Source: Celeribacter naphthalenivorans (GTDB taxonomy: Bacteria > Pseudomonadota > Alphaproteobacteria > Rhodobacterales > Rhodobacteraceae). From it: 64,000 bases of DNA. The number at the start of each line of letters is the position of its first letter. The first letter of the stretch is position 1. Of the stretch, positions 1-64,000 are shown one piece after another. The notes under the pieces were generated by a model. The model was not told the DNA's origin and ran no database searches. It saw only the letters and a program-made list of their open reading frames with translations. Position numbers and translations under genes: made by a program. The stretch covers positions 310,001-374,000 of the forward strand of contig NZ_JAIVLK010000002.1 in the NCBI RefSeq assembly GCF_020524585.1. Direction: 5' to 3'.

Positions 1-394
1 GATCGTTGGCCTTGGGGCCATGCACGATGACGCCATCGACGGAGCCTTTCGCGGCGATCTTGCGATAGGCTTCGGCCTCGGTTTTATCGGGCACGATGGT
101 GAGCATCATGTCGTAATTTTCGCGCGCATAAATCTCGGAGGCGCCGGCGATGAAATCGGTGAAGACCGGGTTCACCACCTCATGTTCGGTCGACAGCGGG
201 ATCACATGACCCACCGCATGATTGCGCCCCGTGGCCAGCCCGCGAGCGCGAATGTTGGGGGTGTAATTGTGCTGTTTGGCGGCCTTCATCACCTTGTCTC
301 GGGTCACCTCGGAGACTTCGGGATAGCCGTTCAGCGCCCGCGACACGGTGGTCTGGGACAGGCCGAGCAGGGTAGACAGCTCTTTGAGGTTCAT
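1..394 (-). CDS. aglR: LacI-family transcriptional regulator, 3' part missing (probable AglR)
   Basis: Only the first 131 codons are in the window; the gene runs off the left edge. The start begins MNLKELSTLLGLSQTTVSRA, a textbook LacI-type helix-turn-helix (about residues 3-22), followed by the hinge-helix region (ARGLATGRN) and the beginning of the periplasmic-binding-protein-like effector domain. It is transcribed away from the aglEFGAK operon, and a perfect LacI-type palindrome lies between them. The natural inference is that it represses the agl genes and is released by an alpha-glucoside. The family is clear; the agl assignment rests on position only. Confidence 0.85.
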   Translation of the reverse strand, partial: MNLKELSTLLGLSQTTVSRALNGYPEVSEVTRDKVMKAAKQHNYTPNIRARGLATGRNHAVGHVIPLSTEHEVVNPVFTDFIAGASEIYARENYDMMLTIVPDKTEAEAYRKIAAKGSVDGVIVHGPKAND

Positions 395-739
395 CTTGGG
401 CCTTTTCAGTCATGCACAGCGTGCGCAATTTTTCCCATGCTAGCCGCGGCTTAGGGTCGCGGTAAAGCCCCTTCGCACGGTCCGTGCCGGCGGTCGTAGA
501 GCGCGAGGGGGGAGGGGCGTGACCTTGGGTCGCCCCGCGTCGGTGGTCGAAATTTTCCACCTTGAGTGCGCGTGTCGCTTGATCACAGTCATTGACAGCG
601 AGGGTGGCTTCGGCAAGGCTTGGAGAAATGCCAAAGCGCTTTGGGGCGGGGGGTGAGTCCGGGAGAACCATTTGATTTCCCGTCTGATAGCGCTAGGGTC
701 GAGATGCCCATGTCCGGGTATGAAAACTGGGAGGTTTAC
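395..739. other. Intergenic regulatory region between aglR and aglE
   Basis: This 345-base gap separates divergently transcribed aglR and aglE. It holds a perfect 14-base palindrome (631-644), a second shorter palindrome TAGCGCTA (688-695) and a TTGACA hexamer at 592-597 that could be a -35 element, although no good -10 follows at the right spacing. No convincing gene lies here: open frames across it have no ribosome-binding site and overlap the operator. Confidence 0.6.
631..644. promoter_or_regulatory. LacI-type operator, probable AglR site
   Basis: CCAAAGCGCTTTGG is a perfect 14-base palindrome with the A-rich half-sites and central GC typical of LacI-family operators. It lies about 95 bases before the aglE start, downstream of a TTGACA hexamer, where a bound repressor would block transcription. 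A shorter palindrome, TAGCGCTA at 688-695, is centred 54 bases away and could be an auxiliary site. Confidence 0.75.
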
Positions 740-2008
740 ATGAAAAAGACACTTTACTCCGGTGCCGCCACGCTCGCTTTGGTTGCGGGTGCCGCGCAGG
801 CGCAGGATTTGACAATCGCCGGTCCGTGGATCGGTGCCGACCAGGAAATGGTCGAACAGGTTTTGGCCGTTTTCGAAGAGCAGAGCGGCCTTGATGTCGC
901 CTATGTCGGCTCCGACAGCTTCGAACAGCAGATCGTGATCGATGCCGAGGCGGGCTCCGCGCCCAACATCGCCGTTTTCCCGCAGCCGGGGCTTGCCGCC
1001 GATATGGCGCGCCGTGGGTTCCTCACGCCGCTGAGCGAGGGGACGGATGCATGGTTGAAAGAGAATTACGCGGCGGGCGAAAGCTGGACCGCTTTGGGAA
1101 CCTACACGGGTAAGGACGGCGCCGATCATCTCTATGCGTTTCCCTATAAGATCGACGTGAAATCTCTGGTTTGGTATGTGCCGGAGAACTTCGAGGATGC
1201 GGGGTATGAGATCCCTGAAACCATGGAAGAGCTCAAGGCGCTGACCGAACAGATCGTCGCCGATGGTGAGACGCCGTGGTGTATCGGTCTGGGATCGGGG
1301 GCTGCGACCGGCTGGCCCGCGACCGACTGGGTCGAAGACCTGATGCTGCGCGTTCAGCCGCCTGAAGTCTATGACGGCTGGGTCACCAATGAGGTGAAAT
1401 TCGATGACCCGCGCGTGGTCGAAGCCATCGAGGAATTCGGCTGGTTCGCCCGCAATGACGACTTCGTCTCCGGCGGCTCCGGCGCGGTGGCCTCCACCGA
1501 CTTCCGCGACAGCCCGAAAGGCCTCTTTGCCTCGCCGCCGCAATGCTACATGCATCACATGGCGTCCTTCATCCCGGCCTTCTTCCCCGAGGACACGATG
1601 TTGGGCGAGGATGCGGATTTCTTCTATTTCCCGGCCTATGAGAGCAAAGACCTCGGCCAGCCGGTGCTGGGCGCGGGTACGCTTTGGGCGATCACCAACG
1701 ACAGCCCGGAAGCGCATCAGTTCATGGAATTCCTGAAAACCACCGATGCGCATGAGGCCTGGATGAAACAGAAAGGCTTCCTGACGCCCTACAAGGCGGT
1801 GGACACCTCTGTCTTCTCCGACCCGACGCTGAAAAAAATGAACGACATTCTTCTGGGCGCGACCACCTTCCGCTTTGACGCCTCCGATCTGATGCCGGGT
1901 GGCGTGGGCGCTGGCTCCTTCTGGACCGGTATGGTCGATTATGCTGGCGGTGAACCTGCTGCGGACATTGCCAAGTCGATCCAGGACTCCTGGGACGCTC
2001 TCAAGTAA
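740..2008 (+). CDS. aglE: Alpha-glucoside ABC transporter, periplasmic substrate-binding protein
   Basis: This 422-residue extracellular solute-binding protein captures alpha-glucosides (trehalose, sucrose or maltose type) in the periplasm for the AglFG permease. The first 21 residues are a signal peptide (MKKT, then a hydrophobic stretch ending AQA). The mature part opens DLTIAGPWIGADQ, and the tail contains the motif GVGAGSFWTGMVDYAGG. The frame is open further upstream, but the start at 740 is chosen because GGGAGGT (729-735) is a good ribosome-binding site and the signal peptide follows directly. It is the first gene of the operon and sits behind the LacI-type operator. Exact substrate preference cannot be read from the sequence. 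Confidence 0.9.
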   Translation: MKKTLYSGAATLALVAGAAQAQDLTIAGPWIGADQEMVEQVLAVFEEQSGLDVAYVGSDSFEQQIVIDAEAGSAPNIAVFPQPGLAADMARRGFLTPLSEGTDAWLKENYAAGESWTALGTYTGKDGADHLYAFPYKIDVKSLVWYVPENFEDAGYEIPETMEELKALTEQIVADGETPWCIGLGSGAATGWPATDWVEDLMLRVQPPEVYDGWVTNEVKFDDPRVVEAIEEFGWFARNDDFVSGGSGAVASTDFRDSPKGLFASPPQCYMHHMASFIPAFFPEDTMLGEDADFFYFPAYESKDLGQPVLGAGTLWAITNDSPEAHQFMEFLKTTDAHEAWMKQKGFLTPYKAVDTSVFSDPTLKKMNDILLGATTFRFDASDLMPGGVGAGSFWTGMVDYAGGEPAADIAKSIQDSWDALK

Positions 2009-2145
2009 GCACTTGATTTAAATAGTACTCCGGGTCCTGTTTCCGATGGGCCCGGAGCAATTCGCTCAGACCTCGCAAAGGGGCAAATGGCCGCCAACGG
2101 TCCGTGACAGGTCTGTGGCATGGTCGAGAGAGAAGGGGAAACAAT

Positions 2146-3147
2146 ATGCATCCGGCACTTCAAGGGCTTTTGACCATCGCCATCGGCGTGGGGGCCTGTA
2201 TCGGTTATTTCTATTTTTCCAACATCATCCTCGACAAGGTGATCTTCCCCGCGCGGGGGCAAAATGCCGGGCGCAATATCAACCGCGCCAATCTGGTGCG
2301 GCCTTGGCTGTTTCTGTTGCCGGGGCTTTTGGCCTTGGGGCTTTATCTGGCCTATCCGGTGGTCGAGACGCTGCGGCTGTCTCTCACCGACCGCGATCTC
2401 GGCGGGGCCTATGTGGGGCTTGAGAATTACCGCAAAATGTCCGGCGATCCGAAATTCTGGGAGGCGATGCGCAACAATGCCTTCTGGCTTTTGGTGGTGC
2501 CTGCGATGTCCACCGCTTTCGGGCTTTTGGTGGCGCAGCTCACCGACCGCATCCGCTGGGGCTCAATCGCCAAGTCTTTGATTTTCATGCCGATGGCGAT
2601 CTCTTTCGTGGGCGCGGCTGTGATCTGGAAACTGGTCTATGATGCCCGGCCTCTCGGCACGGAGCAGATCGGCATTTTGAACGCGATCTATCTGGCTCTG
2701 GGGGGCGATCAGCCGATGAACTGGCTGACGATACCGTTCTGGAACAACTTTTTCCTCATGGTGGTGCTGATCTGGATTCAGACCGGGTTCGCCATGGTGA
2801 TCCTCTCGGCGGCCCTGCGCGGCGTGCCGGAAGAGACCATCGAGGCCGCGATTGTGGACGGCGCCAACCCGTTCCAGATTTTCTTTCGCATCAAAGTGCC
2901 GCAGATCATGGGCACCATCGTTGTCGTCTGGACCACGATCACCATCGTGGTGCTCAAGGTCTTCGACATCGTTTTTGCCATGACCAACGGCCAATGGGAG
3001 ACGCAGGTGCTGGCGAATTACATGTACGACCAATTGTTCCGCGCCCGCGACTGGGGTGTCGGCTCGGCGGCGGCCATGGTGATCATGCTTTTGGTGACGC
3101 CGATCCTTGTGTGGAACGTCTACAACGCCCGCAAAGAGATGAAGTGA
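2146..3147 (+). CDS. aglF: Alpha-glucoside ABC transporter permease
   Basis: This 333-residue inner-membrane subunit belongs to the MalF-type binding-protein-dependent permeases. An N-terminal transmembrane helix (about 6-28) and a further helix at about 52-75 precede the permease core. The EAA loop that docks the ATPase is at about 231-251 (TIEAAIVDGANPFQIF). The start is chosen behind an AGAAGGGGA ribosome-binding site; the frame remains open upstream without support. It lies 137 bases after aglE and 12 bases before aglG. Together with AglG it should form the channel. Confidence 0.9.
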   Translation: MHPALQGLLTIAIGVGACIGYFYFSNIILDKVIFPARGQNAGRNINRANLVRPWLFLLPGLLALGLYLAYPVVETLRLSLTDRDLGGAYVGLENYRKMSGDPKFWEAMRNNAFWLLVVPAMSTAFGLLVAQLTDRIRWGSIAKSLIFMPMAISFVGAAVIWKLVYDARPLGTEQIGILNAIYLALGGDQPMNWLTIPFWNNFFLMVVLIWIQTGFAMVILSAALRGVPEETIEAAIVDGANPFQIFFRIKVPQIMGTIVVVWTTITIVVLKVFDIVFAMTNGQWETQVLANYMYDQLFRARDWGVGSAAAMVIMLLVTPILVWNVYNARKEMK

Positions 3148-3159
3148 GAGGAGGGGATC

Positions 3160-4422
3160 ATGGACAATATCGCCGGTAAGAAACCTGCTCTGATCTGGGC
3201 GACGCATATCTCGGTCGTTGTGCTCGTCATCTTGTGGCTCTTCCCGACCGTGGGCCTGTTCGTCTCGTCGTTTCGCACGGCGGATCAGATCTCCAGCTCG
3301 GGCTGGTGGAAGGCGATGTTCCCGCAGGAACAGAACACGATGATCCGCACCGCAAGCCCTGAGACGCAGCAGCAGATCGACGGCAATTACGTGATCGAAG
3401 GCAATCTTTTCGAAGAGGCGGGGGAGACGCGGGGCGAGATTTCCGCTTGGGGCATTTCGTCCCGCGACATTGCCGCCTACGCCCCCGGTGACACCGCCGA
3501 TATGGGCGAGGACGGCCAGTTGAGCGTCGCGGTCAATGGCGATTATCGCTTTGTGAATACGACAGAATTTTCGGGCCGCCGCGGCGAGCGCGTGTTCCTG
3601 ACCGCTGTCACACCGCCGTCTTTCACGCTCGACAATTACCGCACGGTTCTGGTCGACGGGCAGGCCACCGACAAGATGGGCAAGGCGTTTATCAATACGC
3701 TGACCGTCACCATCCCGGCGACCGTCATCCCGATCCTGATCGCGGCCTTCGCGGCCTATGCTTTGGCGTGGATGGATTTCCGGGGCCGGGCGTTCTTGAT
3801 TGCCGTGATCGTCGGCCTTCTCGTGGTGCCGCTGCAACTGGCGCTCATTCCACTGTTGAGCTTTCATGGCGCTGTTGTCGAATGGTTTATCGCACTTGTC
3901 GGCACGCCGATGGAGGGAAACGCGCGCCGTTTTGCCGAAGTGGGCGCTTTGGGGCGGCTGTTCGGCTTTGCACCCGGCGATACGATCAATTCCAAAGGGT
4001 ATCTTGGCGTCTGGGCGGCGCATACCGGGTTCGGCCTGCCGCTCGCGATCTATCTCCTGCGCAACTACATGGTCGGCCTGCCGAAAGACATCATCGAGAA
4101 CGCCCGTGTGGACGGCGCGACGGATTTCCAGATTTTCACAAAAATCATCCTGCCGCTGTCTTTCCCGGCTCTGGCGTCCTTTGCGATCTTCCAATTCCTC
4201 TGGACCTGGAACGATTTGCTCGTGGCGCTCGTGTTCCTGATCGACAGCTCCGGCGAAACCACCGTGATGACGCGGCAGATCGTCGAACTTCTGGGCACCC
4301 GGGGCGGCAATTGGGAAATCCTCGCGACCGCCGCATTCGTGTCCATCGCCGTGCCGCTGACGGTGTTCTTCTTCATGCAGAAATATCTGGTGCGCGGCCT
4401 TCTGGCCGGTTCCGTTAAATAA
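3160..4422 (+). CDS. aglG: Alpha-glucoside ABC transporter permease, second subunit
   Basis: This 420-residue MalG-type permease has a strong ribosome-binding site (GAGGAGGGG just before the start). After the first transmembrane helix (about 13-35) comes a periplasmic segment of roughly 100 residues before the permease core begins near residue 150 (PSFTLDNYRTVL). The EAA loop reads ENARVDGATDFQIFTKIILP. The C-terminal helices end with FFFMQKYLVRGLLAGS, typical of the family. It partners AglF. The long first loop is worth noting because most MalG-type subunits are nearer 280 residues. Confidence 0.9.
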   Translation: MDNIAGKKPALIWATHISVVVLVILWLFPTVGLFVSSFRTADQISSSGWWKAMFPQEQNTMIRTASPETQQQIDGNYVIEGNLFEEAGETRGEISAWGISSRDIAAYAPGDTADMGEDGQLSVAVNGDYRFVNTTEFSGRRGERVFLTAVTPPSFTLDNYRTVLVDGQATDKMGKAFINTLTVTIPATVIPILIAAFAAYALAWMDFRGRAFLIAVIVGLLVVPLQLALIPLLSFHGAVVEWFIALVGTPMEGNARRFAEVGALGRLFGFAPGDTINSKGYLGVWAAHTGFGLPLAIYLLRNYMVGLPKDIIENARVDGATDFQIFTKIILPLSFPALASFAIFQFLWTWNDLLVALVFLIDSSGETTVMTRQIVELLGTRGGNWEILATAAFVSIAVPLTVFFFMQKYLVRGLLAGSVK

Positions 4423-4427
4423 CCAAA

Positions 4428-6095
4428 ATGAGTGATCCTATGACCGCAACTTCTTCCTCCCCTGCGCATTTCACCCGTGAAAAAGACTGGTGGCGTGGCG
4501 CCGTCATCTATCAGATCTATCCGCGCTCCTATCAGGACAGCAACGGCGACGGCATCGGCGATCTGTTGGGCATCGTCCAGCGTTTGCCCTATATTGCCTC
4601 CCTCGGCGTGGATGCGATCTGGATTTCGCCGTTCTTCACCTCGCCGATGCGGGATTTTGGCTATGACGTCGCGGATTATTGCGATGTCGACCCGATGTTC
4701 GGCTCTCTCGCGGATTTCGACGCGGTGATCGACACGGCGCATCAATATGGCGTCAAAGTGCTGATCGATCTGGTGCTCTCGCACACCTCCGATCAACACC
4801 CGTGGTTCATCGAGAGCCGCGAGGACAAGACCAACCCGAAATCCAATTGGTATGTCTGGGCCGACGCGAAACCCGATGGCACGCCACCCAACAACTGGCT
4901 GTCGATTTTCGGGGGCTCCGGCTGGCAATGGGATGCGGGGCGGATGCAATATTACCTGCACAACTTTCTGACCTCTCAGCCCGATCTGAACTTCCACGAA
5001 CCCGAGGTGCAAAAGGCGCTGTTGGATGTGGCGGAGTTTTGGCTGCACCGCGGGGTGGACGGGTTCCGTCTCGACACGATCAACTTTTACACCCATGACG
5101 CCGAGCTGCGCGACAACCCGCCCTTGGCGCCGGAGCTGCGCACGGCAAAGACTGCGCCTGCGGTGAACCCCTACAACTGGCAACAGCACATCTACGACAA
5201 ATCCCGGCCTGAGAACCTTGAGTTCTTGCGCAAGTTGCGGGCGGTGATGGAGCCGTTCAACGCCGCCGCCGTGGGCGAAGTGGGCGATGAGCAGCTTGGG
5301 CTCGAAATCCTTGGCGAATATACCAAGGGCGACGATCTCATGCATATGTGCTACGCCTTCGAGCTGTTGTCCGGGGATACGCCGACGCCCGAGTACATCA
5401 AGGGCGTGATGGACAAGGTGGCCGAGGTGGCCAGCGATGGCTGGGCCTGTTGGGCCTATTCGAACCACGATGTGGTGCGGCATATGTCGCGCTGGCATCT
5501 CGATCCGCAGGGCGCGCGGGCCTTTACGACGCTGATGATGTGTCTGCGCGGTTCGGCCTGTATTTATCAAGGCGAAGAGTTGGGCCTGCCGGAAGCGGAG
5601 TTGAAATTCGAAGACCTGCAAGACCCCTACGGCATCCAGTTCTGGCCGGATTTCAAAGGCCGCGATGGCTGCCGCACACCGATGGTCTGGGAACGCTCCC
5701 AGCATCATGGCGGCTTTTCCAGCGCAGGCCAGACCTGGTTGCCGGTGAGCGCGGATCACTATCCGCTGGCGGTGGCCCAATCCGAATACGATCCGGGCGC
5801 GATCCTGCATCATTACCGCCGCGCGATTGCCTTCCGCCATGCGCATAAGGCGCTGATGACGGGGACGATGGAGGATATGCGTGTGGATGGGCCTTGCCTG
5901 ATCTTCACCCGCAAAAATGACGAGGAAGAGCTGTTCTGTGCCTTCAACCTGTCCGATCAGCCAACGAGCCTTGAGGCGCCGAAGGGCAATTGGCATCAGG
6001 TCGGCAGCGAATTGAATTCCGCCTCGCCGATGGAAGACGGCAAGCTGCATCTGGGCCCGTGGCAGCCCGCGATTATGCTGCGGTATAAGGGCTGA
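4428..6095 (+). CDS. aglA: Alpha-glucosidase, GH13 family, cytoplasmic
   Basis: This 555-residue GH13 enzyme hydrolyses imported alpha-glucosides to glucose; there is no signal peptide, so it acts in the cytoplasm. The (beta/alpha)8 motifs are all present: DLVLSHTSDQH (about 114-124), DGFRLD with nucleophile D216, AVGEVGD with acid/base E284, and YSNHDVV with D348. The N-terminus WWRGAVIYQIYPRSYQD is typical of oligo-1,6-glucosidase or alpha-glucosidase enzymes. It starts 5 bases after aglG stops; an in-frame ATG at 4441 is a weaker alternative. Coupling to the transporter genes supports intracellular disaccharide breakdown. Confidence 0.92.
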   Translation: MSDPMTATSSSPAHFTREKDWWRGAVIYQIYPRSYQDSNGDGIGDLLGIVQRLPYIASLGVDAIWISPFFTSPMRDFGYDVADYCDVDPMFGSLADFDAVIDTAHQYGVKVLIDLVLSHTSDQHPWFIESREDKTNPKSNWYVWADAKPDGTPPNNWLSIFGGSGWQWDAGRMQYYLHNFLTSQPDLNFHEPEVQKALLDVAEFWLHRGVDGFRLDTINFYTHDAELRDNPPLAPELRTAKTAPAVNPYNWQQHIYDKSRPENLEFLRKLRAVMEPFNAAAVGEVGDEQLGLEILGEYTKGDDLMHMCYAFELLSGDTPTPEYIKGVMDKVAEVASDGWACWAYSNHDVVRHMSRWHLDPQGARAFTTLMMCLRGSACIYQGEELGLPEAELKFEDLQDPYGIQFWPDFKGRDGCRTPMVWERSQHHGGFSSAGQTWLPVSADHYPLAVAQSEYDPGAILHHYRRAIAFRHAHKALMTGTMEDMRVDGPCLIFTRKNDEEELFCAFNLSDQPTSLEAPKGNWHQVGSELNSASPMEDGKLHLGPWQPAIMLRYKG

Positions 6096-6118
6096 GAGTT
6101 AGGGAGGGGAGAGAGGTC

Positions 6119-7204
6119 ATGGCTGATCTGAAACTGGAGAATGTCGCCAAGGTTTACGGCGGCAAGGTCGAAGTCCTCAAGGACATCAATCTCGACATCA
6201 CGACGGGCGAGTTGATCGTTTTCGTCGGCCCGTCCGGCTGTGGCAAATCCACGCTCCTGAGGATGATCGCGGGGCTTGAGAAAATCTCCGGCGGCACGCT
6301 TGAGATCGACGGGGTGCGGGTCAACGACGTGCCCCCCGCCCAACGCGGCATCGCCATGGTGTTTCAAAGCTACGCGCTCTATCCGCATATGACGGTCTAC
6401 GACAACATGGCCTTCTCCCTGAAACTCGCCAAAAAATCCAAGGACGAGATCAAGCAGGCGGTGATGCGTGCCGCTCATATCTTGCAACTCGAAGACTATC
6501 TCGACCGTCTGCCCAAAGCTTTGTCGGGCGGGCAGCGTCAGCGTGTCGCCATCGGTCGCGCCATCGTGCGTGACCCGAAGGTCTATCTCTTCGACGAGCC
6601 GCTCTCGAACCTCGACGCCGCGCTCCGCGTCGCAACCCGGCTTGAGATCGCCCAGCTTAAAGAGAGCATGCCCGACAGCACGATGATCTATGTGACCCAC
6701 GATCAGGTGGAGGCGATGACCTTGGCCGACCGCATCGTGGTGCTGGCCAACAAAGGCATCGCGCAGGTCGGAAGCCCGCTCGATCTCTACGAGAAGCCCG
6801 ACAATGAATTCGTCGCGCAATTCATCGGCTCGCCCTCGATGAACCTGATCCCCGGCGAGATCATCGAGACAGGGGCGCTGACCAAGGTCAAACTCGACGG
6901 CGAAGGCATTGCGACCTCGACAATCCCGACGCAGCCCTCCGACATGGGCCGCAAGGTCAACATCGGCGTGCGTCCCGAGGACATGCATCTGGCCGAGGGC
7001 GACGCGATCGTCGACGGGGTCGTCGATGTGGTCGAGGCGCTGGGCGAGGTGACCTTGCTCTATTTCGTCGCCGAACGCGGTCACGAGCCTCTGATCGCCA
7101 AGCTCCCGGGCATCCATGCGGGGCTCAAAGGCCAGACGGTGAAGCTCTCCGCCCCGCCGGAAAAGGTGCACTTGTTTGCGGACGGGCTGTCGATGCGGCC
7201 ATGA
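6119..7204 (+). CDS. aglK: Alpha-glucoside ABC transporter ATP-binding protein
   Basis: This 361-residue MalK/UgpC-type ATPase energises AglEFG. Walker A is GPSGCGKST (37-45), the signature LSGGQRQRVA begins at 135, and Walker B is VYLFDE (155-160), followed by the D-loop and H-loop (YVTHD). The C-terminal third carries the TOBE-type regulatory domain with the motif GVRPEDMHL. It is the last gene of the operon, 23 bases after aglA, with a GGGAGGGGAGAG ribosome-binding site. A frequent feature of such carbohydrate ATPases is sharing between several transporters. Confidence 0.92.
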   Translation: MADLKLENVAKVYGGKVEVLKDINLDITTGELIVFVGPSGCGKSTLLRMIAGLEKISGGTLEIDGVRVNDVPPAQRGIAMVFQSYALYPHMTVYDNMAFSLKLAKKSKDEIKQAVMRAAHILQLEDYLDRLPKALSGGQRQRVAIGRAIVRDPKVYLFDEPLSNLDAALRVATRLEIAQLKESMPDSTMIYVTHDQVEAMTLADRIVVLANKGIAQVGSPLDLYEKPDNEFVAQFIGSPSMNLIPGEIIETGALTKVKLDGEGIATSTIPTQPSDMGRKVNIGVRPEDMHLAEGDAIVDGVVDVVEALGEVTLLYFVAERGHEPLIAKLPGIHAGLKGQTVKLSAPPEKVHLFADGLSMRP

Positions 7205-7413
7205 GGCGATCAAGGGGTTAAAGGTTTTTCTGCCGATATGTGAAGGGTTCTTGCAACATCGCGCAGGAAATACGTCGCATTCGCAACTTAAGTTTCCCCT
7301 ACGTCAACTCGTTTCGGTATAAGCTATTGCTACAGACGAGCGCCACCACGCGCCTGTCGCAAGCACAGATATATCAAACAGAGACGCAAGATCTCTTGAG
7401 CGAGGGAAACACC

Positions 7414-8181
7414 ATGTCAAAACTGGCAAAACTTCTATCCGGCGCCACCATTGCGGCCTTGGCCGCCTTCGGTGCGACGGGCGCGTCGGCCTTCACCTTC
7501 GAAGGCGCAAATGTGACGCTGGCCTACAATGGCCATGACGATGGCAATGACGAATCCTATTCCGACAACAACACGCTGCAACTTTCCGGCCGTGCTTGGT
7601 ATGGCTTTGGCTCGAATTTCAAACTCGGCTTCTCGGCGGGCACCGCGCGCGAGCAATATGAAGGCAGCTTCTATTCCTCGACCAAATCCATCGGTCTTCA
7701 CCCGGCTTATGCCTTCGACAATGGCCAATTGGGCGCCTTCGTGTCTTATCAGAAGGAAAACGGCTCTGATGAGGACTACATTTATGCGGGCCTCGAAGGG
7801 GTCTACAATATCGGCAAATTCGGTGTCGAAGGCTATCTGGGCAAGTCGTTCGCCCAAGGCGATTTCTTTGAGGATTTCACCGTGGGCGGTCTGGCTCTGT
7901 CCTATGAAATCATCGACGCGCTGTCCGTTTATGTGAAGCATCAGAGTGATTATTACGACTCTGACAATGAGTTCACCCTGAGCTCGATCGGGATCGAATA
8001 TGACCTGAATGCACCGTCTCTGACGCCGATGACCCTGTTCGCGGAATATTCGGAGTTTGGCGATGAGGACGGGTTTGACGATTGGGGTCAGATGACACTC
8101 GGCGTGACCTTTTATCTTGGTGAGAAAGCTGAGCGGTCTCTGTTCCACGAGCAGTATTCGCTCGAAAGCTACTACGATTGA
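7414..8181 (+). CDS. Predicted outer-membrane beta-barrel protein, function unknown
   Basis: This 255-residue protein has a clear signal peptide (MSKLAKLLSG, hydrophobic stretch, cut near GASA/FTFEG). The mature part is rich in aromatic and acidic residues alternating with short turns (LAYNGHDDGND, LSGRAWYGFGSNFKLGFSAG), and the chain has many strand-like segments but no membrane helices. This suggests a small outer-membrane beta-barrel or porin-like protein. The start at 7414 is chosen for the ribosome-binding site GCGAGGGA and the signal peptide, although the frame is open 174 bases further upstream. A hairpin terminator follows. It may belong with the alpha-glucoside genes, but nothing proves it. 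Confidence 0.6.
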   Translation: MSKLAKLLSGATIAALAAFGATGASAFTFEGANVTLAYNGHDDGNDESYSDNNTLQLSGRAWYGFGSNFKLGFSAGTAREQYEGSFYSSTKSIGLHPAYAFDNGQLGAFVSYQKENGSDEDYIYAGLEGVYNIGKFGVEGYLGKSFAQGDFFEDFTVGGLALSYEIIDALSVYVKHQSDYYDSDNEFTLSSIGIEYDLNAPSLTPMTLFAEYSEFGDEDGFDDWGQMTLGVTFYLGEKAERSLFHEQYSLESYYD

Positions 8182-8207
8182 TCTGCGGGTCTTGCGTATG
8201 AGATCAG

Positions 8208-8233
8208 AGGGCGGCCCAAGGGTCGCCCTTTTT
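8208..8233 (+). terminator. Rho-independent terminator after the outer-membrane protein gene
   Basis: A 10-bp stem AGGGCGGCCC / GGGTCGCCCT (one G-T pair) is followed by TTTTT, 27 bases after the stop at 8181. Confidence 0.8.
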
Positions 8234-8344
8234 GCTGGCAGGGTGGGGGCCGCGACATCGCGCCCTCTATGATCCTCTTGGAAACGCTTTCCTGAAACGG
8301 GGCAGGGTGATATTCAGCCTTTGAAATGTATAGAGGCCGCCGCC

Positions 8345-9343
8345 ATGACCACACCGCCCCGCATCATGCCCAAACCCTTCAATGCGCCGCCGCAGGGCCT
8401 CTGGCGCGCCACGCCGCCGGCGATCTTTCCGCCGATCCTGGGGCTTTTGGGCATGGGGCTTGCCTGGCGTCAGGCGGGCAATATCCTGCCTTCCGCGCCC
8501 AACTGGATCGGCGAAATGATCTTGGGCGCCGTCTCCTTGCTCTACATCTTCGCGGTGGTGGCCTATCTGGCCAAAATGGCCCGCCGCTTTGGGGTTGTGT
8601 TCGAGGATGCCAAAATCCTACCGGGCCGCGCCGGTCTTTCCGCCATGACGGCCTCGGGCTTTCTCTTTGCCGCCACAATGGTGCCCTATAGCGTTGTCTT
8701 CGCCAAAGCCGTGCTGGTTCTCGCCCTCATCGGTCATGCCTTTGTTGCCTTCGCGATTATTGTCGGAATGATGCGCGGTCCTGCTGAACAGCGCCGCGTC
8801 ACCCCGGTGTGGCATCTGTCTTTCGTCGGCTTTATCATCGCCCCTCTGGCGGCTGTCCCGCTGGGCTGGACCGGTCTGTCCCAGATCATCTTCGCCACGA
8901 CCCTGCCGATTGCCGCCGCCGTCTGGATCATTTCCGTGATGCAATTCGCCCGCGCCGATGTCCCGCCGCCGCTGCGTCCGCTTTTGGCGATCCACATCGC
9001 GCCCGTGTCACTTTTCGGCATCGTCGCGACGCTTTTGGGCTACACGACGTTGGCGCTGGCCTTCGCCTGGATCGGCGTCACTGCGCTGATCGTCTGTCTC
9101 GCGGGCATCCGCTACCTCACCAAAGCCGATTTCTCCGCGCTCTGGGGCGCCTTCACCTTTCCGCTCGCGGCCTTCGCCAATCTGATGTTTGCCGCTGCCA
9201 GGCTCCAACCGATGCCGTTTCGCCTCATCGGCGGGCTGGAACTCGTCGCCGCGACGCTGGCGATCACCTATATCGCCGTGAAAATCATGCAGCTCTGGAC
9301 CCGTGGCAAACTGGCCAAAGCCACCAACGCCGCTGTGGTCTGA
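8345..9343 (+). CDS. TDT-family (TehA/SLAC1-like) membrane permease
   Basis: This 332-residue integral membrane protein has about ten hydrophobic helices and the opening pattern GLWRATPPAIFPPILGLLGM seen in tellurite-resistance/dicarboxylate-transporter family proteins. Family members move anions such as tellurite-related ions, sulfite, malate or chloride; the substrate here is unknown. The start at 8345 is chosen for AGAGG nine bases upstream; another ATG 24 bases earlier has no such site. It stands alone between two terminator-like hairpins. A call of generic TehA-like permease is safer than tellurite resistance. Confidence 0.7.
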   Translation: MTTPPRIMPKPFNAPPQGLWRATPPAIFPPILGLLGMGLAWRQAGNILPSAPNWIGEMILGAVSLLYIFAVVAYLAKMARRFGVVFEDAKILPGRAGLSAMTASGFLFAATMVPYSVVFAKAVLVLALIGHAFVAFAIIVGMMRGPAEQRRVTPVWHLSFVGFIIAPLAAVPLGWTGLSQIIFATTLPIAAAVWIISVMQFARADVPPPLRPLLAIHIAPVSLFGIVATLLGYTTLALAFAWIGVTALIVCLAGIRYLTKADFSALWGAFTFPLAAFANLMFAAARLQPMPFRLIGGLELVAATLAITYIAVKIMQLWTRGKLAKATNAAVV

Positions 9344-9356
9344 CGCCGCTTTGACG

Positions 9357-9387
9357 TTTCCTTTGCTGCCCAAAATACTCAAAAAGG
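9357..9387 (+). repeat. Dispersed intergenic repeat, copy 1
   Basis: This segment resembles 19955-19983, with a shared core of TTTCCTTTG, TGCC, AAATACTCA and AGG. Both copies sit next to a 3' end of a gene and a terminator hairpin. The purpose is unknown. Confidence 0.5.
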
Positions 9388-9413
9388 GCCGCCTCTCCCC
9401 AGAGCGCGGCCCT
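9385..9413. terminator. Hairpin after the TDT permease gene
   Basis: A perfect 8-bp stem AGGGCCGC / GCGGCCCT with a 13-base loop. The plus side lacks a clean T-run; the A-run at 9381-9385 would give a T-run on the minus strand. Probably a transcription end for the upstream gene, but an imperfect one. Confidence 0.45.
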
Positions 9414-9439
9414 AAATCTTGCGTGACATCTCGGTGAAA

Positions 9440-9466
9440 CCCACAAAACACCCTTTCCATTGTGGG
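9440..9466 (+). promoter_or_regulatory. Inverted repeat upstream of guaB
   Basis: Arms CCCACAA and TTGTGGG, separated by 13 bases, lie about 50 bases before the guaB start. It could be a leader hairpin or an operator; no known regulator motif is recognised. Confidence 0.3.
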
Positions 9467-9481
9467 ACATCCATGCAATAG

Positions 9482-10969
<1,488 letters not shown>

Positions 10970-10994
10970 ACCGACCCGCATCAAAGAAACAACG

Positions 10995-11023
10995 ACGGCG
11001 GCCCTCGGTCGCCGTTGCTTTTT
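10995..11023 (+). terminator. Rho-independent terminator after guaB
   Basis: A 9-bp stem ACGGCGGCC / GGTCGCCGT with loop CTC, followed by TGCTTTTT. It overlaps an in-frame ATG at 11015, which argues that the next gene starts at 11051. Confidence 0.85.
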
Positions 11024-11050
11024 GCAACAGACCCTGTTTTTGCTGAACAC

Positions 11051-12232
11051 ATGACACCCGCTGCTCGCCTTTCCGCCGCCATAGAGATTCTCGACGATGT
11101 GCTGATCGGCGAGAATGCCGAACGTGTTTTGACCACCTGGGCGCGGGGCCATCGCTTTGCGGGCTCGAAGGACCGTGCGGCGATCCGCGATCTGGTCTTC
11201 GATGCGATCCGGTGCCTGCGGTCTTACGGCTGGCTCGGCGGTGCGGGGCAGGGACGGCCCTCGGCGCGGCAGGTGATGATCGGCGCTCTGCGCGCCGCTG
11301 ACACCGATCCCGACACGTTGTTTTGTGAGGACCGTTTTGCGCCGCGACCCTTAACTGACGAGGAACGTGCGGCGGCCCCTGCGCTGGAGGATGCGCCACA
11401 GGGTGTGCGTCTCGACTGTCCGGACTGGCTTTTGCCGCTGTATAAAGAGACGCTTGGCGAGACCATGGAAGAGGTCCTGGCGGGGATGCGTCAGCGCGCT
11501 GAGGTGTTTTTGCGGGTCAATGCGGCGAAATCGACGCTCGGCCATGCTTTGGAACATCTGGGTACTGACGACATCGAGGCGGTGCCGCATCCGCTCTCGG
11601 AAACGGCCTTGAAGGTCACCAAGGGCGCGCGCGCCGTGGCGCGGTCTCAGGCCTATCTGACCGGTCTGGTCGAGCTTCAGGACGCAGGATCTCAGGCGAT
11701 CATCGACGCGCTGCCGCTCGAAGATGGCATGTCGGTTCTTGATTATTGCGCGGGCGGCGGGGGCAAGTCTCTCGCCATGGGGGCGCAGGCCAAGCTCACT
11801 TTGACCGCCCATGATGTCGATCCGGCGCGGATGCAGGACATCGCGGCGCGGGCCGGGCGCGCAGGGCTCAAGATCACCACGGCGCGCAAATCCGAACTGG
11901 CCGCGAGTTACGATCTGGTGCTCTGCGATGTGCCTTGTTCCGGCTCCGGCGCCTTTTCCCGCAGTCCGCAAGGCAAATGGGCGCTGACGCCCACGCGGCT
12001 CGCGCATTTGGGCGCGATCCAATCCGATATTCTCGATGAGGTTGCGCCCATGGTGCGTCCCGGTGGCTGCCTCGCCTATGCGACCTGTTCGCTCTTTGAG
12101 GCGGAAAATGCCGGGCAGGTTTCGGCCTTCCTTGCTCGAAATTCTGATTTTCACATGGAAAAACAGCGTCTTATAAGCCCCCTTGAGGGCGGTGACGGGT
12201 TCTTTTATGCGGTTTTGCGTCGCAACGCCTGA
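11051..12232 (+). CDS. RsmB/NOP2-family rRNA cytosine-C5 methyltransferase
   Basis: This 393-residue SAM-dependent methyltransferase of the RsmB/NOL1/NOP2 family is expected to make 5-methylcytosine in rRNA. An N-terminal helical NusB-like region (about 1-100) precedes the Rossmann fold with motif I DYCAGGGGKS (about 231-240). The two family cysteines are C296 in CDVPCSGSG and C346 in YATCSL; one forms the covalent adduct and the other releases it. The start at 11051 is used because the earlier ATG lies inside the guaB terminator. Which rRNA base is modified cannot be told, so no symbol is given. Confidence 0.85.
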   Translation: MTPAARLSAAIEILDDVLIGENAERVLTTWARGHRFAGSKDRAAIRDLVFDAIRCLRSYGWLGGAGQGRPSARQVMIGALRAADTDPDTLFCEDRFAPRPLTDEERAAAPALEDAPQGVRLDCPDWLLPLYKETLGETMEEVLAGMRQRAEVFLRVNAAKSTLGHALEHLGTDDIEAVPHPLSETALKVTKGARAVARSQAYLTGLVELQDAGSQAIIDALPLEDGMSVLDYCAGGGGKSLAMGAQAKLTLTAHDVDPARMQDIAARAGRAGLKITTARKSELAASYDLVLCDVPCSGSGAFSRSPQGKWALTPTRLAHLGAIQSDILDEVAPMVRPGGCLAYATCSLFEAENAGQVSAFLARNSDFHMEKQRLISPLEGGDGFFYAVLRRNA

Positions 12233-12322
12233 GACTGTTTCCACTCTGGAAACGGGAAAAATAAGCCAACAATACAACTTTACCGATAGTTCTTCACGTT
12301 TTATCGTGAAACGGACCGGGCA

Positions 12323-12338
12323 TTAAAAGCACATTAAC
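12323..12338 (+). promoter_or_regulatory. CtrA-type binding box upstream of cckA
   Basis: TTAA (12323-12326), seven bases, then TTAAC (12334-12338) matches the alphaproteobacterial CtrA consensus TTAA-N7-TTAAC. It lies about 140 bases before the cckA start. CckA is the kinase at the head of the CtrA phosphorelay, so this would be a feedback connection. Confidence 0.65.
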
Positions 12339-12473
12339 CAAACCGCTTCCACACTCGGTCTGAACGTACGGAGTTTTCAGATTCCGTTGACATATTTCCC
12401 GACGGCTGGGTCGGGCCATGATGAGACATGCCGAAGTGCAACGGCAGGACAGACGCATAGTCAGGGGGGACGT

Positions 12474-14780
12474 GTGCAAACCACAATGACCGCAGGCCCA
12501 TTGTCGAAACAGGCCGGCCGACTTGCGCCCTATAGTTTGGCGATTGCCCTCGCTGGGGCCGCGTTATGCGCCAGTGCTTTGGTGATCCCCCTGCCACGGC
12601 TGGGGATCATGGCCTTTGCTGCGGGGGCGGTGCTGCTTTGGGCGGCGCTCCTCGTGAGGCTTTTGAGCTATCGTCAGAAACAGATGCGACGCAGGCTTTA
12701 CGAGGCGCTTTCTGCCTTTGTGGCCAATGATGCCGCGCCGTCTTTCACCACGGATTTGAATGGCGTGATCGGGTATGAGAACCGTGCTGCGGTGGCCCGG
12801 TTCGGCGGTCGCGGCGGCGAGACGCTTTTGGGCGCGCTCGAAGACCTCTTCGCGGCCCCCGCCGCCACGCTCAGCCGCCTGCAATCGCGCGCACTGGCCA
12901 AAGGGGCGGCGCGCGAAGACGTGGTGATGCGCCACGGGCATATGCGCCTCGCGGTGCATCTGATCGGCGAAGACGGTTTTTTGTGGCGGCTCGAAGATAT
13001 GGCGGAGCGGGGTGGCACGCTCGATGGCGATGCCATTTCCCTGCCCATGCTGACGATGAGTAAGAACAACACCATTCTTTACATGAACGAGCCTTTGCGT
13101 CGTTTGCTCGGGCACCGCGAAAAGGCCCTGGACCGGATGATCACCGATCTGCCGATCCGTCCGGGGGACGTGCATGTTCTGGCCGGGGTCGAGGGGCGGA
13201 TTTATGCCCGTGTGGCTCAATTCGAAAGTGGAGATTCGGGGCGTAAGGAGTTGTATTTCCTGCCGGAAACCACGCCCAATGTCGGGGAGTGGGACGCCTT
13301 TGATGCGCTCCCCGTGGCGCTCTTGAAGGTGGCGGTCGATGGGCGGATTTTGCAATCAAACCGACACTCGCGCGAGCTTTTGTCGATCCCATCGCATGAT
13401 CAGTTGAGTCTGAGCGATCTGGTCGAGGGGCTTGGGCGTCCGGTGCAGGATTGGGTCACCGATGTGGCGATGGGGCGGGCGCGCAAGCCCGAGTTTGTGC
13501 GCGCGTCGCGGCCGCAGAATGACACCTTTTTGCAGATCACCCTCAATCGTGTGGAGGGCCAGAACAAACAGATCGAGCTGATTGCCGTGCTGTCGGACGC
13601 GACCGAATTGAAATCGCTCGAGGCGCAGTTCGTGCAGAGCCAGAAGATGCAGGCCATCGGCCAGCTTGCGGGCGGTGTGGCGCATGATTTTAACAATCTT
13701 TTGACAGCGATTTCAGGGCATTGCGATCTTTTGTTGTTGCGTCACGACAAGGCGGACCCGGATTACAGCGATCTTGTTCAAATCCACCAAAACGCCAACC
13801 GCGCGGCCTCTCTTGTCGGTCAGCTTTTGGCGTTTTCGCGCAAACAGACGTTGAAACCCGAGGTCATCGACCTGCGCGATACGCTGTCCGATCTGACCCA
13901 TTTGTTGAACCGTTTGGTGGGCGAGAAAGTCACCCTGACGCTCAATCACGATGCCGGGCTTTTGCCGATCCGGGTGGACAAGCGTCAGCTTGAGCAGGTG
14001 ATCATGAACCTCGTGGTGAACGCCCGCGATGCGATGCCGTCGGGGGGCGAGATCAAGGTGGAAACCCGCAACGAGGTGCTGCGCGAAGGTTTTACGCGCG
14101 ACCGGGCGACGCTTCCGGTGGGGGAATATGTCATGGTGACGGTGTCGGATCAGGGCATCGGCATCCCGCCCGAGCGGCTTCAGAAAGTGTTCGAGCCGTT
14201 CTATACGACAAAGCGCACGGGCGAGGGCACGGGGCTTGGGCTGTCGACCGCTTATGGCATCATCAAACAGACCGGCGGCTTTATTTTCGTCGACAGTGTG
14301 GTGGGGTCAGGCACGGCCTTTACCATCTATCTCCCGGCCCATACGGCACGCGCCGAGGCGGTGGTCGAGGCCGCGAATAAGCCCTTGCCCGATGTCACGA
14401 CCCAGACCGAGCGCGGCTCTGGCGTGATCCTTCTGGTCGAGGACGAGGCGCCCGTGCGGGCCTTTGCCTCGCGTGCGCTGCGCCTGCGCGGCTACACGGT
14501 GATCGAGGCGGAGAATGCCGAGGAGGCTTTGGAAACCTTGGAAGACGACAGCCTGCATATCGATGTTTTCGTCTCCGATGTGATCATGCCAGGGATGGAT
14601 GGGCCAAGCTGGGTGTCAGAGGCGTTGAAAGAGCGTCCGGGGGTCAAGGTGGTCTTCGTGTCGGGCTATGCGGAGGATCATTTTTCTGAGCAGCAATCGC
14701 GCATTCCGAATTCGACCTTCCTGCCAAAGCCGTTTTCTTTGTCCGAACTGACCGCGACGGTGCAGGCGCAGTTTCACTGA
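12474..14780 (+). CDS. cckA: CckA-type hybrid sensor histidine kinase
   Basis: This hybrid kinase (768 residues from the GTG start) feeds the ChpT-CtrA phosphorelay, which controls motility, gene transfer or cell-cycle genes in alphaproteobacteria. Two membrane helices near residues 20-70 are followed by PAS-like regions (about 90-380) and the phosphoacceptor helix [20 protein letters not shown] with H404. Next are the ATPase N-box ([13 protein letters not shown]) and G-box ([12 protein letters not shown]), and a C-terminal receiver with phosphorylatable D702 in [14 protein letters not shown] 12474 is preferred because AGGGGGG ends five bases before it; ATG 12486 is the alternative. The CckA identity rests on the whole architecture and the [10 protein letters not shown] signature. 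Confidence 0.9.
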
Positions 14781-14885
14781 GGGGAACTGCGTCAGCCGCA
14801 AAAATTATTTTGTCGCGCCGATTTTTAGAAACCTAGCGTTAACCAATCTTGCCTCACAGTGATTTTCGTAAATTTAAGTTGAAAT

Positions 14886-14900
14886 GTTCTCTTTTTGTGC
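14886..14900. promoter_or_regulatory. Degenerate second LexA-like half-site pair
   Basis: GTTC-N7-GTGC lies 17 bases before the perfect LexA box and differs from GTTC-N7-GTTC by one base. It may be a weak accessory site or chance. Confidence 0.3.
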
Positions 14901-14916
14901 TCATAAAGATTAGTGA

Positions 14917-14931
14917 GAACAAGAGGCGAAC
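14917..14931 (+). promoter_or_regulatory. LexA (SOS) box upstream of recA
   Basis: GAAC (14917-14920), seven bases, GAAC (14928-14931) is a perfect match to the direct-repeat LexA site of alphaproteobacteria. It lies about 90 bases before the recA start, so recA should be SOS-inducible. Confidence 0.85.
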
Positions 14932-15019
14932 ACGAGCTCCACATCGGACACCGCTCCAAACGTGATACAGATTGCGTGATGGACGCTTTGGGACGGGTGT
15001 GAAATAAGGAATTAAACAG

Positions 15020-16099
15020 ATGGCAACGGCGACCAAAGATATGGCAAAGAACGATAAGCAGAACGGGGACAAGCAAAAGGCGCTCGACAGCGCGCTGGCC
15101 CAAATTGAGCGGCAATTTGGCAAAGGCTCGATCATGAAGCTTGGTGCCGATAACCCGGTGCAGGAGATCGAAGCGACCTCGACGGGCTCTTTGGGCCTCG
15201 ACATCGCGCTTGGCATCGGCGGCATCCCGAAGGGTCGGATCGTTGAAATTTACGGACCTGAGTCGTCGGGTAAAACCACGCTGACGCTCCATTGTGTGGC
15301 CGAAGAACAGAAAAAAGGCGGCGTTTGTGCCTTTGTCGATGCGGAACATGCGCTGGACCCGATCTATGCGAAAAAACTCGGTGTCGATCTTGACGAACTG
15401 CTGATTTCTCAGCCGGACACCGGTGAGCAAGCGCTTGAAATCGTGGACACTTTGGTGCGCTCCGGCGCCGTGAGCCTCGTCGTGGTCGACTCGGTCGCGG
15501 CACTGACGCCGAAATCCGAGCTCGAAGGTGACATGGGCGACAGCTCCGTCGGTGTGCAGGCCCGTTTGATGTCTCAGGCGATGCGCAAGCTGACTGGGTC
15601 AATCAGCCGCTCGAAATGCACCGTGATCTTCATCAACCAGATCCGCATGAAAATCGGCGTGATGTTCGGGTCGCCCGAAACCACCACCGGCGGCAATGCG
15701 CTGAAATTTTACTCCTCTGTGCGTCTGGACATTCGCCGCATCGGTGCGATCAAGGATCGTGACGAGGTGGTCGGCTCCGAGACCCGCGTGAAAGTGGTGA
15801 AAAACAAAGTTGCGCCGCCGTTCAAACAGGTGGAATTCGACATCATGTATGGCGAGGGCATCTCGAAAACCGGTGAGCTTCTGGACCTCGGCGTCAAGGC
15901 CGGCGTGGTGGACAAATCCGGGGCCTGGTTCTCCTATGGCGACGAGCGTGTGGGGCAGGGGCGTGAGAATGCGAAACGCTACCTCAAGGACAACCCGCAG
16001 GTGGCGCTTGAGATCGAGGATAAAATCCGCGCCGCGCATGGCCTCGATTTCGATCTGGGCGATGATTTCGAGAAGGACGATCTGCTCGACGACGAGTGA
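15020..16099 (+). CDS. recA: Recombinase A
   Basis: This 359-residue RecA catalyses homologous strand exchange and promotes LexA self-cleavage in the SOS response. Walker A is GPESSGKTT (79-87), and the Walker B region ([14 protein letters not shown]), the L2 region ([20 protein letters not shown]) and a strongly acidic tail ([12 protein letters not shown]) are present. AAGGA eight bases upstream supports the start. The promoter region contains a perfect alphaproteobacterial LexA box. No recX is next to it; a strong terminator follows. Confidence 0.98.
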
Positions 16100-16153
16100 G
16101 ATCACCGCTGAGATCACCACGACAATCTGATTTCAAAGCATTAGATTAAAACA

Positions 16154-16180
16154 AAGGGCCGAAGTGTTTCGGCCCTTTTT
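16154..16180 (+). terminator. Rho-independent terminator after recA
   Basis: A perfect 10-bp stem AAGGGCCGAA / TTCGGCCCTT with loop GTGT runs into TTTTT. Confidence 0.9.
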
Positions 16181-16258
16181 GCTGTTGCGCGTTATGGACA
16201 GCTTCGCATGAGAGCGGTAAACCGTCGGGAACGCCAAGAAAACCCGCAAGGACGCCAC

Positions 16259-18910
16259 ATGCCCAGCGTGAACGACATCCGCTCTACCTTTCTTAACTAT
16301 TTTGAACGCAACGGTCACACCGTCGTGGACAGCTCGCCGCTGGTGCCGCGCAACGACCCGACCTTGATGTTCACCAACTCCGGCATGGTGCAGTTCAAGA
16401 ACTGCTTCACCGGGCTGGAAAAACGCGATTACGTGCGGGCCACCACGGCGCAGAAATGTGTGCGCGCAGGCGGCAAGCACAACGATCTGGACAATGTCGG
16501 CTACACGGCGCGGCACCACACGTTCTTTGAAATGCTCGGCAACTTTTCCTTTGGCGATTACTTCAAACACGAGGCGATCCCCTTTGCCTGGGAGCTGATC
16601 ACCAAGGATTTCGACATCCCGAAGGACAAGCTCTACACCACCGTCTATCACACCGATGACGAGGCGTTTGAGATCTGGAAAAAGGTCGGTGTGCCGGAAG
16701 ATCGGATCATCCGCATCGCGACCTCGGACAACTTCTGGCAGATGGGCGACACGGGGCCTTGTGGTCCCTGCACCGAGATTTTCTACGATCACGGCGATCA
16801 CATCTGGGGCGGTCCTCCGGGCTCGCCGGAAGAGGACGGCGACCGGTTCATCGAGATCTGGAACCTCGTGTTCATGCAGAACGAGAAATTCGCCGACGGC
16901 ACGATGACCGATCTCGACATGCAGTCGATCGACACCGGCATGGGGCTTGAGCGGATTTCGGCGCTGTTGCAGGGCTCGCACGACAACTACGACACCGACA
17001 TGATGAAGTCGCTGATCGAGGCCTCGGCGCATGCGACCTCTGTCGATCCTTATGGCGACAAGAACGTCCACCACCGGGTGATCGCGGACCACCTGCGCTC
17101 GACGTCCTTCCTCATTGCCGATGGTGTGATGCCGTCGAACGAGGGCCGGGGTTATGTTCTGCGCCGCATCATGCGCCGCGCCATGCGTCATGCGCACCTC
17201 TTGGGCGCGAAAGACCCGATCATGCACAAACTCGTGCCGGAATTGGTGCGCCAGATGGGCGATGCCTATCCGGAGTTGCGCATCGGTCAGGCGATGATCG
17301 AAGAGACGCTGAAGCTCGAAGAAACCCGGTTCATCCAGACGCTGGATCGCGGGTTGAAACTGCTGGAAGACGAGCTTGTGGACCTGCCCGAGGGCGAAAA
17401 GCTTCCGGGCGAGGCGGCGTTCAAGCTCTATGACACTTACGGTTTTCCGCTCGATTTGACCCAAGACGCGCTGCGCGAAAAGGGCGTTGAGGTCGACACC
17501 TCTGGTTTTGATGCCGCTATGGCCGAACAAAAAGCCAAGGCGCGTGCCGCTTGGGCCGGCTCTGGCGAGGCGGCGGATGCGACCGTCTGGTACGACATCG
17601 CAGAAGACAAAGGCACCACGGAATTCTTGGGCTACGATACCGAGAAGGCCGAGGGCGAGATCGTCGCACTCGTCAAAGACGGCGCGCGCGTGGACAGCGT
17701 CAAAGAGGGCGACACGGTGCAAATCGTGGTCAACCAGACGCCGTTCTATGGCGAGTCCGGTGGTCAGGTCGGCGACAGCGGCGTGATCCGCGTGGAGAAG
17801 AGCATCGCCAAAGTGACCGACACGAAAAAGGTCGCGGGCGTCTTTATCCATTTCGCGACCATCGAGTCTGGCGAGATCAAGGTCGGCGCACCGGCCGCTC
17901 TTGAGGTCGATCACACCCGCCGGTCTGCCATCCGCGCCAACCACTCCGCGACGCACCTGTTGCACGAGGCGCTGCGCGAGGCTCTGGGCGATCACGTCGC
18001 ACAGCGCGGGTCGTTGAACGCGCCGGATCGTCTGCGGTTCGATTTCTCGCATGCAAAGGCGCTGAGCGCCGAGGAAATCGCCAAGGTCGAAGCGGACATC
18101 AACCTCTACATCCGCCAAAACACGGCTGTGGAAACTCGGATCATGACGCCCGACGACGCCCGCGAGTTGGGTGCGCAGGCGCTCTTCGGTGAGAAATACG
18201 GCGAAGAGGTGCGCGTGGTCTCCATGGGCACGGCTGACACCGGCAAGGGCACCGATGGCAAGACCTATTCCATCGAGCTTTGCGGCGGCACGCATGTCAA
18301 ACGCACGGGCGACATCGGCCTTTGTGTGATCCTCGGCGACAGCGCGTCGTCGGCCGGTGTGCGCCGGATCGAGGCCCTCACGGGGCAGGCGGCTTTGGCG
18401 CATCTTGAGGTCGAGGCGCACCGCGCGGGCGAGATCGCGGCGCTGCTCAAAACCCCGGTCTCCGAGGTCGTGGAGCGGGTTAAATCGCTGTCGGACGAGC
18501 GCAAACGCCTCGAACAGGAAGTCGCCAATCTCAAGCAACAGATCGCCATGGGCGGCGGGGCCAAAGGCGGTGCCGAGGCGCAGGATGTGAACGGCATTCC
18601 GTTCCTCGCACAAGCGCTGCAAGGCGTTTCCGGCAAGGATCTGCGCGGCTTGATCGATGCGCATAAAAACAACCTCGGCTCCGGCGTGATCCTTTTGATC
18701 GCGGAAGAGGACGGCAAGGTCGCCGTCGCTTGCGGTGTAACCGACGACCTGACCGGCAAAGTCTCCGCCGTGGACGTGCTCAAAGCGGCCGTGCCTGCGG
18801 TCGGCGGCAAAGGCGGCGGTGGCCGTGCCGATATGGCGCAGGGCGGGGGCAAGGACTTCGCGGCCGCCGAGGCTGCGATTGACGCTGCAGTTGCCCTGTT
18901 GAAAGGATAA
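16259..18910 (+). CDS. alaS: Alanyl-tRNA synthetase
   Basis: This 883-residue class II synthetase charges tRNA-Ala in the cytoplasm. The catalytic domain starts [19 protein letters not shown] and contains motif 2 ([16 protein letters not shown]). The editing domain has the zinc ligands H562/H566 (HSATH) and C675/H679 (CGGTH), so proofreading of mischarged Ser and Gly should be intact. The C-terminal coiled-coil and C-Ala domain complete the normal layout. AAGGA before 16259 fixes the start; an upstream ATG at 16208 adds 17 unsupported residues. The DUF1330 gene follows after 3 bases and is probably co-transcribed. Confidence 0.97.
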
Positions 18911-18913
18911 GCC

Positions 18914-19201
18914 ATGCCAGCCCTTTGGATTGCCCATGTGACCGTCACCGACGAGGAGGCCTACGGCAAATATGCCAAACTGGCCGGTCCTGCGATTGCC
19001 AAACACGGCGGCAAGTTCATCGCCCGCGCTGCGCGTTATGTGCAGCTTGAGGGCAAGGACCGTCCGCGCAATGTGGTGGCGAAATTCGACACGGTCGAGG
19101 CCGCTGTCGCCTGCTACCACTCGCCGGAATACCAAGAGGCCCTGAGCCATGCCAAAGGTGCCTCAGAGCGGGAGCTTTTGGTGGTCGAAACGGAAGAGTG
19201 A
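18914..19201 (+). CDS. DUF1330 family protein
   Basis: This 95-residue soluble protein has the dimeric alpha/beta-barrel pattern of DUF1330 (MPALWIAHVTVTDEEAYGKY, then GGKFIARAARY and VAKFDTVEAAVACYHSPEYQ). The biochemical role of the family is not established. It starts three bases after alaS stops, so it depends on alaS transcription, and it is followed by a strong terminator. Confidence 0.85.
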   Translation: MPALWIAHVTVTDEEAYGKYAKLAGPAIAKHGGKFIARAARYVQLEGKDRPRNVVAKFDTVEAAVACYHSPEYQEALSHAKGASERELLVVETEE

Positions 19202-19224
19202 GAGCTCTTATATGATGTGAGAAT

Positions 19225-19251
19225 GGCGCGGGAATTTCCCGCGCCGTTTTT
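19225..19251 (+). terminator. Terminator of the alaS operon
   Basis: A perfect 9-bp stem GGCGCGGGA / TCCCGCGCC with loop ATT, then GTTTTT. It reaches the stop codon of the convergent VOC gene and may serve both sides. Confidence 0.85.
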
Positions 19252-19838
19252 CATGACGCAAAGGGATTTTGTGCGGCGCGATCAGAGGAGAGCGTCTTCG
19301 TCCCCTCGTGCACCAGCTTCTCAATCGCGTCTGCCAGATGTACCGTGTCGATATGGTCATCGCCTGCCGCCACTCGGATCAGATGCGCGCGGTGCAACAC
19401 GTCGGTGTGGGTGTAGCCCAAGGGCGGCTCGAACCGGTAGGACGCCAACTCGATCAACATCCCGTTTGGTTCGCGGAAATAGATCGAGTCCATGAACCCG
19501 CGATCCTTGACGCCCGAATGTTTCACCCCCCGTGCGTCGAGCCGGTCCACCACCTGATCAAAGCTCACTTTCGAGACATTGAAGGCGAGGTGATGTAGAG
19601 ACCCCGGCCCCTGATCGATCCGGTGGCGACCAGGTTTGCGATCCTCGGAGGTAAACACCGTGATCAAGCGCCCGTCGCCCGGGTCGAAATAGAGATGGCC
19701 CTGTTCGGGCGCGTCCAGATTGGGTTGGTCAAAGACGAAGGGCATGCCCAGCACACCCTCCCAAAAGTCGATGGTCGACTGGCGGTCGGCGCCGGTGATG
19801 GTGATGTGATGCACGCCCTGAGTTTGGATTTTACGCAT
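19251..19838 (-). CDS. VOC-family (glyoxalase/extradiol dioxygenase-like) protein
   Basis: This 195-residue metal-binding vicinal-oxygen-chelate protein has two beta-alpha-beta-beta-beta modules. The first begins GVHHITITGADRQSTIDFW and the second GSLHHLAFNVSK; the histidines HH in each and the glutamate in GMLIELASYRFEPP are the likely metal ligands. The start at 19838 has AAAGGAG as ribosome-binding site; an earlier in-frame ATG at 19874 does not. The family includes glyoxalase I, dioxygenases and fosfomycin-resistance enzymes, and the substrate is not evident. It is monocistronic and convergent with the alaS operon. Confidence 0.8.
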   Translation of the reverse strand: MRKIQTQGVHHITITGADRQSTIDFWEGVLGMPFVFDQPNLDAPEQGHLYFDPGDGRLITVFTSEDRKPGRHRIDQGPGSLHHLAFNVSKVSFDQVVDRLDARGVKHSGVKDRGFMDSIYFREPNGMLIELASYRFEPPLGYTHTDVLHRAHLIRVAAGDDHIDTVHLADAIEKLVHEGTKTLSSDRAAQNPFAS

Positions 19839-19922
19839 GGCTTGTCTCCTTTGAGACCAAGATAGCGCAATCATGCCGAAATCCTAAGCCCGTCAGCCGC
19901 ACAGACTCTGCGCATCCATGCG

Positions 19923-19950
19923 AAAAAGGCCCGCCGGTGAGGGCGAGCCT
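19923..19950 (-). terminator. Terminator of typA
   Basis: On the minus strand a 9-bp stem AGGCTCGCC / GGCGGGCCT (one G-T pair) is followed by TTTTT, 35 bases after the typA stop. Confidence 0.8.
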
Positions 19951-19954
19951 TTGG

Positions 19955-19983
19955 TTTCCTTTGTGCCTGAAATACTCAGAAGG
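19955..19983 (+). repeat. Dispersed intergenic repeat, copy 2
   Basis: Similar to 9357-9387, allowing one gap and three substitutions. This copy lies between the typA stop codon and its terminator. Confidence 0.5.
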
Positions 19984-19984
19984 C

Positions 19985-21805
19985 TTAGATCTGAGCCGCC
20001 TTGGCGTTGCGCTTGCGCTCATGCGGGTCGAGGTAGCGTTTGCGCAGGCGGATGCTCTCCGGCGTCACTTCGACCAGCTCGTCGTCGTTGATGTAAGCGA
20101 TGGCTTCTTCGAGCGAGAGCGTCACCGGCGTCGTCAGACGCACCGCATCGTCCGTGCCGGAGGCGCGCACGTTGGTGAGTTTCTTACCTTTGAGCGGGTT
20201 CACTTCGAGATCGTTGTCGCGCGAATGCTCGCCGATGATCATGCCTTGGTAGACCTTGGCTTGAGCGCCGATGAAGAGCTTGCCGCGCTCCTCGAGGTTC
20301 CACAGCGCATAGGCCACGGATTCGCCGTCTTCCATGGAGATCAGCACGCCCTGACGACGACCCGGGATCGGGCCTTTGTAGGCGGTCCAGCCGTGGAACA
20401 CGCGGTTCAAAACGCCGGTGCCGCGGGTGTCGGTGAGGAACTCGCCGTGGTAGCCGATGAGACCGCGCGACGGCACATGCGCGATGATCCGCGTTTTGCC
20501 GTTCTGCTGTTTCATCTCGGTCAAATCGCCTTTGCGGGCGCCCGTCAGTTTCTCGATCACGGCGCCGGAATATTCGTCATCCACGTCGACCGTGACTTCC
20601 TCGACCGGCTCCATGCGTTTGCCGTCTTCTTCCTTCATGATCACCTGCGGGCGGGAGATCGACAGTTCGAACCCTTCGCGACGCATGTTTTCAATCAGAA
20701 CGCCCATCTGCAATTCGCCACGGCCGGAGACCTCAAAGGCCTCGCCGCCGGGGGTGTCCTTGACCTTGATCGCGACGTTGGTTTCGGCCTCTTTCATGAG
20801 ACGGTCACGGATCACGCGGGACTGGACTTTCTTGCCTTCGCGACCGGCCAGCGGGCTGTCGTTGATGCCGAAGGTCACGGTGATGGTCGGCGGATCGATC
20901 GGCTGGGCTTCGAGCGGCTCATCGACTTCCAGCGCACAGATCGTGTCGGAGACGGTCGCTTTGGTCATGCCCGAAAGAGACACGATGTCGCCCGCGATGG
21001 CTTCGTCGATCTCTGCCATGGCGAGACCGCGGAAGGCTTGGATTTTTTTGACCTGGAATTGTTCGATCTTTTGGCCGTTGCGGGTCAGAGCCTGCACGGT
21101 GGCACCGGCTTTGATCTTGCCGCTTTCAACGCGACCGGTCAGAAGGCGGCCGAGGAACGGGTCGGAACCCAGTGTGGTGGCGAGCATTTTGAACGGCTCG
21201 TCCTGATGCTTGAGCTGACGCGGGGCCGGGACGTGGTTCAGGATCAGGTTAAAGAGCGCATCGAGGTTCTTGCGCGGCCCGTCGAGTTCCGCGTCACACC
21301 AGCCGGAGCGACCGGAGGCGTAGAGATGCGGGAAGTCGAGCTGATCGTCATTCGCATCGAGCGACGCAAAGAGGTCGAAACACTCGTCCAGCGCGCGGTC
21401 AGGTTCGGCGTCCGGCTTGTCGACTTTGTTCAGAACCACGATCGGGCGCAGACCCAGAGCCAGCGCTTTCGAGGTCACGAATTTGGTCTGCGGCATCGGA
21501 CCTTCGGCGGCGTCCACCAAAAGGACAACGCCGTCCACCATGGAGAGGATACGTTCAACCTCGGCGCCAAAGTCGGCGTGGCCGGGCGTGTCGACGATGT
21601 TGATGCGATGGCCTTTCCATTCGACCGAGGTGGCTTTCGCCAGAATGGTGATGCCGCGCTCACGCTCCAGATCGTTGGAGTCCATGGCGCGTTCGGTGGT
21701 GGCCTGGTTTTCGCGGAAGGTGCCCGACTGTTTCAGAAGCTCGTCCACGAGCGTGGTTTTGCCGTGGTCAACGTGGGCGATGATGGCGATATTGCGAAGA
21801 TCCAT
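19985..21805 (-). CDS. typA: Ribosome-associated translational GTPase TypA/BipA
   Basis: This 606-residue translation-factor GTPase acts on the ribosome in stress, cold and assembly conditions. The G1 loop [10 protein letters not shown] is at 10-19, followed by RGITI (G2), DTPGHADFG (G3) and NKVDKPDA (G4). EF-G-like domains II, III and V and the TypA-specific C-terminal domain follow, with family motifs such as [20 protein letters not shown]. The start is set by homology of the N-terminus [15 protein letters not shown]; the frame stays open for another 95 codons without a plausible start signal. It is monocistronic, with a terminator directly behind. Confidence 0.96.
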
Positions 21806-22044
21806 AGGGTAGGGGTTTCCGTGGTGAAAATGAGTTGGCTTGCGCCTACCCCGGTCCGGGACAAAAAGCCAGACGTAAAACCGCATTTTGGCGGTTTTAG
21901 GCGGTTTGACCCGGTTGCATGCGGGGATGCCCGCCGTTGCGAGGCACCTAGGGGGAAAAACGCCGCGGAATTTTCCCTTTGCAAAATCAGCCGATTTCCG
22001 ATTTTGGGGCGCAACAAACTTTCTCAACGATAAGGGACATAAGA

Positions 22045-23097
22045 GTGCAAGACCAAGAGTATCGCCCGGTGGTGTTTTCCGGGACCGCACGCGAATATTT
22101 CGGCGTGTGGATCGTCAATCTTCTTTTGAGCATTGTGACGCTCGGCATTTATTCGGCCTGGGCCAAGGTGCGCCGGTTGAAATATTTCCACCAACATACC
22201 GAGATCGAGGGCCGTCGCTTCGACTATCACGCCACCGGCAAGCAGATTTTCATCGGCCGCCTGATCGTGATCGCCGCCATCGTGGTGTTGCAGATCGTCA
22301 CGGCGGTTCTGCCGCCGCTTGGGATTTTGCTCTGGCTCGGCGTGCTGATCTACGTGCCGACGCTGATCAACAAAGCGCTTCGCTTCCGCGCCCGCATGAC
22401 CTCTTGGTCTGGGCTGCGGTTCGATTTCGAGGGCAGTTATTGGGGGGCGTTGCGCACGCTGATCCTCTATCCGGTGCTGTCCCTGTTCACGCTTTATCTG
22501 GCGCTGCCCTTCGTGATCCGCGCGCAGCACAGCTACACCACCAACAACCACCGCTTCGGGACGGCGAAATTCCATTTCGAAAGCCCCATCGGCCCGTTCT
22601 ACAAAGCCTTCATCTTTGCCATCCTGTGGATGGCGGTGATCGGCGGGGTTGGCCTCTGGGCGCTCGGTGCGGGCGATCTGTTCACGTCTCTGGCGATGGA
22701 AACCGCTGAGCCGACGCCGGAGATGATGATCCGTTTCGGCCTGATCTACGTGGTGGCACTGGTGGCGATTGTGCCGATGGCCTTCATCTATCAGGCCTTC
22801 CTGCGCAATGCCGTCTTTGCGGGCACCGAGTTGGAAGGCGGGCACAAGTTCCGTTCGACCATCTCGCCGGCGGGTCTCCTCTGGGTGGCCTTTTCCAACG
22901 CCTTCTTCGTGGTGATCTCCTTGGGTCTTCTGACGCCGCTCGCCCATGTCCGCATGTCGCGCTATCTGGCCGCGAACACCTTTGTCGCGCCCAACGGCTC
23001 GCTCGATGAATTCATCGGCGGCGAGGCTCAGAAAACTTCGGCCATTGGCGACGCCTATGTCGATATCGAGGGCATCGACCTCGGCATGGCCATCTAA
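22045..23097 (+). CDS. DUF898/YjgN-family membrane protein
   Basis: This 350-residue polytopic membrane protein of the YjgN (DUF898) family has about six hydrophobic helices. Characteristic motifs occur in both halves: REYFGVWIVNLLLSIVTLGI, YSAWAKVRRLKYF and SYTTNNHRFGTAKF. Its function is unknown. The GTG at 22045 is chosen because AAGGGA ends seven bases earlier; an ATG 66 bases upstream lacks such support. It is followed directly by an M48 peptidase gene, so the two probably act together in membrane-protein or envelope quality control (inference). Confidence 0.82.
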   Translation: MQDQEYRPVVFSGTAREYFGVWIVNLLLSIVTLGIYSAWAKVRRLKYFHQHTEIEGRRFDYHATGKQIFIGRLIVIAAIVVLQIVTAVLPPLGILLWLGVLIYVPTLINKALRFRARMTSWSGLRFDFEGSYWGALRTLILYPVLSLFTLYLALPFVIRAQHSYTTNNHRFGTAKFHFESPIGPFYKAFIFAILWMAVIGGVGLWALGAGDLFTSLAMETAEPTPEMMIRFGLIYVVALVAIVPMAFIYQAFLRNAVFAGTELEGGHKFRSTISPAGLLWVAFSNAFFVVISLGLLTPLAHVRMSRYLAANTFVAPNGSLDEFIGGEAQKTSAIGDAYVDIEGIDLGMAI

Positions 23098-23100
23098 GTG

Positions 23101-24114
23101 ATGGCGGAGAGCTACACATCGGTTCGGGGGCAGGCCTATGCCCCCGGCACCTCTCGCCTCATCGCGGCGGAGTTGAAACGCAATGGCGTGGAGATCCTGT
23201 TGTGCGACGCGGCGGGTGAGATTTTAACCCGTGGCGCGCCCATCGACCATGAAACCGGCCCTGCGGGGCGCGATGTTTTGAGCTTTGCCGATGGGATGCG
23301 GTTTGAGACGACGGACCGCGAGGGCCTGCGCGCGCTTGGCGTGATCGCCCAGGACGGCTGGCTCGCCCGGCTCGAGGGCTGGCATCCGCGTCTGGCGCTT
23401 GTGGTCGTGGTCTGTGTTTTGGGCGCGATTGCGATCTGGCGCTGGGGGCTTGATCTCTTGGTCTCGCTGGCGATCCTCGCGACGCCTGCGCCTTTGATCA
23501 CAAGCATGGATCGCGGCAATATGCTGATGATCGACCGCACCATGGCCGAAGACAGCGGCCTCTCTTTGGAACGACAGGCGGAGGTCCGCGAGATTTTCAC
23601 TACGCTGAGCGCCGTTGCGCCGGAGGCCCCCTACGGGGCTTACAGGCTTGAATTCCGTGCCATAGACGACATGGGCCCCAATGCCTTTGCGCTGCCCGGT
23701 GGCACCATCGTGGTGACCGACGCTCTGGTCGAGCAATTCGGAGATGAAGACATCCTCGCGGGCGTCCTTGGGCATGAGATGGCCCATATCAGCGAACGCC
23801 ATTCGCTGCGCCAGCTCTATCGCTCGCTGTCGGTCTATGTGCTGATCGGCATGATGGCAGGCGACGTGGGGCCGGTGTTGGAGGATCTGATCCTTGACGG
23901 CGGCGTGGTTCTCTCGCTGGCCTATTCGCGGGCGCACGAGCGCGTGGCGGATGACGTTGGCGTGCGCACGGCGGAGGCGGCGGGCTATGACGGTACAGCC
24001 TTGGCCGGGTTCTTCGAAGAGTTGGATCGCCGCTATGGCGGGATTGGGCCGGAATGGATGTCGACCCATCCGGACTCTGCGGAGCGCGCGGCGCGCATTC
24101 GCGAGATGCAATAA
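23101..24114 (+). CDS. Membrane-anchored M48-family metallopeptidase
   Basis: This 337-residue zinc peptidase has the motif GHEMAHISERH, with zinc-binding H225/H229 and catalytic E226, and a downstream SRAHERVADDVG segment supplying the third ligand. Two hydrophobic helices (about 97-133) place the protease domain outside the membrane. The N-terminal 90 residues form a separate domain, as in other YjgN-linked M48 proteins. It begins three bases after the DUF898 stop (GTG 23098 is an alternative), so the pair is an operon. The substrate is unknown. Confidence 0.85.
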   Translation: MAESYTSVRGQAYAPGTSRLIAAELKRNGVEILLCDAAGEILTRGAPIDHETGPAGRDVLSFADGMRFETTDREGLRALGVIAQDGWLARLEGWHPRLALVVVVCVLGAIAIWRWGLDLLVSLAILATPAPLITSMDRGNMLMIDRTMAEDSGLSLERQAEVREIFTTLSAVAPEAPYGAYRLEFRAIDDMGPNAFALPGGTIVVTDALVEQFGDEDILAGVLGHEMAHISERHSLRQLYRSLSVYVLIGMMAGDVGPVLEDLILDGGVVLSLAYSRAHERVADDVGVRTAEAAGYDGTALAGFFEELDRRYGGIGPEWMSTHPDSAERAARIREMQ

Positions 24115-24118
24115 GGAT

Positions 24119-24140
24119 CGGGCGGGCTTTGGCCCGTCCG
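24119..24140 (+). terminator. Hairpin after the M48 peptidase gene
   Basis: A 9-bp stem CGGGCGGGC / GCCCGTCCG (one G-T pair) with loop TTTG, five bases after the stop. No T-run follows, so termination is uncertain. Confidence 0.45.
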
Positions 24141-24146
24141 AGATAT

Positions 24147-24170
24147 TTCCGGGACCTTTTCCGGGACCTT
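24147..24170. repeat. Perfect 12-base tandem duplication
   Basis: TTCCGGGACCTT occurs twice in tandem (24147-24158 and 24159-24170). The last two bases belong to the stop codon of the SMR gene. Confidence 0.8.
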
Positions 24171-24504
24171 AATGCGAGGCGGTCTGCGAGAACAGGTGGA
24201 TCACCAGAACGCCCGCGATGATCATCGACATGCCAAGGATCGCCGGCAGGTCGAGCTTTTGCCCCAAAAACACCAGCCCGATCAGCGAAATCAGCACAAT
24301 CCCCAACCCCGACCAGACCGCATAGGCGATGCCGACCGGCACGACTTTGAGCGTTTGCGACAGGAAGTAGAACGACAGCCCGTAGGACACCACGAGGATC
24401 AGAACGGGGATCAGTTTGGTGAATTGCTGGGAGGCGGCCATGGCCGTGGTGCCGATCACCTCGAAACAGATCGCAAGGATGAGAAAGATGTATTGGGTCG
24501 GCAT
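24169..24504 (-). CDS. Small multidrug resistance (SMR) family transporter
   Basis: This 111-residue, four-helix inner-membrane protein is of the EmrE/QacE/SugE type and works as a dimer exchanging cationic substrates for protons. The essential glutamate lies in helix 1 (AICFEVIGTTAM, E15), and the helix 3-4 signature (GIAYAVWSGLGIVLIS, then GMSMIIAGVLVIHL) is intact. Length is standard. It is encoded 30 bases downstream of a YitT-type gene on the same strand. Drug efflux versus guanidinium export cannot be decided here; no ykkC-type riboswitch fits in the short upstream gap. Confidence 0.9.
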   Translation of the reverse strand: MPTQYIFLILAICFEVIGTTAMAASQQFTKLIPVLILVVSYGLSFYFLSQTLKVVPVGIAYAVWSGLGIVLISLIGLVFLGQKLDLPAILGMSMIIAGVLVIHLFSQTASH

Positions 24505-24534
24505 CGGCGGGCTCTTTTCGAATGAGACGTTGCG

Positions 24535-25149
24535 TTACATGGCGATGTAGCGGTCGCGGCGGTGGTTGATGGCGATCACGAGGTTGACGACCACGGCCCC
24601 CACCAAAGAGTAGAGCACCAGCGGCAGCGGCATGATAAAGAAGGCGACGGCAAAGAGACAGGCATCAAAGGCCAGTTGGACATAGCCCGCTTTGAAGCCG
24701 GTCGCATCCTGAAGATAGAGCGCGAGGATGCCCAAGCCGCCCAGAGAGCCACCGTGGCGGAAAATCGCGATGAGGCCCGCACCGGTCATGAACCCAACCA
24801 TGATGGCGCCGAACAAGGGCGTGATCGCCTCAAACGAGATCATGCTCGGGAACCATTCGGACAGCGCGGAGATCAGTGCGACATTGATAAAGGTCTTGCC
24901 CACGAAGGTCTTGCCCATGCGTTTGTAGCCGAACCAGTAGAACGGCAGATTCACGGCGAAGAACACCCAGCCGAAGGGCAGGCCGGTGACATAGGAGATC
25001 AGCACGGCCAAGCCCGCCATCTGACCGGTGATCAGCCCCAGTGAGCGCAGCATCACAAGCGCGAAGGCGCACATGGAGGTGCCGAAGATATAGCCCTGAA
25101 GGTTCTCGAACCACGTGTGTTTCTCGGGCTTTTGCGCGTCCGTTGGCAT
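24535..25149 (-). CDS. YitT-family membrane protein, copy 2
   Basis: This 204-residue membrane protein has about five hydrophobic helices (SMCAFALVMLRSLGLITGQM, then GLAVLISYVTGLPFGWVFFA) and the glycine-rich signature RHGGSLGGLGILALYLQD. It belongs to the YitT/DUF161-like family of unknown function. ATG 25149 is favoured by GAAGAGGA just upstream, over a TTG 18 bases earlier. Its product is clearly paralogous to the one encoded immediately upstream (25177-25800), sharing the GGLG region and the ending NHRRDRYIA. Confidence 0.8.
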   Translation of the reverse strand: MPTDAQKPEKHTWFENLQGYIFGTSMCAFALVMLRSLGLITGQMAGLAVLISYVTGLPFGWVFFAVNLPFYWFGYKRMGKTFVGKTFINVALISALSEWFPSMISFEAITPLFGAIMVGFMTGAGLIAIFRHGGSLGGLGILALYLQDATGFKAGYVQLAFDACLFAVAFFIMPLPLVLYSLVGAVVVNLVIAINHRRDRYIAM

Positions 25150-25176
25150 GATGTCCTCTTCGGTCAAGCGGTGGTG

Positions 25177-25800
25177 TCAGTCGGCGATATAACGATCGCG
25201 GCGGTGATTGAAGGCGATCACACCGTTCAAAATCACCGCGCCCAAGAGCGAATACAGGACACGGCTGGGTTCGAAAAGGAAGAAGGCGACGGCAAAAAGC
25301 ACAGCGTCGAAGCAGAGCTGCACAACGCCCGCGCGGATGCCGAAGCGGTCCTGGGCGTAAAGCGCGACGACGCCGAGGCCGCCCAGTGAACCCTTGTGCC
25401 GGAACGTGCCCAAAAGCCCGTAGCCGGTCAGAATGCCAAAAGCGATGGTGCCGAAAAGCGGATCGAGATGGGAAAACGTCATCCAGTCGGGAATGATCGC
25501 CACGAGGATCGAGAGGATCGTCACGCAAATGGCTGATTTGATGGTGAATTCTTTCCCCATACGGAACCAGGCGAGGGCGTAGAAGGGGATATTGATCAGC
25601 CAGAAGACCCAGGAAAACGAATAGCCCGTCAGGTAGGAAATCACCAAGGCGAGGCCTGCGGTCTGGCCGGTGATGAAGCCAAGCTGGGCAATGATTGTGA
25701 GCCCGATCGCGGTGGTGATCAGGGCAATGGAAAAGCCCTGCACATCCTCGAGGAGGCTGTGCTTCTGGACATGTTGAGGGATCGGCATGGGCGCTGGCAT
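25177..25800 (-). CDS. YitT-family membrane protein, copy 1
   Basis: This 207-residue paralogue of the preceding entry has the same layout: ITGQTAGLALVISYLTGYSF, RHKGSLGGLGVVALYAQDRF and the tail NHRRDRYIAD. The two genes lie 27 bases apart on the same strand and look like an old tandem duplication, since their sequences are diverged but align throughout. YitT proteins have no established activity. In-frame ATGs at 25800 and 25788 are both possible starts, and neither has a strong ribosome-binding site. Confidence 0.8.
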   Translation of the reverse strand: MPAPMPIPQHVQKHSLLEDVQGFSIALITTAIGLTIIAQLGFITGQTAGLALVISYLTGYSFSWVFWLINIPFYALAWFRMGKEFTIKSAICVTILSILVAIIPDWMTFSHLDPLFGTIAFGILTGYGLLGTFRHKGSLGGLGVVALYAQDRFGIRAGVVQLCFDAVLFAVAFFLFEPSRVLYSLLGAVILNGVIAFNHRRDRYIAD

Positions 25801-25919
25801 GGCTCAGATTTAGGACAGCTTTGCTGACCTGTCCAGCGAAATGTGAGCGCCATCGCTGTCTGGGGGTGACGGTCCGGCTGGCTGCTAAAAAGAACGGCAA
25901 ATGCTCCGGCGAGGAGACG

Positions 25920-26537
25920 CTATTCGACCCAGAGTCTTTGCGCCTGAAACAGCACGAGGGTTTCGGCGAGTTGCGGCGCCGAGGAGGGCGCGGGGGCGGC
26001 GCTGGCCCGGCTCATTTGCGCTTCTTCCAGTTTGAAAAGCTGGGTCGAGAGGCGTTCGGTGTCCTGACCATAGCGTTGTGCCAGAGCAAGCTCGGAGCGC
26101 GTCTTGGCAATCAGATCGACCGGGGCGTCGGCGTCGAAATCCTGATCGCCGATGCCGTAAACGCTGCCGGAGGCCTCCATCTCCGCATGATAGGCGGCAC
26201 CTTGGCGTTCGAGCGACATGACAAAACCCAGATCGTCAAAACGCGCGGCTTTGAGATCGGCGGTGAGCGCGTCGATTTGGGTGGGGGTGATCTTGGTCAG
26301 GTCGTATTTGGCAAAGACATCTGCAGCTCCCCGGATGGTTTTGCGCGCGGCCGCGTTTTGCGTTGTGGTGGCGTCTTGCGCGCCGTTTTTTGCCCCGTCT
26401 TTAGCGGTATTTTTCTGGCCCTGCGCATCCGTTGCGACAGAAGAACCGCCTGCATCCTTTGCGGCGGTTTTCGGGTCTTGTGGGTCCTGACGCAGTTGCG
26501 ATTGCCCCCAAAACTGTGCGGCAGAGAAAATCTGCAT
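25920..26537 (-). CDS. Hypothetical protein with low-complexity linker
   Basis: This 205-residue protein matches no family that I recognise. It opens MQIFSAAQFWGQ, continues with an Ala/Lys/Asp/Gln-rich low-complexity stretch (about 20-65), and then has a helical, acidic region (DVFAKYDLTKITPTQIDALT, LERQGAAYHAEMEASG). There is no signal peptide or membrane helix. Codon usage agrees with neighbouring genes, so it is likely real. The ribosome-binding site is poor. It lies between the YitT pair and hupE on the same strand, separated from both by more than 100 bases. Confidence 0.55.
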   Translation of the reverse strand: MQIFSAAQFWGQSQLRQDPQDPKTAAKDAGGSSVATDAQGQKNTAKDGAKNGAQDATTTQNAAARKTIRGAADVFAKYDLTKITPTQIDALTADLKAARFDDLGFVMSLERQGAAYHAEMEASGSVYGIGDQDFDADAPVDLIAKTRSELALAQRYGQDTERLSTQLFKLEEAQMSRASAAPAPSSAPQLAETLVLFQAQRLWVE

Positions 26538-26605
26538 GATCGGGAAACCTTCTGTTCTCCGTTTGCTAAGAACATAGGCACGCGAGGCTTAAGGCCAATA
26601 TAACA

Positions 26606-26637
26606 AATAAAATTGCGCGGATTTTCGCCCGCGCAAT
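26606..26637 (-). terminator. Terminator of hupE
   Basis: A perfect 9-bp stem ATTGCGCGG / CCGCGCAAT with an 8-base loop; on the minus strand it is followed by TTTATTTG. It is 27 bases after the hupE stop. Confidence 0.7.
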
Positions 26638-26663
26638 CTGAGACTTATAGTTAATGAGGTGTG

Positions 26664-27230
26664 TTAGCCCAGCAAAAGCGACAGGCCCATGAGCGTCGCC
26701 ACGGCGCCCAGGAGACGCGGGCCATAGGGCAGCGCGCGGGCCATGAGCCCGGCGGCCAGAATACCGGCGGCGTGAAGGGCTGCGGTGGCGATCACGAAGC
26801 CAACACCGAAGCCGAGCGCATTGGCGGCGCCCAGTTCGGCACCATGGGCATGGCCGTGGAACAGGCCAAACAGCGCCGCGATGGCCACGCCACCTGCGAG
26901 CGCCGGTTTGACGGCGAAGGTGGCCAGAAGCCCGATCAGGATCGCGGAGGCGAGGATCATCGGTTCAACGAAGGGCAGGGACAGGCCGGTGACACCACCG
27001 AAATAGCCCAAAGTCATGGCACCGACAAAACCCGCGGGCACGGCCCAGACGGCCTTGCCGCCGATCTGAAGCGCCCAGATGCCGACGGCGACCATGGCGA
27101 TGATGTGATCGAGGCCGAAGAGCGGGTGGGACACGCCCGCCATGAAAGAGCCGTGCTGTTCGGGCGGAAGATGGGCGAGGGCGGGGCTGGCGGCGAGGGC
27201 GAAGAGGCCGGTCAGAAGATGTTTTTTCAT
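26664..27230 (-). CDS. HupE/UreJ-family metal permease
   Basis: This 188-residue membrane protein has a cleavable N-terminus (MKKHLLTGLFALAASPALA) followed by the family signatures HPLFGLDHIIAMVAVGIWA and ALFGLFHGHAHGAE. Family members import nickel or cobalt for hydrogenase, urease or cobalamin synthesis; the conserved His/Asp in the first motif should bind the metal. No urease, hydrogenase or cobalamin gene is next to it, and I could not find a cobalamin-riboswitch signature in its leader. The choice between Ni and Co remains open. Confidence 0.85.
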   Translation of the reverse strand: MKKHLLTGLFALAASPALAHLPPEQHGSFMAGVSHPLFGLDHIIAMVAVGIWALQIGGKAVWAVPAGFVGAMTLGYFGGVTGLSLPFVEPMILASAILIGLLATFAVKPALAGGVAIAALFGLFHGHAHGAELGAANALGFGVGFVIATAALHAAGILAAGLMARALPYGPRLLGAVATLMGLSLLLG

Positions 27231-27716
27231 AACTGTCCCTGAGTGTTATCGAAGAATATGTCGAGAGGCGTCCCGGAGGGGGCGCGTGTCGCTTTAACCT
27301 GACGAAGCGGGGTCGGACACGCAAGGGCCGGGGGCGCATTGCGGCAAAAAGAACACGTTTCCCCGGGGTCAGAAAAAAACCTTTGCCTGAAATTCGGGCG
27401 TCCGGCATGGTGTGCCCACTGAAACTGGCCACATTGGAGGGCGACATGACTGTTTATACGCAACGCACCCTTCGAGGACTCGCCGGACGCGGAGAAATTC
27501 GCGCGGCCGGGGTTCAACGTGGTCAGGACGCTTTTGACGCGCGACGATCTTAACCGATCTCTTTTCCTGAAAACGTGCCTCTGCGTCTGTCTTCGTGATG
27601 GGCCGGTTGATGACCTGTGTATGACATCCGTTCAATGTCACGGATGTCTGTCGCGGGCGGCGCGGTCCATATCCTAAAAAATCTCATATAAGGCCGGCAT
27701 TTGCCGGGCATTTCTC
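27231..27716. other. Intergenic region upstream of hupE
   Basis: This 486-base gap is between hupE (minus) and a small plus-strand gene. It contains one small candidate ORF with a good ribosome-binding site (27446-27553), and otherwise nothing that I can identify. It would contain the hupE promoter. No riboswitch core, tRNA or repeat was recognised. Confidence 0.5.
27446..27553 (+). CDS. Candidate small protein, 35 residues
   Basis: ATG at 27446 is preceded by GGAGGG four bases away, which is an unusually good ribosome-binding site for this region. The product begins MTVYTQRTLRGLAGRG and is basic (many Arg), without a membrane helix. Nothing similar is known to me. It could be a small regulatory peptide or a chance ORF; a second frame across the same bases is open but has no start. 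Confidence 0.3.
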   Translation: MTVYTQRTLRGLAGRGEIRAAGVQRGQDAFDARRS

Positions 27717-27950
27717 ATGTTGGATGTTCTGCCTCCTGCGCCGCTCACCTTGCGGCATCACCTTGAACCTTTGATCGAACACCATGGCCTTTGGCGCGTG
27801 CTCAAGGCCGCCTTTGCGGCGCGGCGCAACCTGCGGCGGGAGGCGAAACTGGCGCGGAGCTTTGCGCATCTGAGCCCGCACTTGCGCCGCGATGTGGGCC
27901 TGCCGCCCGAGGCGCCACCGGGGCGGGATTATGCGCTTTGGTTGCGCTGA
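27717..27950 (+). CDS. DUF1127-like small basic protein
   Basis: This 77-residue protein has a C-terminal half (RRNLRREAKLARSFAHLSPH, LRRDVGLPPEAP) that resembles the YjiS-like DUF1127 motif, in which an arginine-rich helix is followed by a 'rDIGL' turn. Such proteins in alphaproteobacteria are linked to RNA turnover and phosphate or stress adaptation. The N-terminal 40 residues are not typical. The ribosome-binding site is weak. It is convergent with icd. Confidence 0.5.
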   Translation: MLDVLPPAPLTLRHHLEPLIEHHGLWRVLKAAFAARRNLRREAKLARSFAHLSPHLRRDVGLPPEAPPGRDYALWLR

Positions 27951-27960
27951 GAAAAGGCCA

Positions 27961-27993
27961 TAAAAAAGACCGGGGCGCCTGAGGGCCCCGGTC
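27961..27993 (-). terminator. Terminator of icd
   Basis: A perfect 9-bp stem GACCGGGGC / GCCCCGGTC with an 8-base loop; on the minus strand TTTTTT follows. It is 27 bases past the icd stop. Confidence 0.8.
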
Positions 27994-28019
27994 ATCTGTG
28001 GCGGAAAGGACTGGGGGTC

Positions 28020-29234
28020 TTATCCCGCCAAAGCTTTGTTCAGGTTCTCGTCGATTTTCTCCAAGAAGCCCATGGTGGTGAGCCAGGCCTGATCCGGGCC
28101 GACGAGAAGCGCGAGGTCTTTCGTCATGAAACCGCTTTCGACCGTGCTGACGATGGTTTTCTCCAGCGTCGTGGCAAAGCGCATCAGCTGTTCGTTGCCA
28201 TCGAGTTTCGCGCGGTGCTTGAGGCCGCCGGTCCAGGCGTAGATCGAGGCGATGGAGTTCGTGGAGGTCGCCTCACCCGCCTGGTGCTGGCGATAGTGGC
28301 GGGTGACGGTGCCGTGGGCGGCTTCGGCCTCAACGATCTTGCCATCCGGCGTCATGAGCTGCGAGGTCATCAAGCCCAAGGAGCCAAAGCCCTGTGCCAC
28401 GGTGTCGGATTGCACGTCGCCGTCGTAGTTCTTACAGGCCCAGACGAATTTGCCCGACCATTTCATCGCACAGGCGACCATGTCGTCGATCAGGCGGTGT
28501 TCGTACCAGATGCCTGCTTTTTTGAAGTCTTCCGCGAATTCCGCGTCGAACACCTCTTGGAAGATGTCTTTGAAGCGGCCGTCATAGGCCTTGAGGATGG
28601 TGTTTTTGGTCGACAGATAGACCGGCCAACCGAGGCTGAGGCCGTAGTTCAGCGAGGCGCGGGCGAAGTCGCGGATCGAGTCGTCGAGGTTGTACATCGC
28701 CTGATAGACACCGGCGGAGGGGGCGTCATAGACGACCTTCTCGATCACCGTGCCGTCTTCGCCCTCGAATTTCATCGTGAGCTGCCCCTTGCCGGGGAAG
28801 CGGAAATCGGTGGCTTTATATTGGTCGCCAAAAGCGTGGCGGCCCACGACGATGGGATCGGTCCAGCCGGGCACGAGGCGCGGCACGTTTTTGCAGATGA
28901 TCGGCTGACGGAAGACGACGCCGCCCAGAATGTTGCGGATCGTGCCGTTGGGCGATTTCCACATTTTCTTGAGGTTGAATTCCTCGACGCGTTGCTCATC
29001 GGGCGTGATGGTCGCACATTTGACGGCGACGCCGACCTCTTTGGTCTTTTCAGCCGCATCGATGGTGATTTGATCTTCGGTCTCGTCGCGGCTCTCGATG
29101 CCCAGATCGTAATAGAGCAGGTCGATGTCGAGATAGGGCAGGATGAGTTTCTTTTTGATGAAATCCCACATGATGCGGGTCATTTCATCGCCGTCCATTT
29201 CGACGATTGGGTTGTCTACCTTGATCTTGGTCAT
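28020..29234 (-). CDS. icd: Isocitrate dehydrogenase (NADP), eukaryotic-type dimeric form
   Basis: This 404-residue TCA-cycle enzyme oxidises isocitrate to 2-oxoglutarate with NADP. The N-terminus [20 protein letters not shown] and the motif [20 protein letters not shown] are those of the subfamily II enzymes shared with mitochondria and alphaproteobacteria, not the E. coli type. The later motif [20 protein letters not shown] lies near the nucleotide site. ATG 29234 gives the canonical N-terminus; an ATG five codons upstream is possible. It is monocistronic with its own terminator. The region upstream contains a palindrome TGTATGC-N4-GCATACA. Confidence 0.96.
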
Positions 29235-29309
29235 CTGGGGAAGCTCCATGCGATGTCTGGAAGAGTCGGGTTTGTTTTAGCGCAGTTCCGGGGAGAGTGA
29301 AATGTTTAT

Positions 29310-29327
29310 TGTATGCCATTGCATACA
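29310..29327. promoter_or_regulatory. Palindrome TGTATGC-N4-GCATACA, candidate operator
   Basis: A perfect inverted repeat with 7-base arms around CATT lies 76 bases upstream of icd and about 250 upstream of the TonB receptor. It has the shape of a dimer-binding operator (GntR-type sites look similar), but the regulator is unknown. Confidence 0.5.
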
Positions 29328-29441
29328 TTTTTCGCCTTTTGTCTCTGAACAGCCTGTCAGGGCAGGCCACGTCTGTCTATGGGATCGGTATCGCGGAGAG
29401 ATGTTTCAAATCTGCAACGTTGTGCTTCAGTGGCCCAGATT

Positions 29442-29467
29442 TATTCTTGATAAAAATAGTAAGAATA
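29442..29467. promoter_or_regulatory. AT-rich inverted repeat upstream of the TonB receptor
   Basis: Arms TATTCTT and AAGAATA are separated by 12 AT-rich bases, about 110 bases before the receptor start. Iron-responsive control of such receptors is usual; whether this is a Fur, RirA or Irr site cannot be decided. Confidence 0.35.
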
Positions 29468-29574
29468 TGTAGGAGCAGCCTGAATGCTGGCTCCGATCCA
29501 CACGGCGGAGCTTCCAGGTAGCGACAGCCCCCAAGACGCAGCACATCGAAAATGCAAACGATGAGGGGGTTTTC

Positions 29575-31668
29575 ATGACCACTTTGCACCGGACCGCTGG
29601 GGTCCGTATGCGCCTGCACTGCAGTGTCGCCATTCTAGTTTCCTGTTTTCCGATCGCCACTTTGGCGCAGGATGTGTCGCAAAATGTCACCGTCCTCGAC
29701 ACCATCGTGGTCGAGGGCAACACAGGCGAGACCAGCGTCGAGACCCTGACTGGTGGCGAGATCGCCGTCGTTGAGGGCGAGGCCGTCGCCGACAGTTATA
29801 CAGGCGATGTTGCCACCGCACTGCGCTCCGTGCCCGGCGTGTTCACGCGCTCGCCGGGGGACAACCCCGCCGTCACGGTCAACATTCGCGGCATGCAGGG
29901 GTTTGGCCGCGTCAACACGATGATCGACGGTATCCCGCAGACCTTCCGCAATATGTCGGGCCATGGCGGGTCTTATGACGATCAGGTCTTTGTCGATCCC
30001 GGTCTGGTCGCCAGTGCCGATGTCGCAAAAGGCGCCGTGGCGGGGGCCGCGGGGATGGGCGCGCTGGCGGGGGCCGCGAACTTCCGCACCATCGGCATCG
30101 ACGATGTGCTCGATGGGGAGAAACGCGTTGGCGGGATGTTGAAATTCAGCGCCGGTACCAACGGCTACGGCCCTCATGTGACGGCGGCGGGCGCCATGCA
30201 GGGCAATTTCGCCACCGGCGGCGACTGGGGGACGATGCTGGCGATTTCCGGCTATGAGAATGGGCAATATGCGGATGGCGATGGCACCAAATCCAGCGAA
30301 TATACTCAGGACGAGCCACTCACGATCCTTGCCAAAGCCCGCTTCCGCCCGTCGGACGCGCTTGAGATCAATATCGCGGCGCAGGACTATAATAACAAAA
30401 TGTTCCCGGCGAGTTCGTCTGGTTATCTCTGGGACATGGAGCGTCAGAGCGTGTCTGCCGATGTCCATTACAACCCGGCCAGTGAGCTGATTAACATCTC
30501 CGCCAATGCCTATTGGCAGGATATGTCCTTTGATTTCCCCGGTCACGAAGGTCAAGCCTACAATGGCAGCACCGGGCGCGAGGGCACGGATATCTCCAAG
30601 GGCTTCTCCGTGTCGAACAGCAGCCGGTTTAGCCCGAACCTGCGCCTCGACTACGGGTTGGCCTGGTCGAACAACGATTACGATGTGAATGAGTTGGGCG
30701 GCAACAATGGCTCTGGCGAGTTGGACAAGCTGGGCGCGTTCTTGCAGGCCAGTTACCAGATGGGCGCCTGGGATTTCGGGGCAGGGCTGCGCTATGACAC
30801 ATGGGAGCTGTCCGGGGAAATTCCCGAGACGGTGAATAACGTGACCACCGTGGTGCCGCTGGACAATTCGGGCGAGGAGCTTTTGCCGAACCTGAGTGCG
30901 CGCTATCACTTTAGCGATGCGCTTTCGACCTATGCCTCTTATGCGCAAACCATGCGTGCACCGACCGCGACCGAGATGTTCTACGGCGTCAATGGCAATG
31001 CCCACACCGGCGGCGGCACCACGATCCGTGTGAACCCGGATCTCGATTCCGAAAAAGCGGAGACCTTTGAGATCGGGGTGAACTATGCGACCGAGCTCTA
31101 TTATGTTTCGGCCTCGGCGTTCCAATCCAATGTCGAGGATTTCATCGTCTTCGAGACCGACAGCGACAATGAAGTGCGGTTCATCAACATTCCGGGCGAG
31201 ACTAAGCTGCGCGGGGTCGAACTTGCGGGTGGCTTTGAGACGGAGCGGTTCTTTGGCTCTCTCTCTGTGACGCTTTCCGACACGGACCAGCCCGCAGCGC
31301 AGCAGGCCGGTGGCGGGCATGACCAATATGGCGAGCTGCCGAATGAGTATCTGACGCTCGATCTCGGTGCGAAATTCCAGGGCGACGACGGTCGTATCGG
31401 CGCGCGGATGCGCTATGTCGGCGACAGCGTCGTGGCGCGCTACACGAGCTTTAGCGACATGACGGCGACGATGATCGACAAACCGTCTTACACGCTCTTT
31501 GACCTCTACGGTTCCTATCAGGTCAGCGACAATGCCGAGCTTTTCGCCAGCGTGGAGAATGTCTTCGACAAATATTACGTCGAAGCGAATTCCGGTGACA
31601 CCAGTCTCAATGGCGGCATCGGTGGGCGCGGGCGCACCTTTACCCTCGGGGCGACGTTCCGGTTCTGA
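29575..31668 (+). CDS. TonB-dependent outer-membrane receptor, heme-receptor type
   Basis: This 697-residue receptor has a signal peptide (ending near TLAQ), a TonB-box-like segment (VTVLDTIVVEG) and a plug domain (TALRSVPGVFTRSPGDNPAV, NIRGMQGFGRVNTMIDGIPQ). A 22-strand-type barrel follows, ending in an aromatic residue (FTLGATFRF). The plug pattern with DPGLVASADVAKGA, then GMGALAGAANFRT, resembles the HmuR/HasR hemin-receptor branch, so heme or hemoprotein uptake is the best guess. GAGGGGG before 29575 supports the start; ATG 29608 is an alternative. No heme ABC transporter or TonB genes adjoin. Confidence 0.8.
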   Translation: MTTLHRTAGVRMRLHCSVAILVSCFPIATLAQDVSQNVTVLDTIVVEGNTGETSVETLTGGEIAVVEGEAVADSYTGDVATALRSVPGVFTRSPGDNPAVTVNIRGMQGFGRVNTMIDGIPQTFRNMSGHGGSYDDQVFVDPGLVASADVAKGAVAGAAGMGALAGAANFRTIGIDDVLDGEKRVGGMLKFSAGTNGYGPHVTAAGAMQGNFATGGDWGTMLAISGYENGQYADGDGTKSSEYTQDEPLTILAKARFRPSDALEINIAAQDYNNKMFPASSSGYLWDMERQSVSADVHYNPASELINISANAYWQDMSFDFPGHEGQAYNGSTGREGTDISKGFSVSNSSRFSPNLRLDYGLAWSNNDYDVNELGGNNGSGELDKLGAFLQASYQMGAWDFGAGLRYDTWELSGEIPETVNNVTTVVPLDNSGEELLPNLSARYHFSDALSTYASYAQTMRAPTATEMFYGVNGNAHTGGGTTIRVNPDLDSEKAETFEIGVNYATELYYVSASAFQSNVEDFIVFETDSDNEVRFINIPGETKLRGVELAGGFETERFFGSLSVTLSDTDQPAAQQAGGGHDQYGELPNEYLTLDLGAKFQGDDGRIGARMRYVGDSVVARYTSFSDMTATMIDKPSYTLFDLYGSYQVSDNAELFASVENVFDKYYVEANSGDTSLNGGIGGRGRTFTLGATFRF

Positions 31669-31693
31669 GGTGTAAACTGTCTTAACGAGTGTT

Positions 31694-31720
31694 GGCCTGT
31701 CCTTTTCGGACGGGCCTTTT
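31694..31720 (+). terminator. Terminator of the TonB receptor gene
   Basis: A 9-bp stem GGCCTGTCC / GGACGGGCC (one T-G pair) with loop TTTTC, followed by TTTT, 25 bases after the stop. Confidence 0.8.
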
Positions 31721-31742
31721 GTTTATGCGGCGTCGCGCCGCG

Positions 31743-32429
31743 TTACCCTGCGACCACCAAACCGACGCCATAGGCCACAAGCGCACAGACGCCGCCGACC
31801 AGAACCGTCTCGCTCACCGCTCGCATAAGTCCGGCGCGGGTGGCGACATGGCGCAAGACGCCCAACAATGTGAGCGCGGTGGCGGTGGCGGCCACGGCGG
31901 AGCCGAACCGGATGCCCAGAGGCAGGCCCAAAATATAAGGCAGGATCGGGATCACGCCGAAGGCCACGAAGGACAAGAATGTGATCAGGGCGCGGGGCCA
32001 CAACAACCCCTGTCCGGGATCTTCCAGCCCTTCGACTTGCGAGAGCGTCATCTCCGCCATCAGCCCCGGCGATTTCGCCGCCAGCGCCGCCATGGTCGTG
32101 GCGTCGAGCGTCGAGAGTCCGTGGCTTTGCAGGTGCCGGGTGAGGGCGTCGATCTGTGCCGATGGGTTTTGCCTCAACTGCCTGTGTCTCAGCTTCGTCA
32201 TGTCGCGGGCGGCGCGGGCCGAGAGGAATTCGCCCAAGCCCATCGAGGTCGCATCCGCAAAAAGATTGGCCAGTCCGAACACCAAGACCGCCAGAGCGGC
32301 GATTTCGCCTGTGCCCTCGGCATTGGCGCCGGCAAAGCCCGCGACGATGGCGAAGGTGGTGACGATGCCGTCATTGCCGCCATAGACGATCTGTTTTAGG
32401 TGATCGGTGAGGGGGGACCTTGCAAACAT
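31743..32429 (-). CDS. VIT1/CCC1-family transporter
   Basis: This 228-residue membrane protein has five predicted helices. It starts with the family pattern LKQIVYGGNDGIVTTFAIVA and then FGLANLFADATSMGLGEFLS. VIT1/CCC1 proteins export iron or manganese from the cytosol or into storage compartments. The central soluble stretch (about 80-140) corresponds to the metal-binding hairpin of plant VIT1, although I do not see its full glutamate set. It is convergent with the TonB receptor gene, so an iron theme is possible but unproven. Confidence 0.82.
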   Translation of the reverse strand: MFARSPLTDHLKQIVYGGNDGIVTTFAIVAGFAGANAEGTGEIAALAVLVFGLANLFADATSMGLGEFLSARAARDMTKLRHRQLRQNPSAQIDALTRHLQSHGLSTLDATTMAALAAKSPGLMAEMTLSQVEGLEDPGQGLLWPRALITFLSFVAFGVIPILPYILGLPLGIRFGSAVAATATALTLLGVLRHVATRAGLMRAVSETVLVGGVCALVAYGVGLVVAG

Positions 32430-32599
32430 GCTGGGCTCTCGTGTTTGTTTGTGCGAGAGCTTAGGCGAAAGCCCCGATTGATGCCAGATTTTCGACGGGA
32501 ACGGAGGTTTTGCGCTCGGGGAGGGTGATTTTGTTGGGGTAAAATGATACCTATTTTTTAAGGTATTGTTTTTGCTTTGTAAATCGAAATAAGAGCCGC

Positions 32600-32627
32600 T
32601 TGACGTGGCGCGCGAAATGCTTAGAAC
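32600..32627 (+). promoter_or_regulatory. Promoter of rplM-rpsI
   Basis: TTGACG (32600-32605), a 16-base spacer and TAGAAC (32622-32627) lie 38 bases before the rplM start. An ATACCT-N8-AGGTAT inverted repeat lies just upstream, near 32550. Confidence 0.5.
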
Positions 32628-32665
32628 ACGCTCAATCGAATTCCTATCCCATAAGGGCTGAACCT

Positions 32666-33130
32666 ATGAAAACCTTTTCCGCAACACCGGCGGACATCGA
32701 CAAGAAATGGATCATCATCGACGCCGAAGGCGTGGTGCTGGGCCGTCTCGCGTCTATTGTCGCTATGCGTCTGCGTGGCAAGCACAAAGCCACCTTCACC
32801 CCGTCCATGGACATGGGTGACAATGTCATCGTGATCAACGCCGACAAAGTGCAACTGACCGGCAAAAAACGCACCGACGAGCGTTTCTACTGGCACACCG
32901 GCCACCCGGGCGGCATCAAATCCCGCTCCATGGGCGAGCTGCTTGAGGGCAAATACCCCGAGCGCGTCGTGACCAAAGCCGTGCAGCGTATGCTGCCGGG
33001 CGGCAAACTGTCCCGTCAGCAAATGACCAACCTGCGCGTCTACGCCGGTGCCGAGCACCCGCATGAAGCTCAGAACCCCGAAGTTCTGGACGTGAAGTCC
33101 ATGAACAAGAAAAACACCCGGAGCGCATAA
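32666..33130 (+). CDS. rplM: 50S ribosomal protein L13
   Basis: This 154-residue large-subunit protein shows all L13 signatures: [20 protein letters not shown] near the start, [18 protein letters not shown], and the basic loop [16 protein letters not shown]. It starts behind AAGGG and stops two bases before rpsI, the universal bacterial arrangement. A good promoter lies directly upstream. Confidence 0.98.
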
Positions 33131-33132
33131 TC

Positions 33133-33618
33133 ATGGCTGATGAAATCAAATCCCTCGACGAGCTGAACGCCGTCGCCGGTGGCGAAACCGTCGTCGAAGT
33201 TGCAGCTCCGCGTGAACCGGTTCGTGACGAACTGGGCCGTTCCTACGCCACCGGCAAGCGTAAAGACGCTGTCGCGCGCGTTTGGATCAAACCGGGCTCC
33301 GGCAAAGTCACCGTCAACGGCAAAGACATGTCTGTCTACTTTGCCCGTCCGGTGCTTCAGCTGATCGTGAAACAACCGGCTCAAATCGCTGGCGTCGAAG
33401 GTGAATTCGACGTGGTTGCCACCGTCAAAGGCGGCGGTCTCTCCGGTCAGGCCGGTGCTGTGAAACACGGCATCTCCAAAGCTCTGCAGCTCTACAACCC
33501 GGAACTGCGTGCCGCTCTGAAAGCCGCTGGCTTCTTGACCCGCGACAGCCGCGTCGTCGAGCGTAAGAAATTCGGTAAGCGCAAAGCCCGCCGTTCCTTC
33601 CAGTTCTCCAAGCGTTAA
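33133..33618 (+). CDS. rpsI: 30S ribosomal protein S9
   Basis: This 161-residue small-subunit protein has the body motif [20 protein letters not shown] and the universal basic C-terminus [16 protein letters not shown] that reaches the P-site tRNA. The N-terminal extension of about 35 acidic residues is usual in alphaproteobacteria. It is co-transcribed with rplM and closed by a strong terminator. Confidence 0.98.
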
Positions 33619-33642
33619 TCGCTTACTGGACCCAAGATTTGG

Positions 33643-33683
33643 AAACCGCCACGGAGCACTCCGCTGGCGGTTTTCTCTTTTTT
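33643..33683 (+). terminator. Terminator of rplM-rpsI
   Basis: A perfect 9-bp stem AAACCGCCA / TGGCGGTTT with an inner CGGAG / CTCCG helix, followed by a T-rich tract. It separates the ribosomal genes from the GSCFA operon. Confidence 0.85.
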
Positions 33684-33699
33684 GCGCCCGTTTTCGCCC

Positions 33700-33728
33700 T
33701 TGGCAGTGTTGCCATGCTGTTTCATAAT
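33700..33728 (+). promoter_or_regulatory. Sigma70-type promoter of the GSCFA operon
   Basis: TTGGCA (33700-33705), a 17-base spacer and CATAAT (33723-33728). The -10 lies inside an inverted repeat CTGTTTC-N9-GAAACAG (33717-33739), which could be an operator. The expected transcript would start about 20 bases before the TTG start codon. Confidence 0.55.
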
Positions 33729-33753
33729 TTTAGAAACAGAAAAGGCCTGTCTT

Positions 33754-34824
33754 TTGAAAAATCCCTATTCCGACCTGCCGCCGAAAGCCTTTTGGAAAAC
33801 CGGCGTCGTTCAGACGGACAAGGTCCACTGGCCCGAGCTTTTCGTGCCGAAATTCACCATCTCCGCCAACAGCGCCGTCGCCACCGCCGGCAGTTGTTTC
33901 GCGCAGCGCATCCGACAGGCACTGGCCGATGAGGAGATGCCGATCCTCGACGTCGAACCCGCGCCTGCGGCGGTAGAGGGCGATCTGGCGCGGGAGTTCG
34001 GGTACGGGCTGCATTCCGCGCGCTACGGCAATATTTACACGCCGCGTCAGCTTTTGGAGCTGTTGCAGGACATGCAAAAGGACGCGGTGCACAAGGCGCT
34101 GATCTGGGAGCGGGACGGGCGCTATGTCGACATGCTGCGCCCGAATGTCGAACCCGATGGCTGTGCCTCGGTGAAAGAGGTGCTCGAGCTGCGAAAGCAG
34201 CATCTGGCACGTCTGCGCGAATTGTTTGAGACGGTCGATGTCTTTGTCTTCACGCTGGGCCTGACGGAAGCGTGGATTCACGCGCCGACCGGGCGCTGTC
34301 TGCCGGTCGCGCCGGGGGTGATCGCGGGGGAGTATGATCCCAAACTCTACCGGTTCCACAATTTCACCCATTCGGAATTGCTCAAGGATCTCAAGGCGAT
34401 CCGCGTTCTTCTTCGCGATATTCGCAAGGGGGTGAAGATCATCCTGACCACCTCTCCCGTGCCGATCACGGCGACGGCGTCGGGCGATCACGCGTTGAAC
34501 GCCAGCACCTATACGAAATCCACGCTGCGCTCTGTGGCGGGCGAAATGGCGATGAAATTCAAGGATGTCGACTATTTTCCCGGCTATGAAATTGTCACCA
34601 CCTGGGCGCGGGAAAACCCGGCCTATGAGGCGAACCAGCGCAGCATCCGGCCTGAGGTCGTCGCCCATGTGATGGCGGTGTTTCTCGACGCTTACGGGCT
34701 GCGCAAAACCGGCGCGGCGGATCAGGCGGAGCCCGCAAAGATTCATGACGATGCCGAATATCTCGAAGGCCATGACGACGATCTGGTCTGCGAGGAAATC
34801 CTGATCGAGGCCCTGCAAAAATGA
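33754..34824 (+). CDS. GSCFA-domain protein 1 (SGNH-hydrolase-like)
   Basis: This 356-residue GSCFA-family protein has the name-giving motif GSCFA at residues 46-50. Other blocks shared with its paralogue are SARYGNIYT, FTLGLTEAW, APGVIAGEYDP and TSPVPITATAS. The family is thought to be a divergent SGNH/GDSL hydrolase or acyltransferase group; the activity is not known. TTG 33754 is chosen because AAAAGG lies seven bases upstream and it puts the N-terminus (MKNPYSDLPPKAFW) in register with the second GSCFA protein. The acidic C-terminal tail (about 330-356) is specific to this copy. There is no signal peptide. Its stop overlaps the next start by four bases. Confidence 0.75.
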   Translation: MKNPYSDLPPKAFWKTGVVQTDKVHWPELFVPKFTISANSAVATAGSCFAQRIRQALADEEMPILDVEPAPAAVEGDLAREFGYGLHSARYGNIYTPRQLLELLQDMQKDAVHKALIWERDGRYVDMLRPNVEPDGCASVKEVLELRKQHLARLRELFETVDVFVFTLGLTEAWIHAPTGRCLPVAPGVIAGEYDPKLYRFHNFTHSELLKDLKAIRVLLRDIRKGVKIILTTSPVPITATASGDHALNASTYTKSTLRSVAGEMAMKFKDVDYFPGYEIVTTWARENPAYEANQRSIRPEVVAHVMAVFLDAYGLRKTGAADQAEPAKIHDDAEYLEGHDDDLVCEEILIEALQK

Positions 34825-35630
34825 CCCGCGCCTTGTTGATCGGAAACTCGCATGTCGGCCCTTACCTCAATGCGCTGAAACATGCGGAGGGGGAGGTCGC
34901 TTTGGACCTCGATTGCATCGCGGCCTTTGGCGACGGTCTTGAGCGCTACACCATTGAAGACGGCGTGTTCTGCGGCAACATCCTTGATCCGAAGGTGACC
35001 GGGCGCAAGGGCAAGGGGCCGTTTCCCGGCTCGGAGGTGCGCGCGGTGCTGAAGGATTACGATGTGGTGCTGCTGACCGGTCTCAGGTTCTCGATCTTTC
35101 AGGTGATCCGTGTGTTCCGTGATCTGGGTCTTGTGACGATGGACAGCTCCCGCGATTATGCGACGGCGGCGGAAAACGGCGTGACGCTGGTCTCCGAGGC
35201 TTTGTTGCACCGGCTGATCGCGGAACGTCTGTCGGGCAGTCTGATGATGCAGATCGCGCGGGACATCCGGGCCGCAACGGATGCGCCGATCCTTGTGCTG
35301 GCCCAACCGCGCCCGACGCGGCAGGTCTTGGTCGAAGGCACAAGGTTCGAGACCTTTTGCAACGCCGAAGAGCGCGGTGAGGGGGACTTTGTGTCGAAGA
35401 CCTATGAGCGCCTCGCGCAGGAGCTTTGCGCCGGGATCGCGGCGCATTATGTGCCGCAGCCGCCGGGAACCATCGACGGGGGGATGTTCACGGACACCTC
35501 CTATATGATGGGCACCCTGCGCCCGCCGTTTTGGAAAAAGAACGGGCGCCCTGTGGATTTTCGTCATGGCAATGCCCGCTATGGGGCACGGATGTTGAAA
35601 CATGTGGCGCGGGAGCTGGAAACGCTGTGA
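34821..35630 (+). CDS. SGNH-type hydrolase-like protein between two GSCFA genes
   Basis: This 269-residue protein opens MTRALLIGNSHVGPYLNALK; GNSH fits the nucleophile block of SGNH hydrolases. Near the C-terminus, DFRHGNARYG (D246, H249) fits the DxxH block that completes such a triad. There is no signal peptide. It overlaps the upstream gene by ATGA and the downstream gene by GTGA, so all three should be made together. The substrate is unknown; acyl or acetyl ester chemistry on a polysaccharide or lipid is a guess from the fold only. Confidence 0.65.
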   Translation: MTRALLIGNSHVGPYLNALKHAEGEVALDLDCIAAFGDGLERYTIEDGVFCGNILDPKVTGRKGKGPFPGSEVRAVLKDYDVVLLTGLRFSIFQVIRVFRDLGLVTMDSSRDYATAAENGVTLVSEALLHRLIAERLSGSLMMQIARDIRAATDAPILVLAQPRPTRQVLVEGTRFETFCNAEERGEGDFVSKTYERLAQELCAGIAAHYVPQPPGTIDGGMFTDTSYMMGTLRPPFWKKNGRPVDFRHGNARYGARMLKHVARELETL

Positions 35631-36592
35631 GCCATCCCTATGAAACGAGCCCGGCAAAAGCGTTCTGGCGCAGTGGTGTTGTGGAGACCGACCGGCGGCG
35701 CTGGCCTGAGATTTACACGCCGGCCTTTCCGATCCGGGCCGAGACGGCCGTCGCCACCGCCGGGAGCTGTTTTGCGCAGCACATTGGCCGGTTTTTGCGG
35801 GACGCGGGCGTCAATGTTCTGGATGTGGAGCCTCGTCCTGAGGGCATGAGCGATGAGGCGGCCAAAGCGCGTGGCTATGGCCTCTATTCGGCGCGCTACG
35901 GCAATATCTATACGGCACGCCAGCTGCGCGAGTTGTTGGAGGATGCCTTTGAAATCTATGTGGAAGACCGCCATTTTCTGACCCGCGACGGAGCATGGTT
36001 CGATGCGCTGCGCCCCGGTGTGGAGCCGGACGGTTTTGCCACTTTGGAGGCGGCGGTGGAGGCCCGGCGGGCGCATCTTTTGCAGGTGGTGGAATTGGCG
36101 CAGGAGATGGAGGTGTTCATCTTCACACTGGGTCTGACCGAAGGCTGGATCGACCGTGAAACGGGGCGCGTGCTGGCCATGGCGCCCGGCGTGATTGCGG
36201 GCGATTACGACCCGGAACGTTATGTGTTCCACAATTTTACCTATGACGAAATTTACGCCGATCTCGTTGAAATCCGGAAACTTTTGCGCGGCATCAATCC
36301 CAATGTGCAGCTCCTGCTGACCGTCTCGCCGGTGCCTTTGACCGGGACGGCCTCCGACCAGCATGTTTTGGCGGCGACGAGTTATTCGAAATCGGTTCTG
36401 CGCGCGGTGGCGGGGGATTTGGCGGAGGCATACGCGACGGTGGACTATTTTCCCTCCTATGAGATCGTCACCACTTGGGCAGCACCCGAGGCGGCTTTTG
36501 CGGCGAACCTGCGTTCGGTCCGGCCCGAGATGGTCGAGGGGGTGATGGAGGTGTTTTTGACCGCGCATGGATTGGAGACCACTGGCGGTTGA
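35627..36592 (+). CDS. GSCFA-domain protein 2 (paralogue of protein 1)
   Basis: This 321-residue paralogue of the first GSCFA protein is about half identical by eye along its whole length. GSCFA is again at residues 46-50, followed by SARYGNIYT, FTLGLTEGW, TVSPVPLTGTAS and YFPSYEIVTTWA. The GTG start overlaps the stop of the SGNH gene (GTGA), and the N-terminus MSHPYETSPAKAFW matches MKNPYSDLPPKAFW of copy 1. It lacks the acidic tail of copy 1. Its gene is the last in the triad; the next gene begins 176 bases later. Confidence 0.75.
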   Translation: MSHPYETSPAKAFWRSGVVETDRRRWPEIYTPAFPIRAETAVATAGSCFAQHIGRFLRDAGVNVLDVEPRPEGMSDEAAKARGYGLYSARYGNIYTARQLRELLEDAFEIYVEDRHFLTRDGAWFDALRPGVEPDGFATLEAAVEARRAHLLQVVELAQEMEVFIFTLGLTEGWIDRETGRVLAMAPGVIAGDYDPERYVFHNFTYDEIYADLVEIRKLLRGINPNVQLLLTVSPVPLTGTASDQHVLAATSYSKSVLRAVAGDLAEAYATVDYFPSYEIVTTWAAPEAAFAANLRSVRPEMVEGVMEVFLTAHGLETTGG

Positions 36593-36768
36593 CAGGCGGT
36601 TGAGGCGCTGCCTGTTTGGTGATCGAAGATTTGGCACATGCCATGAAATTGATCGTCGTGTTCGGGTGTCCTTGGGAAACCTCTTGCACATTTGATCAAA
36701 ATCTTTTCAGGATCGAAGAGACAGGGGATAGGGCCGGGACCGGCCCGGACATTGGGAAGGGAGCCAGC

Positions 36769-37671
36769 ATGGCCGCGAGCGACAGGATACGTCGTTTTTT
36801 CCGAACAGAGCAGGGGATCGGGATGCTTTTGGTGTCCCCGACGGCGCTCTATGCGCTGTTGCTTTTGGCCGTGCCCTTGATCGCGATTTTCGTGATTTCG
36901 TTCTGGACCCAGACCGGCGTGCGCGATTTCGACACCGCCTTTACGCTCGCGAATTACAAAGAAGCGCTGACCGATCCGCTCTATCGCCAGCTCATGCTGC
37001 GCTCTCTCATGGTGTCGGGGCTGGTGACTCTGATCACCGTGGTGCTGGCTTTTCCGATTGCCTATTTCGTGTCCTTCGGGGTGAAGCCGGAGCATAAATC
37101 GCTCTGGATTTTCCTGATCACCATTCCGTTCTGGACCTCTTATCTGATCCGCGTGTTCCTCTGGAAGGTGATCCTTGGCTATAACGGGGTTCTCAATTCC
37201 GGCTTGCAAGCCGTTGGGATCATTGATGAACCTCTGTCCTTCATCCTCTACAACGTGAACGCGGTGATTATCACGCTGGCCCATGCCTATGCGCCTTTCG
37301 CGATCCTGCCGATCTTTGTCGCTTTGGAGAAAATCGACCGCTCTCTCTTGGAAGCCTCCCGCGATCTGGGCGAGAGCCGGACGATGACTTTCCTGCGGGT
37401 GACCCTGCCACTGGCCGCGCCCGGCGTGGTCGCCGCCGTGTTGATCGTCTTCATCCCGACCATCGGCGACTATGTCACGCCGCGCCTTGTTGGCGGGCCG
37501 GGGGGCCTCATGATCGCCAATATGATCCAGACCCAATTCCTGCGCCTCAACAACGCGCCTTTGGGGGCCACTTTGGCGGTGCTCGCGATGCTGATCGTCG
37601 CGGTGATTGCCATTGCCTTCCTGCTCCTTGGCAACCGGGCTGCAGGTGGCAAGAAAGGAGCGCGCAAATGA
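36769..37671 (+). CDS. PotB-like ABC transporter permease (spermidine/putrescine type)
   Basis: This 300-residue permease subunit has six hydrophobic helices, starting MAASDRIRRFFRTEQGIGML. The signature SLLEASRDLGESRTMTFLRV is the EAA loop, and PLAAPGVVAAVLIVFIPTIGDYVTP is typical of PotB/PotH proteins. GGGAAGGGA supports the start at 36769; the frame is open 150 bases upstream without support. It overlaps potC by four bases. The substrate may be a polyamine or a related cationic compound. Confidence 0.85.
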   Translation: MAASDRIRRFFRTEQGIGMLLVSPTALYALLLLAVPLIAIFVISFWTQTGVRDFDTAFTLANYKEALTDPLYRQLMLRSLMVSGLVTLITVVLAFPIAYFVSFGVKPEHKSLWIFLITIPFWTSYLIRVFLWKVILGYNGVLNSGLQAVGIIDEPLSFILYNVNAVIITLAHAYAPFAILPIFVALEKIDRSLLEASRDLGESRTMTFLRVTLPLAAPGVVAAVLIVFIPTIGDYVTPRLVGGPGGLMIANMIQTQFLRLNNAPLGATLAVLAMLIVAVIAIAFLLLGNRAAGGKKGARK

Positions 37672-38465
37672 AATCGCTCAAGACCTATGCGATCCTCTAT
37701 CTGATCTTTCTCTACGCGCCGATCTTTCTGTTGCCGCTCTTCGCCTTCAACAGCTCGACGATCATCGCCTTTCCGTTGGAGAGCTTCACGACCGAGTGGT
37801 TCACCCAGCTTTTGACCCTTTCCGAGATGCATGGCGCTTTGCTCAATTCGCTCAAGATCGCCGTCACCTCCGCCGTTTTGGCGACCACTTTGGGCATTTT
37901 CGCCGCCATGGCCGTGTCGCGCTATAGCTTTCCGGGCCAAAAGGGCATCATGGGGTTCATCATGCTGCCTCTGGTGCTGCCGGAGATCATCGTCGCGGTG
38001 TCCTTGCTCATCGTCATCTTGCGCATGGGGTTGGACACGGGCGCCTGGTCGGTGATCGCGGGGCACACGCTGATTTGCACGCCCTTTGCCATCGCGATCC
38101 TGCAATCGGCCTTCGCCGCTCTGGACCCCTCGCTCGAAGAGGCGGCCTACGATCTGGGCGAAACGCCCGCCTCGACCTTCCGCCTCGTGACCTTGCCTTT
38201 GGTCATGCCAGGGATCATTTCGGCGCTGTTGATTTCCTTCACCATCTCGATGGACGAGTTCATCATTGCCTTCTTCCTGACCGGCGCCGAGCCGACTTTG
38301 CCGGTCTATCTCTTCTCCATGCTGCGGTTCCCGAAACTGCTGCCTGCGGTGATGGCTTTGGGCACGATCCTCGTCGTCCTCTCCATCCTCCTGATCACAA
38401 TCGCCGAATTTTTCCGCCGCCGGGGCGCCAAGCGCACGGGCAATGACACCGGGGGCTTTCTTTGA
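37668..38465 (+). CDS. PotC-like ABC transporter permease
   Basis: This 265-residue second permease of the polyamine-type importer has the EAA loop SLEEAAYDLGETPASTFRLV followed by PLVMPGIISALLISFTISMD, a PotC/PotI hallmark. The start overlaps the potB stop (ATGA), indicating translational coupling, and the stop is three bases before the ATPase start codon. Confidence 0.85.
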   Translation: MKSLKTYAILYLIFLYAPIFLLPLFAFNSSTIIAFPLESFTTEWFTQLLTLSEMHGALLNSLKIAVTSAVLATTLGIFAAMAVSRYSFPGQKGIMGFIMLPLVLPEIIVAVSLLIVILRMGLDTGAWSVIAGHTLICTPFAIAILQSAFAALDPSLEEAAYDLGETPASTFRLVTLPLVMPGIISALLISFTISMDEFIIAFFLTGAEPTLPVYLFSMLRFPKLLPAVMALGTILVVLSILLITIAEFFRRRGAKRTGNDTGGFL

Positions 38466-38467
38466 CT

Positions 38468-39577
38468 ATGGCTGACATGACTGCTGATAAACCTCTGATC
38501 TCTCTGCAAAACGTCAACAAGCACTATGGCGATTACCATGCGCTGAGGGGCATCAATCTCGACATCCGTCAGGGCGAGTTTTTCTCGCTTTTGGGGCCAT
38601 CGGGCTGTGGCAAGACCACATTGTTGCGCACGATTGCGGGCTTTGAGGATTACGACACCGGGTCTGTGATGATCACCGGGCGCGACATGCGCGGCGTGCC
38701 CGCGAACAAGCGTCCGACCAATATGGTGTTCCAGTCTTACGCGATTTTCCCGCATCTCTCCGTCATCGAAAACGTCGCCTTCGGCCTGCGCAAATCGAAG
38801 ATGTCGAAGACCGACAAGACGCTGGCCGCCGAGGCCGCTTTGGAGATGGTCGGCCTCAAAGGCTATGGCCACCGCGCCGCGCATGCCCTGTCCGGCGGGC
38901 AGCGCCAGCGGGTCGCCTTGGCCCGTGCACTGGTGCTGAAGCCCAAGGTTTTGCTCTTGGACGAGCCGCTCTCCGCGCTCGACCGCAAGATGCGCGAACA
39001 GATGCAGGTGGAGCTGATCAAGCTGCAACGCGAGGTGGGCATCACCTTTATTCTCGTGACCCACGATCAGGAAGAGGCGCTTGTGATGTCCGACCGGATC
39101 GCGGTGATGTTCGAGGGTGAGATCGCACAATGTGACGACCCGGAGGTGCTGTATCGCAAGCCCAATTCGAAACGCGTGGCGGATTTTATCGGGGTGATGA
39201 ATTTCCTGCCCGCGACGGTGCGCAAAGAGGGCGAGACCTACCTCGCCACGATTGCCGGGCTGGGCGAAACCGAGATCACCGAGGCGCAATGCCCGGGCGG
39301 TGTTCCTGTTGGCGAGGCCACAGTGGGCTTCCGCCCCGAGACCCTAACGCTGCTTTATGAGGGCCAAAGCGCCACCCACCGCGAAGCCCCCGCCGTGGTC
39401 GATGAGGTCGTCTATTACGGCGACATGACCTATTACGACGTGCGGTTCGAGGGTGTCGAAAAGCCGGTACGCATTTCGATGCGCAACATCTTTGGTCGCG
39501 ATGTTCTGGGCGTTGGCACGAAGGTCCGCGTCAGCTGGTCCCCGGGCGCGTTGGTGGTGTTTGATCAGAGCGCGTGA
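38468..39577 (+). CDS. PotA-like ABC transporter ATP-binding protein
   Basis: This 369-residue ATPase has Walker A GPSGCGKTT, signature LSGGQRQRVALARAL and Walker B KVLLLDEPLSALD, with a C-terminal TOBE domain (VGFRPETLTLL). Its closest type is the PotA/FbpC group. ATG 38468 is used; a TTG six bases earlier overlaps the potC stop, and an ATG at 38477 is also possible. The importer operon ends here and has no periplasmic-binding-protein gene, which must be supplied from elsewhere or may lie outside the window. Confidence 0.88.
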   Translation: MADMTADKPLISLQNVNKHYGDYHALRGINLDIRQGEFFSLLGPSGCGKTTLLRTIAGFEDYDTGSVMITGRDMRGVPANKRPTNMVFQSYAIFPHLSVIENVAFGLRKSKMSKTDKTLAAEAALEMVGLKGYGHRAAHALSGGQRQRVALARALVLKPKVLLLDEPLSALDRKMREQMQVELIKLQREVGITFILVTHDQEEALVMSDRIAVMFEGEIAQCDDPEVLYRKPNSKRVADFIGVMNFLPATVRKEGETYLATIAGLGETEITEAQCPGGVPVGEATVGFRPETLTLLYEGQSATHREAPAVVDEVVYYGDMTYYDVRFEGVEKPVRISMRNIFGRDVLGVGTKVRVSWSPGALVVFDQSA

Positions 39578-39602
39578 GGCCCGCCGCCGTCGGACGATCA
39601 TG

Positions 39603-39631
39603 TTGACCCAATGGATGTTGTCAGCGATATA
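39603..39631 (+). promoter_or_regulatory. Sigma70-type promoter of the next gene
   Basis: TTGACC (39603-39608), a 17-base spacer and GATATA (39626-39631). It is 40 bases before the start at 39672, so that gene does not depend on the pot operon. Confidence 0.6.
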
Positions 39632-39671
39632 AGTGTCGTTGATAAGGATTTCATTCAAAAGGGATTTCAGG

Positions 39672-40478
39672 ATGTGGCGGGCTTTCGGCCTATTGGCTGT
39701 ATTGGCGATGATTGCAGGTGCAGCAGGCACCCTTTGGTTCAAAACGCCGCTGAGCGATACCTTTCAAATCACGCGTCAGCTGCGGAATGTCCCGGCGCTT
39801 GAGGGGTATGAGATTGAGCTTGAATCCTGCACCTTGACGCTCTCGCACGAGAGCGTGGACGAGGATCGCAACAGTGTCAGGATCATTCGGAGCCTCCTCG
39901 ATCTGTCGCAATACGACCTCAAGAATGTGCGCATTCAAAGCCTCACCGATGGAAGCGCGATCTATAGCGCTTCGCCGCGTCGGGCCACGCCGGACATGGC
40001 GCGGGAGGCCATGCGCGTGGTCGCGCTTTTGCCCGATAGTTTTTCCAGCAAAGAGACGACGCTGACCCTCTTGGGCGAAAATGGTGCGCGTGAGGTGCAA
40101 GACACGATTGAGGCGGAGAGCCCAGAGGCTTTCAGCCTTGAAACTGTACGAGAGCTGCTGGCCAAACCGGATCAGACTTTGACCTTTTGGCTCAACAGGT
40201 TCGTTCTCATTCCAAGTGAGGGGAGCGAGCCGGAAATTCAACCGGATGCGCCGGATTTTGATCGGTTCGCGAGGTCTGTTCTCACCCTCGACCCGCCGGT
40301 CTCCACGCTTGTGATGCGGAACTATCTGTCGAAAACCGAAGACCCCACGCGGTTGTTGTCGGGGCAGGTCACGGTTTTCCCGAAACTTGATCTGCAATTC
40401 AAAACCCAAGACGACTTGATGGCCTTTGGCCAGCGTTTGGCGGGGTATCAAAGGCGCGTCTGCCCGGTCCGGCGGTAA
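39672..40478 (+). CDS. Hypothetical membrane-anchored or secreted protein
   Basis: This 268-residue protein of no family that I recognise has an N-terminal hydrophobic segment (MWRAFGLLAVLAMIAGAAGTLWF) serving as anchor or signal. The rest is soluble, beginning DTFQITRQLRNVPALEGYEI, with one early cysteine (ELESCTLTLSHE) and another near the end. AAAAGGGA eight bases before 39672 supports the start over an ATG 39 bases upstream. It has its own sigma70-type promoter. It converges on the hydrolase gene at 40494. Confidence 0.6.
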   Translation: MWRAFGLLAVLAMIAGAAGTLWFKTPLSDTFQITRQLRNVPALEGYEIELESCTLTLSHESVDEDRNSVRIIRSLLDLSQYDLKNVRIQSLTDGSAIYSASPRRATPDMAREAMRVVALLPDSFSSKETTLTLLGENGAREVQDTIEAESPEAFSLETVRELLAKPDQTLTFWLNRFVLIPSEGSEPEIQPDAPDFDRFARSVLTLDPPVSTLVMRNYLSKTEDPTRLLSGQVTVFPKLDLQFKTQDDLMAFGQRLAGYQRRVCPVRR

Positions 40479-40493
40479 GGCTGGGGGGATGGC

Positions 40494-41291
40494 TCAGCGC
40501 TGCAACGCCTTCGTCACGAAGCCCGCTACAGCCCGCTCCAGATCGGGGATTTTGCCGGTGCCGAGCGTGCGGTTCACCTCGGCGTGGCGATAGTTTGAGC
40601 CATCAAACAGGGCCGCATCCGCGCCCTTCGACCGGGCATTTGTGACGAAATTCGACATCGCCGTGGCGTGCCCGTGAGCCCCTGAGGTGATCGCCAGAAT
40701 GGGCGGTAGATTTTGGGCGAGATTGTAGGTCGGCGACAAGGCGCCCCATTGATTGCGGTCCTTGAACACACTCGCGGTGCCAAAGGGCAGGTGGCCCTGA
40801 TGGGCGCGCGCCAGCGTGATCAGATCGACCGCCCCGCTGTCATTGACGATGACGCCCGCCGGCTGCGGTCGCCAGCCCGTGAGCGCCGCCATGGCCACAA
40901 GATGCGCGCCAGCGGAATGGCCCATGACGACCGTGCGGTCGGGCTTGGCGACATTGGCAAAACACCAGTCCATCGCTTGCCGCACGGCTTTGATCTGGCC
41001 GGTGACAGGGGTTTTCGGCAGCGTCGGGTAGTCGATGGAGACGAAATCGAGGCTCATGGAATTGACCCAATCGGGTTTCGCGTCCACCGCCTTGCGCGAG
41101 CCTCTGCGCCACGATCCGCCACGGACATAGATCACCGCTCCGCGTGGGCTCGCGGCGCGGTAGATGTCCAAATCCTCTGCGCCGTAGTTCTGGGTCTCAG
41201 GCTTTCCTGCGGCCAAGGCAGGCAGAGGGCAGGCCGCGGCGAGAGCGCTCAAAAGAAGGGTGCGGCGGGACATGGGCATTTGACGTGTCAT
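40494..41291 (-). CDS. Secreted alpha/beta hydrolase (esterase/lipase type)
   Basis: This 265-residue serine hydrolase has the nucleophile elbow GHSAG (in RTVVMGHSAGAHLVAMAAL), an oxyanion-type motif VRGGSWRRGS and a likely catalytic His in NYRHAEVN. The N-terminus MSRRTLLLSALAAACPLPALA carries a twin-arginine-like signal, so export to the periplasm is expected. AGGAGAG before 41291 supports the start. The tetR gene is encoded nine bases upstream in the same direction, suggesting it controls this enzyme. The substrate is unknown. Confidence 0.78.
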   Translation of the reverse strand: MTRQMPMSRRTLLLSALAAACPLPALAAGKPETQNYGAEDLDIYRAASPRGAVIYVRGGSWRRGSRKAVDAKPDWVNSMSLDFVSIDYPTLPKTPVTGQIKAVRQAMDWCFANVAKPDRTVVMGHSAGAHLVAMAALTGWRPQPAGVIVNDSGAVDLITLARAHQGHLPFGTASVFKDRNQWGALSPTYNLAQNLPPILAITSGAHGHATAMSNFVTNARSKGADAALFDGSNYRHAEVNRTLGTGKIPDLERAVAGFVTKALQR

Positions 41292-41300
41292 CTGCTCTCC

Positions 41301-41918
41301 TCATTTGTCTTGAGGGATCAACCCCAATCCGCGCAAGTATATGCCGATTCCGGTTTCCAAAAGGTCTTCGGGCGGGAAAGGCACCCGCGCGCCGGGTGTG
41401 CCACGGGCGAACAGTTCGACCACGCCATGCGCCATGGCCCAGACATGCGCCGCGAACATCTGGGGCGGGGGGCGTTTGCCCTCCGGAATTTGTTCCGACA
41501 ATTGCGTCGCGGCGCGTTCCAACACGCCCAAGGCACGCTCGGCCACGGCGAAAAGCTCGGGCGAGCGCTGCATCGAGATGCCGCTTTCGAACATGGCGAT
41601 GTAATGGCCGGGGTAGCGGCGGGCAAAGGCCAGATAGGCGCGGCCCACCGCCTCAAAGGACGCCAGCGCCGAGGGCTGGCCGGTGTCATAGGCATAGTCG
41701 AGAAGATCGGCGAAGACCTCAAAGCCTTGCCGGGCGATCTCGGCGATCAGGTCCTCGCGGCCTTCGAAATGGCGGTACACGGCGGCGGGGGTGACGCCTG
41801 CGGTTTTGGCGGCCTCGGAAAGGGTAAAGCCCGTCGGGCCCTTTTCCTCGATCAGCTGCAAAGCCGCCTCGATCAGCGCCTGCCGCAGATTGCCGTGATG
41901 ATAGCCGCGCTTGCTCAT
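41301..41918 (-). CDS. TetR-family regulator
   Basis: This 205-residue repressor has an N-terminal helix-turn-helix (TLSEAAKTAGVTPAAVYRHF, about 33-52) and a ligand domain containing AYLAFARRYPGHYIAMFESG, which resembles the WHG-type C-terminal domain. It lies six bases after ppk2 and nine before the hydrolase gene, so the three are likely one unit. The ligand is unknown. Confidence 0.88.
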   Translation of the reverse strand: MSKRGYHHGNLRQALIEAALQLIEEKGPTGFTLSEAAKTAGVTPAAVYRHFEGREDLIAEIARQGFEVFADLLDYAYDTGQPSALASFEAVGRAYLAFARRYPGHYIAMFESGISMQRSPELFAVAERALGVLERAATQLSEQIPEGKRPPPQMFAAHVWAMAHGVVELFARGTPGARVPFPPEDLLETGIGIYLRGLGLIPQDK

Positions 41919-41924
41919 TCCGGC

Positions 41925-42824
41925 TTACTCATCCTCGTCGCCGGTGATCAACAGGCTCGGCCCATCGACAATCTTGTCGTCGATCTCGCCGATGTTGTCC
42001 GCGTTTTTGCCCTTATAGTCGATCTGACAGAGCACCGAGCGAATGGCATTGAGCCGCGCGCGATATTTGTCGTCCGAGCGGATCACGGTCCAGGGCGCAT
42101 CTTTGGAATGGCTGCGCTCCATGGTCTCGGAGATCGCCGCCGTGTAATCGTCCCAGCGTTTGAGCCCCTCGACATCGATGGAGGAGAGTTTCCACTGTTT
42201 CAGCACATCCTGTTCGCGGGCCAGAAAGCGTTTGAGCTGTTCCGCGCGACCGACGTTGAGCCAGATTTTGAAAAGCTGAATGCCCTCGGAGACCAGCATG
42301 TCCTCGAACTCAGGCAGCTGGTGAAAGAATTTTTCGCGGTCCTTGTCGGAGCAAAAGCCAAAGACCTTTTCCACCACGCCCCGGTTGTACCAGGATCGGT
42401 CGAAGAGCACGATTTCGCCTTTGGTCGGCAGGTGGTCGATGTAGCGCTGGAAATACCATTGCCCGGCCTCACGCTCGGTCGGTTTCGACAGCGCCACAAC
42501 GCGGGCGGAGCGCGGGTTCAGGTTTTCGCGGAACCGTTTGATCGTGCCGCCTTTGCCCGCCGCATCACGGCCCTCGAACACGACAACGATGCGCTTGCCG
42601 GTCTCGCGCACATCGGCGAGCATCTTGACCAGCTCGCGCTGCAACAGCTTGATTTCATCCTCATAGTCGGACTTTTTCATCCATGCGTCATAGGGGAAGG
42701 AGGGCGACAGGATCTCTTTCTTGCCGCCGTCTTCGACCGCTTTGCGGATGGATTTCGGCGCGTCTTTTTCGAAATAGCGAGAGATGGCGCCGTCAAAAGG
42801 CAGGTTTGAGGATTTATCGGTCAT
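41925..42824 (-). CDS. ppk2: Polyphosphate kinase 2
   Basis: This 299-residue PPK2-family enzyme transfers phosphate between polyphosphate and nucleotides. Walker A is GRDAAGKGG (85-93), and the Walker B-like motif [12 protein letters not shown] (137-148) and lid residues follow. The N-terminal extension ([20 protein letters not shown]) places it with single-domain class I enzymes, which act on nucleoside diphosphates. A perfect palindrome GTGTTAA-N5-TTAACAC sits 18 bases upstream of its start. The ribosome-binding site is weak. Confidence 0.93.
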
Positions 42825-42841
42825 GGCGCATCGCTTTTTCC

Positions 42842-42860
42842 GTGTTAATCACCTTAACAC
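42842..42860. promoter_or_regulatory. Perfect palindrome upstream of ppk2
   Basis: GTGTTAA, five bases, TTAACAC lies in the 47-base gap before ppk2. It overlaps where the promoter should be, and resembles an operator for a dimeric regulator. Confidence 0.5.
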
Positions 42861-42871
42861 TATGGGGTTTT

Positions 42872-43816
42872 TCAGGCCGGGTTGCAATGTGCACCGCCGA
42901 CGGATGTGGCGCGAGACCTGGCGCGTCTCACAGCCTCGACCACAGCCTCCGTCGCAACGTGATGCGGCATATGGCCGATGCCGTCCAGCCGCGTGAGCAC
43001 ATTGGAGGCCACTTTGGCGTCAAAGGGCAGGGCGTGGATGTGGTCGGGGACGATGACATCCGCCGTGCCATGCAGGCTTTCAATCGGCAGGGTTAGCCCC
43101 GCGTAGCGCGGCACCATGGCGGCCATTTCGGCCTTCAAGGCAATGCGTTGGCGGGCGTTCTGACGGTGACGCGGCGGGTGGATCGAATTGCGGGGCTGGA
43201 AATGGTCGGCGTAGCCCTCGGGGACGTCCTGAGGCGCGAAAACCTCAGCCAATTGTTTGGCGATGAGCCACTGCGGCGTCAGCGCATGGATCAGCTCGGA
43301 GGCCCACCAGCCGAGGACAGGTTCGGCAAGCGTCCGGTGCAACAGCGGGTGGCCGGCCTCCCAGTCATGGGACGGCGAAGAGATCAGAACCAAAGCCGCC
43401 AGATCGTCGGATTGCAGCGCCCATTCAAGCGCCACAGCACCGCCGTAGGATTGACCTAAGACGATTGCGTTGCGGCTATCGAGGGTCTGGATCGCGTCGC
43501 GCAGGACGCGGGCTTGGGCGGCGAGGCTTTCGTCTTTCATCCGGGGGCTGTGGCCAAAGCCGGGGCGGTCGACGACATAGACACAAAATTCTTGCGCCAG
43601 AGCGGGCGCGAGGCGGAAACTCATGTCATAGGTCGAGCCAGACGCGCCGTGGATCAGAACCACGGGCGGGGCGACGGTCTCGCCATAGGTCTCGACATGG
43701 ATCACTGCGCCGGAGCTGTTGTTCACCAAATCGCCCCGGCGTCGTGTCTTGATGGCGCGCAGAGGGCCGCGCCGCGCAGGCATCCCAAAGAGGTCTCCAG
43801 CCGGTCGCGGTGCCAC
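42872..43816 (-). CDS. Alpha/beta-fold hydrolase
   Basis: This 314-residue hydrolase (from the GTG) has VVLIHGASGSTYDMSF (oxyanion HG motif), nucleophile elbow GQSYGG, and a C-terminal GIGHMPHH containing the catalytic His. It has no signal peptide. GTG 43816 lies three bases after the metA stop with GGGGG upstream; ATG 43783 is the alternative and gives MPARRGPLRAIKTRRRG. It is probably co-transcribed with metA. The substrate is unknown; haloperoxidase-, esterase- and lactonase-type enzymes share this fold. Confidence 0.8.
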   Translation of the reverse strand: MAPRPAGDLFGMPARRGPLRAIKTRRRGDLVNNSSGAVIHVETYGETVAPPVVLIHGASGSTYDMSFRLAPALAQEFCVYVVDRPGFGHSPRMKDESLAAQARVLRDAIQTLDSRNAIVLGQSYGGAVALEWALQSDDLAALVLISSPSHDWEAGHPLLHRTLAEPVLGWWASELIHALTPQWLIAKQLAEVFAPQDVPEGYADHFQPRNSIHPPRHRQNARQRIALKAEMAAMVPRYAGLTLPIESLHGTADVIVPDHIHALPFDAKVASNVLTRLDGIGHMPHHVATEAVVEAVRRARSRATSVGGAHCNPA

Positions 43817-43819
43817 CGA

Positions 43820-44743
43820 TCAGCCCCCGATGTCTTCCAGACGATAGGGCGTGTCCTGATAGATCGCGTTGATCCAGTTGCCGTAGAGCAGATGCGCGTG
43901 GCTGCGCCAGCGGTTCATCGGGCGCAGCGACGGGTTGTCATCCGGGAAATAGTGTTTCGGCAGGATGATCTCTTTGCCCGCATCCACATCCCTTTGATAT
44001 TCCTCGAACAAAGTGCCCGTGTCATATTCGAAATGGTTGAAGATATAGAGCGCGCGATGCTCAGGGTCCTGCACCAGACAGGGGCCGGTTTCATCCGACC
44101 CCAAGAGCGGCACAAGACCCGGCACGGCGTCGATTTCGGATTGGCGCATCTCTGTCCAGCGGCTCACGGGGATGTAGCACAGGTCAGAGAAGCCGCGCAG
44201 ATAGGGCGAGCTGGGGGCCAGGTTTTCCTGTTGGAACAGACCGAAGGCCTTATGGTCCAGATCGTATTTCTTCACGCCGTGGAAATAGTTGATCATCGCC
44301 ATCCCACCCCAGCAGACGCCGAAGGTGGAAAACACATGGCTCTGGGTCCACTCAAACACCTCTTTGAGCTCTTCCCAATAGGTGACCGCCTCAAAAGGCA
44401 GGTGCTCGATCGGGGCGCCGGTGATGATCAACCCGTCGAATTTCTCGCCGGAGGCTTTGACCTCGGAAAACGGCCGGTAGAATTGCTCCATATGCTCGGC
44501 GGCGGTGTTTTTGGTCTGGTGCTCGCTCATGCGGATCAGCTGAAAGTCGATCTGCAAGGGCGTCGCGCCGATCAGACGGGCGAATTGGTTCTCCGTCTGG
44601 ATTTTCTTCGGCATCAGATTGAGCAGAGCGATGCGGAGTGGTCGGATTTCCTGCGACTTTGCCCGGCCTTCGCCCATGACCATGACGCCCTCGGCGGAGA
44701 GCACGTCATAGGCGGGAAGGTTTTCGGGCAAGGTGATGGGCAT
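43820..44743 (-). CDS. metA: Homoserine O-acyltransferase MetA, predicted acetyl-CoA type
   Basis: This 307-residue enzyme acylates homoserine, the first step of methionine synthesis. Catalytic C144 lies in FGVCWGG, and the His/Glu pair in FNHFEYDTG. In the specificity motif [10 protein letters not shown], residue E113 replaces the glycine found in succinyl-CoA-using E. coli MetA; a glutamate at this site is known to favour acetyl-CoA, so O-acetylhomoserine is the predicted product. AAAAGGA precedes the start. The 33-base upstream gap is too small for a SAM-II riboswitch. Confidence 0.93.
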
Positions 44744-44776
44744 TTCAGGATATCCTTTTAAGGGCAGGAAGGTAAT

Positions 44777-45664
44777 TTAGGCTTGGGCCGCGCGTTTATC
44801 AAGCGCACGTTTTTCAAGTGCGGTGGCGATGAGGGCAGAGAAGTCGTCGGGGCCGGTGATGCGTTTGACGTCTTCGTAATCGAGCGTGATGCCCCAGTTT
44901 TTCGCCATCGCCTCGTAACGCGGCTGGCGGTGGTTGAGGGCGCGGGCGTAGGTGTAGCGGATGAAATCGTCGGGGTTGACCTGATCCTCTGTGAGGCCTT
45001 TTTCCGAGAGATATTCCGCCCAGATCGCGCTCAGGAATTCGGGCTGATAGGCCATCGGTTTCGGCGCCTTGTCAAAGCGGCGGATCAGCTCTTCTGTGTG
45101 GGCCTCTGAGCCTTTGAGCCACACGAGAAGCGCGTTTTGAGAGAGCGCGCTCAGGATCGGGTCATTGGCGTCCTCGGGATCGACCCATTCACAAATCGAG
45201 CCCCCGGTGTCGCAGACGAAATGCGGGTAGTCATAGAGCGTCTGGGCGCGGGTGATGAAATGGCTGGTGTCCATCAGAGCGGCTCTTTCAGCCTCTTCGA
45301 ACAGGCTCTGACGGCGCTGGAACTCTGCGATTGGGATGCCGCCCTGCGCCTCTGATCCGGGTTTGCCGAGGAAATAGGAAACAGGCGCGAGGTTGTCGAA
45401 GGTGATGTTCGACTTGATATAGATGCTGTCCGACAGGAATTGTTCGCGCAGGAACGGCTCGCGCATGGCGACTTTTTTCAGATTGTCGTCAATGGCTTCG
45501 CCCAGATACCGCGTGCCGATGCGGTAGTCGATGGAGTAGTGATACCACGCGCCCGTGTCGCGCAGCATGTTGGAGATCACGGTTTTTCCGAGACCCGACA
45601 TGCCGAAAAGGATGAGGCGTTTGTGAGCCGCGCCCTGCCACTCTGCCGCTGTGTCGTAATGCAT
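44777..45664 (-). CDS. P-loop ATPase/kinase-like protein of unknown function
   Basis: This 295-residue protein has a P-loop close to the N-terminus (LILFGMSGLGKTVISNML, about residues 16-33). It continues WYHYSIDYRIGTRYLGEAID, with several conserved-looking aromatic and acidic stretches (DYPHFVCDTGGSICEWVDPE). The layout suggests a small-molecule kinase or nucleotide-dependent enzyme rather than an ABC or AAA protein. I do not recognise the family. AGGAAC before 45664 supports the start; the frame stays open for 162 codons upstream. It is followed by metA after 33 bases, so a shared transcript is likely. Confidence 0.7.
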   Translation of the reverse strand: MHYDTAAEWQGAAHKRLILFGMSGLGKTVISNMLRDTGAWYHYSIDYRIGTRYLGEAIDDNLKKVAMREPFLREQFLSDSIYIKSNITFDNLAPVSYFLGKPGSEAQGGIPIAEFQRRQSLFEEAERAALMDTSHFITRAQTLYDYPHFVCDTGGSICEWVDPEDANDPILSALSQNALLVWLKGSEAHTEELIRRFDKAPKPMAYQPEFLSAIWAEYLSEKGLTEDQVNPDDFIRYTYARALNHRQPRYEAMAKNWGITLDYEDVKRITGPDDFSALIATALEKRALDKRAAQA

Positions 45665-45732
45665 CTGTCTGTTCCTGTTGGTCTCGCCCTGTCGGTCGCG
45701 GTGGTGCCATGCCGCGCGCGGCCTCGCAAGTG

Positions 45733-46650
45733 TTATGCGGGGTTTTGGCGTCTCAGACGCGTCAAAACCCGGCCGTCGATGACCAAAAGCCCCAAAGCGA
45801 TGAGGCCAAAGCCCAAATAGGCCTGAAGCGAGAGGCTTTCCCCCAGCACGAGCGCGCCCAAGGCGATGGAGACCGGGGCGACGATGAGCGTCGTGAGCGA
45901 GGTGTTCCCGGCGCCCGCGAGTTGGATCACCTTGTAATAGATGATGTAGGGCAGGCTGGTGGCGAGGATCGAGAGATAGAATAGCGCGCCCCATGTCTCG
46001 GGGCGAAGTGTGACCGGGGGCAGGCCAGAGATCAGGAAGGCTGCGGGCAGGGCAAAGAGCGCCGCCCCCGTGAGCATACCGGCGGCGGCAACTTCGGGGC
46101 GCAGATCGGACAGCATGATGCGCCCGACGCAGTTCGACAGCCCGTAACACATGGTCGCCCCGATCATTGCCAGTTGGCCCAAAGAGGTGAGGTCAAAGGA
46201 CCCAAGTGCCTCGACGCCGATGATGGTCACGATGCCCATGACGCCCAAGAGCACGCCGGTGCCCTTGCGCAGGCCCAGCTTTTCATCGGCAAAGATGAGT
46301 GCGGCGAACAAGACGCCGAAAATGGCGGTGGAGGCATTCAGGATGCCCGCGAGGCCTGAGGGGATGTGATGCTGCGCCCATGAAATCAACAGGAAAGGCA
46401 CGGCGGAGGTCAGGCAGCCAACAAGGATGAAACGCCAGAGGTAGCGGGAGAAGGCGGGGAGGGGGAAACCTTTGATCAGCACATAGGCCCACAGCACCAG
46501 CGCGGCGATGGAAACGCGGCCCGCGACGATCCAGAGCACCGGAAGTTCGCGGATCAGGATGGCGACCGAGAGAAAGGAACAGCCCCAAAGACCGCCCATG
46601 GCGAAGAGCCCGGCCCAGGCGGCGGGGGGGATGGTTTTTTGTGGCGCCAT
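45733..46650 (-). CDS. EamA/DMT-family transporter
   Basis: This 305-residue ten-helix membrane protein is made of two EamA repeats (first GLWGCSFLSVAILIRELPVL, second around MLTGAALFALPAAFLISGLP). Drug/metabolite transporters of this type export amino acids, purines or drugs; no substrate is indicated. AAAGGA nine bases before 46650 fixes the start; an ATG 84 bases further upstream is not needed. Confidence 0.85.
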   Translation of the reverse strand: MAPQKTIPPAAWAGLFAMGGLWGCSFLSVAILIRELPVLWIVAGRVSIAALVLWAYVLIKGFPLPAFSRYLWRFILVGCLTSAVPFLLISWAQHHIPSGLAGILNASTAIFGVLFAALIFADEKLGLRKGTGVLLGVMGIVTIIGVEALGSFDLTSLGQLAMIGATMCYGLSNCVGRIMLSDLRPEVAAAGMLTGAALFALPAAFLISGLPPVTLRPETWGALFYLSILATSLPYIIYYKVIQLAGAGNTSLTTLIVAPVSIALGALVLGESLSLQAYLGFGLIALGLLVIDGRVLTRLRRQNPA

Positions 46651-46760
46651 GCGGGTGGGTCCTTTTGTCTTTTGGGACAAGGTCGCGTGCATCGGCACAG
46701 GTGGCAAACCGGAAATTGTGCAAAAGCCCATCACGGTTTCTGATGAACGTCTTTGGCAGG

Positions 46761-46788
46761 AAAAAAGGCCCCGCGAGATGCGAGGCCT
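46761..46788 (-). terminator. Terminator of the FadL-type porin gene
   Basis: On the minus strand a 9-bp stem AGGCCTCGC / GCGGGGCCT (one T-G pair) is followed by TTTTTT. Confidence 0.85.
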
Positions 46789-46810
46789 TTCAAATGCGTA
46801 TCCGGTCGGA

Positions 46811-47890
46811 TCAGAAATGATGCGACAGTTTCAGGCCGACACCGATGGCGGTGTTGTCTTCGAATTCGGAGAGGATCGAGGTCGATGCATCGCCGAGCCA
46901 GACATAGGAGACACCGCCGGAAATCGCGGTTTGTTCGGTGATCTGGTACTTCGCACCGACCGTCAGAGAGGTATAGCCATCGCGCGGCGACAGGTTGCCG
47001 GAGAGGCCACCGGTGCCATCTTCATAGCCGATCGCAACAGAGCCGGACCATTTGTCGTTGAAACGACGCCCGATGCCGAGGCTGTAGGAGGTGGTGTCGC
47101 CGTTGTGATCGACGAGAATACCGCCACCGGTCAGGGCGTTGTAGTCGTTCGGGTCGATCACGGTTTCGGTCCATTCCGCCCAACGCGCGGAGAACATCAA
47201 CAGCGTGTCGGCGGCAATCCCGGTCTGGAAGTCGAAGTTCACAGATTTCGGCATCACGACCTCCATCTGCGAGACATTCGTGCCAAGCGGGATAGAGCTT
47301 TCCGTCACATCGAAGTCGATGGTCGTTTCTGAGTGGTAGGTCAAAGAGGCCCGAAGCGCGATGTCCGGAATCTCATAGGCCACACCCGCAAGCCAAGACC
47401 AATCGTTCTCGTCCGAGGTTTCCATGCTGTAGGTCAGGAACGGCAGCGACACTTCGCCGGAAGAGGACAGGTTGCGCACACCGCCATGAACGGAGAAGCC
47501 GTTGCCAAGTTTGTAGCGCAGGATGGCTGTCACACCGACCGTATCGACAGTGGCCGTGGAGTTTTCCAGCAAGTAGCCTGCTTCGGCATCGCCATAATCC
47601 ACATCGGCGCCATAGGGCTGGTCGATGATGATGGCCATGGAGAGCGCGTCTGTCAGATCGCGTTTGTAGGCGCCGGACAGCTGGGTGTAGGACGGGGCCA
47701 TATCGCCCGAATAGCCGTAGACGGGCGAGGTGCCGGTGACATCCGGGCTGATGGACCCAAAGCTCAGTTCGACATAGGTGCCTGTCTCGAAAATCGGTGC
47801 AATGGATTGACCGGAACGGTCCATGCCGCCTGCGAATGCACCCGTTGAGCCGACCGCGAGTGAAGCGGCCAGAAGTGTTGTTGTTTTCAT
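46811..47890 (-). CDS. FadL/OMPP1-type outer-membrane transporter
   Basis: This 359-residue beta-barrel has a signal peptide (MKTTTLLAASLAVGSTGAFA) and a mature N-terminus GGMDRSGQSIAPIFETGTYV. Family-like barrel segments include VGVTAILRYKLGNGFSVHGG, FDFQTGIAADTLLMFSARWA and the terminal strand GVGLKLSHHF. FadL proteins carry long-chain fatty acids or other hydrophobic compounds across the outer membrane. GGAG six bases upstream supports the start. The gene stands alone with its own terminator. Confidence 0.85.
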   Translation of the reverse strand: MKTTTLLAASLAVGSTGAFAGGMDRSGQSIAPIFETGTYVELSFGSISPDVTGTSPVYGYSGDMAPSYTQLSGAYKRDLTDALSMAIIIDQPYGADVDYGDAEAGYLLENSTATVDTVGVTAILRYKLGNGFSVHGGVRNLSSSGEVSLPFLTYSMETSDENDWSWLAGVAYEIPDIALRASLTYHSETTIDFDVTESSIPLGTNVSQMEVVMPKSVNFDFQTGIAADTLLMFSARWAEWTETVIDPNDYNALTGGGILVDHNGDTTSYSLGIGRRFNDKWSGSVAIGYEDGTGGLSGNLSPRDGYTSLTVGAKYQITEQTAISGGVSYVWLGDASTSILSEFEDNTAIGVGLKLSHHF

Positions 47891-48051
47891 GATCTCCATC
47901 CCTGACGAGCACCGAGGCTCGCTTCGATCTAAGTTGTTCGTGTTGAGCGACTTTCCGCTCTTATTGTTCACTCAGCCTAAGCTGCGACAAAATTTCAAGC
48001 AATTCTGACGCCACGTCATGATGAAAACGGGGTGATCATGGTTTTTGTGCA

Positions 48052-48951
48052 TCAACTTGGGGTGGAGTGGGCCGAAATTCGACGGTTCTCGGCCAAGATG
48101 TTGATGTAATTGGCGGAAAAGATGATCGCAGCGCCCAGAAACACCAGAGCATCGAGGCCTTCGCCGTAGAACATCATGCCGATGACGGCAATGATCGGCA
48201 GGCGCAGGAAGTCGATCGGCGTGACGATGGAGGCGGGCGCCAGAGACAGTGCCGTGGTCAGGCAGAAATGCGCACCGAGGCCAGAGACGGCCACCACGGT
48301 GACCCAGGGTAGATCGATCAAGCGGGGTAGGGCCATGTCGCCGTCGGCCAGCGCGCAGACGAGACCAAAGCCGAGCTGAAGCGTGACCATCCAGAACATG
48401 ATGCCCAGAATTGTGACATGGGCTGTGAGCGTCAGCCGCTTGGTGAACAGAGCTGAGGCGGCAAACCCGAGGGCACAGGCCATGGCGGCAAAGATGCCGA
48501 TGGACAGGCCATCAGCGCCAAAGGGCCGCGCGACGATCAGGATGCCTGCGAAGCCCATTAAGGAGGTGAACGCGCGGGTGGGCGTCATCTTTTCGCCCAA
48601 AAAAATCGTGGCGCCGAGACCCACAAGGATCGGGTAGGAGAATTCGAGCGCGAACAGCTGTGCCATCGGGATCAGGGTGAGGGCATAGAGCCAGAGGTTC
48701 TGGCCTGCGAAATGGCCGAGGTTGCGCCCGACATGCAAAGGCATGGCGGAGGGGCGGCACTCGCGCAGGCGGCCTTGGGTGACGGCGATGGTCAAGACGA
48801 TCACGAGGCCGATCAGGGAGCGGTAGCCCAGAATTTCAAAGGTGTCGAGATGGCCGGCGAGCTGGCGCCCGGCCACGGCCATGGAGGAAAATCCCAAAAG
48901 CGCGCCGCTCATCCAGAGTGCGGCTTTGATCGGCTGACTTTGCATACTCAT
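48052..48951 (-). CDS. EamA/DMT-family transporter
   Basis: This 299-residue, ten-helix inner-membrane protein has two EamA domains (GALLGFSSMAVAGRQLAGHL and AMACALGFAASALFTKRLTL). It resembles the RhaT/YdcZ-like group of general exporters. The monooxygenase-like gene lies ten bases upstream, so both are probably co-transcribed. Two in-frame ATGs (48951 and 48945) are possible. Confidence 0.85.
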   Translation of the reverse strand: MSMQSQPIKAALWMSGALLGFSSMAVAGRQLAGHLDTFEILGYRSLIGLVIVLTIAVTQGRLRECRPSAMPLHVGRNLGHFAGQNLWLYALTLIPMAQLFALEFSYPILVGLGATIFLGEKMTPTRAFTSLMGFAGILIVARPFGADGLSIGIFAAMACALGFAASALFTKRLTLTAHVTILGIMFWMVTLQLGFGLVCALADGDMALPRLIDLPWVTVVAVSGLGAHFCLTTALSLAPASIVTPIDFLRLPIIAVIGMMFYGEGLDALVFLGAAIIFSANYINILAENRRISAHSTPS

Positions 48952-48961
48952 TTAAAGGAAC

Positions 48962-49243
48962 TCATGCGGCGCTTTTTTTGAAATTGCGCGCCATATGATG
49001 GGTGACGCGCCACCAGTCGGAGCTTTGCGTGCGGTCCTGATGCGCCTCGAAGGCGCGGGCGTCGCGGAACACTTCGGTGAGGTGAAACTCAGTGGGGCGC
49101 ACCTCATCCTGCCAGAGATCGAATTGCAGACATCCGGGTTCGGCGCGCGACAGGCGGATGTGCTCGGGCAAAAGCGCCAAAACGTGATCCACCTCATCGG
49201 GCGCGCAGGTCATCGTGCCGGTCAATAGCACTTTTCCAGCCAT
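48962..49243 (-). CDS. Antibiotic biosynthesis monooxygenase (ABM)-domain protein
   Basis: This 93-residue ferredoxin-like protein of the ABM superfamily has the family signature SRAEPGCLQFDLWQD, then FHLTEVFRDARAFEAHQ. Small ABM proteins are monooxygenases or heme/quinone-handling enzymes; the actual reaction is unknown. GAGGAGA precedes the start. It is upstream of the EamA transporter gene in a two-gene unit. Confidence 0.82.
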   Translation of the reverse strand: MAGKVLLTGTMTCAPDEVDHVLALLPEHIRLSRAEPGCLQFDLWQDEVRPTEFHLTEVFRDARAFEAHQDRTQSSDWWRVTHHMARNFKKSAA

Positions 49244-49295
49244 TCGGTTCTCCTCCCAGAGCTCGGTGTCGGAGCTTTACGGCCGCCCCCCTGCC

Positions 49296-50267
49296 TCATC
49301 CCGCGAGAGGGTCGTTGCAAAGCGTCAGGATGTCCATCCCTGTTTCGTCGGAAAGCTGCGCAGCCTCCTTGCGCCAATGCATATGGGCCTGACGTTGAAA
49401 TTCGGTCATGGCCTGGGCGTCTTCAGGCTCGCGCCATGGCTTTTTATGGGATGCGAAATGAAGGATGCCGGGATGTGCAAAGGCCTCACGGTATTCGGCA
49501 CGTATGCGGCGCGGCACATACTGTCTCTGTATCCTGCGATCTGCAATCAAAAGGTGTTGCAGGTTCCAGCGGATCGGCAAGGGGGCGATTTGACCGGCGA
49601 ACAGAAAATTGAACCAGTCCTGATCATTCATGGGCCAGTTTTTTTCCGCTTTGGTTTTGAGACAGGCCTCAAGATCGCAGAGGCGCTCCGCTTTGCCCTG
49701 CGCGTGCAGTTTGGGCATGTCGATCAAAGTTATGCCGGAATTGACGTAGCCCGAAATAGGAATGTCCCGTTTCGTTGCATGAAGAAAAGCGTTGATCTTT
49801 TCACATTTCTTTTTCCAGATCAGAGGAAAGCGCTGGTAGAACTGAAGCTTGTAGTAGAGCCAGTGATAATCATAATCCGGCGCGGCTGCTATGGCATGAT
49901 CGCCTAAGGGCGTGTCATAGGCCTGAGCGGCGTCATCCACGACCAAAGTGTCCCCGTCGATCACAAGGCTTTTGCGCGGCAGGATGTCGTAGAGATACAA
50001 TTGCCAGAAGTTCTGAATGGGAGCTTTGTGCGCCCAAGGGTGATCCGTCCCGGGCAGGTCCGGGTTTTCGACCAGTGTGATCCGGGCGTCGGGGTGGCGC
50101 TGTTTCAGGTGGTCGAGCGCCAGATGAAATGCAGGAAGGGCCCGGTCGGTCAGGAGCAGAACCTCGCAGGCCCCGCGGCTCTGACGCAGAAGGGACGAGA
50201 GCGAAACAAGCGTCGGAAAGGTGTAGCCTGCGTTGAAAACGTAGGAAAAATGCGCGTTGTGAGCCAT
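49296..50267 (-). CDS. GT8-like glycosyltransferase
   Basis: This 323-residue glycosyltransferase with the GT-A fold has the DxD-type motif VIDGDTLVV (about residue 104) and the ending FASHKKPW that in family GT8 binds the nucleotide-sugar phosphates. NSGITLIDMPKL and NDQDWFNFLF are also GT8-like. There is no signal or membrane helix. The sugar donor and acceptor are unknown; lipopolysaccharide or exopolysaccharide decoration is the usual role. It follows guaA, separated by a hairpin. Confidence 0.78.
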   Translation of the reverse strand: MAHNAHFSYVFNAGYTFPTLVSLSSLLRQSRGACEVLLLTDRALPAFHLALDHLKQRHPDARITLVENPDLPGTDHPWAHKAPIQNFWQLYLYDILPRKSLVIDGDTLVVDDAAQAYDTPLGDHAIAAAPDYDYHWLYYKLQFYQRFPLIWKKKCEKINAFLHATKRDIPISGYVNSGITLIDMPKLHAQGKAERLCDLEACLKTKAEKNWPMNDQDWFNFLFAGQIAPLPIRWNLQHLLIADRRIQRQYVPRRIRAEYREAFAHPGILHFASHKKPWREPEDAQAMTEFQRQAHMHWRKEAAQLSDETGMDILTLCNDPLAG

Positions 50268-50291
50268 GAAATATGGGGTGCTTTCAAGACG

Positions 50292-50313
50292 ACATGCCCC
50301 AGAAGGGGCATGT
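50292..50313 (-). terminator. Hairpin between guaA and the glycosyltransferase gene
   Basis: A perfect 9-bp stem ACATGCCCC / GGGGCATGT with a 4-base loop, 21 bases past the guaA stop. It lacks a T-run on the minus strand, so it may be a partial terminator or an mRNA-protecting hairpin. Confidence 0.5.
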
Positions 50314-50333
50314 GTTGTGTTTCGGGATCTGCG

Positions 50334-51905
50334 TTATTCCAGCTCGATCGTTCCCGGCGGCTTCGAGGTGCAGTCGTAGAACACTCGGTTCACGCCTTTG
50401 ACCTCGTTGATGATCCGGGTGGAGGTTTCACCGAGGAACTCATGGCTGAACGGGTAATAGTCCGCAGTCATGCCATCGACCGAGGTCACGGCGCGCAGCG
50501 CCAGCGCATAGTCATAGGTGCGTCCGTCGCCCATCACGCCCACCGTGCGCATCGGCAGGATGGCCGCGAAGGCCTGCCAAATCTCGTCGTAGAGGCCGTG
50601 TTTGCGAATCTGGTCGATGTAGACGGCGTCGGCCTTGCGCAGAATCTCAAGTTTGTCGCGGGTGATCTCGCCGGGGCAGCGGATCGCGAGACCCGGTCCG
50701 GGGAAGGGGTGGCGACCGATGAAGGACGCCGGCAGGCCCAGCTCATGACCGAGTGCCCGCACTTCGTCTTTGAACAGCTCGCGCAGCGGCTCCACGAGTT
50801 TGAGACCCATTTTCTCGGGCAGGCCACCGACGTTGTGGTGCGATTTGATCGTCACCGAGGGGCCGCCGGAGAAGGACACGCTCTCGATCACGTCCGGGTA
50901 CAGCGTGCCTTGGGCGAGGAATTCTGCGCCTTCGATCTGGTCGGCGTATTTCTGGAACACGTCGATGAACAGCTTGCCGATGGTTTTGCGTTTGACCTCC
51001 GGGTCAGACACACCTTCGAGCGCGCCGAGGAACAACTCGCTCTCATCCGCGTGGATGAGGTTCAGGTTGTAGTTGTCACGGAACATCGAGACGACCTGTT
51101 CGGCCTCGTTGAGGCGCAACAACCCGTGGTCCACGAAGACACAGGTCAGCTGGTCGCCGATGGCTTCGTGCAACAGGATGCCGGTCACGGAACTGTCGAC
51201 GCCGCCGGACAGGGCACAGATGACCTTTTTGTCGCCAACCTGTTCGCGGATTTTTGCGATCATCTCTTCGCGGTAGGCGCCCATGGTCCAGTCGCCTTTG
51301 AAGCCTGCGATTTTCACGAAGTTCTCATAAAGCGTCGCACCATTCGGCGTGTGGTGCACTTCGGGGTGGAATTGCACTGCGTAGAAGCGACGCTCGATGT
51401 CGGCGGTCATCGCAAAAGGCGCGCCCGGCGAGGTGCCGTAAACATCAAAGCCCGGCGCAATCTCGGCGACGTGGTCGCCGTGGGACATCCAAACCTGTTC
51501 GCGGCCGGAGGCGTCCAAGAACCAGCCGTTGAAGAAATCGGTGCTTTTGTCGGTCGGCGTCACATAGGCGCGACCGAATTCGGCGGTGGCATGTTCGCCC
51601 GCTTCAACACGACCGCCCAGATCGTGCATCATCACCTGCTGGCCATAGCAGATGCCAAGAATCGGCACGCCCATTTCATAGGCCGCTTTCGGCGGACGGG
51701 GGCTACCCTCGCGCATCACCGAATCCGGGCCGCCGGAAAAGATGATCGCTTTCGGATCGAACTCTTTCAGGCTTGCGTCGGTGACGTTCTGATAGGGGTG
51801 GATTTCGCAATAGACATTCAACTCGCGCAGACGCCGCGCGATGAGCTGCGTCACCTGAGAGCCGAAGTCGATGATGAGGAGGCGGTCATGGGATGTCTGG
51901 GTCAT
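50334..51905 (-). CDS. guaA: GMP synthase (glutamine-hydrolysing)
   Basis: This 523-residue enzyme aminates XMP to GMP. The N-terminal class I glutaminase domain has its nucleophile Cys in LGICYGQQ and the His/Glu pair in QFHPEVHHT. The ATP-pyrophosphatase domain has the PP-loop LSGGVDSSV, and the C-terminal dimerisation domain ends KPPGTIELE. It works downstream of GuaB (9518-10969). Normal length. Confidence 0.97.
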
Positions 51906-51995
51906 GACTTGCCTTTATGCGCGCGCGGGCCTTGAGGCAAGATGGATTCCCGCCTCGCTTTCGCTGTTGCGGGGTTTGGCGCACAAAAAGGCATG

Positions 51996-52037
51996 AAAAA
52001 GTCCCCGGGGCCGCCTTTTTGAAGGGGCGCCGGGGGC
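51996..52037 (-). terminator. Terminator of the DUF6477 gene
   Basis: On the minus strand a long GC-rich stem (GCCCCCGG... CCCCGGGGAC, one bulge) is followed by TTTTT, 20 bases after the stop. Confidence 0.75.
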
Positions 52038-52056
52038 GTGGGAGAATGCTTTGGGG

Positions 52057-52350
52057 TCAGGCGGCGTGTTGTTCGCTTGGGAGCAGGCGCGCCTCGCCCA
52101 TCAGGGCGATCAAAAGCTCCACATGGCGTTTCACGCTATAGGTCGCGTCACCCGCGCGGCGGGTCTCCTCGATCTTGGCCTCTTCCTCGATCAGCGCGGA
52201 GAGGGCGCGGCTGGGCGAGGGGGCGGTGCTGGTGCGCATCACGCGCTTGAGGTCACGATTGCGGTTGTAGTCGTTCAGGCCAAAGCGCGCGGCCCGGATC
52301 AAGAGACGGGGGCGACGCAGGGCGTTGAGCAGGGTCGTGACATCATTCAT
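52057..52350 (-). CDS. DUF6477 family protein
   Basis: This 97-residue basic protein starts MNDVTTLLNALRRPRLLIRA, then ARFGLNDYNRNRDLKRVM, which I associate with DUF6477, a small family of unknown role in Rhodobacterales. It is likely all-helical and soluble. AGGAGA before 52350 supports the start. It is divergent from the DUF6456 gene, and the shared gap contains a CtrA-like half-site pair. Confidence 0.75.
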   Translation of the reverse strand: MNDVTTLLNALRRPRLLIRAARFGLNDYNRNRDLKRVMRTSTAPSPSRALSALIEEEAKIEETRRAGDATYSVKRHVELLIALMGEARLLPSEQHAA

Positions 52351-52676
52351 GAGTTTTATCTCCTGTTGTGGTGTGTCGTCACGATGACGACGCATTGATG
52401 ACACATTTGCACAACCTTAGCGTGTGTTGCGCATTGTTTCCGAAATGCGAACGGTCCTTTCCTCAAGTGTTTAGAAATAGGAAACAATACTGGATGAACG
52501 AGGTCATAATTAACCTTTGGGTAACCAATACAACCCATGGTTGAGGCAAGATTCGGGATAAATTTGGGGATAAAGCGTGGAAAAACGGTGGATAATTTGC
52601 TGACCCGCCAAAACGTCTGCCCCAAGTCTTAACCGTATCACTAATGGAAACAATTAACAGAACTGCCGGGGGAAAG
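52351..52676. other. Divergent promoter region DUF6477 / DUF6456
   Basis: This 326-base gap is richer in A and T than its surroundings and contains several TTAAC/GTTAA elements. The best pair, TTAA-N7-GTAAC (52510-52525), is one base from the CtrA consensus. No gene was seen. Confidence 0.45.
52510..52525. promoter_or_regulatory. Possible CtrA-like site, one mismatch
   Basis: TTAA (52510-52513), seven bases, GTAAC. One mismatch to TTAA-N7-TTAAC. It lies between divergent genes, so it could serve either. Confidence 0.35.
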
Positions 52677-53849
52677 ATGCTGGAATCAGGGAAGCCGACG
52701 ATGAACCAAGGGAGTGCACGAGGGGGGTGCCTGCCGAAATGGGTGCCTCAGGAAGCCAAACGTTATCTTGCGCATACGGAAAGCGGAGACACGATCCGGG
52801 AGCTGGCGCGACAGGGGGGCTGTGCGCCCTCCACGGTGATGCGACAGGTCCGTAAACTCGAGCAAAAGCGTGACGATCCACTGATCGACGAAGCGCTGGC
52901 CTCGCTCAGTCGTCTGGCCCCGAAAGATGCCGATCCCCAGCCCCCCCTCAGCGCGCTGCCCAAAGCCAAGGACATGGACACGATGACAGACAATAGCCCG
53001 TTCGACGACCCCATGGGGTCCACCCCGCCGGATGACGCGACGATCAATCGCGAAGCGCGCCGCATCTTGCGCCGCCTGTCCGAACCGGGGGCTTGTCTGG
53101 CGGTGGCGAAGGATATGGAAAAGGCCGTCGTGGTGCGTGATCTGCCAGACGGGCGCACCACGCGCACTGCCGTGCTCGACCGTCCGATTGCCCAGGCGAT
53201 GGCGCTCAAGGATTGGATCACCGCGAACGCCAAGGGCAAGATCACGCGCTATACGATCACCTCCGCGGGCCGCGCCGCGCTGCGCCGGTTTCTGGCCGAA
53301 GACGAATCCGCCCGTGCAGGGTTTGCTGAGGCCCCGGCACGCTTTGGCGAGATGGACCCGGACTATGATTTCCGGGCTGAGTTCGATCAGGGCGAGAGCC
53401 GCAACAAGCGCATTCGTTACAACACGGCGGAAAGCCCGGTCATGGTGCTGGCGCGCCGTCGCGACAAAGAGGGCGAAGCCTTTCTTTCCCCGGAACTCGT
53501 GGGGGCTGCGGAGCGTCTGCGCGAGGATTTCGAGCTGGCTCAGATGGGGGCGGGCAAGGAGCAGAATTGGGACCTCTACCTGACGGCGGGGGCGCAAAAG
53601 GATGTCGCGGGCAACGTCAACGGCTTTGGCCCCGATGCGGCGCGGGCGCGCGTCGGCGCGGCACTTTTGGACCTCGGGCCGGGTCTGGGCGATGTGGCGC
53701 TGCGCTGCTGTTGCTATCTTGAAGGCATGGAGCAGGCCGAGAAACGCATGGGCTGGTCGGCGCGCTCCGGCAAGATCGTGCTGCGGATCGCGTTGCAGCG
53801 GTTGAAAAAGCACTACGATGAGGCGGGGTATAGCAATCTGATTGGGTGA
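52677..53849 (+). CDS. HTH and DUF6456 domain protein
   Basis: This 390-residue protein has an N-terminal helix-turn-helix (SGDTIRELARQGGCAPSTVM, about 27-46) and a C-terminal DUF6456 region (AAERLREDFELAQMG, KRMGWSARSGKIVLRIALQR). The middle (about 70-120) is probably a disordered linker. It is likely a DNA-binding regulator of unknown targets. ATG 52677 is chosen because GGGGGAAAG ends next to it; ATGs at 52644 and 52701 are alternatives. Confidence 0.75.
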   Translation: MLESGKPTMNQGSARGGCLPKWVPQEAKRYLAHTESGDTIRELARQGGCAPSTVMRQVRKLEQKRDDPLIDEALASLSRLAPKDADPQPPLSALPKAKDMDTMTDNSPFDDPMGSTPPDDATINREARRILRRLSEPGACLAVAKDMEKAVVVRDLPDGRTTRTAVLDRPIAQAMALKDWITANAKGKITRYTITSAGRAALRRFLAEDESARAGFAEAPARFGEMDPDYDFRAEFDQGESRNKRIRYNTAESPVMVLARRRDKEGEAFLSPELVGAAERLREDFELAQMGAGKEQNWDLYLTAGAQKDVAGNVNGFGPDAARARVGAALLDLGPGLGDVALRCCCYLEGMEQAEKRMGWSARSGKIVLRIALQRLKKHYDEAGYSNLIG

Positions 53850-53910
53850 AATCCGGTCCTGGGCACAGCCCCGGATGAGCGCGGGGCAGGCCGAGTTAAG
53901 AGCATCCGCG

Positions 53911-53922
53911 TTATTGCAATAA
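53911..53922. promoter_or_regulatory. Perfect 12-base palindrome upstream of oxyR
   Basis: TTATTGCAATAA, a self-complementary element 56 bases before the oxyR start. It may be an operator or part of the promoter. Confidence 0.35.
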
Positions 53923-53934
53923 GTTGTCACGCGG

Positions 53935-53969
53935 CCCTCGTTTGATTAGATAAACTAATCAAACGAGGG
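53935..53969 (+). promoter_or_regulatory. 15-bp perfect hairpin covering the oxyR ribosome-binding site
   Basis: The left arm CCCTCGTTTGATTAG (53935-53949) and right arm CTAATCAAACGAGGG (53955-53969) enclose loop ATAAA. The right arm contains GAGGG, the ribosome-binding site of oxyR. As RNA this would hide the site. As DNA, the inner ATTAG-N5-CTAAT has the T-N11-A form of LysR-type operators. Confidence 0.75.
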
Positions 53970-53977
53970 CATCTCCC

Positions 53978-54901
53978 ATGCTTACACTCCGACAAATGAC
54001 CTATTTCGTGGCTCTGGCCGAGCGGCGCAGCTTTTCGGCGGCGGCTGAGGCCGTGCATGTCACGCAGCCCGCTTTGTCCCAGCAAATCAAGGAGATGGAG
54101 GCCTCGTTGGGGACGCAGCTCGTTGAGCGTCTCCCGCGTGACATTCGGCTGACCCGCGCGGGACAGGTGGTGCTCGAGCGTTGTCACGAAATTCTGGCCC
54201 TGACCCGCAATCTCGAGGCCGAGATTCGCCTGTCCAAAGGCCTCACCGGGCGGCTGACCCTTGGTGTCATCCCGACCATCGCCCCCTATCTCTTGCCGCG
54301 CGCGCTGACACGGATCAAGGCGGCGGCATTGGATCTCGACATGCGGGTGCGCGAAGCACAGACGGCGGAGCTGATCGCCATGGTGGCGGCGGGGCAACTC
54401 GACGCGGCGGTGATCGCGTTGCCCTATGACACGCTGGGGCTGATGGCGGAGCCGTTGTTCACGGATCGTTTCTTGCTCGCCGGGTCGCAAGCGCGGATCG
54501 AGGCGCTCACAGCGCAAAGCGCCCCGCGCCCAACCGATCTATCCCCAGATACGCTTTTGTTGCTCGATGAGGGCCATTGTCTGGCCGATCAGGCGCTCGA
54601 TGTCTGCGGTCTCAAACGCACCCGCCAGACAGTGGACCTCGGCGCCTCGTCCTTGGCCACGCTTTGCGGGTTGGTGGCGCAGGGCTTTGGGCTGACTTTT
54701 TTGCCGGAGATCGCGCTCTGTTCCGAAATGGCAGCGAGCCCCGATATGGCCGTGCGGCGTTTTCCCGATCCGCAACCCGAACGCACCGTGGCGCTGGTGC
54801 GGCGGCACTCGACGGAGGTGAAAGAATGGTTCACGGAATTGGCCGCGCTGTTGAAAGATGCGGGTGAAGAATTGCTTTGCGAGGCACGTGTTCGCGCCTA
54901 A
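53978..54901 (+). CDS. oxyR: OxyR-type hydrogen-peroxide sensor/regulator
   Basis: This 307-residue LysR-family activator has an N-terminal winged helix (LTLRQMTYFVALAERRSFSA, then HVTQPALSQQIKEMEASLGT). In the effector domain, DEGHCLADQALDVCGL holds C201 and C210, spaced exactly as the redox pair C199/C208 of E. coli OxyR, so peroxide sensing by disulfide formation is expected. GAGGG eight bases upstream is the ribosome-binding site, and it lies in the right arm of a perfect hairpin. No catalase or alkyl-hydroperoxide-reductase gene is beside it; a Prx5-type gene lies 835 bases further on, convergent. Confidence 0.9.
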   Translation: MLTLRQMTYFVALAERRSFSAAAEAVHVTQPALSQQIKEMEASLGTQLVERLPRDIRLTRAGQVVLERCHEILALTRNLEAEIRLSKGLTGRLTLGVIPTIAPYLLPRALTRIKAAALDLDMRVREAQTAELIAMVAAGQLDAAVIALPYDTLGLMAEPLFTDRFLLAGSQARIEALTAQSAPRPTDLSPDTLLLLDEGHCLADQALDVCGLKRTRQTVDLGASSLATLCGLVAQGFGLTFLPEIALCSEMAASPDMAVRRFPDPQPERTVALVRRHSTEVKEWFTELAALLKDAGEELLCEARVRA

Positions 54902-54940
54902 ATTTGTCTCCCAATAAACCACTCAGCCCGTTGAACAAAA

Positions 54941-55609
54941 ATGTCTTATAAAAAGAAATCTCGTCGGCAACGATCTCGTTCGACGTCTGGACGTGCGCAG
55001 CCGGCGGATTTGTCCTTTGAACTTCATCTCAGACACAAACGAAGCGTGCCGCGTATGCTGTGCGGGGCTGTTTTGATCTGGGTCGATCTGAAAGGCGTGC
55101 TGGGATTGATTGCGATACAGCCTTTCTGGGGGCTGTTTCTGTTTGTGGGCATCCTGGTGGTTGCTGGTGGTTTGATTTTACCCGGCCTGATGCGGCGACC
55201 CGCCGTGGACATCCAAAATGGTCACGTGCGGTTCAAGACATTGCTAAGAACATATGAGTTTGATGCCGGAAGACCCCCGGCGTTTTTCTATCCGCTGACG
55301 GTTTATTTTTACACAGTCCTGATGATGAAGGTGCGCAAGGGCAACGGGTACAAAGGCTTTGCCGTGCAGATCCACAACATGCGCCATTTGAATGGGGATA
55401 AACCAGACCCTGAGGCACTTCAAATGGACATGATGGGGGTCAAAAGGCTGGATGAAGATGACCGGGAGATGTTTGCTTATGCGGAGCGATACCGAGGGTT
55501 CATCGGTTCGATCCGTGCGATGGGCTGGGCGTTTTGGCTGATCCTGATCATGGCGATTGCTGCGCTCATCTTGCGGGAGTTGGGGGTGGGGGGAGGTCTT
55601 CGGTTTTGA
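54941..55609 (+). CDS. Hypothetical membrane protein
   Basis: This 222-residue protein has a very basic, Ser/Arg-rich N-terminus (KKKSRRQRSRSTSGR). Hydrophobic helices lie at about 43-60, 64-86 and 197-214, and a central soluble region (VDIQNGHVRFKTLLRTYEFD) has a PH-like feel between helices 2 and 3. No family recognised. It lies 39 bases after oxyR and could share its transcript. Its base composition is somewhat richer in A/T than that of its neighbours. Confidence 0.5.
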   Translation: MSYKKKSRRQRSRSTSGRAQPADLSFELHLRHKRSVPRMLCGAVLIWVDLKGVLGLIAIQPFWGLFLFVGILVVAGGLILPGLMRRPAVDIQNGHVRFKTLLRTYEFDAGRPPAFFYPLTVYFYTVLMMKVRKGNGYKGFAVQIHNMRHLNGDKPDPEALQMDMMGVKRLDEDDREMFAYAERYRGFIGSIRAMGWAFWLILIMAIAALILRELGVGGGLRF

Positions 55610-55677
55610 TTTGAGCCATGCGTCTCCGGCATTCCCGGTATGCGACGGTACTCTGAAATCTCAGAATGCCGCAGATG

Positions 55678-55710
55678 CAAAAAGGCCCGCGAGGTTTCCC
55701 CGCGGGCCTT
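55678..55710 (-). terminator. Terminator of the peroxiredoxin gene
   Basis: A perfect 10-bp stem AAGGCCCGCG / CGCGGGCCTT; on the minus strand TTTTTT follows. It may also stop transcripts from the left. Confidence 0.88.
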
Positions 55711-55735
55711 TCGTATCATCGGAGAGGCGGGCGTC

Positions 55736-56284
55736 TTACGCGACGGCTTCGGCCTCTTCGCCTTTGAGCCACTTGAGCACGTTTTCCGGGGAGGAAACGC
55801 CATAGGGGTCTTCGCCGTGGTTGTCGCACAGACCCGGCTCTTCGAACCAGGCTTCGACAACGCCGTTGTTGACGACGGCGGCGTAGCGCCAGGAGCGCAG
55901 GCCGAAGCCGAGGTTGTCCTTGCGCACCAACATGCCAACGCGGCGGGTGAATTCGCCGGAGCCGTCCGGGATCACGCCAACGTTCTCAAGCTCTTGAGAT
56001 TGCGCCCATTTGTTCATGACAAAGCTGTCGTTGACGGACATGCAGTAGATCGCGTCGATGCCTTCGGCTTTGAAATCTGCAAAGCCTTTTTCAAAGCCCG
56101 GCAGCTGGTAGGTGGAGCAGGTGGGGGTGAAGGCGCCCGGCAGGGAGAACAGCACAACGCGCTTGCCTGCGAAGTAATCGGAGGTGGTTTTGTCTTCCCA
56201 TGTGAACGGGTTCGGGCCACCGATGCTCTCGTCACGCACGCGGGTGTGGAAGGTCACTTCGGGGAGTTTGTAACCGGCTTTCAT
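55736..56284 (-). CDS. Prx5-type peroxiredoxin
   Basis: This 182-residue thiol peroxidase reduces H2O2 and organic peroxides. The peroxidatic cysteine is C56 in PGAFTPTCSTYQLPGF, the Prx5-subfamily signature; a glutaredoxin or thioredoxin would recycle it. AAGGAG precedes two consecutive ATGs (56287 and 56284); the second gives the better spacing. It is close to oxyR but on the other strand, so OxyR control is possible but not shown. Confidence 0.92.
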   Translation of the reverse strand: MKAGYKLPEVTFHTRVRDESIGGPNPFTWEDKTTSDYFAGKRVVLFSLPGAFTPTCSTYQLPGFEKGFADFKAEGIDAIYCMSVNDSFVMNKWAQSQELENVGVIPDGSGEFTRRVGMLVRKDNLGFGLRSWRYAAVVNNGVVEAWFEEPGLCDNHGEDPYGVSSPENVLKWLKGEEAEAVA

Positions 56285-56492
56285 CATCTTGCTCCTTGGA
56301 TCGCGCGCCCGGATCACGAAGGGGCGCTTCATTCTGTCGCGGACCTTTTAGAGCGATTCTAAAGCACGTATCAATGCACTTGCAGCGAAACCGGCCCCGC
56401 CCCGGAAATCTGCGGATTTCACGAGACATTTGCGGGCAGGTTGCCTATATCGTGATCCATACGGAAAAGCCCAAACGGAAAAGCATCCTGCC

Positions 56493-57443
56493 ATGCGTGA
56501 TCTCAAGATCCCCGACCAACGCCACCCCGAAAAGGCACATCGCCCCGACAACGCCCAGCCGAAGAAACCGGATTGGATCCGGGTCAAGGCCCCAACGTCC
56601 AAGGGCTATATGGACACGCATAAGATCATGCGTGAGCATAAATTGGTGACGGTGTGCGAAGAGGCGGGCTGTCCGAACGCGGGCGAATGCTGGTCGCAGG
56701 GCCACGCCACCATGATGATCATGGGCGAGATTTGTACCCGTGGCTGCACCTTCTGTAACGTCGCGACCGGGCGCCCCGATGAGCTCGATGTGTTCGAGCC
56801 GGGCCGCGTCGCCGATGCGGTTCAGAAACTGGGCCTCAAACACGTTGTGATCACCTCTGTGGACCGCGATGACCTCGAAGACGGCGGGGCTGAGCATTTC
56901 GCCATGACCATCCGCGCCATTCGCAAGCGCTCGCCCGAGACCACCATTGAAATCCTCACGCCGGACTTTCTGAAATGCGCCCCGTCAGCGTTGGAAACCG
57001 TGGTCGCGGCCAAGCCGGACGTGTTCAACCACAACCTCGAGACCGTGCCGGGCCTCTATCAGGAGGTGCGCCCCGGTGCGCGCTACTTCCACTCTCTGCG
57101 CCTGTTGCAGCGTGTGAAAGAGCTTGATCCGACCATGTTCACCAAATCCGGCATCATGGTGGGGCTGGGCGAAAAACGCCCCGAGGTGCTGCAAGTCATG
57201 GACGATATGCGCGCCGCCGACATTGATTTCATGACCATCGGGCAATATTTGCAGCCGACGCCGAAACATCACCGCGTCGCCGAATTTATCACCCCCGACG
57301 CGTTCAAAAGCTACGAGAAAGCCGCGATCAACAAAGGCTTTTTGATGGTCTCCGCCACGCCGCTGACGCGCTCGTCCTACCATGCCGGCGACGATTTCGC
57401 CCGTCTGCGGGAAAACCGTCTGGCAAAATTCGGGCAGGCCTAA
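56493..57443 (+). CDS. lipA: Lipoyl synthase
   Basis: This 316-residue radical-SAM enzyme inserts two sulfur atoms into protein-bound octanoyl groups. The auxiliary cluster cysteines are C55, C60 and C66 ([12 protein letters not shown]), and the radical-SAM cluster cysteines are C81, C85 and C88 (CTRGCTFC). The conserved C-terminal RSSYHA provides the serine ligand. The start at 56493 gives the usual N-terminus [15 protein letters not shown]; the ribosome-binding site is weak. The next gene starts at the base after the stop codon. Confidence 0.96.
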
Positions 57444-58556
57444 GTGTCAGACACATTTGAAATTTTCCTCGGCACCCAGCCGGGGCTTGAGCCCTTTCTT
57501 CTCGCTGAGGCCGAAGAGGCCGGCTTCCCGTCGCCGGTCGCCGTCGGCGGTGGTGTGACCTTTGAAGGCACGTGGGAAGACGTCTGGCGCGCCAACCTGA
57601 CCCTGCGCTGTGCGGCGCGCGTGCTGGCGCGGATCGGCAATTTCCGGGCGCTGCATCTGGCGCAGCTCGACAAACGCGCGCGCAAGTTCCCTTGGGGCGA
57701 TGTGTTGCGCAAAGACGTGCCTTTCCGGGTCGAGGTTGTCACCGGCAAGCGCAACAAAATCTACCATGCGGGCGCCGCGCAGGAACGCATTGAACGTGCC
57801 ATCACTGAGGAACTGGGCGCGCCTGTCTCGGCCGAGGCCGAGGTGGTCCTGAAGGTGCGGATCGAGGACGATATGGTCATCCTCTCCGTCGACACCTCCG
57901 GCGAAGCGCTGCACAAACGCGGGTTCAAGGCCGGTGTGGGCAAGGCCCCGATGCGCGAAACCATGGCGGCCTCTTTCCTGCGCGCTTGTGGCTTTAACGG
58001 CGCCGAGCCGGTACTCGACCCGATGTGCGGCTCCGGGACCTTCGTGATCGAGGCGGCGGAAATGGCGCGGGGGCTTTTGCCCGGCCGTGCGCGCTCCTTT
58101 GCCTTTGAACATCTGGTGGGCTTTGACCCCAAGCCTCTGCAAAATTTCAAAGACCAAGCCCCCAAATGGGATACGGATGTGCAGTTTTACGGCTCTGATC
58201 GCAATGTGAACGTTATTCGCATGGCGAACGACAATGCCGAACGTGCGGGCGTCGCCGATCTGTGCCAGTTCAAACCCGTCTCCGTCTCGGAAATCGAGCG
58301 CCCCGAAGGCGCGCCGGGTCTGGTGATCGTCAACCCGCCTTACGGCGCGCGGATTGGCAAAAAGAAAGACCTCTATGCGCTTTACGGTGCCTTTGGAGAG
58401 GTGATGCGCGCGCGGTTTTCCGGCTGGCGTGTCGGTATGATCACCTCGGATGCGCAGCTGGCCAATGCGACGGGTCTGCCCTGGCTGCCGACCGGCGCGC
58501 CGGTGGCGCATGGCGGTTTGAAGGTCACGCTGTTCCAGACAGCGGCTTTGCCCTGA
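57444..58556 (+). CDS. THUMP-domain class I RNA methyltransferase
   Basis: This 370-residue SAM-dependent methyltransferase has an N-terminal THUMP-type RNA-binding region (about 40-150). A Rossmann-fold domain follows, with DPMCGSGTFVIEAAEMARGL (motif I) and VNPPYGARIG (NPPY catalytic motif), the pattern of enzymes making N2-methylguanine in rRNA or tRNA (RlmL/Trm14 type). The GTG start immediately follows the lipA stop, so the two are co-transcribed. The modified nucleotide is not known. Confidence 0.85.
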   Translation: MSDTFEIFLGTQPGLEPFLLAEAEEAGFPSPVAVGGGVTFEGTWEDVWRANLTLRCAARVLARIGNFRALHLAQLDKRARKFPWGDVLRKDVPFRVEVVTGKRNKIYHAGAAQERIERAITEELGAPVSAEAEVVLKVRIEDDMVILSVDTSGEALHKRGFKAGVGKAPMRETMAASFLRACGFNGAEPVLDPMCGSGTFVIEAAEMARGLLPGRARSFAFEHLVGFDPKPLQNFKDQAPKWDTDVQFYGSDRNVNVIRMANDNAERAGVADLCQFKPVSVSEIERPEGAPGLVIVNPPYGARIGKKKDLYALYGAFGEVMRARFSGWRVGMITSDAQLANATGLPWLPTGAPVAHGGLKVTLFQTAALP

Positions 58557-58682
58557 GCGTCAACCACACGGCCGAGTCACGACCGCAAAGCCTGTGCAAA
58601 AATCGCCCTTCATGTGATCTCTCTCAAGGCAGAGTGCACGACTCCCATGCTATATTTCGCATATATCAAGGGAGAGACTGAT

Positions 58683-59591
58683 ATGATGCACAGACCAAAT
58701 TGGGACGATTATCGGTTCGTGCTCGCCGTGGCCCGCTCCGGGTCTGTCTCGGGGGCTGCGCGCGAGTTGGGGGTCAACCATGCCACCGTTTTGCGTCGCG
58801 TGGCGGCCATCGAGAAACGTCTGGGCGTTGAACTGTTCGAAAAATCCGTGCGCGGCTACGACATCGCGCCCGAAAAGCTGCGGCTGATCGAAGCTGCGCG
58901 CGAGGTCGAGGCCGCTGTCGGCGCCGTCGAGCGGCTGGCGCAGGTGGGGGAGGCGCCCTTGGCGGGCGTCATTCGTGTCACCTCGACGGATACATTCTGT
59001 CAGGCGGTTCTGCCCAGGCTTTTGGTGCGGCTCTCGGAACATGCGCAAGACCTGTCCTTCGAACTTTTGTCCTCCAACGGCCACCTCGATCTGGCGCGGC
59101 TTCATGCCGATGTGACCGTGCGCCCGACCTATAAGCTGCCTGACGATCTGTTCGGCGATATGGCAACGCAGATGGCCTTTGGCTTTTACGCCGCCTCCGA
59201 CGCGGTGCCCGAAGATCACTGGCTGGGCCTGACGGGCGGCATCGGGCGGTCTCATGCGGGGCAAAAGCTGCGCGAGGAACTTGAGCGGCGGCGCGTGCAT
59301 TTCATGGCCGCTTCCGACAGTTTCCTGACGCTCCGTGCCTTGGCCGAAGAGGGCATGGGCCGGGTGATGTTGCCGGTGTTTTTGGGCAATGCCTCCAAGA
59401 GTTTGCAGCGGATCACGCCGGTGCTCGATGTGCCGCCGGTGCCGGTCTTTGTGGCCTCGCATGTCGATCTGGCGGACGCGCCGCGTCTGCGTCAGGCGCG
59501 ATCGCGGATCGCCATGGCTTTGGAGGCCGAAGAGGATCTGTTGATGGGGCTCGAACGTACGAAACCTGTCTCGGCGTTTACTGAAGCCTGA
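58683..59591 (+). CDS. LysR-family transcriptional regulator
   Basis: This 302-residue LysR-type protein has its winged helix at the N-terminus (NWDDYRFVLAVARSGSVSGA, then LGVNHATVLRRVAAIEKRLG) and a substrate-binding-like effector domain. GGGAGAG eight bases before ATG 58683 supports the start; ATG 58686 follows immediately. Its 3' end overlaps the convergent 60-residue gene by 14 bases. Target and ligand unknown. Confidence 0.88.
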   Translation: MMHRPNWDDYRFVLAVARSGSVSGAARELGVNHATVLRRVAAIEKRLGVELFEKSVRGYDIAPEKLRLIEAAREVEAAVGAVERLAQVGEAPLAGVIRVTSTDTFCQAVLPRLLVRLSEHAQDLSFELLSSNGHLDLARLHADVTVRPTYKLPDDLFGDMATQMAFGFYAASDAVPEDHWLGLTGGIGRSHAGQKLREELERRRVHFMAASDSFLTLRALAEEGMGRVMLPVFLGNASKSLQRITPVLDVPPVPVFVASHVDLADAPRLRQARSRIAMALEAEEDLLMGLERTKPVSAFTEA

Positions 59592-59760
59592 CCTTTGCGG
59601 GCCGCTCGACCTGCATCCAGTCGGGCAGTCCGATGGTTTTCTCGACCGCGTAGAGCGCGATGCAGGCGGCAATGATCGCGAAGGTGAACTTCACCCGCTT
59701 CGCAGAGGGCGGGTGTTGCGCCCAGCGTTTGGCGCGCAGCATCCAGCGCATCTGGTTCAC
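59578..59760 (-). CDS. Small single-pass membrane protein downstream of hpt
   Basis: This 60-residue protein has a basic N-terminus ([20 protein letters not shown]), one membrane helix (about 24-42, [20 protein letters not shown]) and a short tail ending [10 protein letters not shown]. The GTG start overlaps the hpt stop (GTGA), implying translational coupling. The pattern looks real rather than random because of the helix, charge placement and coupling. Function unknown. Confidence 0.65.
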
Positions 59761-60317
59761 GCGCTTTTGCCTGCGTCGTCGTCGTCAAACACCACCGAAC
59801 CGATGAAGGGCAGGTTGCGGTTGGCTTGGGCAAAGTCGATGCCATAGCCGACCACAAAAGCGTCGGGGATTTCAAAGCCGGTCCAGGTCGCCTTGAGATC
59901 GACCTCGCGCCGTGCCGGTTTGTCCAAAAGCGCGATGGTTTCGATCTTGCGCGGGTTGCGTGAGTGCAAAAGCTTCATGACGGCGGACAGCGTATGCCCG
60001 GTGTCGACAATGTCCTCGACCACCAAAACATCGCGGCCTTCGATGGGGCCGCGCAGGTCTTTGAGGATTTTCACCTCACGCGACGACTCGGTGGCGTTGC
60101 CGTAGGAGGAGGCCTCGAGAAAATCGACCTCGACATTCATCTCCAGCTCGCGCACGAGATCGGCAATAAAGACGAATGAGCCGCGCAACAGGCCCACGAC
60201 CACCAATTTGTCGGTGTCCTTGTAATCGCGCCGGATCTCTTTCGCGAGGTCCTCGATGCGGGCGGCGATCGCCTTGGCCGAGATCATGACATCGATGTGA
60301 TAGGGTCGCTGCGTCAT
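59757..60317 (-). CDS. hpt: Hypoxanthine phosphoribosyltransferase
   Basis: This 186-residue purine-salvage enzyme makes IMP (and GMP) from hypoxanthine (guanine) and PRPP. The PRPP-binding motif is [18 protein letters not shown], and the base-binding region [19 protein letters not shown] is also present. ATG 60317 is preceded by AGGGAACAGG. Normal length. It overlaps the small membrane-protein gene by four bases. Confidence 0.95.
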
Positions 60318-60405
60318 CCTGTTCCCTTTTGGTCCCGTTTTGGACCCTTGCAATTTTGGGCTCAGCCATAGATGTATCAGGCAAGGAAAACATAGACCAG
60401 AGACC

Positions 60406-60852
60406 ATGCCGACGCACCAGGAAACAAAGCACATGCCGTTCAGCGCCGATCAGATGTACGCGCTGGTGGCCGATGTCGAAAGCTACCCGAAATTCCTGCC
60501 GTGGAATGCCGCCGCGCGCATCCGCTCGCGCAGCGATATGGGCGACCACGAGCTGATGCTCGCCGATCTGGTGATTTCCTTTAAGGTGTTTCGCGAAAAA
60601 TTCGGTTCGCGTGTGAAACTGTTTGCCGAAGAGCGCCGGATCGACACCGAATATCTCGACGGCCCGTTTCGTTATATGAAAAGCTGGTGGCAATTCACCC
60701 CCGCCGAAGATGGCGGCTGTGATGTCGAGTTTTTCGTCGATTTCGAGTTCAAGAACGCCATCCTGCAAGGCGTGATCGGCATGGTCTTCAACGACGCGAT
60801 GCAACGCATCGTGCGGGCGTTTGAGCGCCGGGCGGCGGAGCTTTACGGGTAA
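60406..60852 (+). CDS. Coq10/RatA-family START-like protein
   Basis: This 148-residue polyketide-cyclase/START-fold protein has the family signatures [20 protein letters not shown] and [10 protein letters not shown], then [18 protein letters not shown]. In alphaproteobacteria and mitochondria such proteins bind coenzyme Q and help respiration; in E. coli the homologue RatA was reported to affect ribosome association. The coenzyme Q role is the more likely here. It is divergent from hpt, convergent with the TSUP gene. Confidence 0.88.
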
Positions 60853-60855
60853 GGC

Positions 60856-61605
60856 TCAGAACAACCTGACCGTAAAGATCGCCGTCATCACCACGCCGAC
60901 CAAGACGATGAAATGCTTGAGCCGTGCGGTGTTCTTGATCCGCCGCGCGTAATGCGCGCCCAGGAAACCGCCCGCAATCATCGCGGCGGCCAGCAGGGCG
61001 GCATAGTCCCAGGCGATCACACCGGCCAAAACATAGGTCACGGCGGAGACCAGCGACAAAAGCACCGACAAGGCGTTTTTTAGCCCGTTCATCGCATGCA
61101 GATCGGTGAACCCGATGAGGCCCAGAACGGCCAAAAGCATGATCCCCAGCCCGCCGTTGAAATAACCGCCGTAGACGGAGACCGCGAAGAGCGCGACAGC
61201 GGCGCTCGCAGGTCCCAACATCTCGCGTGCAAACAGCCGTTTGATCATCTGCGGTCCCCCGGCGAACAGCACGGTCGCCAGAGCCATCAGCGCAGGCACC
61301 ACCACGAGGAAGGTGTCATTGGGCGTGATCAGCAAAAGCAGCGCGCCCATCACCCCGCCCAGCGCCGAAATCACGATCATCCGTGCGGCGGGCATGGTGG
61401 CGGTGGCGTGCAGGTCGCGCCGGTAGGCCCAGACGCTTGAGACATAGCCGGGCAGGGCGGTGAGTGTGGCGGTGGCATTGGCCGAAACCGGCGGCACACC
61501 GGCAAAGATCAAGGCGGGCAGGGTCAGAAATGTCCCGCCCCCCGCGACGGCATTGAGCGCACCGCCGGCGAGCCCGGCGATGAGGATCACGATCATTTCG
61601 AGCAT
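60856..61605 (-). CDS. TSUP (TauE/SafE)-family permease
   Basis: This 249-residue membrane protein has about eight helices and two repeated segments; the first contains AGLAGGALNAVAGGGTFLTL, the family signature. TSUP proteins move sulfite, sulfonates, thiosulfate or organic anions. The substrate is unknown. AGGGGAGG before the start is a strong ribosome-binding site. Confidence 0.88.
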   Translation of the reverse strand: MLEMIVILIAGLAGGALNAVAGGGTFLTLPALIFAGVPPVSANATATLTALPGYVSSVWAYRRDLHATATMPAARMIVISALGGVMGALLLLITPNDTFLVVVPALMALATVLFAGGPQMIKRLFAREMLGPASAAVALFAVSVYGGYFNGGLGIMLLAVLGLIGFTDLHAMNGLKNALSVLLSLVSAVTYVLAGVIAWDYAALLAAAMIAGGFLGAHYARRIKNTARLKHFIVLVGVVMTAIFTVRLF

Positions 61606-61642
61606 TTTTCCTCCCCTTACGTCCTCCCCCTGAGCGGGCCCG

Positions 61643-61670
61643 AAAAAAAAGCGGACCCGCAGGCCCGCTT
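61643..61670 (-). terminator. Terminator of amt
   Basis: On the minus strand a 9-bp stem AAGCGGGCC / GGTCCGCTT (one G-T pair) is followed by a run of T. Confidence 0.85.
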
Positions 61671-61698
61671 TCTTATGAGATTTTCTGTCGCAGGTCGA

Positions 61699-62904
61699 TT
61701 ACGAATTGTGATCGTAGGCGCTTTCGCCATGGGCCGAAAGATCGAGCCCCTGATGTTCGCTTTCCAAATCGACGCGCATCCCCACGAGCGCCTTCGTCAC
61801 CAGCACCAGCACGACGGTGACGACAAAGGTGAACACCCCCACGATGGCCAAAGCCCCAAGCTGGGCCAGCCATGTGCCCTGACCGAAGGCCGCAATCATG
61901 ATCGTGCCGAAAATACCGCCCACACCATGAACGGCAAAGACGTCAAGCGTGTCGTCGATCCGCAGTTTGTTGCGGATCAAACCGACCATTTCCTGACACA
62001 GAATACCGGCCACGGCACCAATGATCAGCGCTTCAATCGGGCCGACAAAGCCCGAGGCCGGGGTGATCGACGCAAGCCCGGCGATGGTGCCGGTCACAAG
62101 CCCGACAAGTGAGGCTTTGCCATATTTGATCCGCTCCCACAGCGCCCAGGTGAGCGAGGCGGCGGCCGCCGACAGATGTGTCACGGTGATCGCCATGGCG
62201 GCGCCCCCGTCGGCGGCAAGCTGTGAGCCGCCGTTGAACCCGAACCAGCCGACCCAGAGCATCGAGGCGCCGATCATCACATAGCCGGGGTTGTGCGGCG
62301 GTTTGTTGTCCACTTTGCGCCGCCCGAGCATGACCGCGATGATCAGCGCGGCAAGCCCTGCGGTTTCATGCACCACGATGCCGCCCGCAAAATCGCGCGT
62401 TCCGGTTTCGCCGAAAATACCGCCATCGGCCATAAAGCCGCCGCCCCAGATCCAATGGGTCACCGGCGCGTAGCACAAAAGCATCCAGAGCGCGGAAAAC
62501 AAAAGCACAAAGCCGAAGGTCACGCGTTCGACATAGGCGCCGACGATCAGCGCCGGGGTGATGATGGCAAAGGTCATCTGAAAGGCAAAGAACAGCACTT
62601 CTGGCAGGGTGCCCGACAGGCTCTCGGCGTCGATGCCCGCGAGGAACATCTTACCCGGACCGCCCCAGATCGCGCCCCAGACCCCGCTGCCTTCACCAAA
62701 GGCAATGGAATAGCCAAAGGCCAGCCACAAGACGCTCATCAAACAGGCGATGGCATAGACATGCATAAAGACCGAAAGCACGTTCCGGGCCCGCACAAGC
62801 CCGCCGTAAAACAGGGCGAGCCCTGGCAATGACATGAAGAGCACCAGTGCTGTGGCCACCAGTATCCAGGCGGTATCCGCTCCGACCATTGTTCCTTCGA
62901 CCAT
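61699..62904 (-). CDS. amt: Ammonium transporter
   Basis: This 401-residue, eleven-helix channel conducts ammonium. The twin histidines are in IVVHETAGLAAL and VFAVHGVGGIFGT, and the entry aromatic motif lies near the N-terminus (GLALFYGGLVRARNVLSVFM). AAGGAGGGG before ATG 62904 supports the start. Unusually for this family, no PII-protein gene (glnK) follows; the transcript ends at a terminator 29 bases downstream. Nitrogen control is expected, but I do not see a clear sigma54 promoter. Confidence 0.94.
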   Translation of the reverse strand: MVEGTMVGADTAWILVATALVLFMSLPGLALFYGGLVRARNVLSVFMHVYAIACLMSVLWLAFGYSIAFGEGSGVWGAIWGGPGKMFLAGIDAESLSGTLPEVLFFAFQMTFAIITPALIVGAYVERVTFGFVLLFSALWMLLCYAPVTHWIWGGGFMADGGIFGETGTRDFAGGIVVHETAGLAALIIAVMLGRRKVDNKPPHNPGYVMIGASMLWVGWFGFNGGSQLAADGGAAMAITVTHLSAAAASLTWALWERIKYGKASLVGLVTGTIAGLASITPASGFVGPIEALIIGAVAGILCQEMVGLIRNKLRIDDTLDVFAVHGVGGIFGTIMIAAFGQGTWLAQLGALAIVGVFTFVVTVVLVLVTKALVGMRVDLESEHQGLDLSAHGESAYDHNS

Positions 62905-63004
62905 TGTCCCCTCCTTGGTCAAAATCTGCGCATGATTTGCGCGTTGTGCTGCGTAAAGCGGCACTGATGATGATTTAAAAGAGGCAAGACAGTGGGAAAT
63001 GAGG

Positions 63005-63025
63005 CCAAAAATGCATCATTTTTGG
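63005..63025. promoter_or_regulatory. 9-3-9 perfect palindrome upstream of amt
   Basis: Arms CCAAAAATG and CATTTTTGG around CAT lie about 100 bases upstream of the amt start, in an AT-rich gap. It is a candidate operator for nitrogen regulation but does not resemble the NtrC consensus. Confidence 0.5.
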
Positions 63026-63123
63026 AATTGCATATAAAATGACCTAAAATTCCGGCTTGAGTGCAAAATCTAGCCGGAATTGAATCTTTGTCGCACCAGA
63101 GGGCGATTCATCGGAGAGAGAGG

Positions 63124-63624
63124 TCAAATCCGGTCGCTATGAAGACTCTCGCAGAGCATTTCCAGCGCCGTGATCACGGTCGCACTGCGCACATTGGCGC
63201 GGCCAATGGGGCCGAACTCCACCGTTTTCACGATCGTGTCGTGCCCCTCATAGGCCAACCCGAAACAGACCCGGCCTTCTGGTTTGTGCTCCGACCCGCC
63301 GGGGCCTGCGATGCCTGTGACCGCGACGGCGATCTGGGCCTGAGAGCGGCTCACGGCGCCTTCCGCCATCTCACGCGCCACCTGTTCGGCGACCGCGCCA
63401 TATTGCGCCAAGGTCACCGGCGAGACGCCCAACATTTCACGCTTGGCGGTGTTGGAATAGGTGATGAAGCCGCGCTCCACCACGTCCGACGAGCCCGCCA
63501 CTTCGGTCAGGCTGCCGATGATCATGCCACCGGTGCAGCTTTCTGCGGTGGCGATCATCACGCCTTTCGCGCGCGCCGCCGCAAGTGTCGCCTCGGCCAG
63601 CTCATAGGGAATTTCGGTCGTCAC
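63124..63624 (-). CDS. pncC: CinA-family nicotinamide-nucleotide amidohydrolase
   Basis: This 166-residue single-domain CinA protein deamidates nicotinamide mononucleotide in NAD salvage. The motif ATAESCTGGMIIGSLTEVAG contains the catalytic Ser/Cys region, and GIAGPGGSEHKPEGRVCFGL completes the active site. The GTG start overlaps the pgpA stop (GTGA). The N-terminal MoaB-like domain of long CinA proteins is absent, which is normal for PncC. Confidence 0.9.
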   Translation of the reverse strand: MTTEIPYELAEATLAAARAKGVMIATAESCTGGMIIGSLTEVAGSSDVVERGFITYSNTAKREMLGVSPVTLAQYGAVAEQVAREMAEGAVSRSQAQIAVAVTGIAGPGGSEHKPEGRVCFGLAYEGHDTIVKTVEFGPIGRANVRSATVITALEMLCESLHSDRI

Positions 63625-64000
63625 ATGATCACCTTATGGTAAATCCCCGCCATGATCACCACGACCAGCGCGGCAAACACACCGGCGATCACATCGTCCA
63701 GCATCACGCCCAAAGCATCGCCGCGCCGGTCGGCCCAGCCGACAGGTCCGGGTTTCCAGATGTCGAAGAGGCGGAATGCGATGAACGCCGTGGGCCAGGC
63801 GGGCCAAAGCGCGGTCGAGGGCGCACCGGCCATCGCAGAGCCGATGGAGACCGGAATGAGCGCGATCCACATGCCGACCAACTCGTCGATGACAATCTCG
63901 GAGGGGTCGTGATTGTCGGAGCCGCGCGTCATTTCGCCCGTGGCCCAAAGCCCCGCGACGAACATCACGGCGGTGCCGATCAACACGCCCGGAACGCCCA
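63621..64000 (-). CDS. pgpA: Phosphatidylglycerophosphatase A, 5' part outside the window
   Basis: The 126 visible codons are the C-terminal part of a membrane-embedded lipid phosphatase that removes the phosphate from phosphatidylglycerophosphate. The conserved block DNHDPSEIVIDELVGMWIAL and the later FRLFDIWKPGPVGWADR, then GDALGVMLDDVIAG, are PgpA signatures. The N-terminus continues beyond base 64000. It overlaps pncC by four bases. Confidence 0.92.
   Translation of the reverse strand, partial: GVPGVLIGTAVMFVAGLWATGEMTRGSDNHDPSEIVIDELVGMWIALIPVSIGSAMAGAPSTALWPAWPTAFIAFRLFDIWKPGPVGWADRRGDALGVMLDDVIAGVFAALVVVIMAGIYHKVIM

What the first reader, a model, noticed from the sequence alone, without database searches (positions are those of the whole stretch)
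33754..36592. GSCFA - SGNH - GSCFA three-gene operon, a candidate undescribed system
Seen: two diverged GSCFA paralogues, about half identical by eye, with GSCFA at residues 46-50 in both. They flank a gene with GNSH and DFRHGN motifs. All three are joined by 4-base stop/start overlaps (ATGA at 34821, GTGA at 35627). Two of the three start codons are non-ATG (TTG and GTG). A sigma70-type promoter (33700-33728), overlapping an inverted repeat CTGTTTC-N9-GAAACAG, follows the rpsI terminator. Known: GSCFA and SGNH proteins are hydrolase/acyltransferase-like with poorly known roles. Inference: three related but different serine-hydrolase-like proteins made in fixed ratio suggest one complex or pathway, perhaps acyl-ester editing of a surface glycan or lipid.
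Basis: partly seen in the sequence, partly recalled or inferred. Interest (0 to 1): 0.75.

Follow-up and report, generated by a model that had tools for sequence, protein, structure and literature searches.

The report
GSCFA–SGNH acyltransferase module, tandem duplicate
Three overlapping genes in a marine Celeribacter-type bacterium look like a stand-alone two-protein machine for attaching acyl groups, one half of which was duplicated, and relatives show a short conserved protein tail that probably holds the two halves together.

Summary
In detail: two GSCFA paralogues (54.5% identical) flank a gene whose predicted fold is SGNH, joined by ATGA and GTGA overlaps. The conserved unit is a GSCFA–SGNH pair, not the triplet: in the same genus the slot beside rpsI/potB holds one pair, two tandem pairs or a lone GSCFA. 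The window is pair a plus the GSCFA of pair b; remains of b's SGNH lie at 36610-36660. GSCFA2 is still under purifying selection (dN/dS 0.15). GSCFAs of this type mostly end in an acidic tail with a conserved Cys (VCEExLLEAF); 132 of 138 tail-bearing ones have an adjacent SGNH gene, 21 of them upstream. Exceptions include a WcbI–GSCFA fusion. The closest known system is Pseudomonas PipF/PipG, needed for O-acetylation of a detoxin-like peptide (PMC12828459), with the same motif spacing. Most likely: a PipFG-like cytoplasmic O-acyltransferase, substrate unknown. GSCFA–SGNH–GSCFA recurs in Rhodobacter-type genomes, where the first GSCFA has decayed but keeps the tail. New variant of a known kind.

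The parts
33700..33728 (+). sigma70-type promoter TTGGCA-N17-CATAAT
   Evidence: similar boxes by eye before GSCFA in G019, G016, G006, G002, G003, G014
33717..33739 (.). inverted repeat CTGTTTC-N9-GAAACAG over the -10 box; possible operator, role unknown
   Evidence: intact in G016, changed in G019, not seen in G006, G003 or G014
33754..34824 (+). GSCFA1 (pair a), Cys48 in the GSCFA motif, tail-bearing
34726..34782 (+). acidic linker of GSCFA1 (residues 325-343), predicted disordered
   Evidence: pLDDT under 50 at 328-342
34783..34821 (+). C-terminal tail LVCEEILIEALQK of GSCFA1 (residues 344-356, Cys346): proposed docking peptide
34821..35630 (+). SGNH-fold partner (PipF-like), Ser10, Asp246, His249
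35627..36592 (+). GSCFA2 (from pair b), Cys48 kept, tail and own SGNH lost
36610..36660 (+). remnant of the 3' end of the lost SGNH of pair b (deletion scar; 17 residues, 71% identical to residues 257-273 of the 274-aa G006 SGNH)
   Evidence: blastn to G006 86.7% over 218 bases, running from the SGNH 3' end on into the flank

Best explanation
The operon carries a stand-alone GSCFA-SGNH acyltransferase module plus a second GSCFA left over from a tandem duplicate. Shown: the middle protein has the SGNH fold with Ser10, Asp246 and His249 conserved; GSCFA1 has an SGNH-like fold; tail-bearing GSCFAs are nearly always next to such an SGNH gene, in either gene order; the window triplet is pair a plus a GSCFA of pair b whose SGNH was deleted. 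Inferred: the SGNH protein takes an acyl group (acetyl or similar, probably from acyl-CoA) on Ser10 and passes it to a hydroxyl of a cytoplasmic substrate; GSCFA, with Cys48 at the nucleophile position, completes the active complex or presents the acceptor, as PipG seems to do for PipF; the disordered linker and VCEE tail of GSCFA1 dock it to SGNH; GSCFA2, which has no tail, either joins this complex as a second GSCFA subunit or works apart. Acyl group and acceptor are unknown.
Against: No activity was measured. PipFG also needs PipD; a PipD candidate (chosen by its place in L146) found no clear relative in 20 genus genomes (one hit, E 0.05, with stops). In the paper pipDFG gave no acetylation in E. 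coli and the PipF Asp208 mutant is not named as important; the authors say pipDFG occur only in detoxin-like clusters. Window and PipF-like partners are profile-level relatives of different length. In G006 and G015 the SGNH partner has lost its Ser motif (GDAH, GDDG) while GSCFA is kept, so SGNH catalysis is dispensable in part of this clade. L114, L188 and L185 have a tail-like end but no partner seen. Loss of tail and SGNH in the GSCFA2 lineage can be one contiguous deletion, so it is no proof of docking; a tree-controlled test gave 3-4 concordant and 0 discordant pairs of 5, p 0.125-0.25. hhalign shows no sequence kinship between the two proteins.
Confidence: 0.6

Rival explanations
1. The pair is a cytoplasmic deacylase or esterase (editing or repair) and not a transferase; SGNH-fold proteins do both.
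For: Many of the listed structural matches are esterases.
Against: The relatives with genetic evidence, PipF/PipG, are needed for adding an acetyl group; WcbI, a CoA-binding proposed acetyltransferase, lies beside or is fused to GSCFA in some loci.
Confidence: 0.2
2. GSCFA2 is not part of the complex: it is a free-standing GSCFA with its own role, kept after its SGNH was deleted, and the three-gene operon is a historical accident.
For: G019 keeps only GSCFA2 at this place, without pair a; dN/dS 0.15 between G000 and G019; deletion scar.
Against: A triplet with the same tail / no-tail split exists in a second group (L104, L117, partly L189), where the tail-bearing GSCFA is decayed and the tail-less one intact, which suggests that two GSCFAs can share one SGNH.
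Confidence: 0.45
3. The GSCFA tail is not a docking peptide but a degradation tag, a regulatory element or a metal/redox site.
For: Low confidence and mostly unstructured in the single-chain model; a near-invariant Cys is unusual for a plain docking helix (inference).
Against: It goes with an adjacent SGNH gene in both gene orders and survives in GSCFA-like proteins that lost their own GSCFA motif beside an SGNH gene.
Confidence: 0.3

Closest known systems
PipF/PipG (with PipD) O-acetylation complex of pseudotetraivprolide biosynthesis, Pseudomonas entomophila (PMC12828459); detoxin, rimosamide and miramide clusters list a GSCFA protein (detH, rmoJ, mirD) next to a putative protein (detI, rmoK, mirC) (PMC9503745, table passage)
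   Same: Adjacent GSCFA and SGNH-type partner; Ser plus D-x-x-H in the partner; Cys in the GSC of GSCFA; tail present in the Pseudomonas and Streptomyces members read here
   Different: No PipD candidate found; no NRPS/PKS or dioxygenase gene beside it; partner longer (269 against 217-235 aa); stand-alone chromosomal slot rpsI-potB; tandem GSCFA
GSCFA family PF08885
   Same: Both flanking proteins match nearly the whole model (2-237 of 237)
   Different: A 2022 review lists GSCFA with no known activity and no structure (PMC9487903, passages); here a partner and a tail are defined
WcbI family PF18588 (PMC4104973, abstract and passages)
   Same: Found beside or fused to tail-bearing GSCFA in some relatives (L169/L216, L178/L217, plasmid locus L208)
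   Different: Own fold and GNCQ-type motif; 0 matches in the window genome
SGNH O-acetyltransferases such as PatB and SGNH domains fused to AT3
   Same: SGNH fold, Ser and D-x-x-H
   Different: Those act in the periplasm or with a membrane partner (recalled); the window proteins show no signal peptide by eye; 15 of 68 partners touch the AT3-SGNH model only weakly, best E 0.0012

Membership tests
GSCFA (PF08885) | Match over the curated cut-off | tested here: met
   156.9 and 175.5 bits against 25
SGNH hydrolase superfamily (middle gene) | SGNH fold | tested here: met
SGNH hydrolase superfamily (middle gene) | Block I Ser and block V D-x-x-H | tested here: met
   Ser10 and His249 invariant, Asp246 at least 90% in 68 sequences. 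Rows were picked by a block-I pattern, so Ser10 is partly so by choice; G006 and G015 partners, which lost it, were left out
SGNH hydrolase superfamily (middle gene) | Block III Asn of the oxyanion hole | tested here: inconclusive
   Gly87 is followed by Leu-Arg in the window protein; no Asn there, but block III was placed by eye
SGNH hydrolase superfamily (middle gene) | Match to a Pfam SGNH family | tested here: not met
   no family for the window protein at E up to 5
PipDFG acetylation complex | Adjacent GSCFA and PipF homologue | tested here: met
PipDFG acetylation complex | PipF Ser/Asp-x-x-His and PipG Cys | tested here: met
   Ser10, Asp246, His249 and Cys48 against Ser18, Asp208, His211 and Cys47
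PipDFG acetylation complex | PipD present | tested here: inconclusive
   no hit in G000 and one weak hit with stops in 20 genus genomes, but the query was taken for PipD by its place only
PipDFG acetylation complex | Lies in a detoxin-like NRPS/PKS cluster | tested here: not met
   neighbours are rplM, rpsI and potBCA-like genes (named by eye)
PipDFG acetylation complex | O-acetylates a substrate | not testable with these tools
   needs an assay

The most novel reading that the evidence does not exclude
GSCFA is the constant chassis of a modular acyltransferase: its swinging C-terminal tail, with a near-invariant Cys, docks to and perhaps carries the acyl group as a thioester between interchangeable acyl-loading partners (SGNH/PipF, WcbI, perhaps an alpha/beta hydrolase) and the GSCFA Cys48 site. 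That would explain the distance between the important PipF and PipG residues that puzzled the PipDFG authors, and would name GSCFA-type proteins as the missing partner class of WcbI. In the window and in Rhodobacter-type triplets one GSCFA gives the tail and the other the active site.
Probability: 0.15. Interest if true: 0.85.

Novelty: new variant of a known kind. Interest (0 to 1): 0.57.

Why it matters
GSCFA was listed in a 2022 review as an SGNH family with no known function. This gives it a partner, a candidate docking motif, a candidate nucleophile (Cys48) and a link to the one genetically studied case (PipF/PipG), and shows that the pair is common outside natural-product clusters. The WcbI-GSCFA fusion offers a lead for the partner that the WcbI structure paper proposed but had not identified. 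A tail-peptide binding assay and a Cys346 mutant would test the idea directly.

Tried and rejected
Phage defence: no PADLOC or PHROGs family for the three proteins at E up to 0.1. Sequence kinship of the two proteins by profile: none. Solved structures by sequence: no convincing relative (GSCFA best E 0.012, to a methylglyoxal reductase; SGNH best E 0.52, to a GDSL esterase over 27 positions). Plasmid carriage: P0002 in 1 and P0003 in 43 of 72,556 plasmid records, so the close forms are not mainly on plasmids. A genome-contig scan with P0002 alone confirmed nothing. WcbI as the general partner: only 2 of 9 WcbI genes in the 295-genome sample lie with GSCFA. Co-loss of tail and partner as proof of docking: not accepted as decisive because of the deletion scar and the weak tree-controlled test. 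A constant neighbour pathway was sought in 76 of the 80 named loci (L072-L147): apart from GSCFA and SGNH no cluster is in more than 10 loci; genes that look like the two CoA-transferase genes of L063 are in 10 and 9 (named by eye).

Full report
Observation. Two proteins match GSCFA PF08885 from model position 2 to its end; the middle one matches no Pfam family. The genome belongs to a genus set that includes Celeribacter and Pacificibacter records (inferred from equal contig lengths, and the record titles).

The unit is a pair. Among 20 genus genomes (own included) GSCFA is found in 17. The slot with rplM-rpsI on one side and potBCA on the other was fetched for 13 of the 20 (own window). It holds GSCFA-SGNH in G018, G003, G007, G014, G006 and G015 (in G015 only the potBCA side was recognised); GSCFA-SGNH-GSCFA-SGNH in G002; a lone GSCFA in G019, G013, G010 and G009 (in the last two potBCA was not called beside it); a frameshifted GSCFA in G016; and the triplet only in the window genome. 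Gene names are by similarity to window ORFs named by eye. The other seven genomes were not read at this slot. A second pair lies elsewhere: in the own genome (L063) the order is topA, CoA transferase, GSCFA, SGNH, CoA transferase, with topA and both CoA-transferase genes checked by Pfam in L063 only. The own genome has 4 GSCFA matches and 2 SGNH-partner matches.

History of the triplet. In trees window GSCFA1 groups with G002a and G018 (100/100) and its SGNH likewise (100/100). Window GSCFA2 groups with G019 (100/100) inside the b group (98/94); the b group of SGNH is weaker (85/81). So the window is pair a plus the GSCFA of pair b. The DNA after GSCFA2 still holds the last codons of a b-type SGNH (36610-36660; tblastn 71% over 17 residues to the G006 protein, E 4.5e-6 in a tiny target; blastn 86.7% over 218 bases). 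The G019 spacer aligns to the same stretch of G006 by blastn (89.5%), though the protein-level remnant is not found there. GSCFA2 is under purifying selection (dN/dS 0.152, G000 against G019), looser than potA and potB (0.036) but like another neighbour (0.140); SGNH of pair a gives 0.251 against G002. In G006 and G015 the b-type SGNH has lost its Ser motif (GDAH, GDDG) and His and gives 0.395, so decay of this partner may have begun before the deletion.

The tail. GSCFA1 ends in an acidic linker and LVCEEILIEALQK. In 65 aligned GSCFAs Cys346 is at least 90% conserved (rows were not chosen by the tail). Over loci L043-L207, duplicates removed, 138 main-type GSCFAs have a C-[EDQ]-[EDQ] end; 111 have an SGNH gene directly downstream, 21 directly upstream, 6 neither. 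Of the 6, L132 is a false negative; L169 has a WcbI gene; L178 is a WcbI-GSCFA fusion in one 649-aa frame (PF18588 2e-18, PF08885 6e-48); L155 has a weakly alpha/beta-hydrolase-like gene upstream (NCBIfam E 4e-4, far under its cut-off); L188 and L185 show no partner among called ORFs. L114, dropped by a filter, has a tail-like end and no partner seen. Twelve main-type GSCFAs lack the tail: 6 have no SGNH neighbour (one of them the frameshifted L061), 3 have one but the GSCFA frame or the partner is decayed (L049, L157, L192), and 3 (L104, L117, L189) follow an SGNH gene as window GSCFA2 does. The fuller tail pattern is in 69 of 75 GSCFAs and 0 of 675 other called proteins of 76 named loci. The reversed gene order shows that the tail is not a by-product of gene overlap. 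A tree-controlled test has too few losses to be significant.

A second triplet. In Rhodobacter viridis (L104) and Stagnihabitans tardus (L117) the order is GSCFA-like, SGNH, GSCFA. The first protein has lost the GSCFA, SPVPLTATA and YFPSYE motifs and is not recognised by Pfam in L104, with 81 and 66 bits to the GSCFA profile, but keeps the tail; the last keeps the motifs and lacks the tail. L189 shows the same tail before its SGNH gene, but its first gene was only partly fetched. A decayed enzyme kept with its tail beside SGNH suggests that the tail has a job and that two GSCFA chains may share one SGNH.

Known system. Of PMC12828459 I saw the abstract, passages and section 11, not the supplements. 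[quoted passage not shown] that the pipG deletion is complemented by pipFG or pipFGH and not by pipG alone; that PipF Ser18 and His211 and PipG Cys47 matter; and that the distance between them is unexplained. pipDFG gave no acetylation in E. coli. The words tail, linker, interface and C-terminus do not occur in its main text. Pseudomonas loci L125 and L146 (clusters assigned by eye) and a Streptomyces plasmid locus annotated with NRPS, TauD/TfdA dioxygenase and SpcZ genes (L209) have the same gene pair and the tail. A literature search for GSCFA gave 7 papers (passages of five seen), and no paper held two of 'GSCFA domain', 'SGNH' and 'acyltransferase complex'; subscription journals are mostly not in that library. 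PMC4104973 (abstract and passages) says that WcbI binds CoA, showed no activity alone and may need a partner.

Mechanism. Shown: pairing, folds, conserved residues, tail, deletion. Inferred: acyl loading on Ser10, GSCFA Cys48 in catalysis or acceptor binding, tail docking, acyl-CoA donor. Both proteins look cytoplasmic (no signal peptide by eye), so the acceptor is probably a soluble metabolite or precursor. The CoA-transferase neighbours of the second pair fit an acyl-CoA donor but do not prove it.

Verdict. The finding is real and leads to a clear, testable module. It is a new variant of the PipF/PipG kind, not a categorically new system.

Noticed in passing
L063:7638-10880 (own genome, second GSCFA locus): A second GSCFA-SGNH pair sits between two CoA-transferase genes, after topA. 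Genes of similar length flank GSCFA in seven further genus loci (L050, L053, L055, L057, L059, L065, and L062 without SGNH); Pfam-checked only in L063.
   Followed up: partly
L046:8674-9350, minus strand (G007): Between rpsI and the GSCFA gene, on the other strand, a frame encodes a canonical GDSL-type protein (GDSFTQG, GTND, DGTHP).
   Followed up: no
L200, L201, L074, L082, L124: One GSCFA with two or three SGNH partner genes in the same locus: partner number varies.
   Followed up: no
L178:3495-5441 (G142): WcbI domain fused to a tail-bearing GSCFA in one frame.
   Followed up: partly
window 33717-33739: Inverted repeat over the -10 box; G002 shows a different palindrome at the same place (TCTCAT/ATGAGA, by eye), which may be a compensated operator.
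   Followed up: partly
window 29575-31668: A TonB-receptor-like gene near the slot is present in some genus members (L045, L047, L051, L061) and not called in others (L043, L044, L046, L048, L060): this region gains and loses genes.
   Followed up: no
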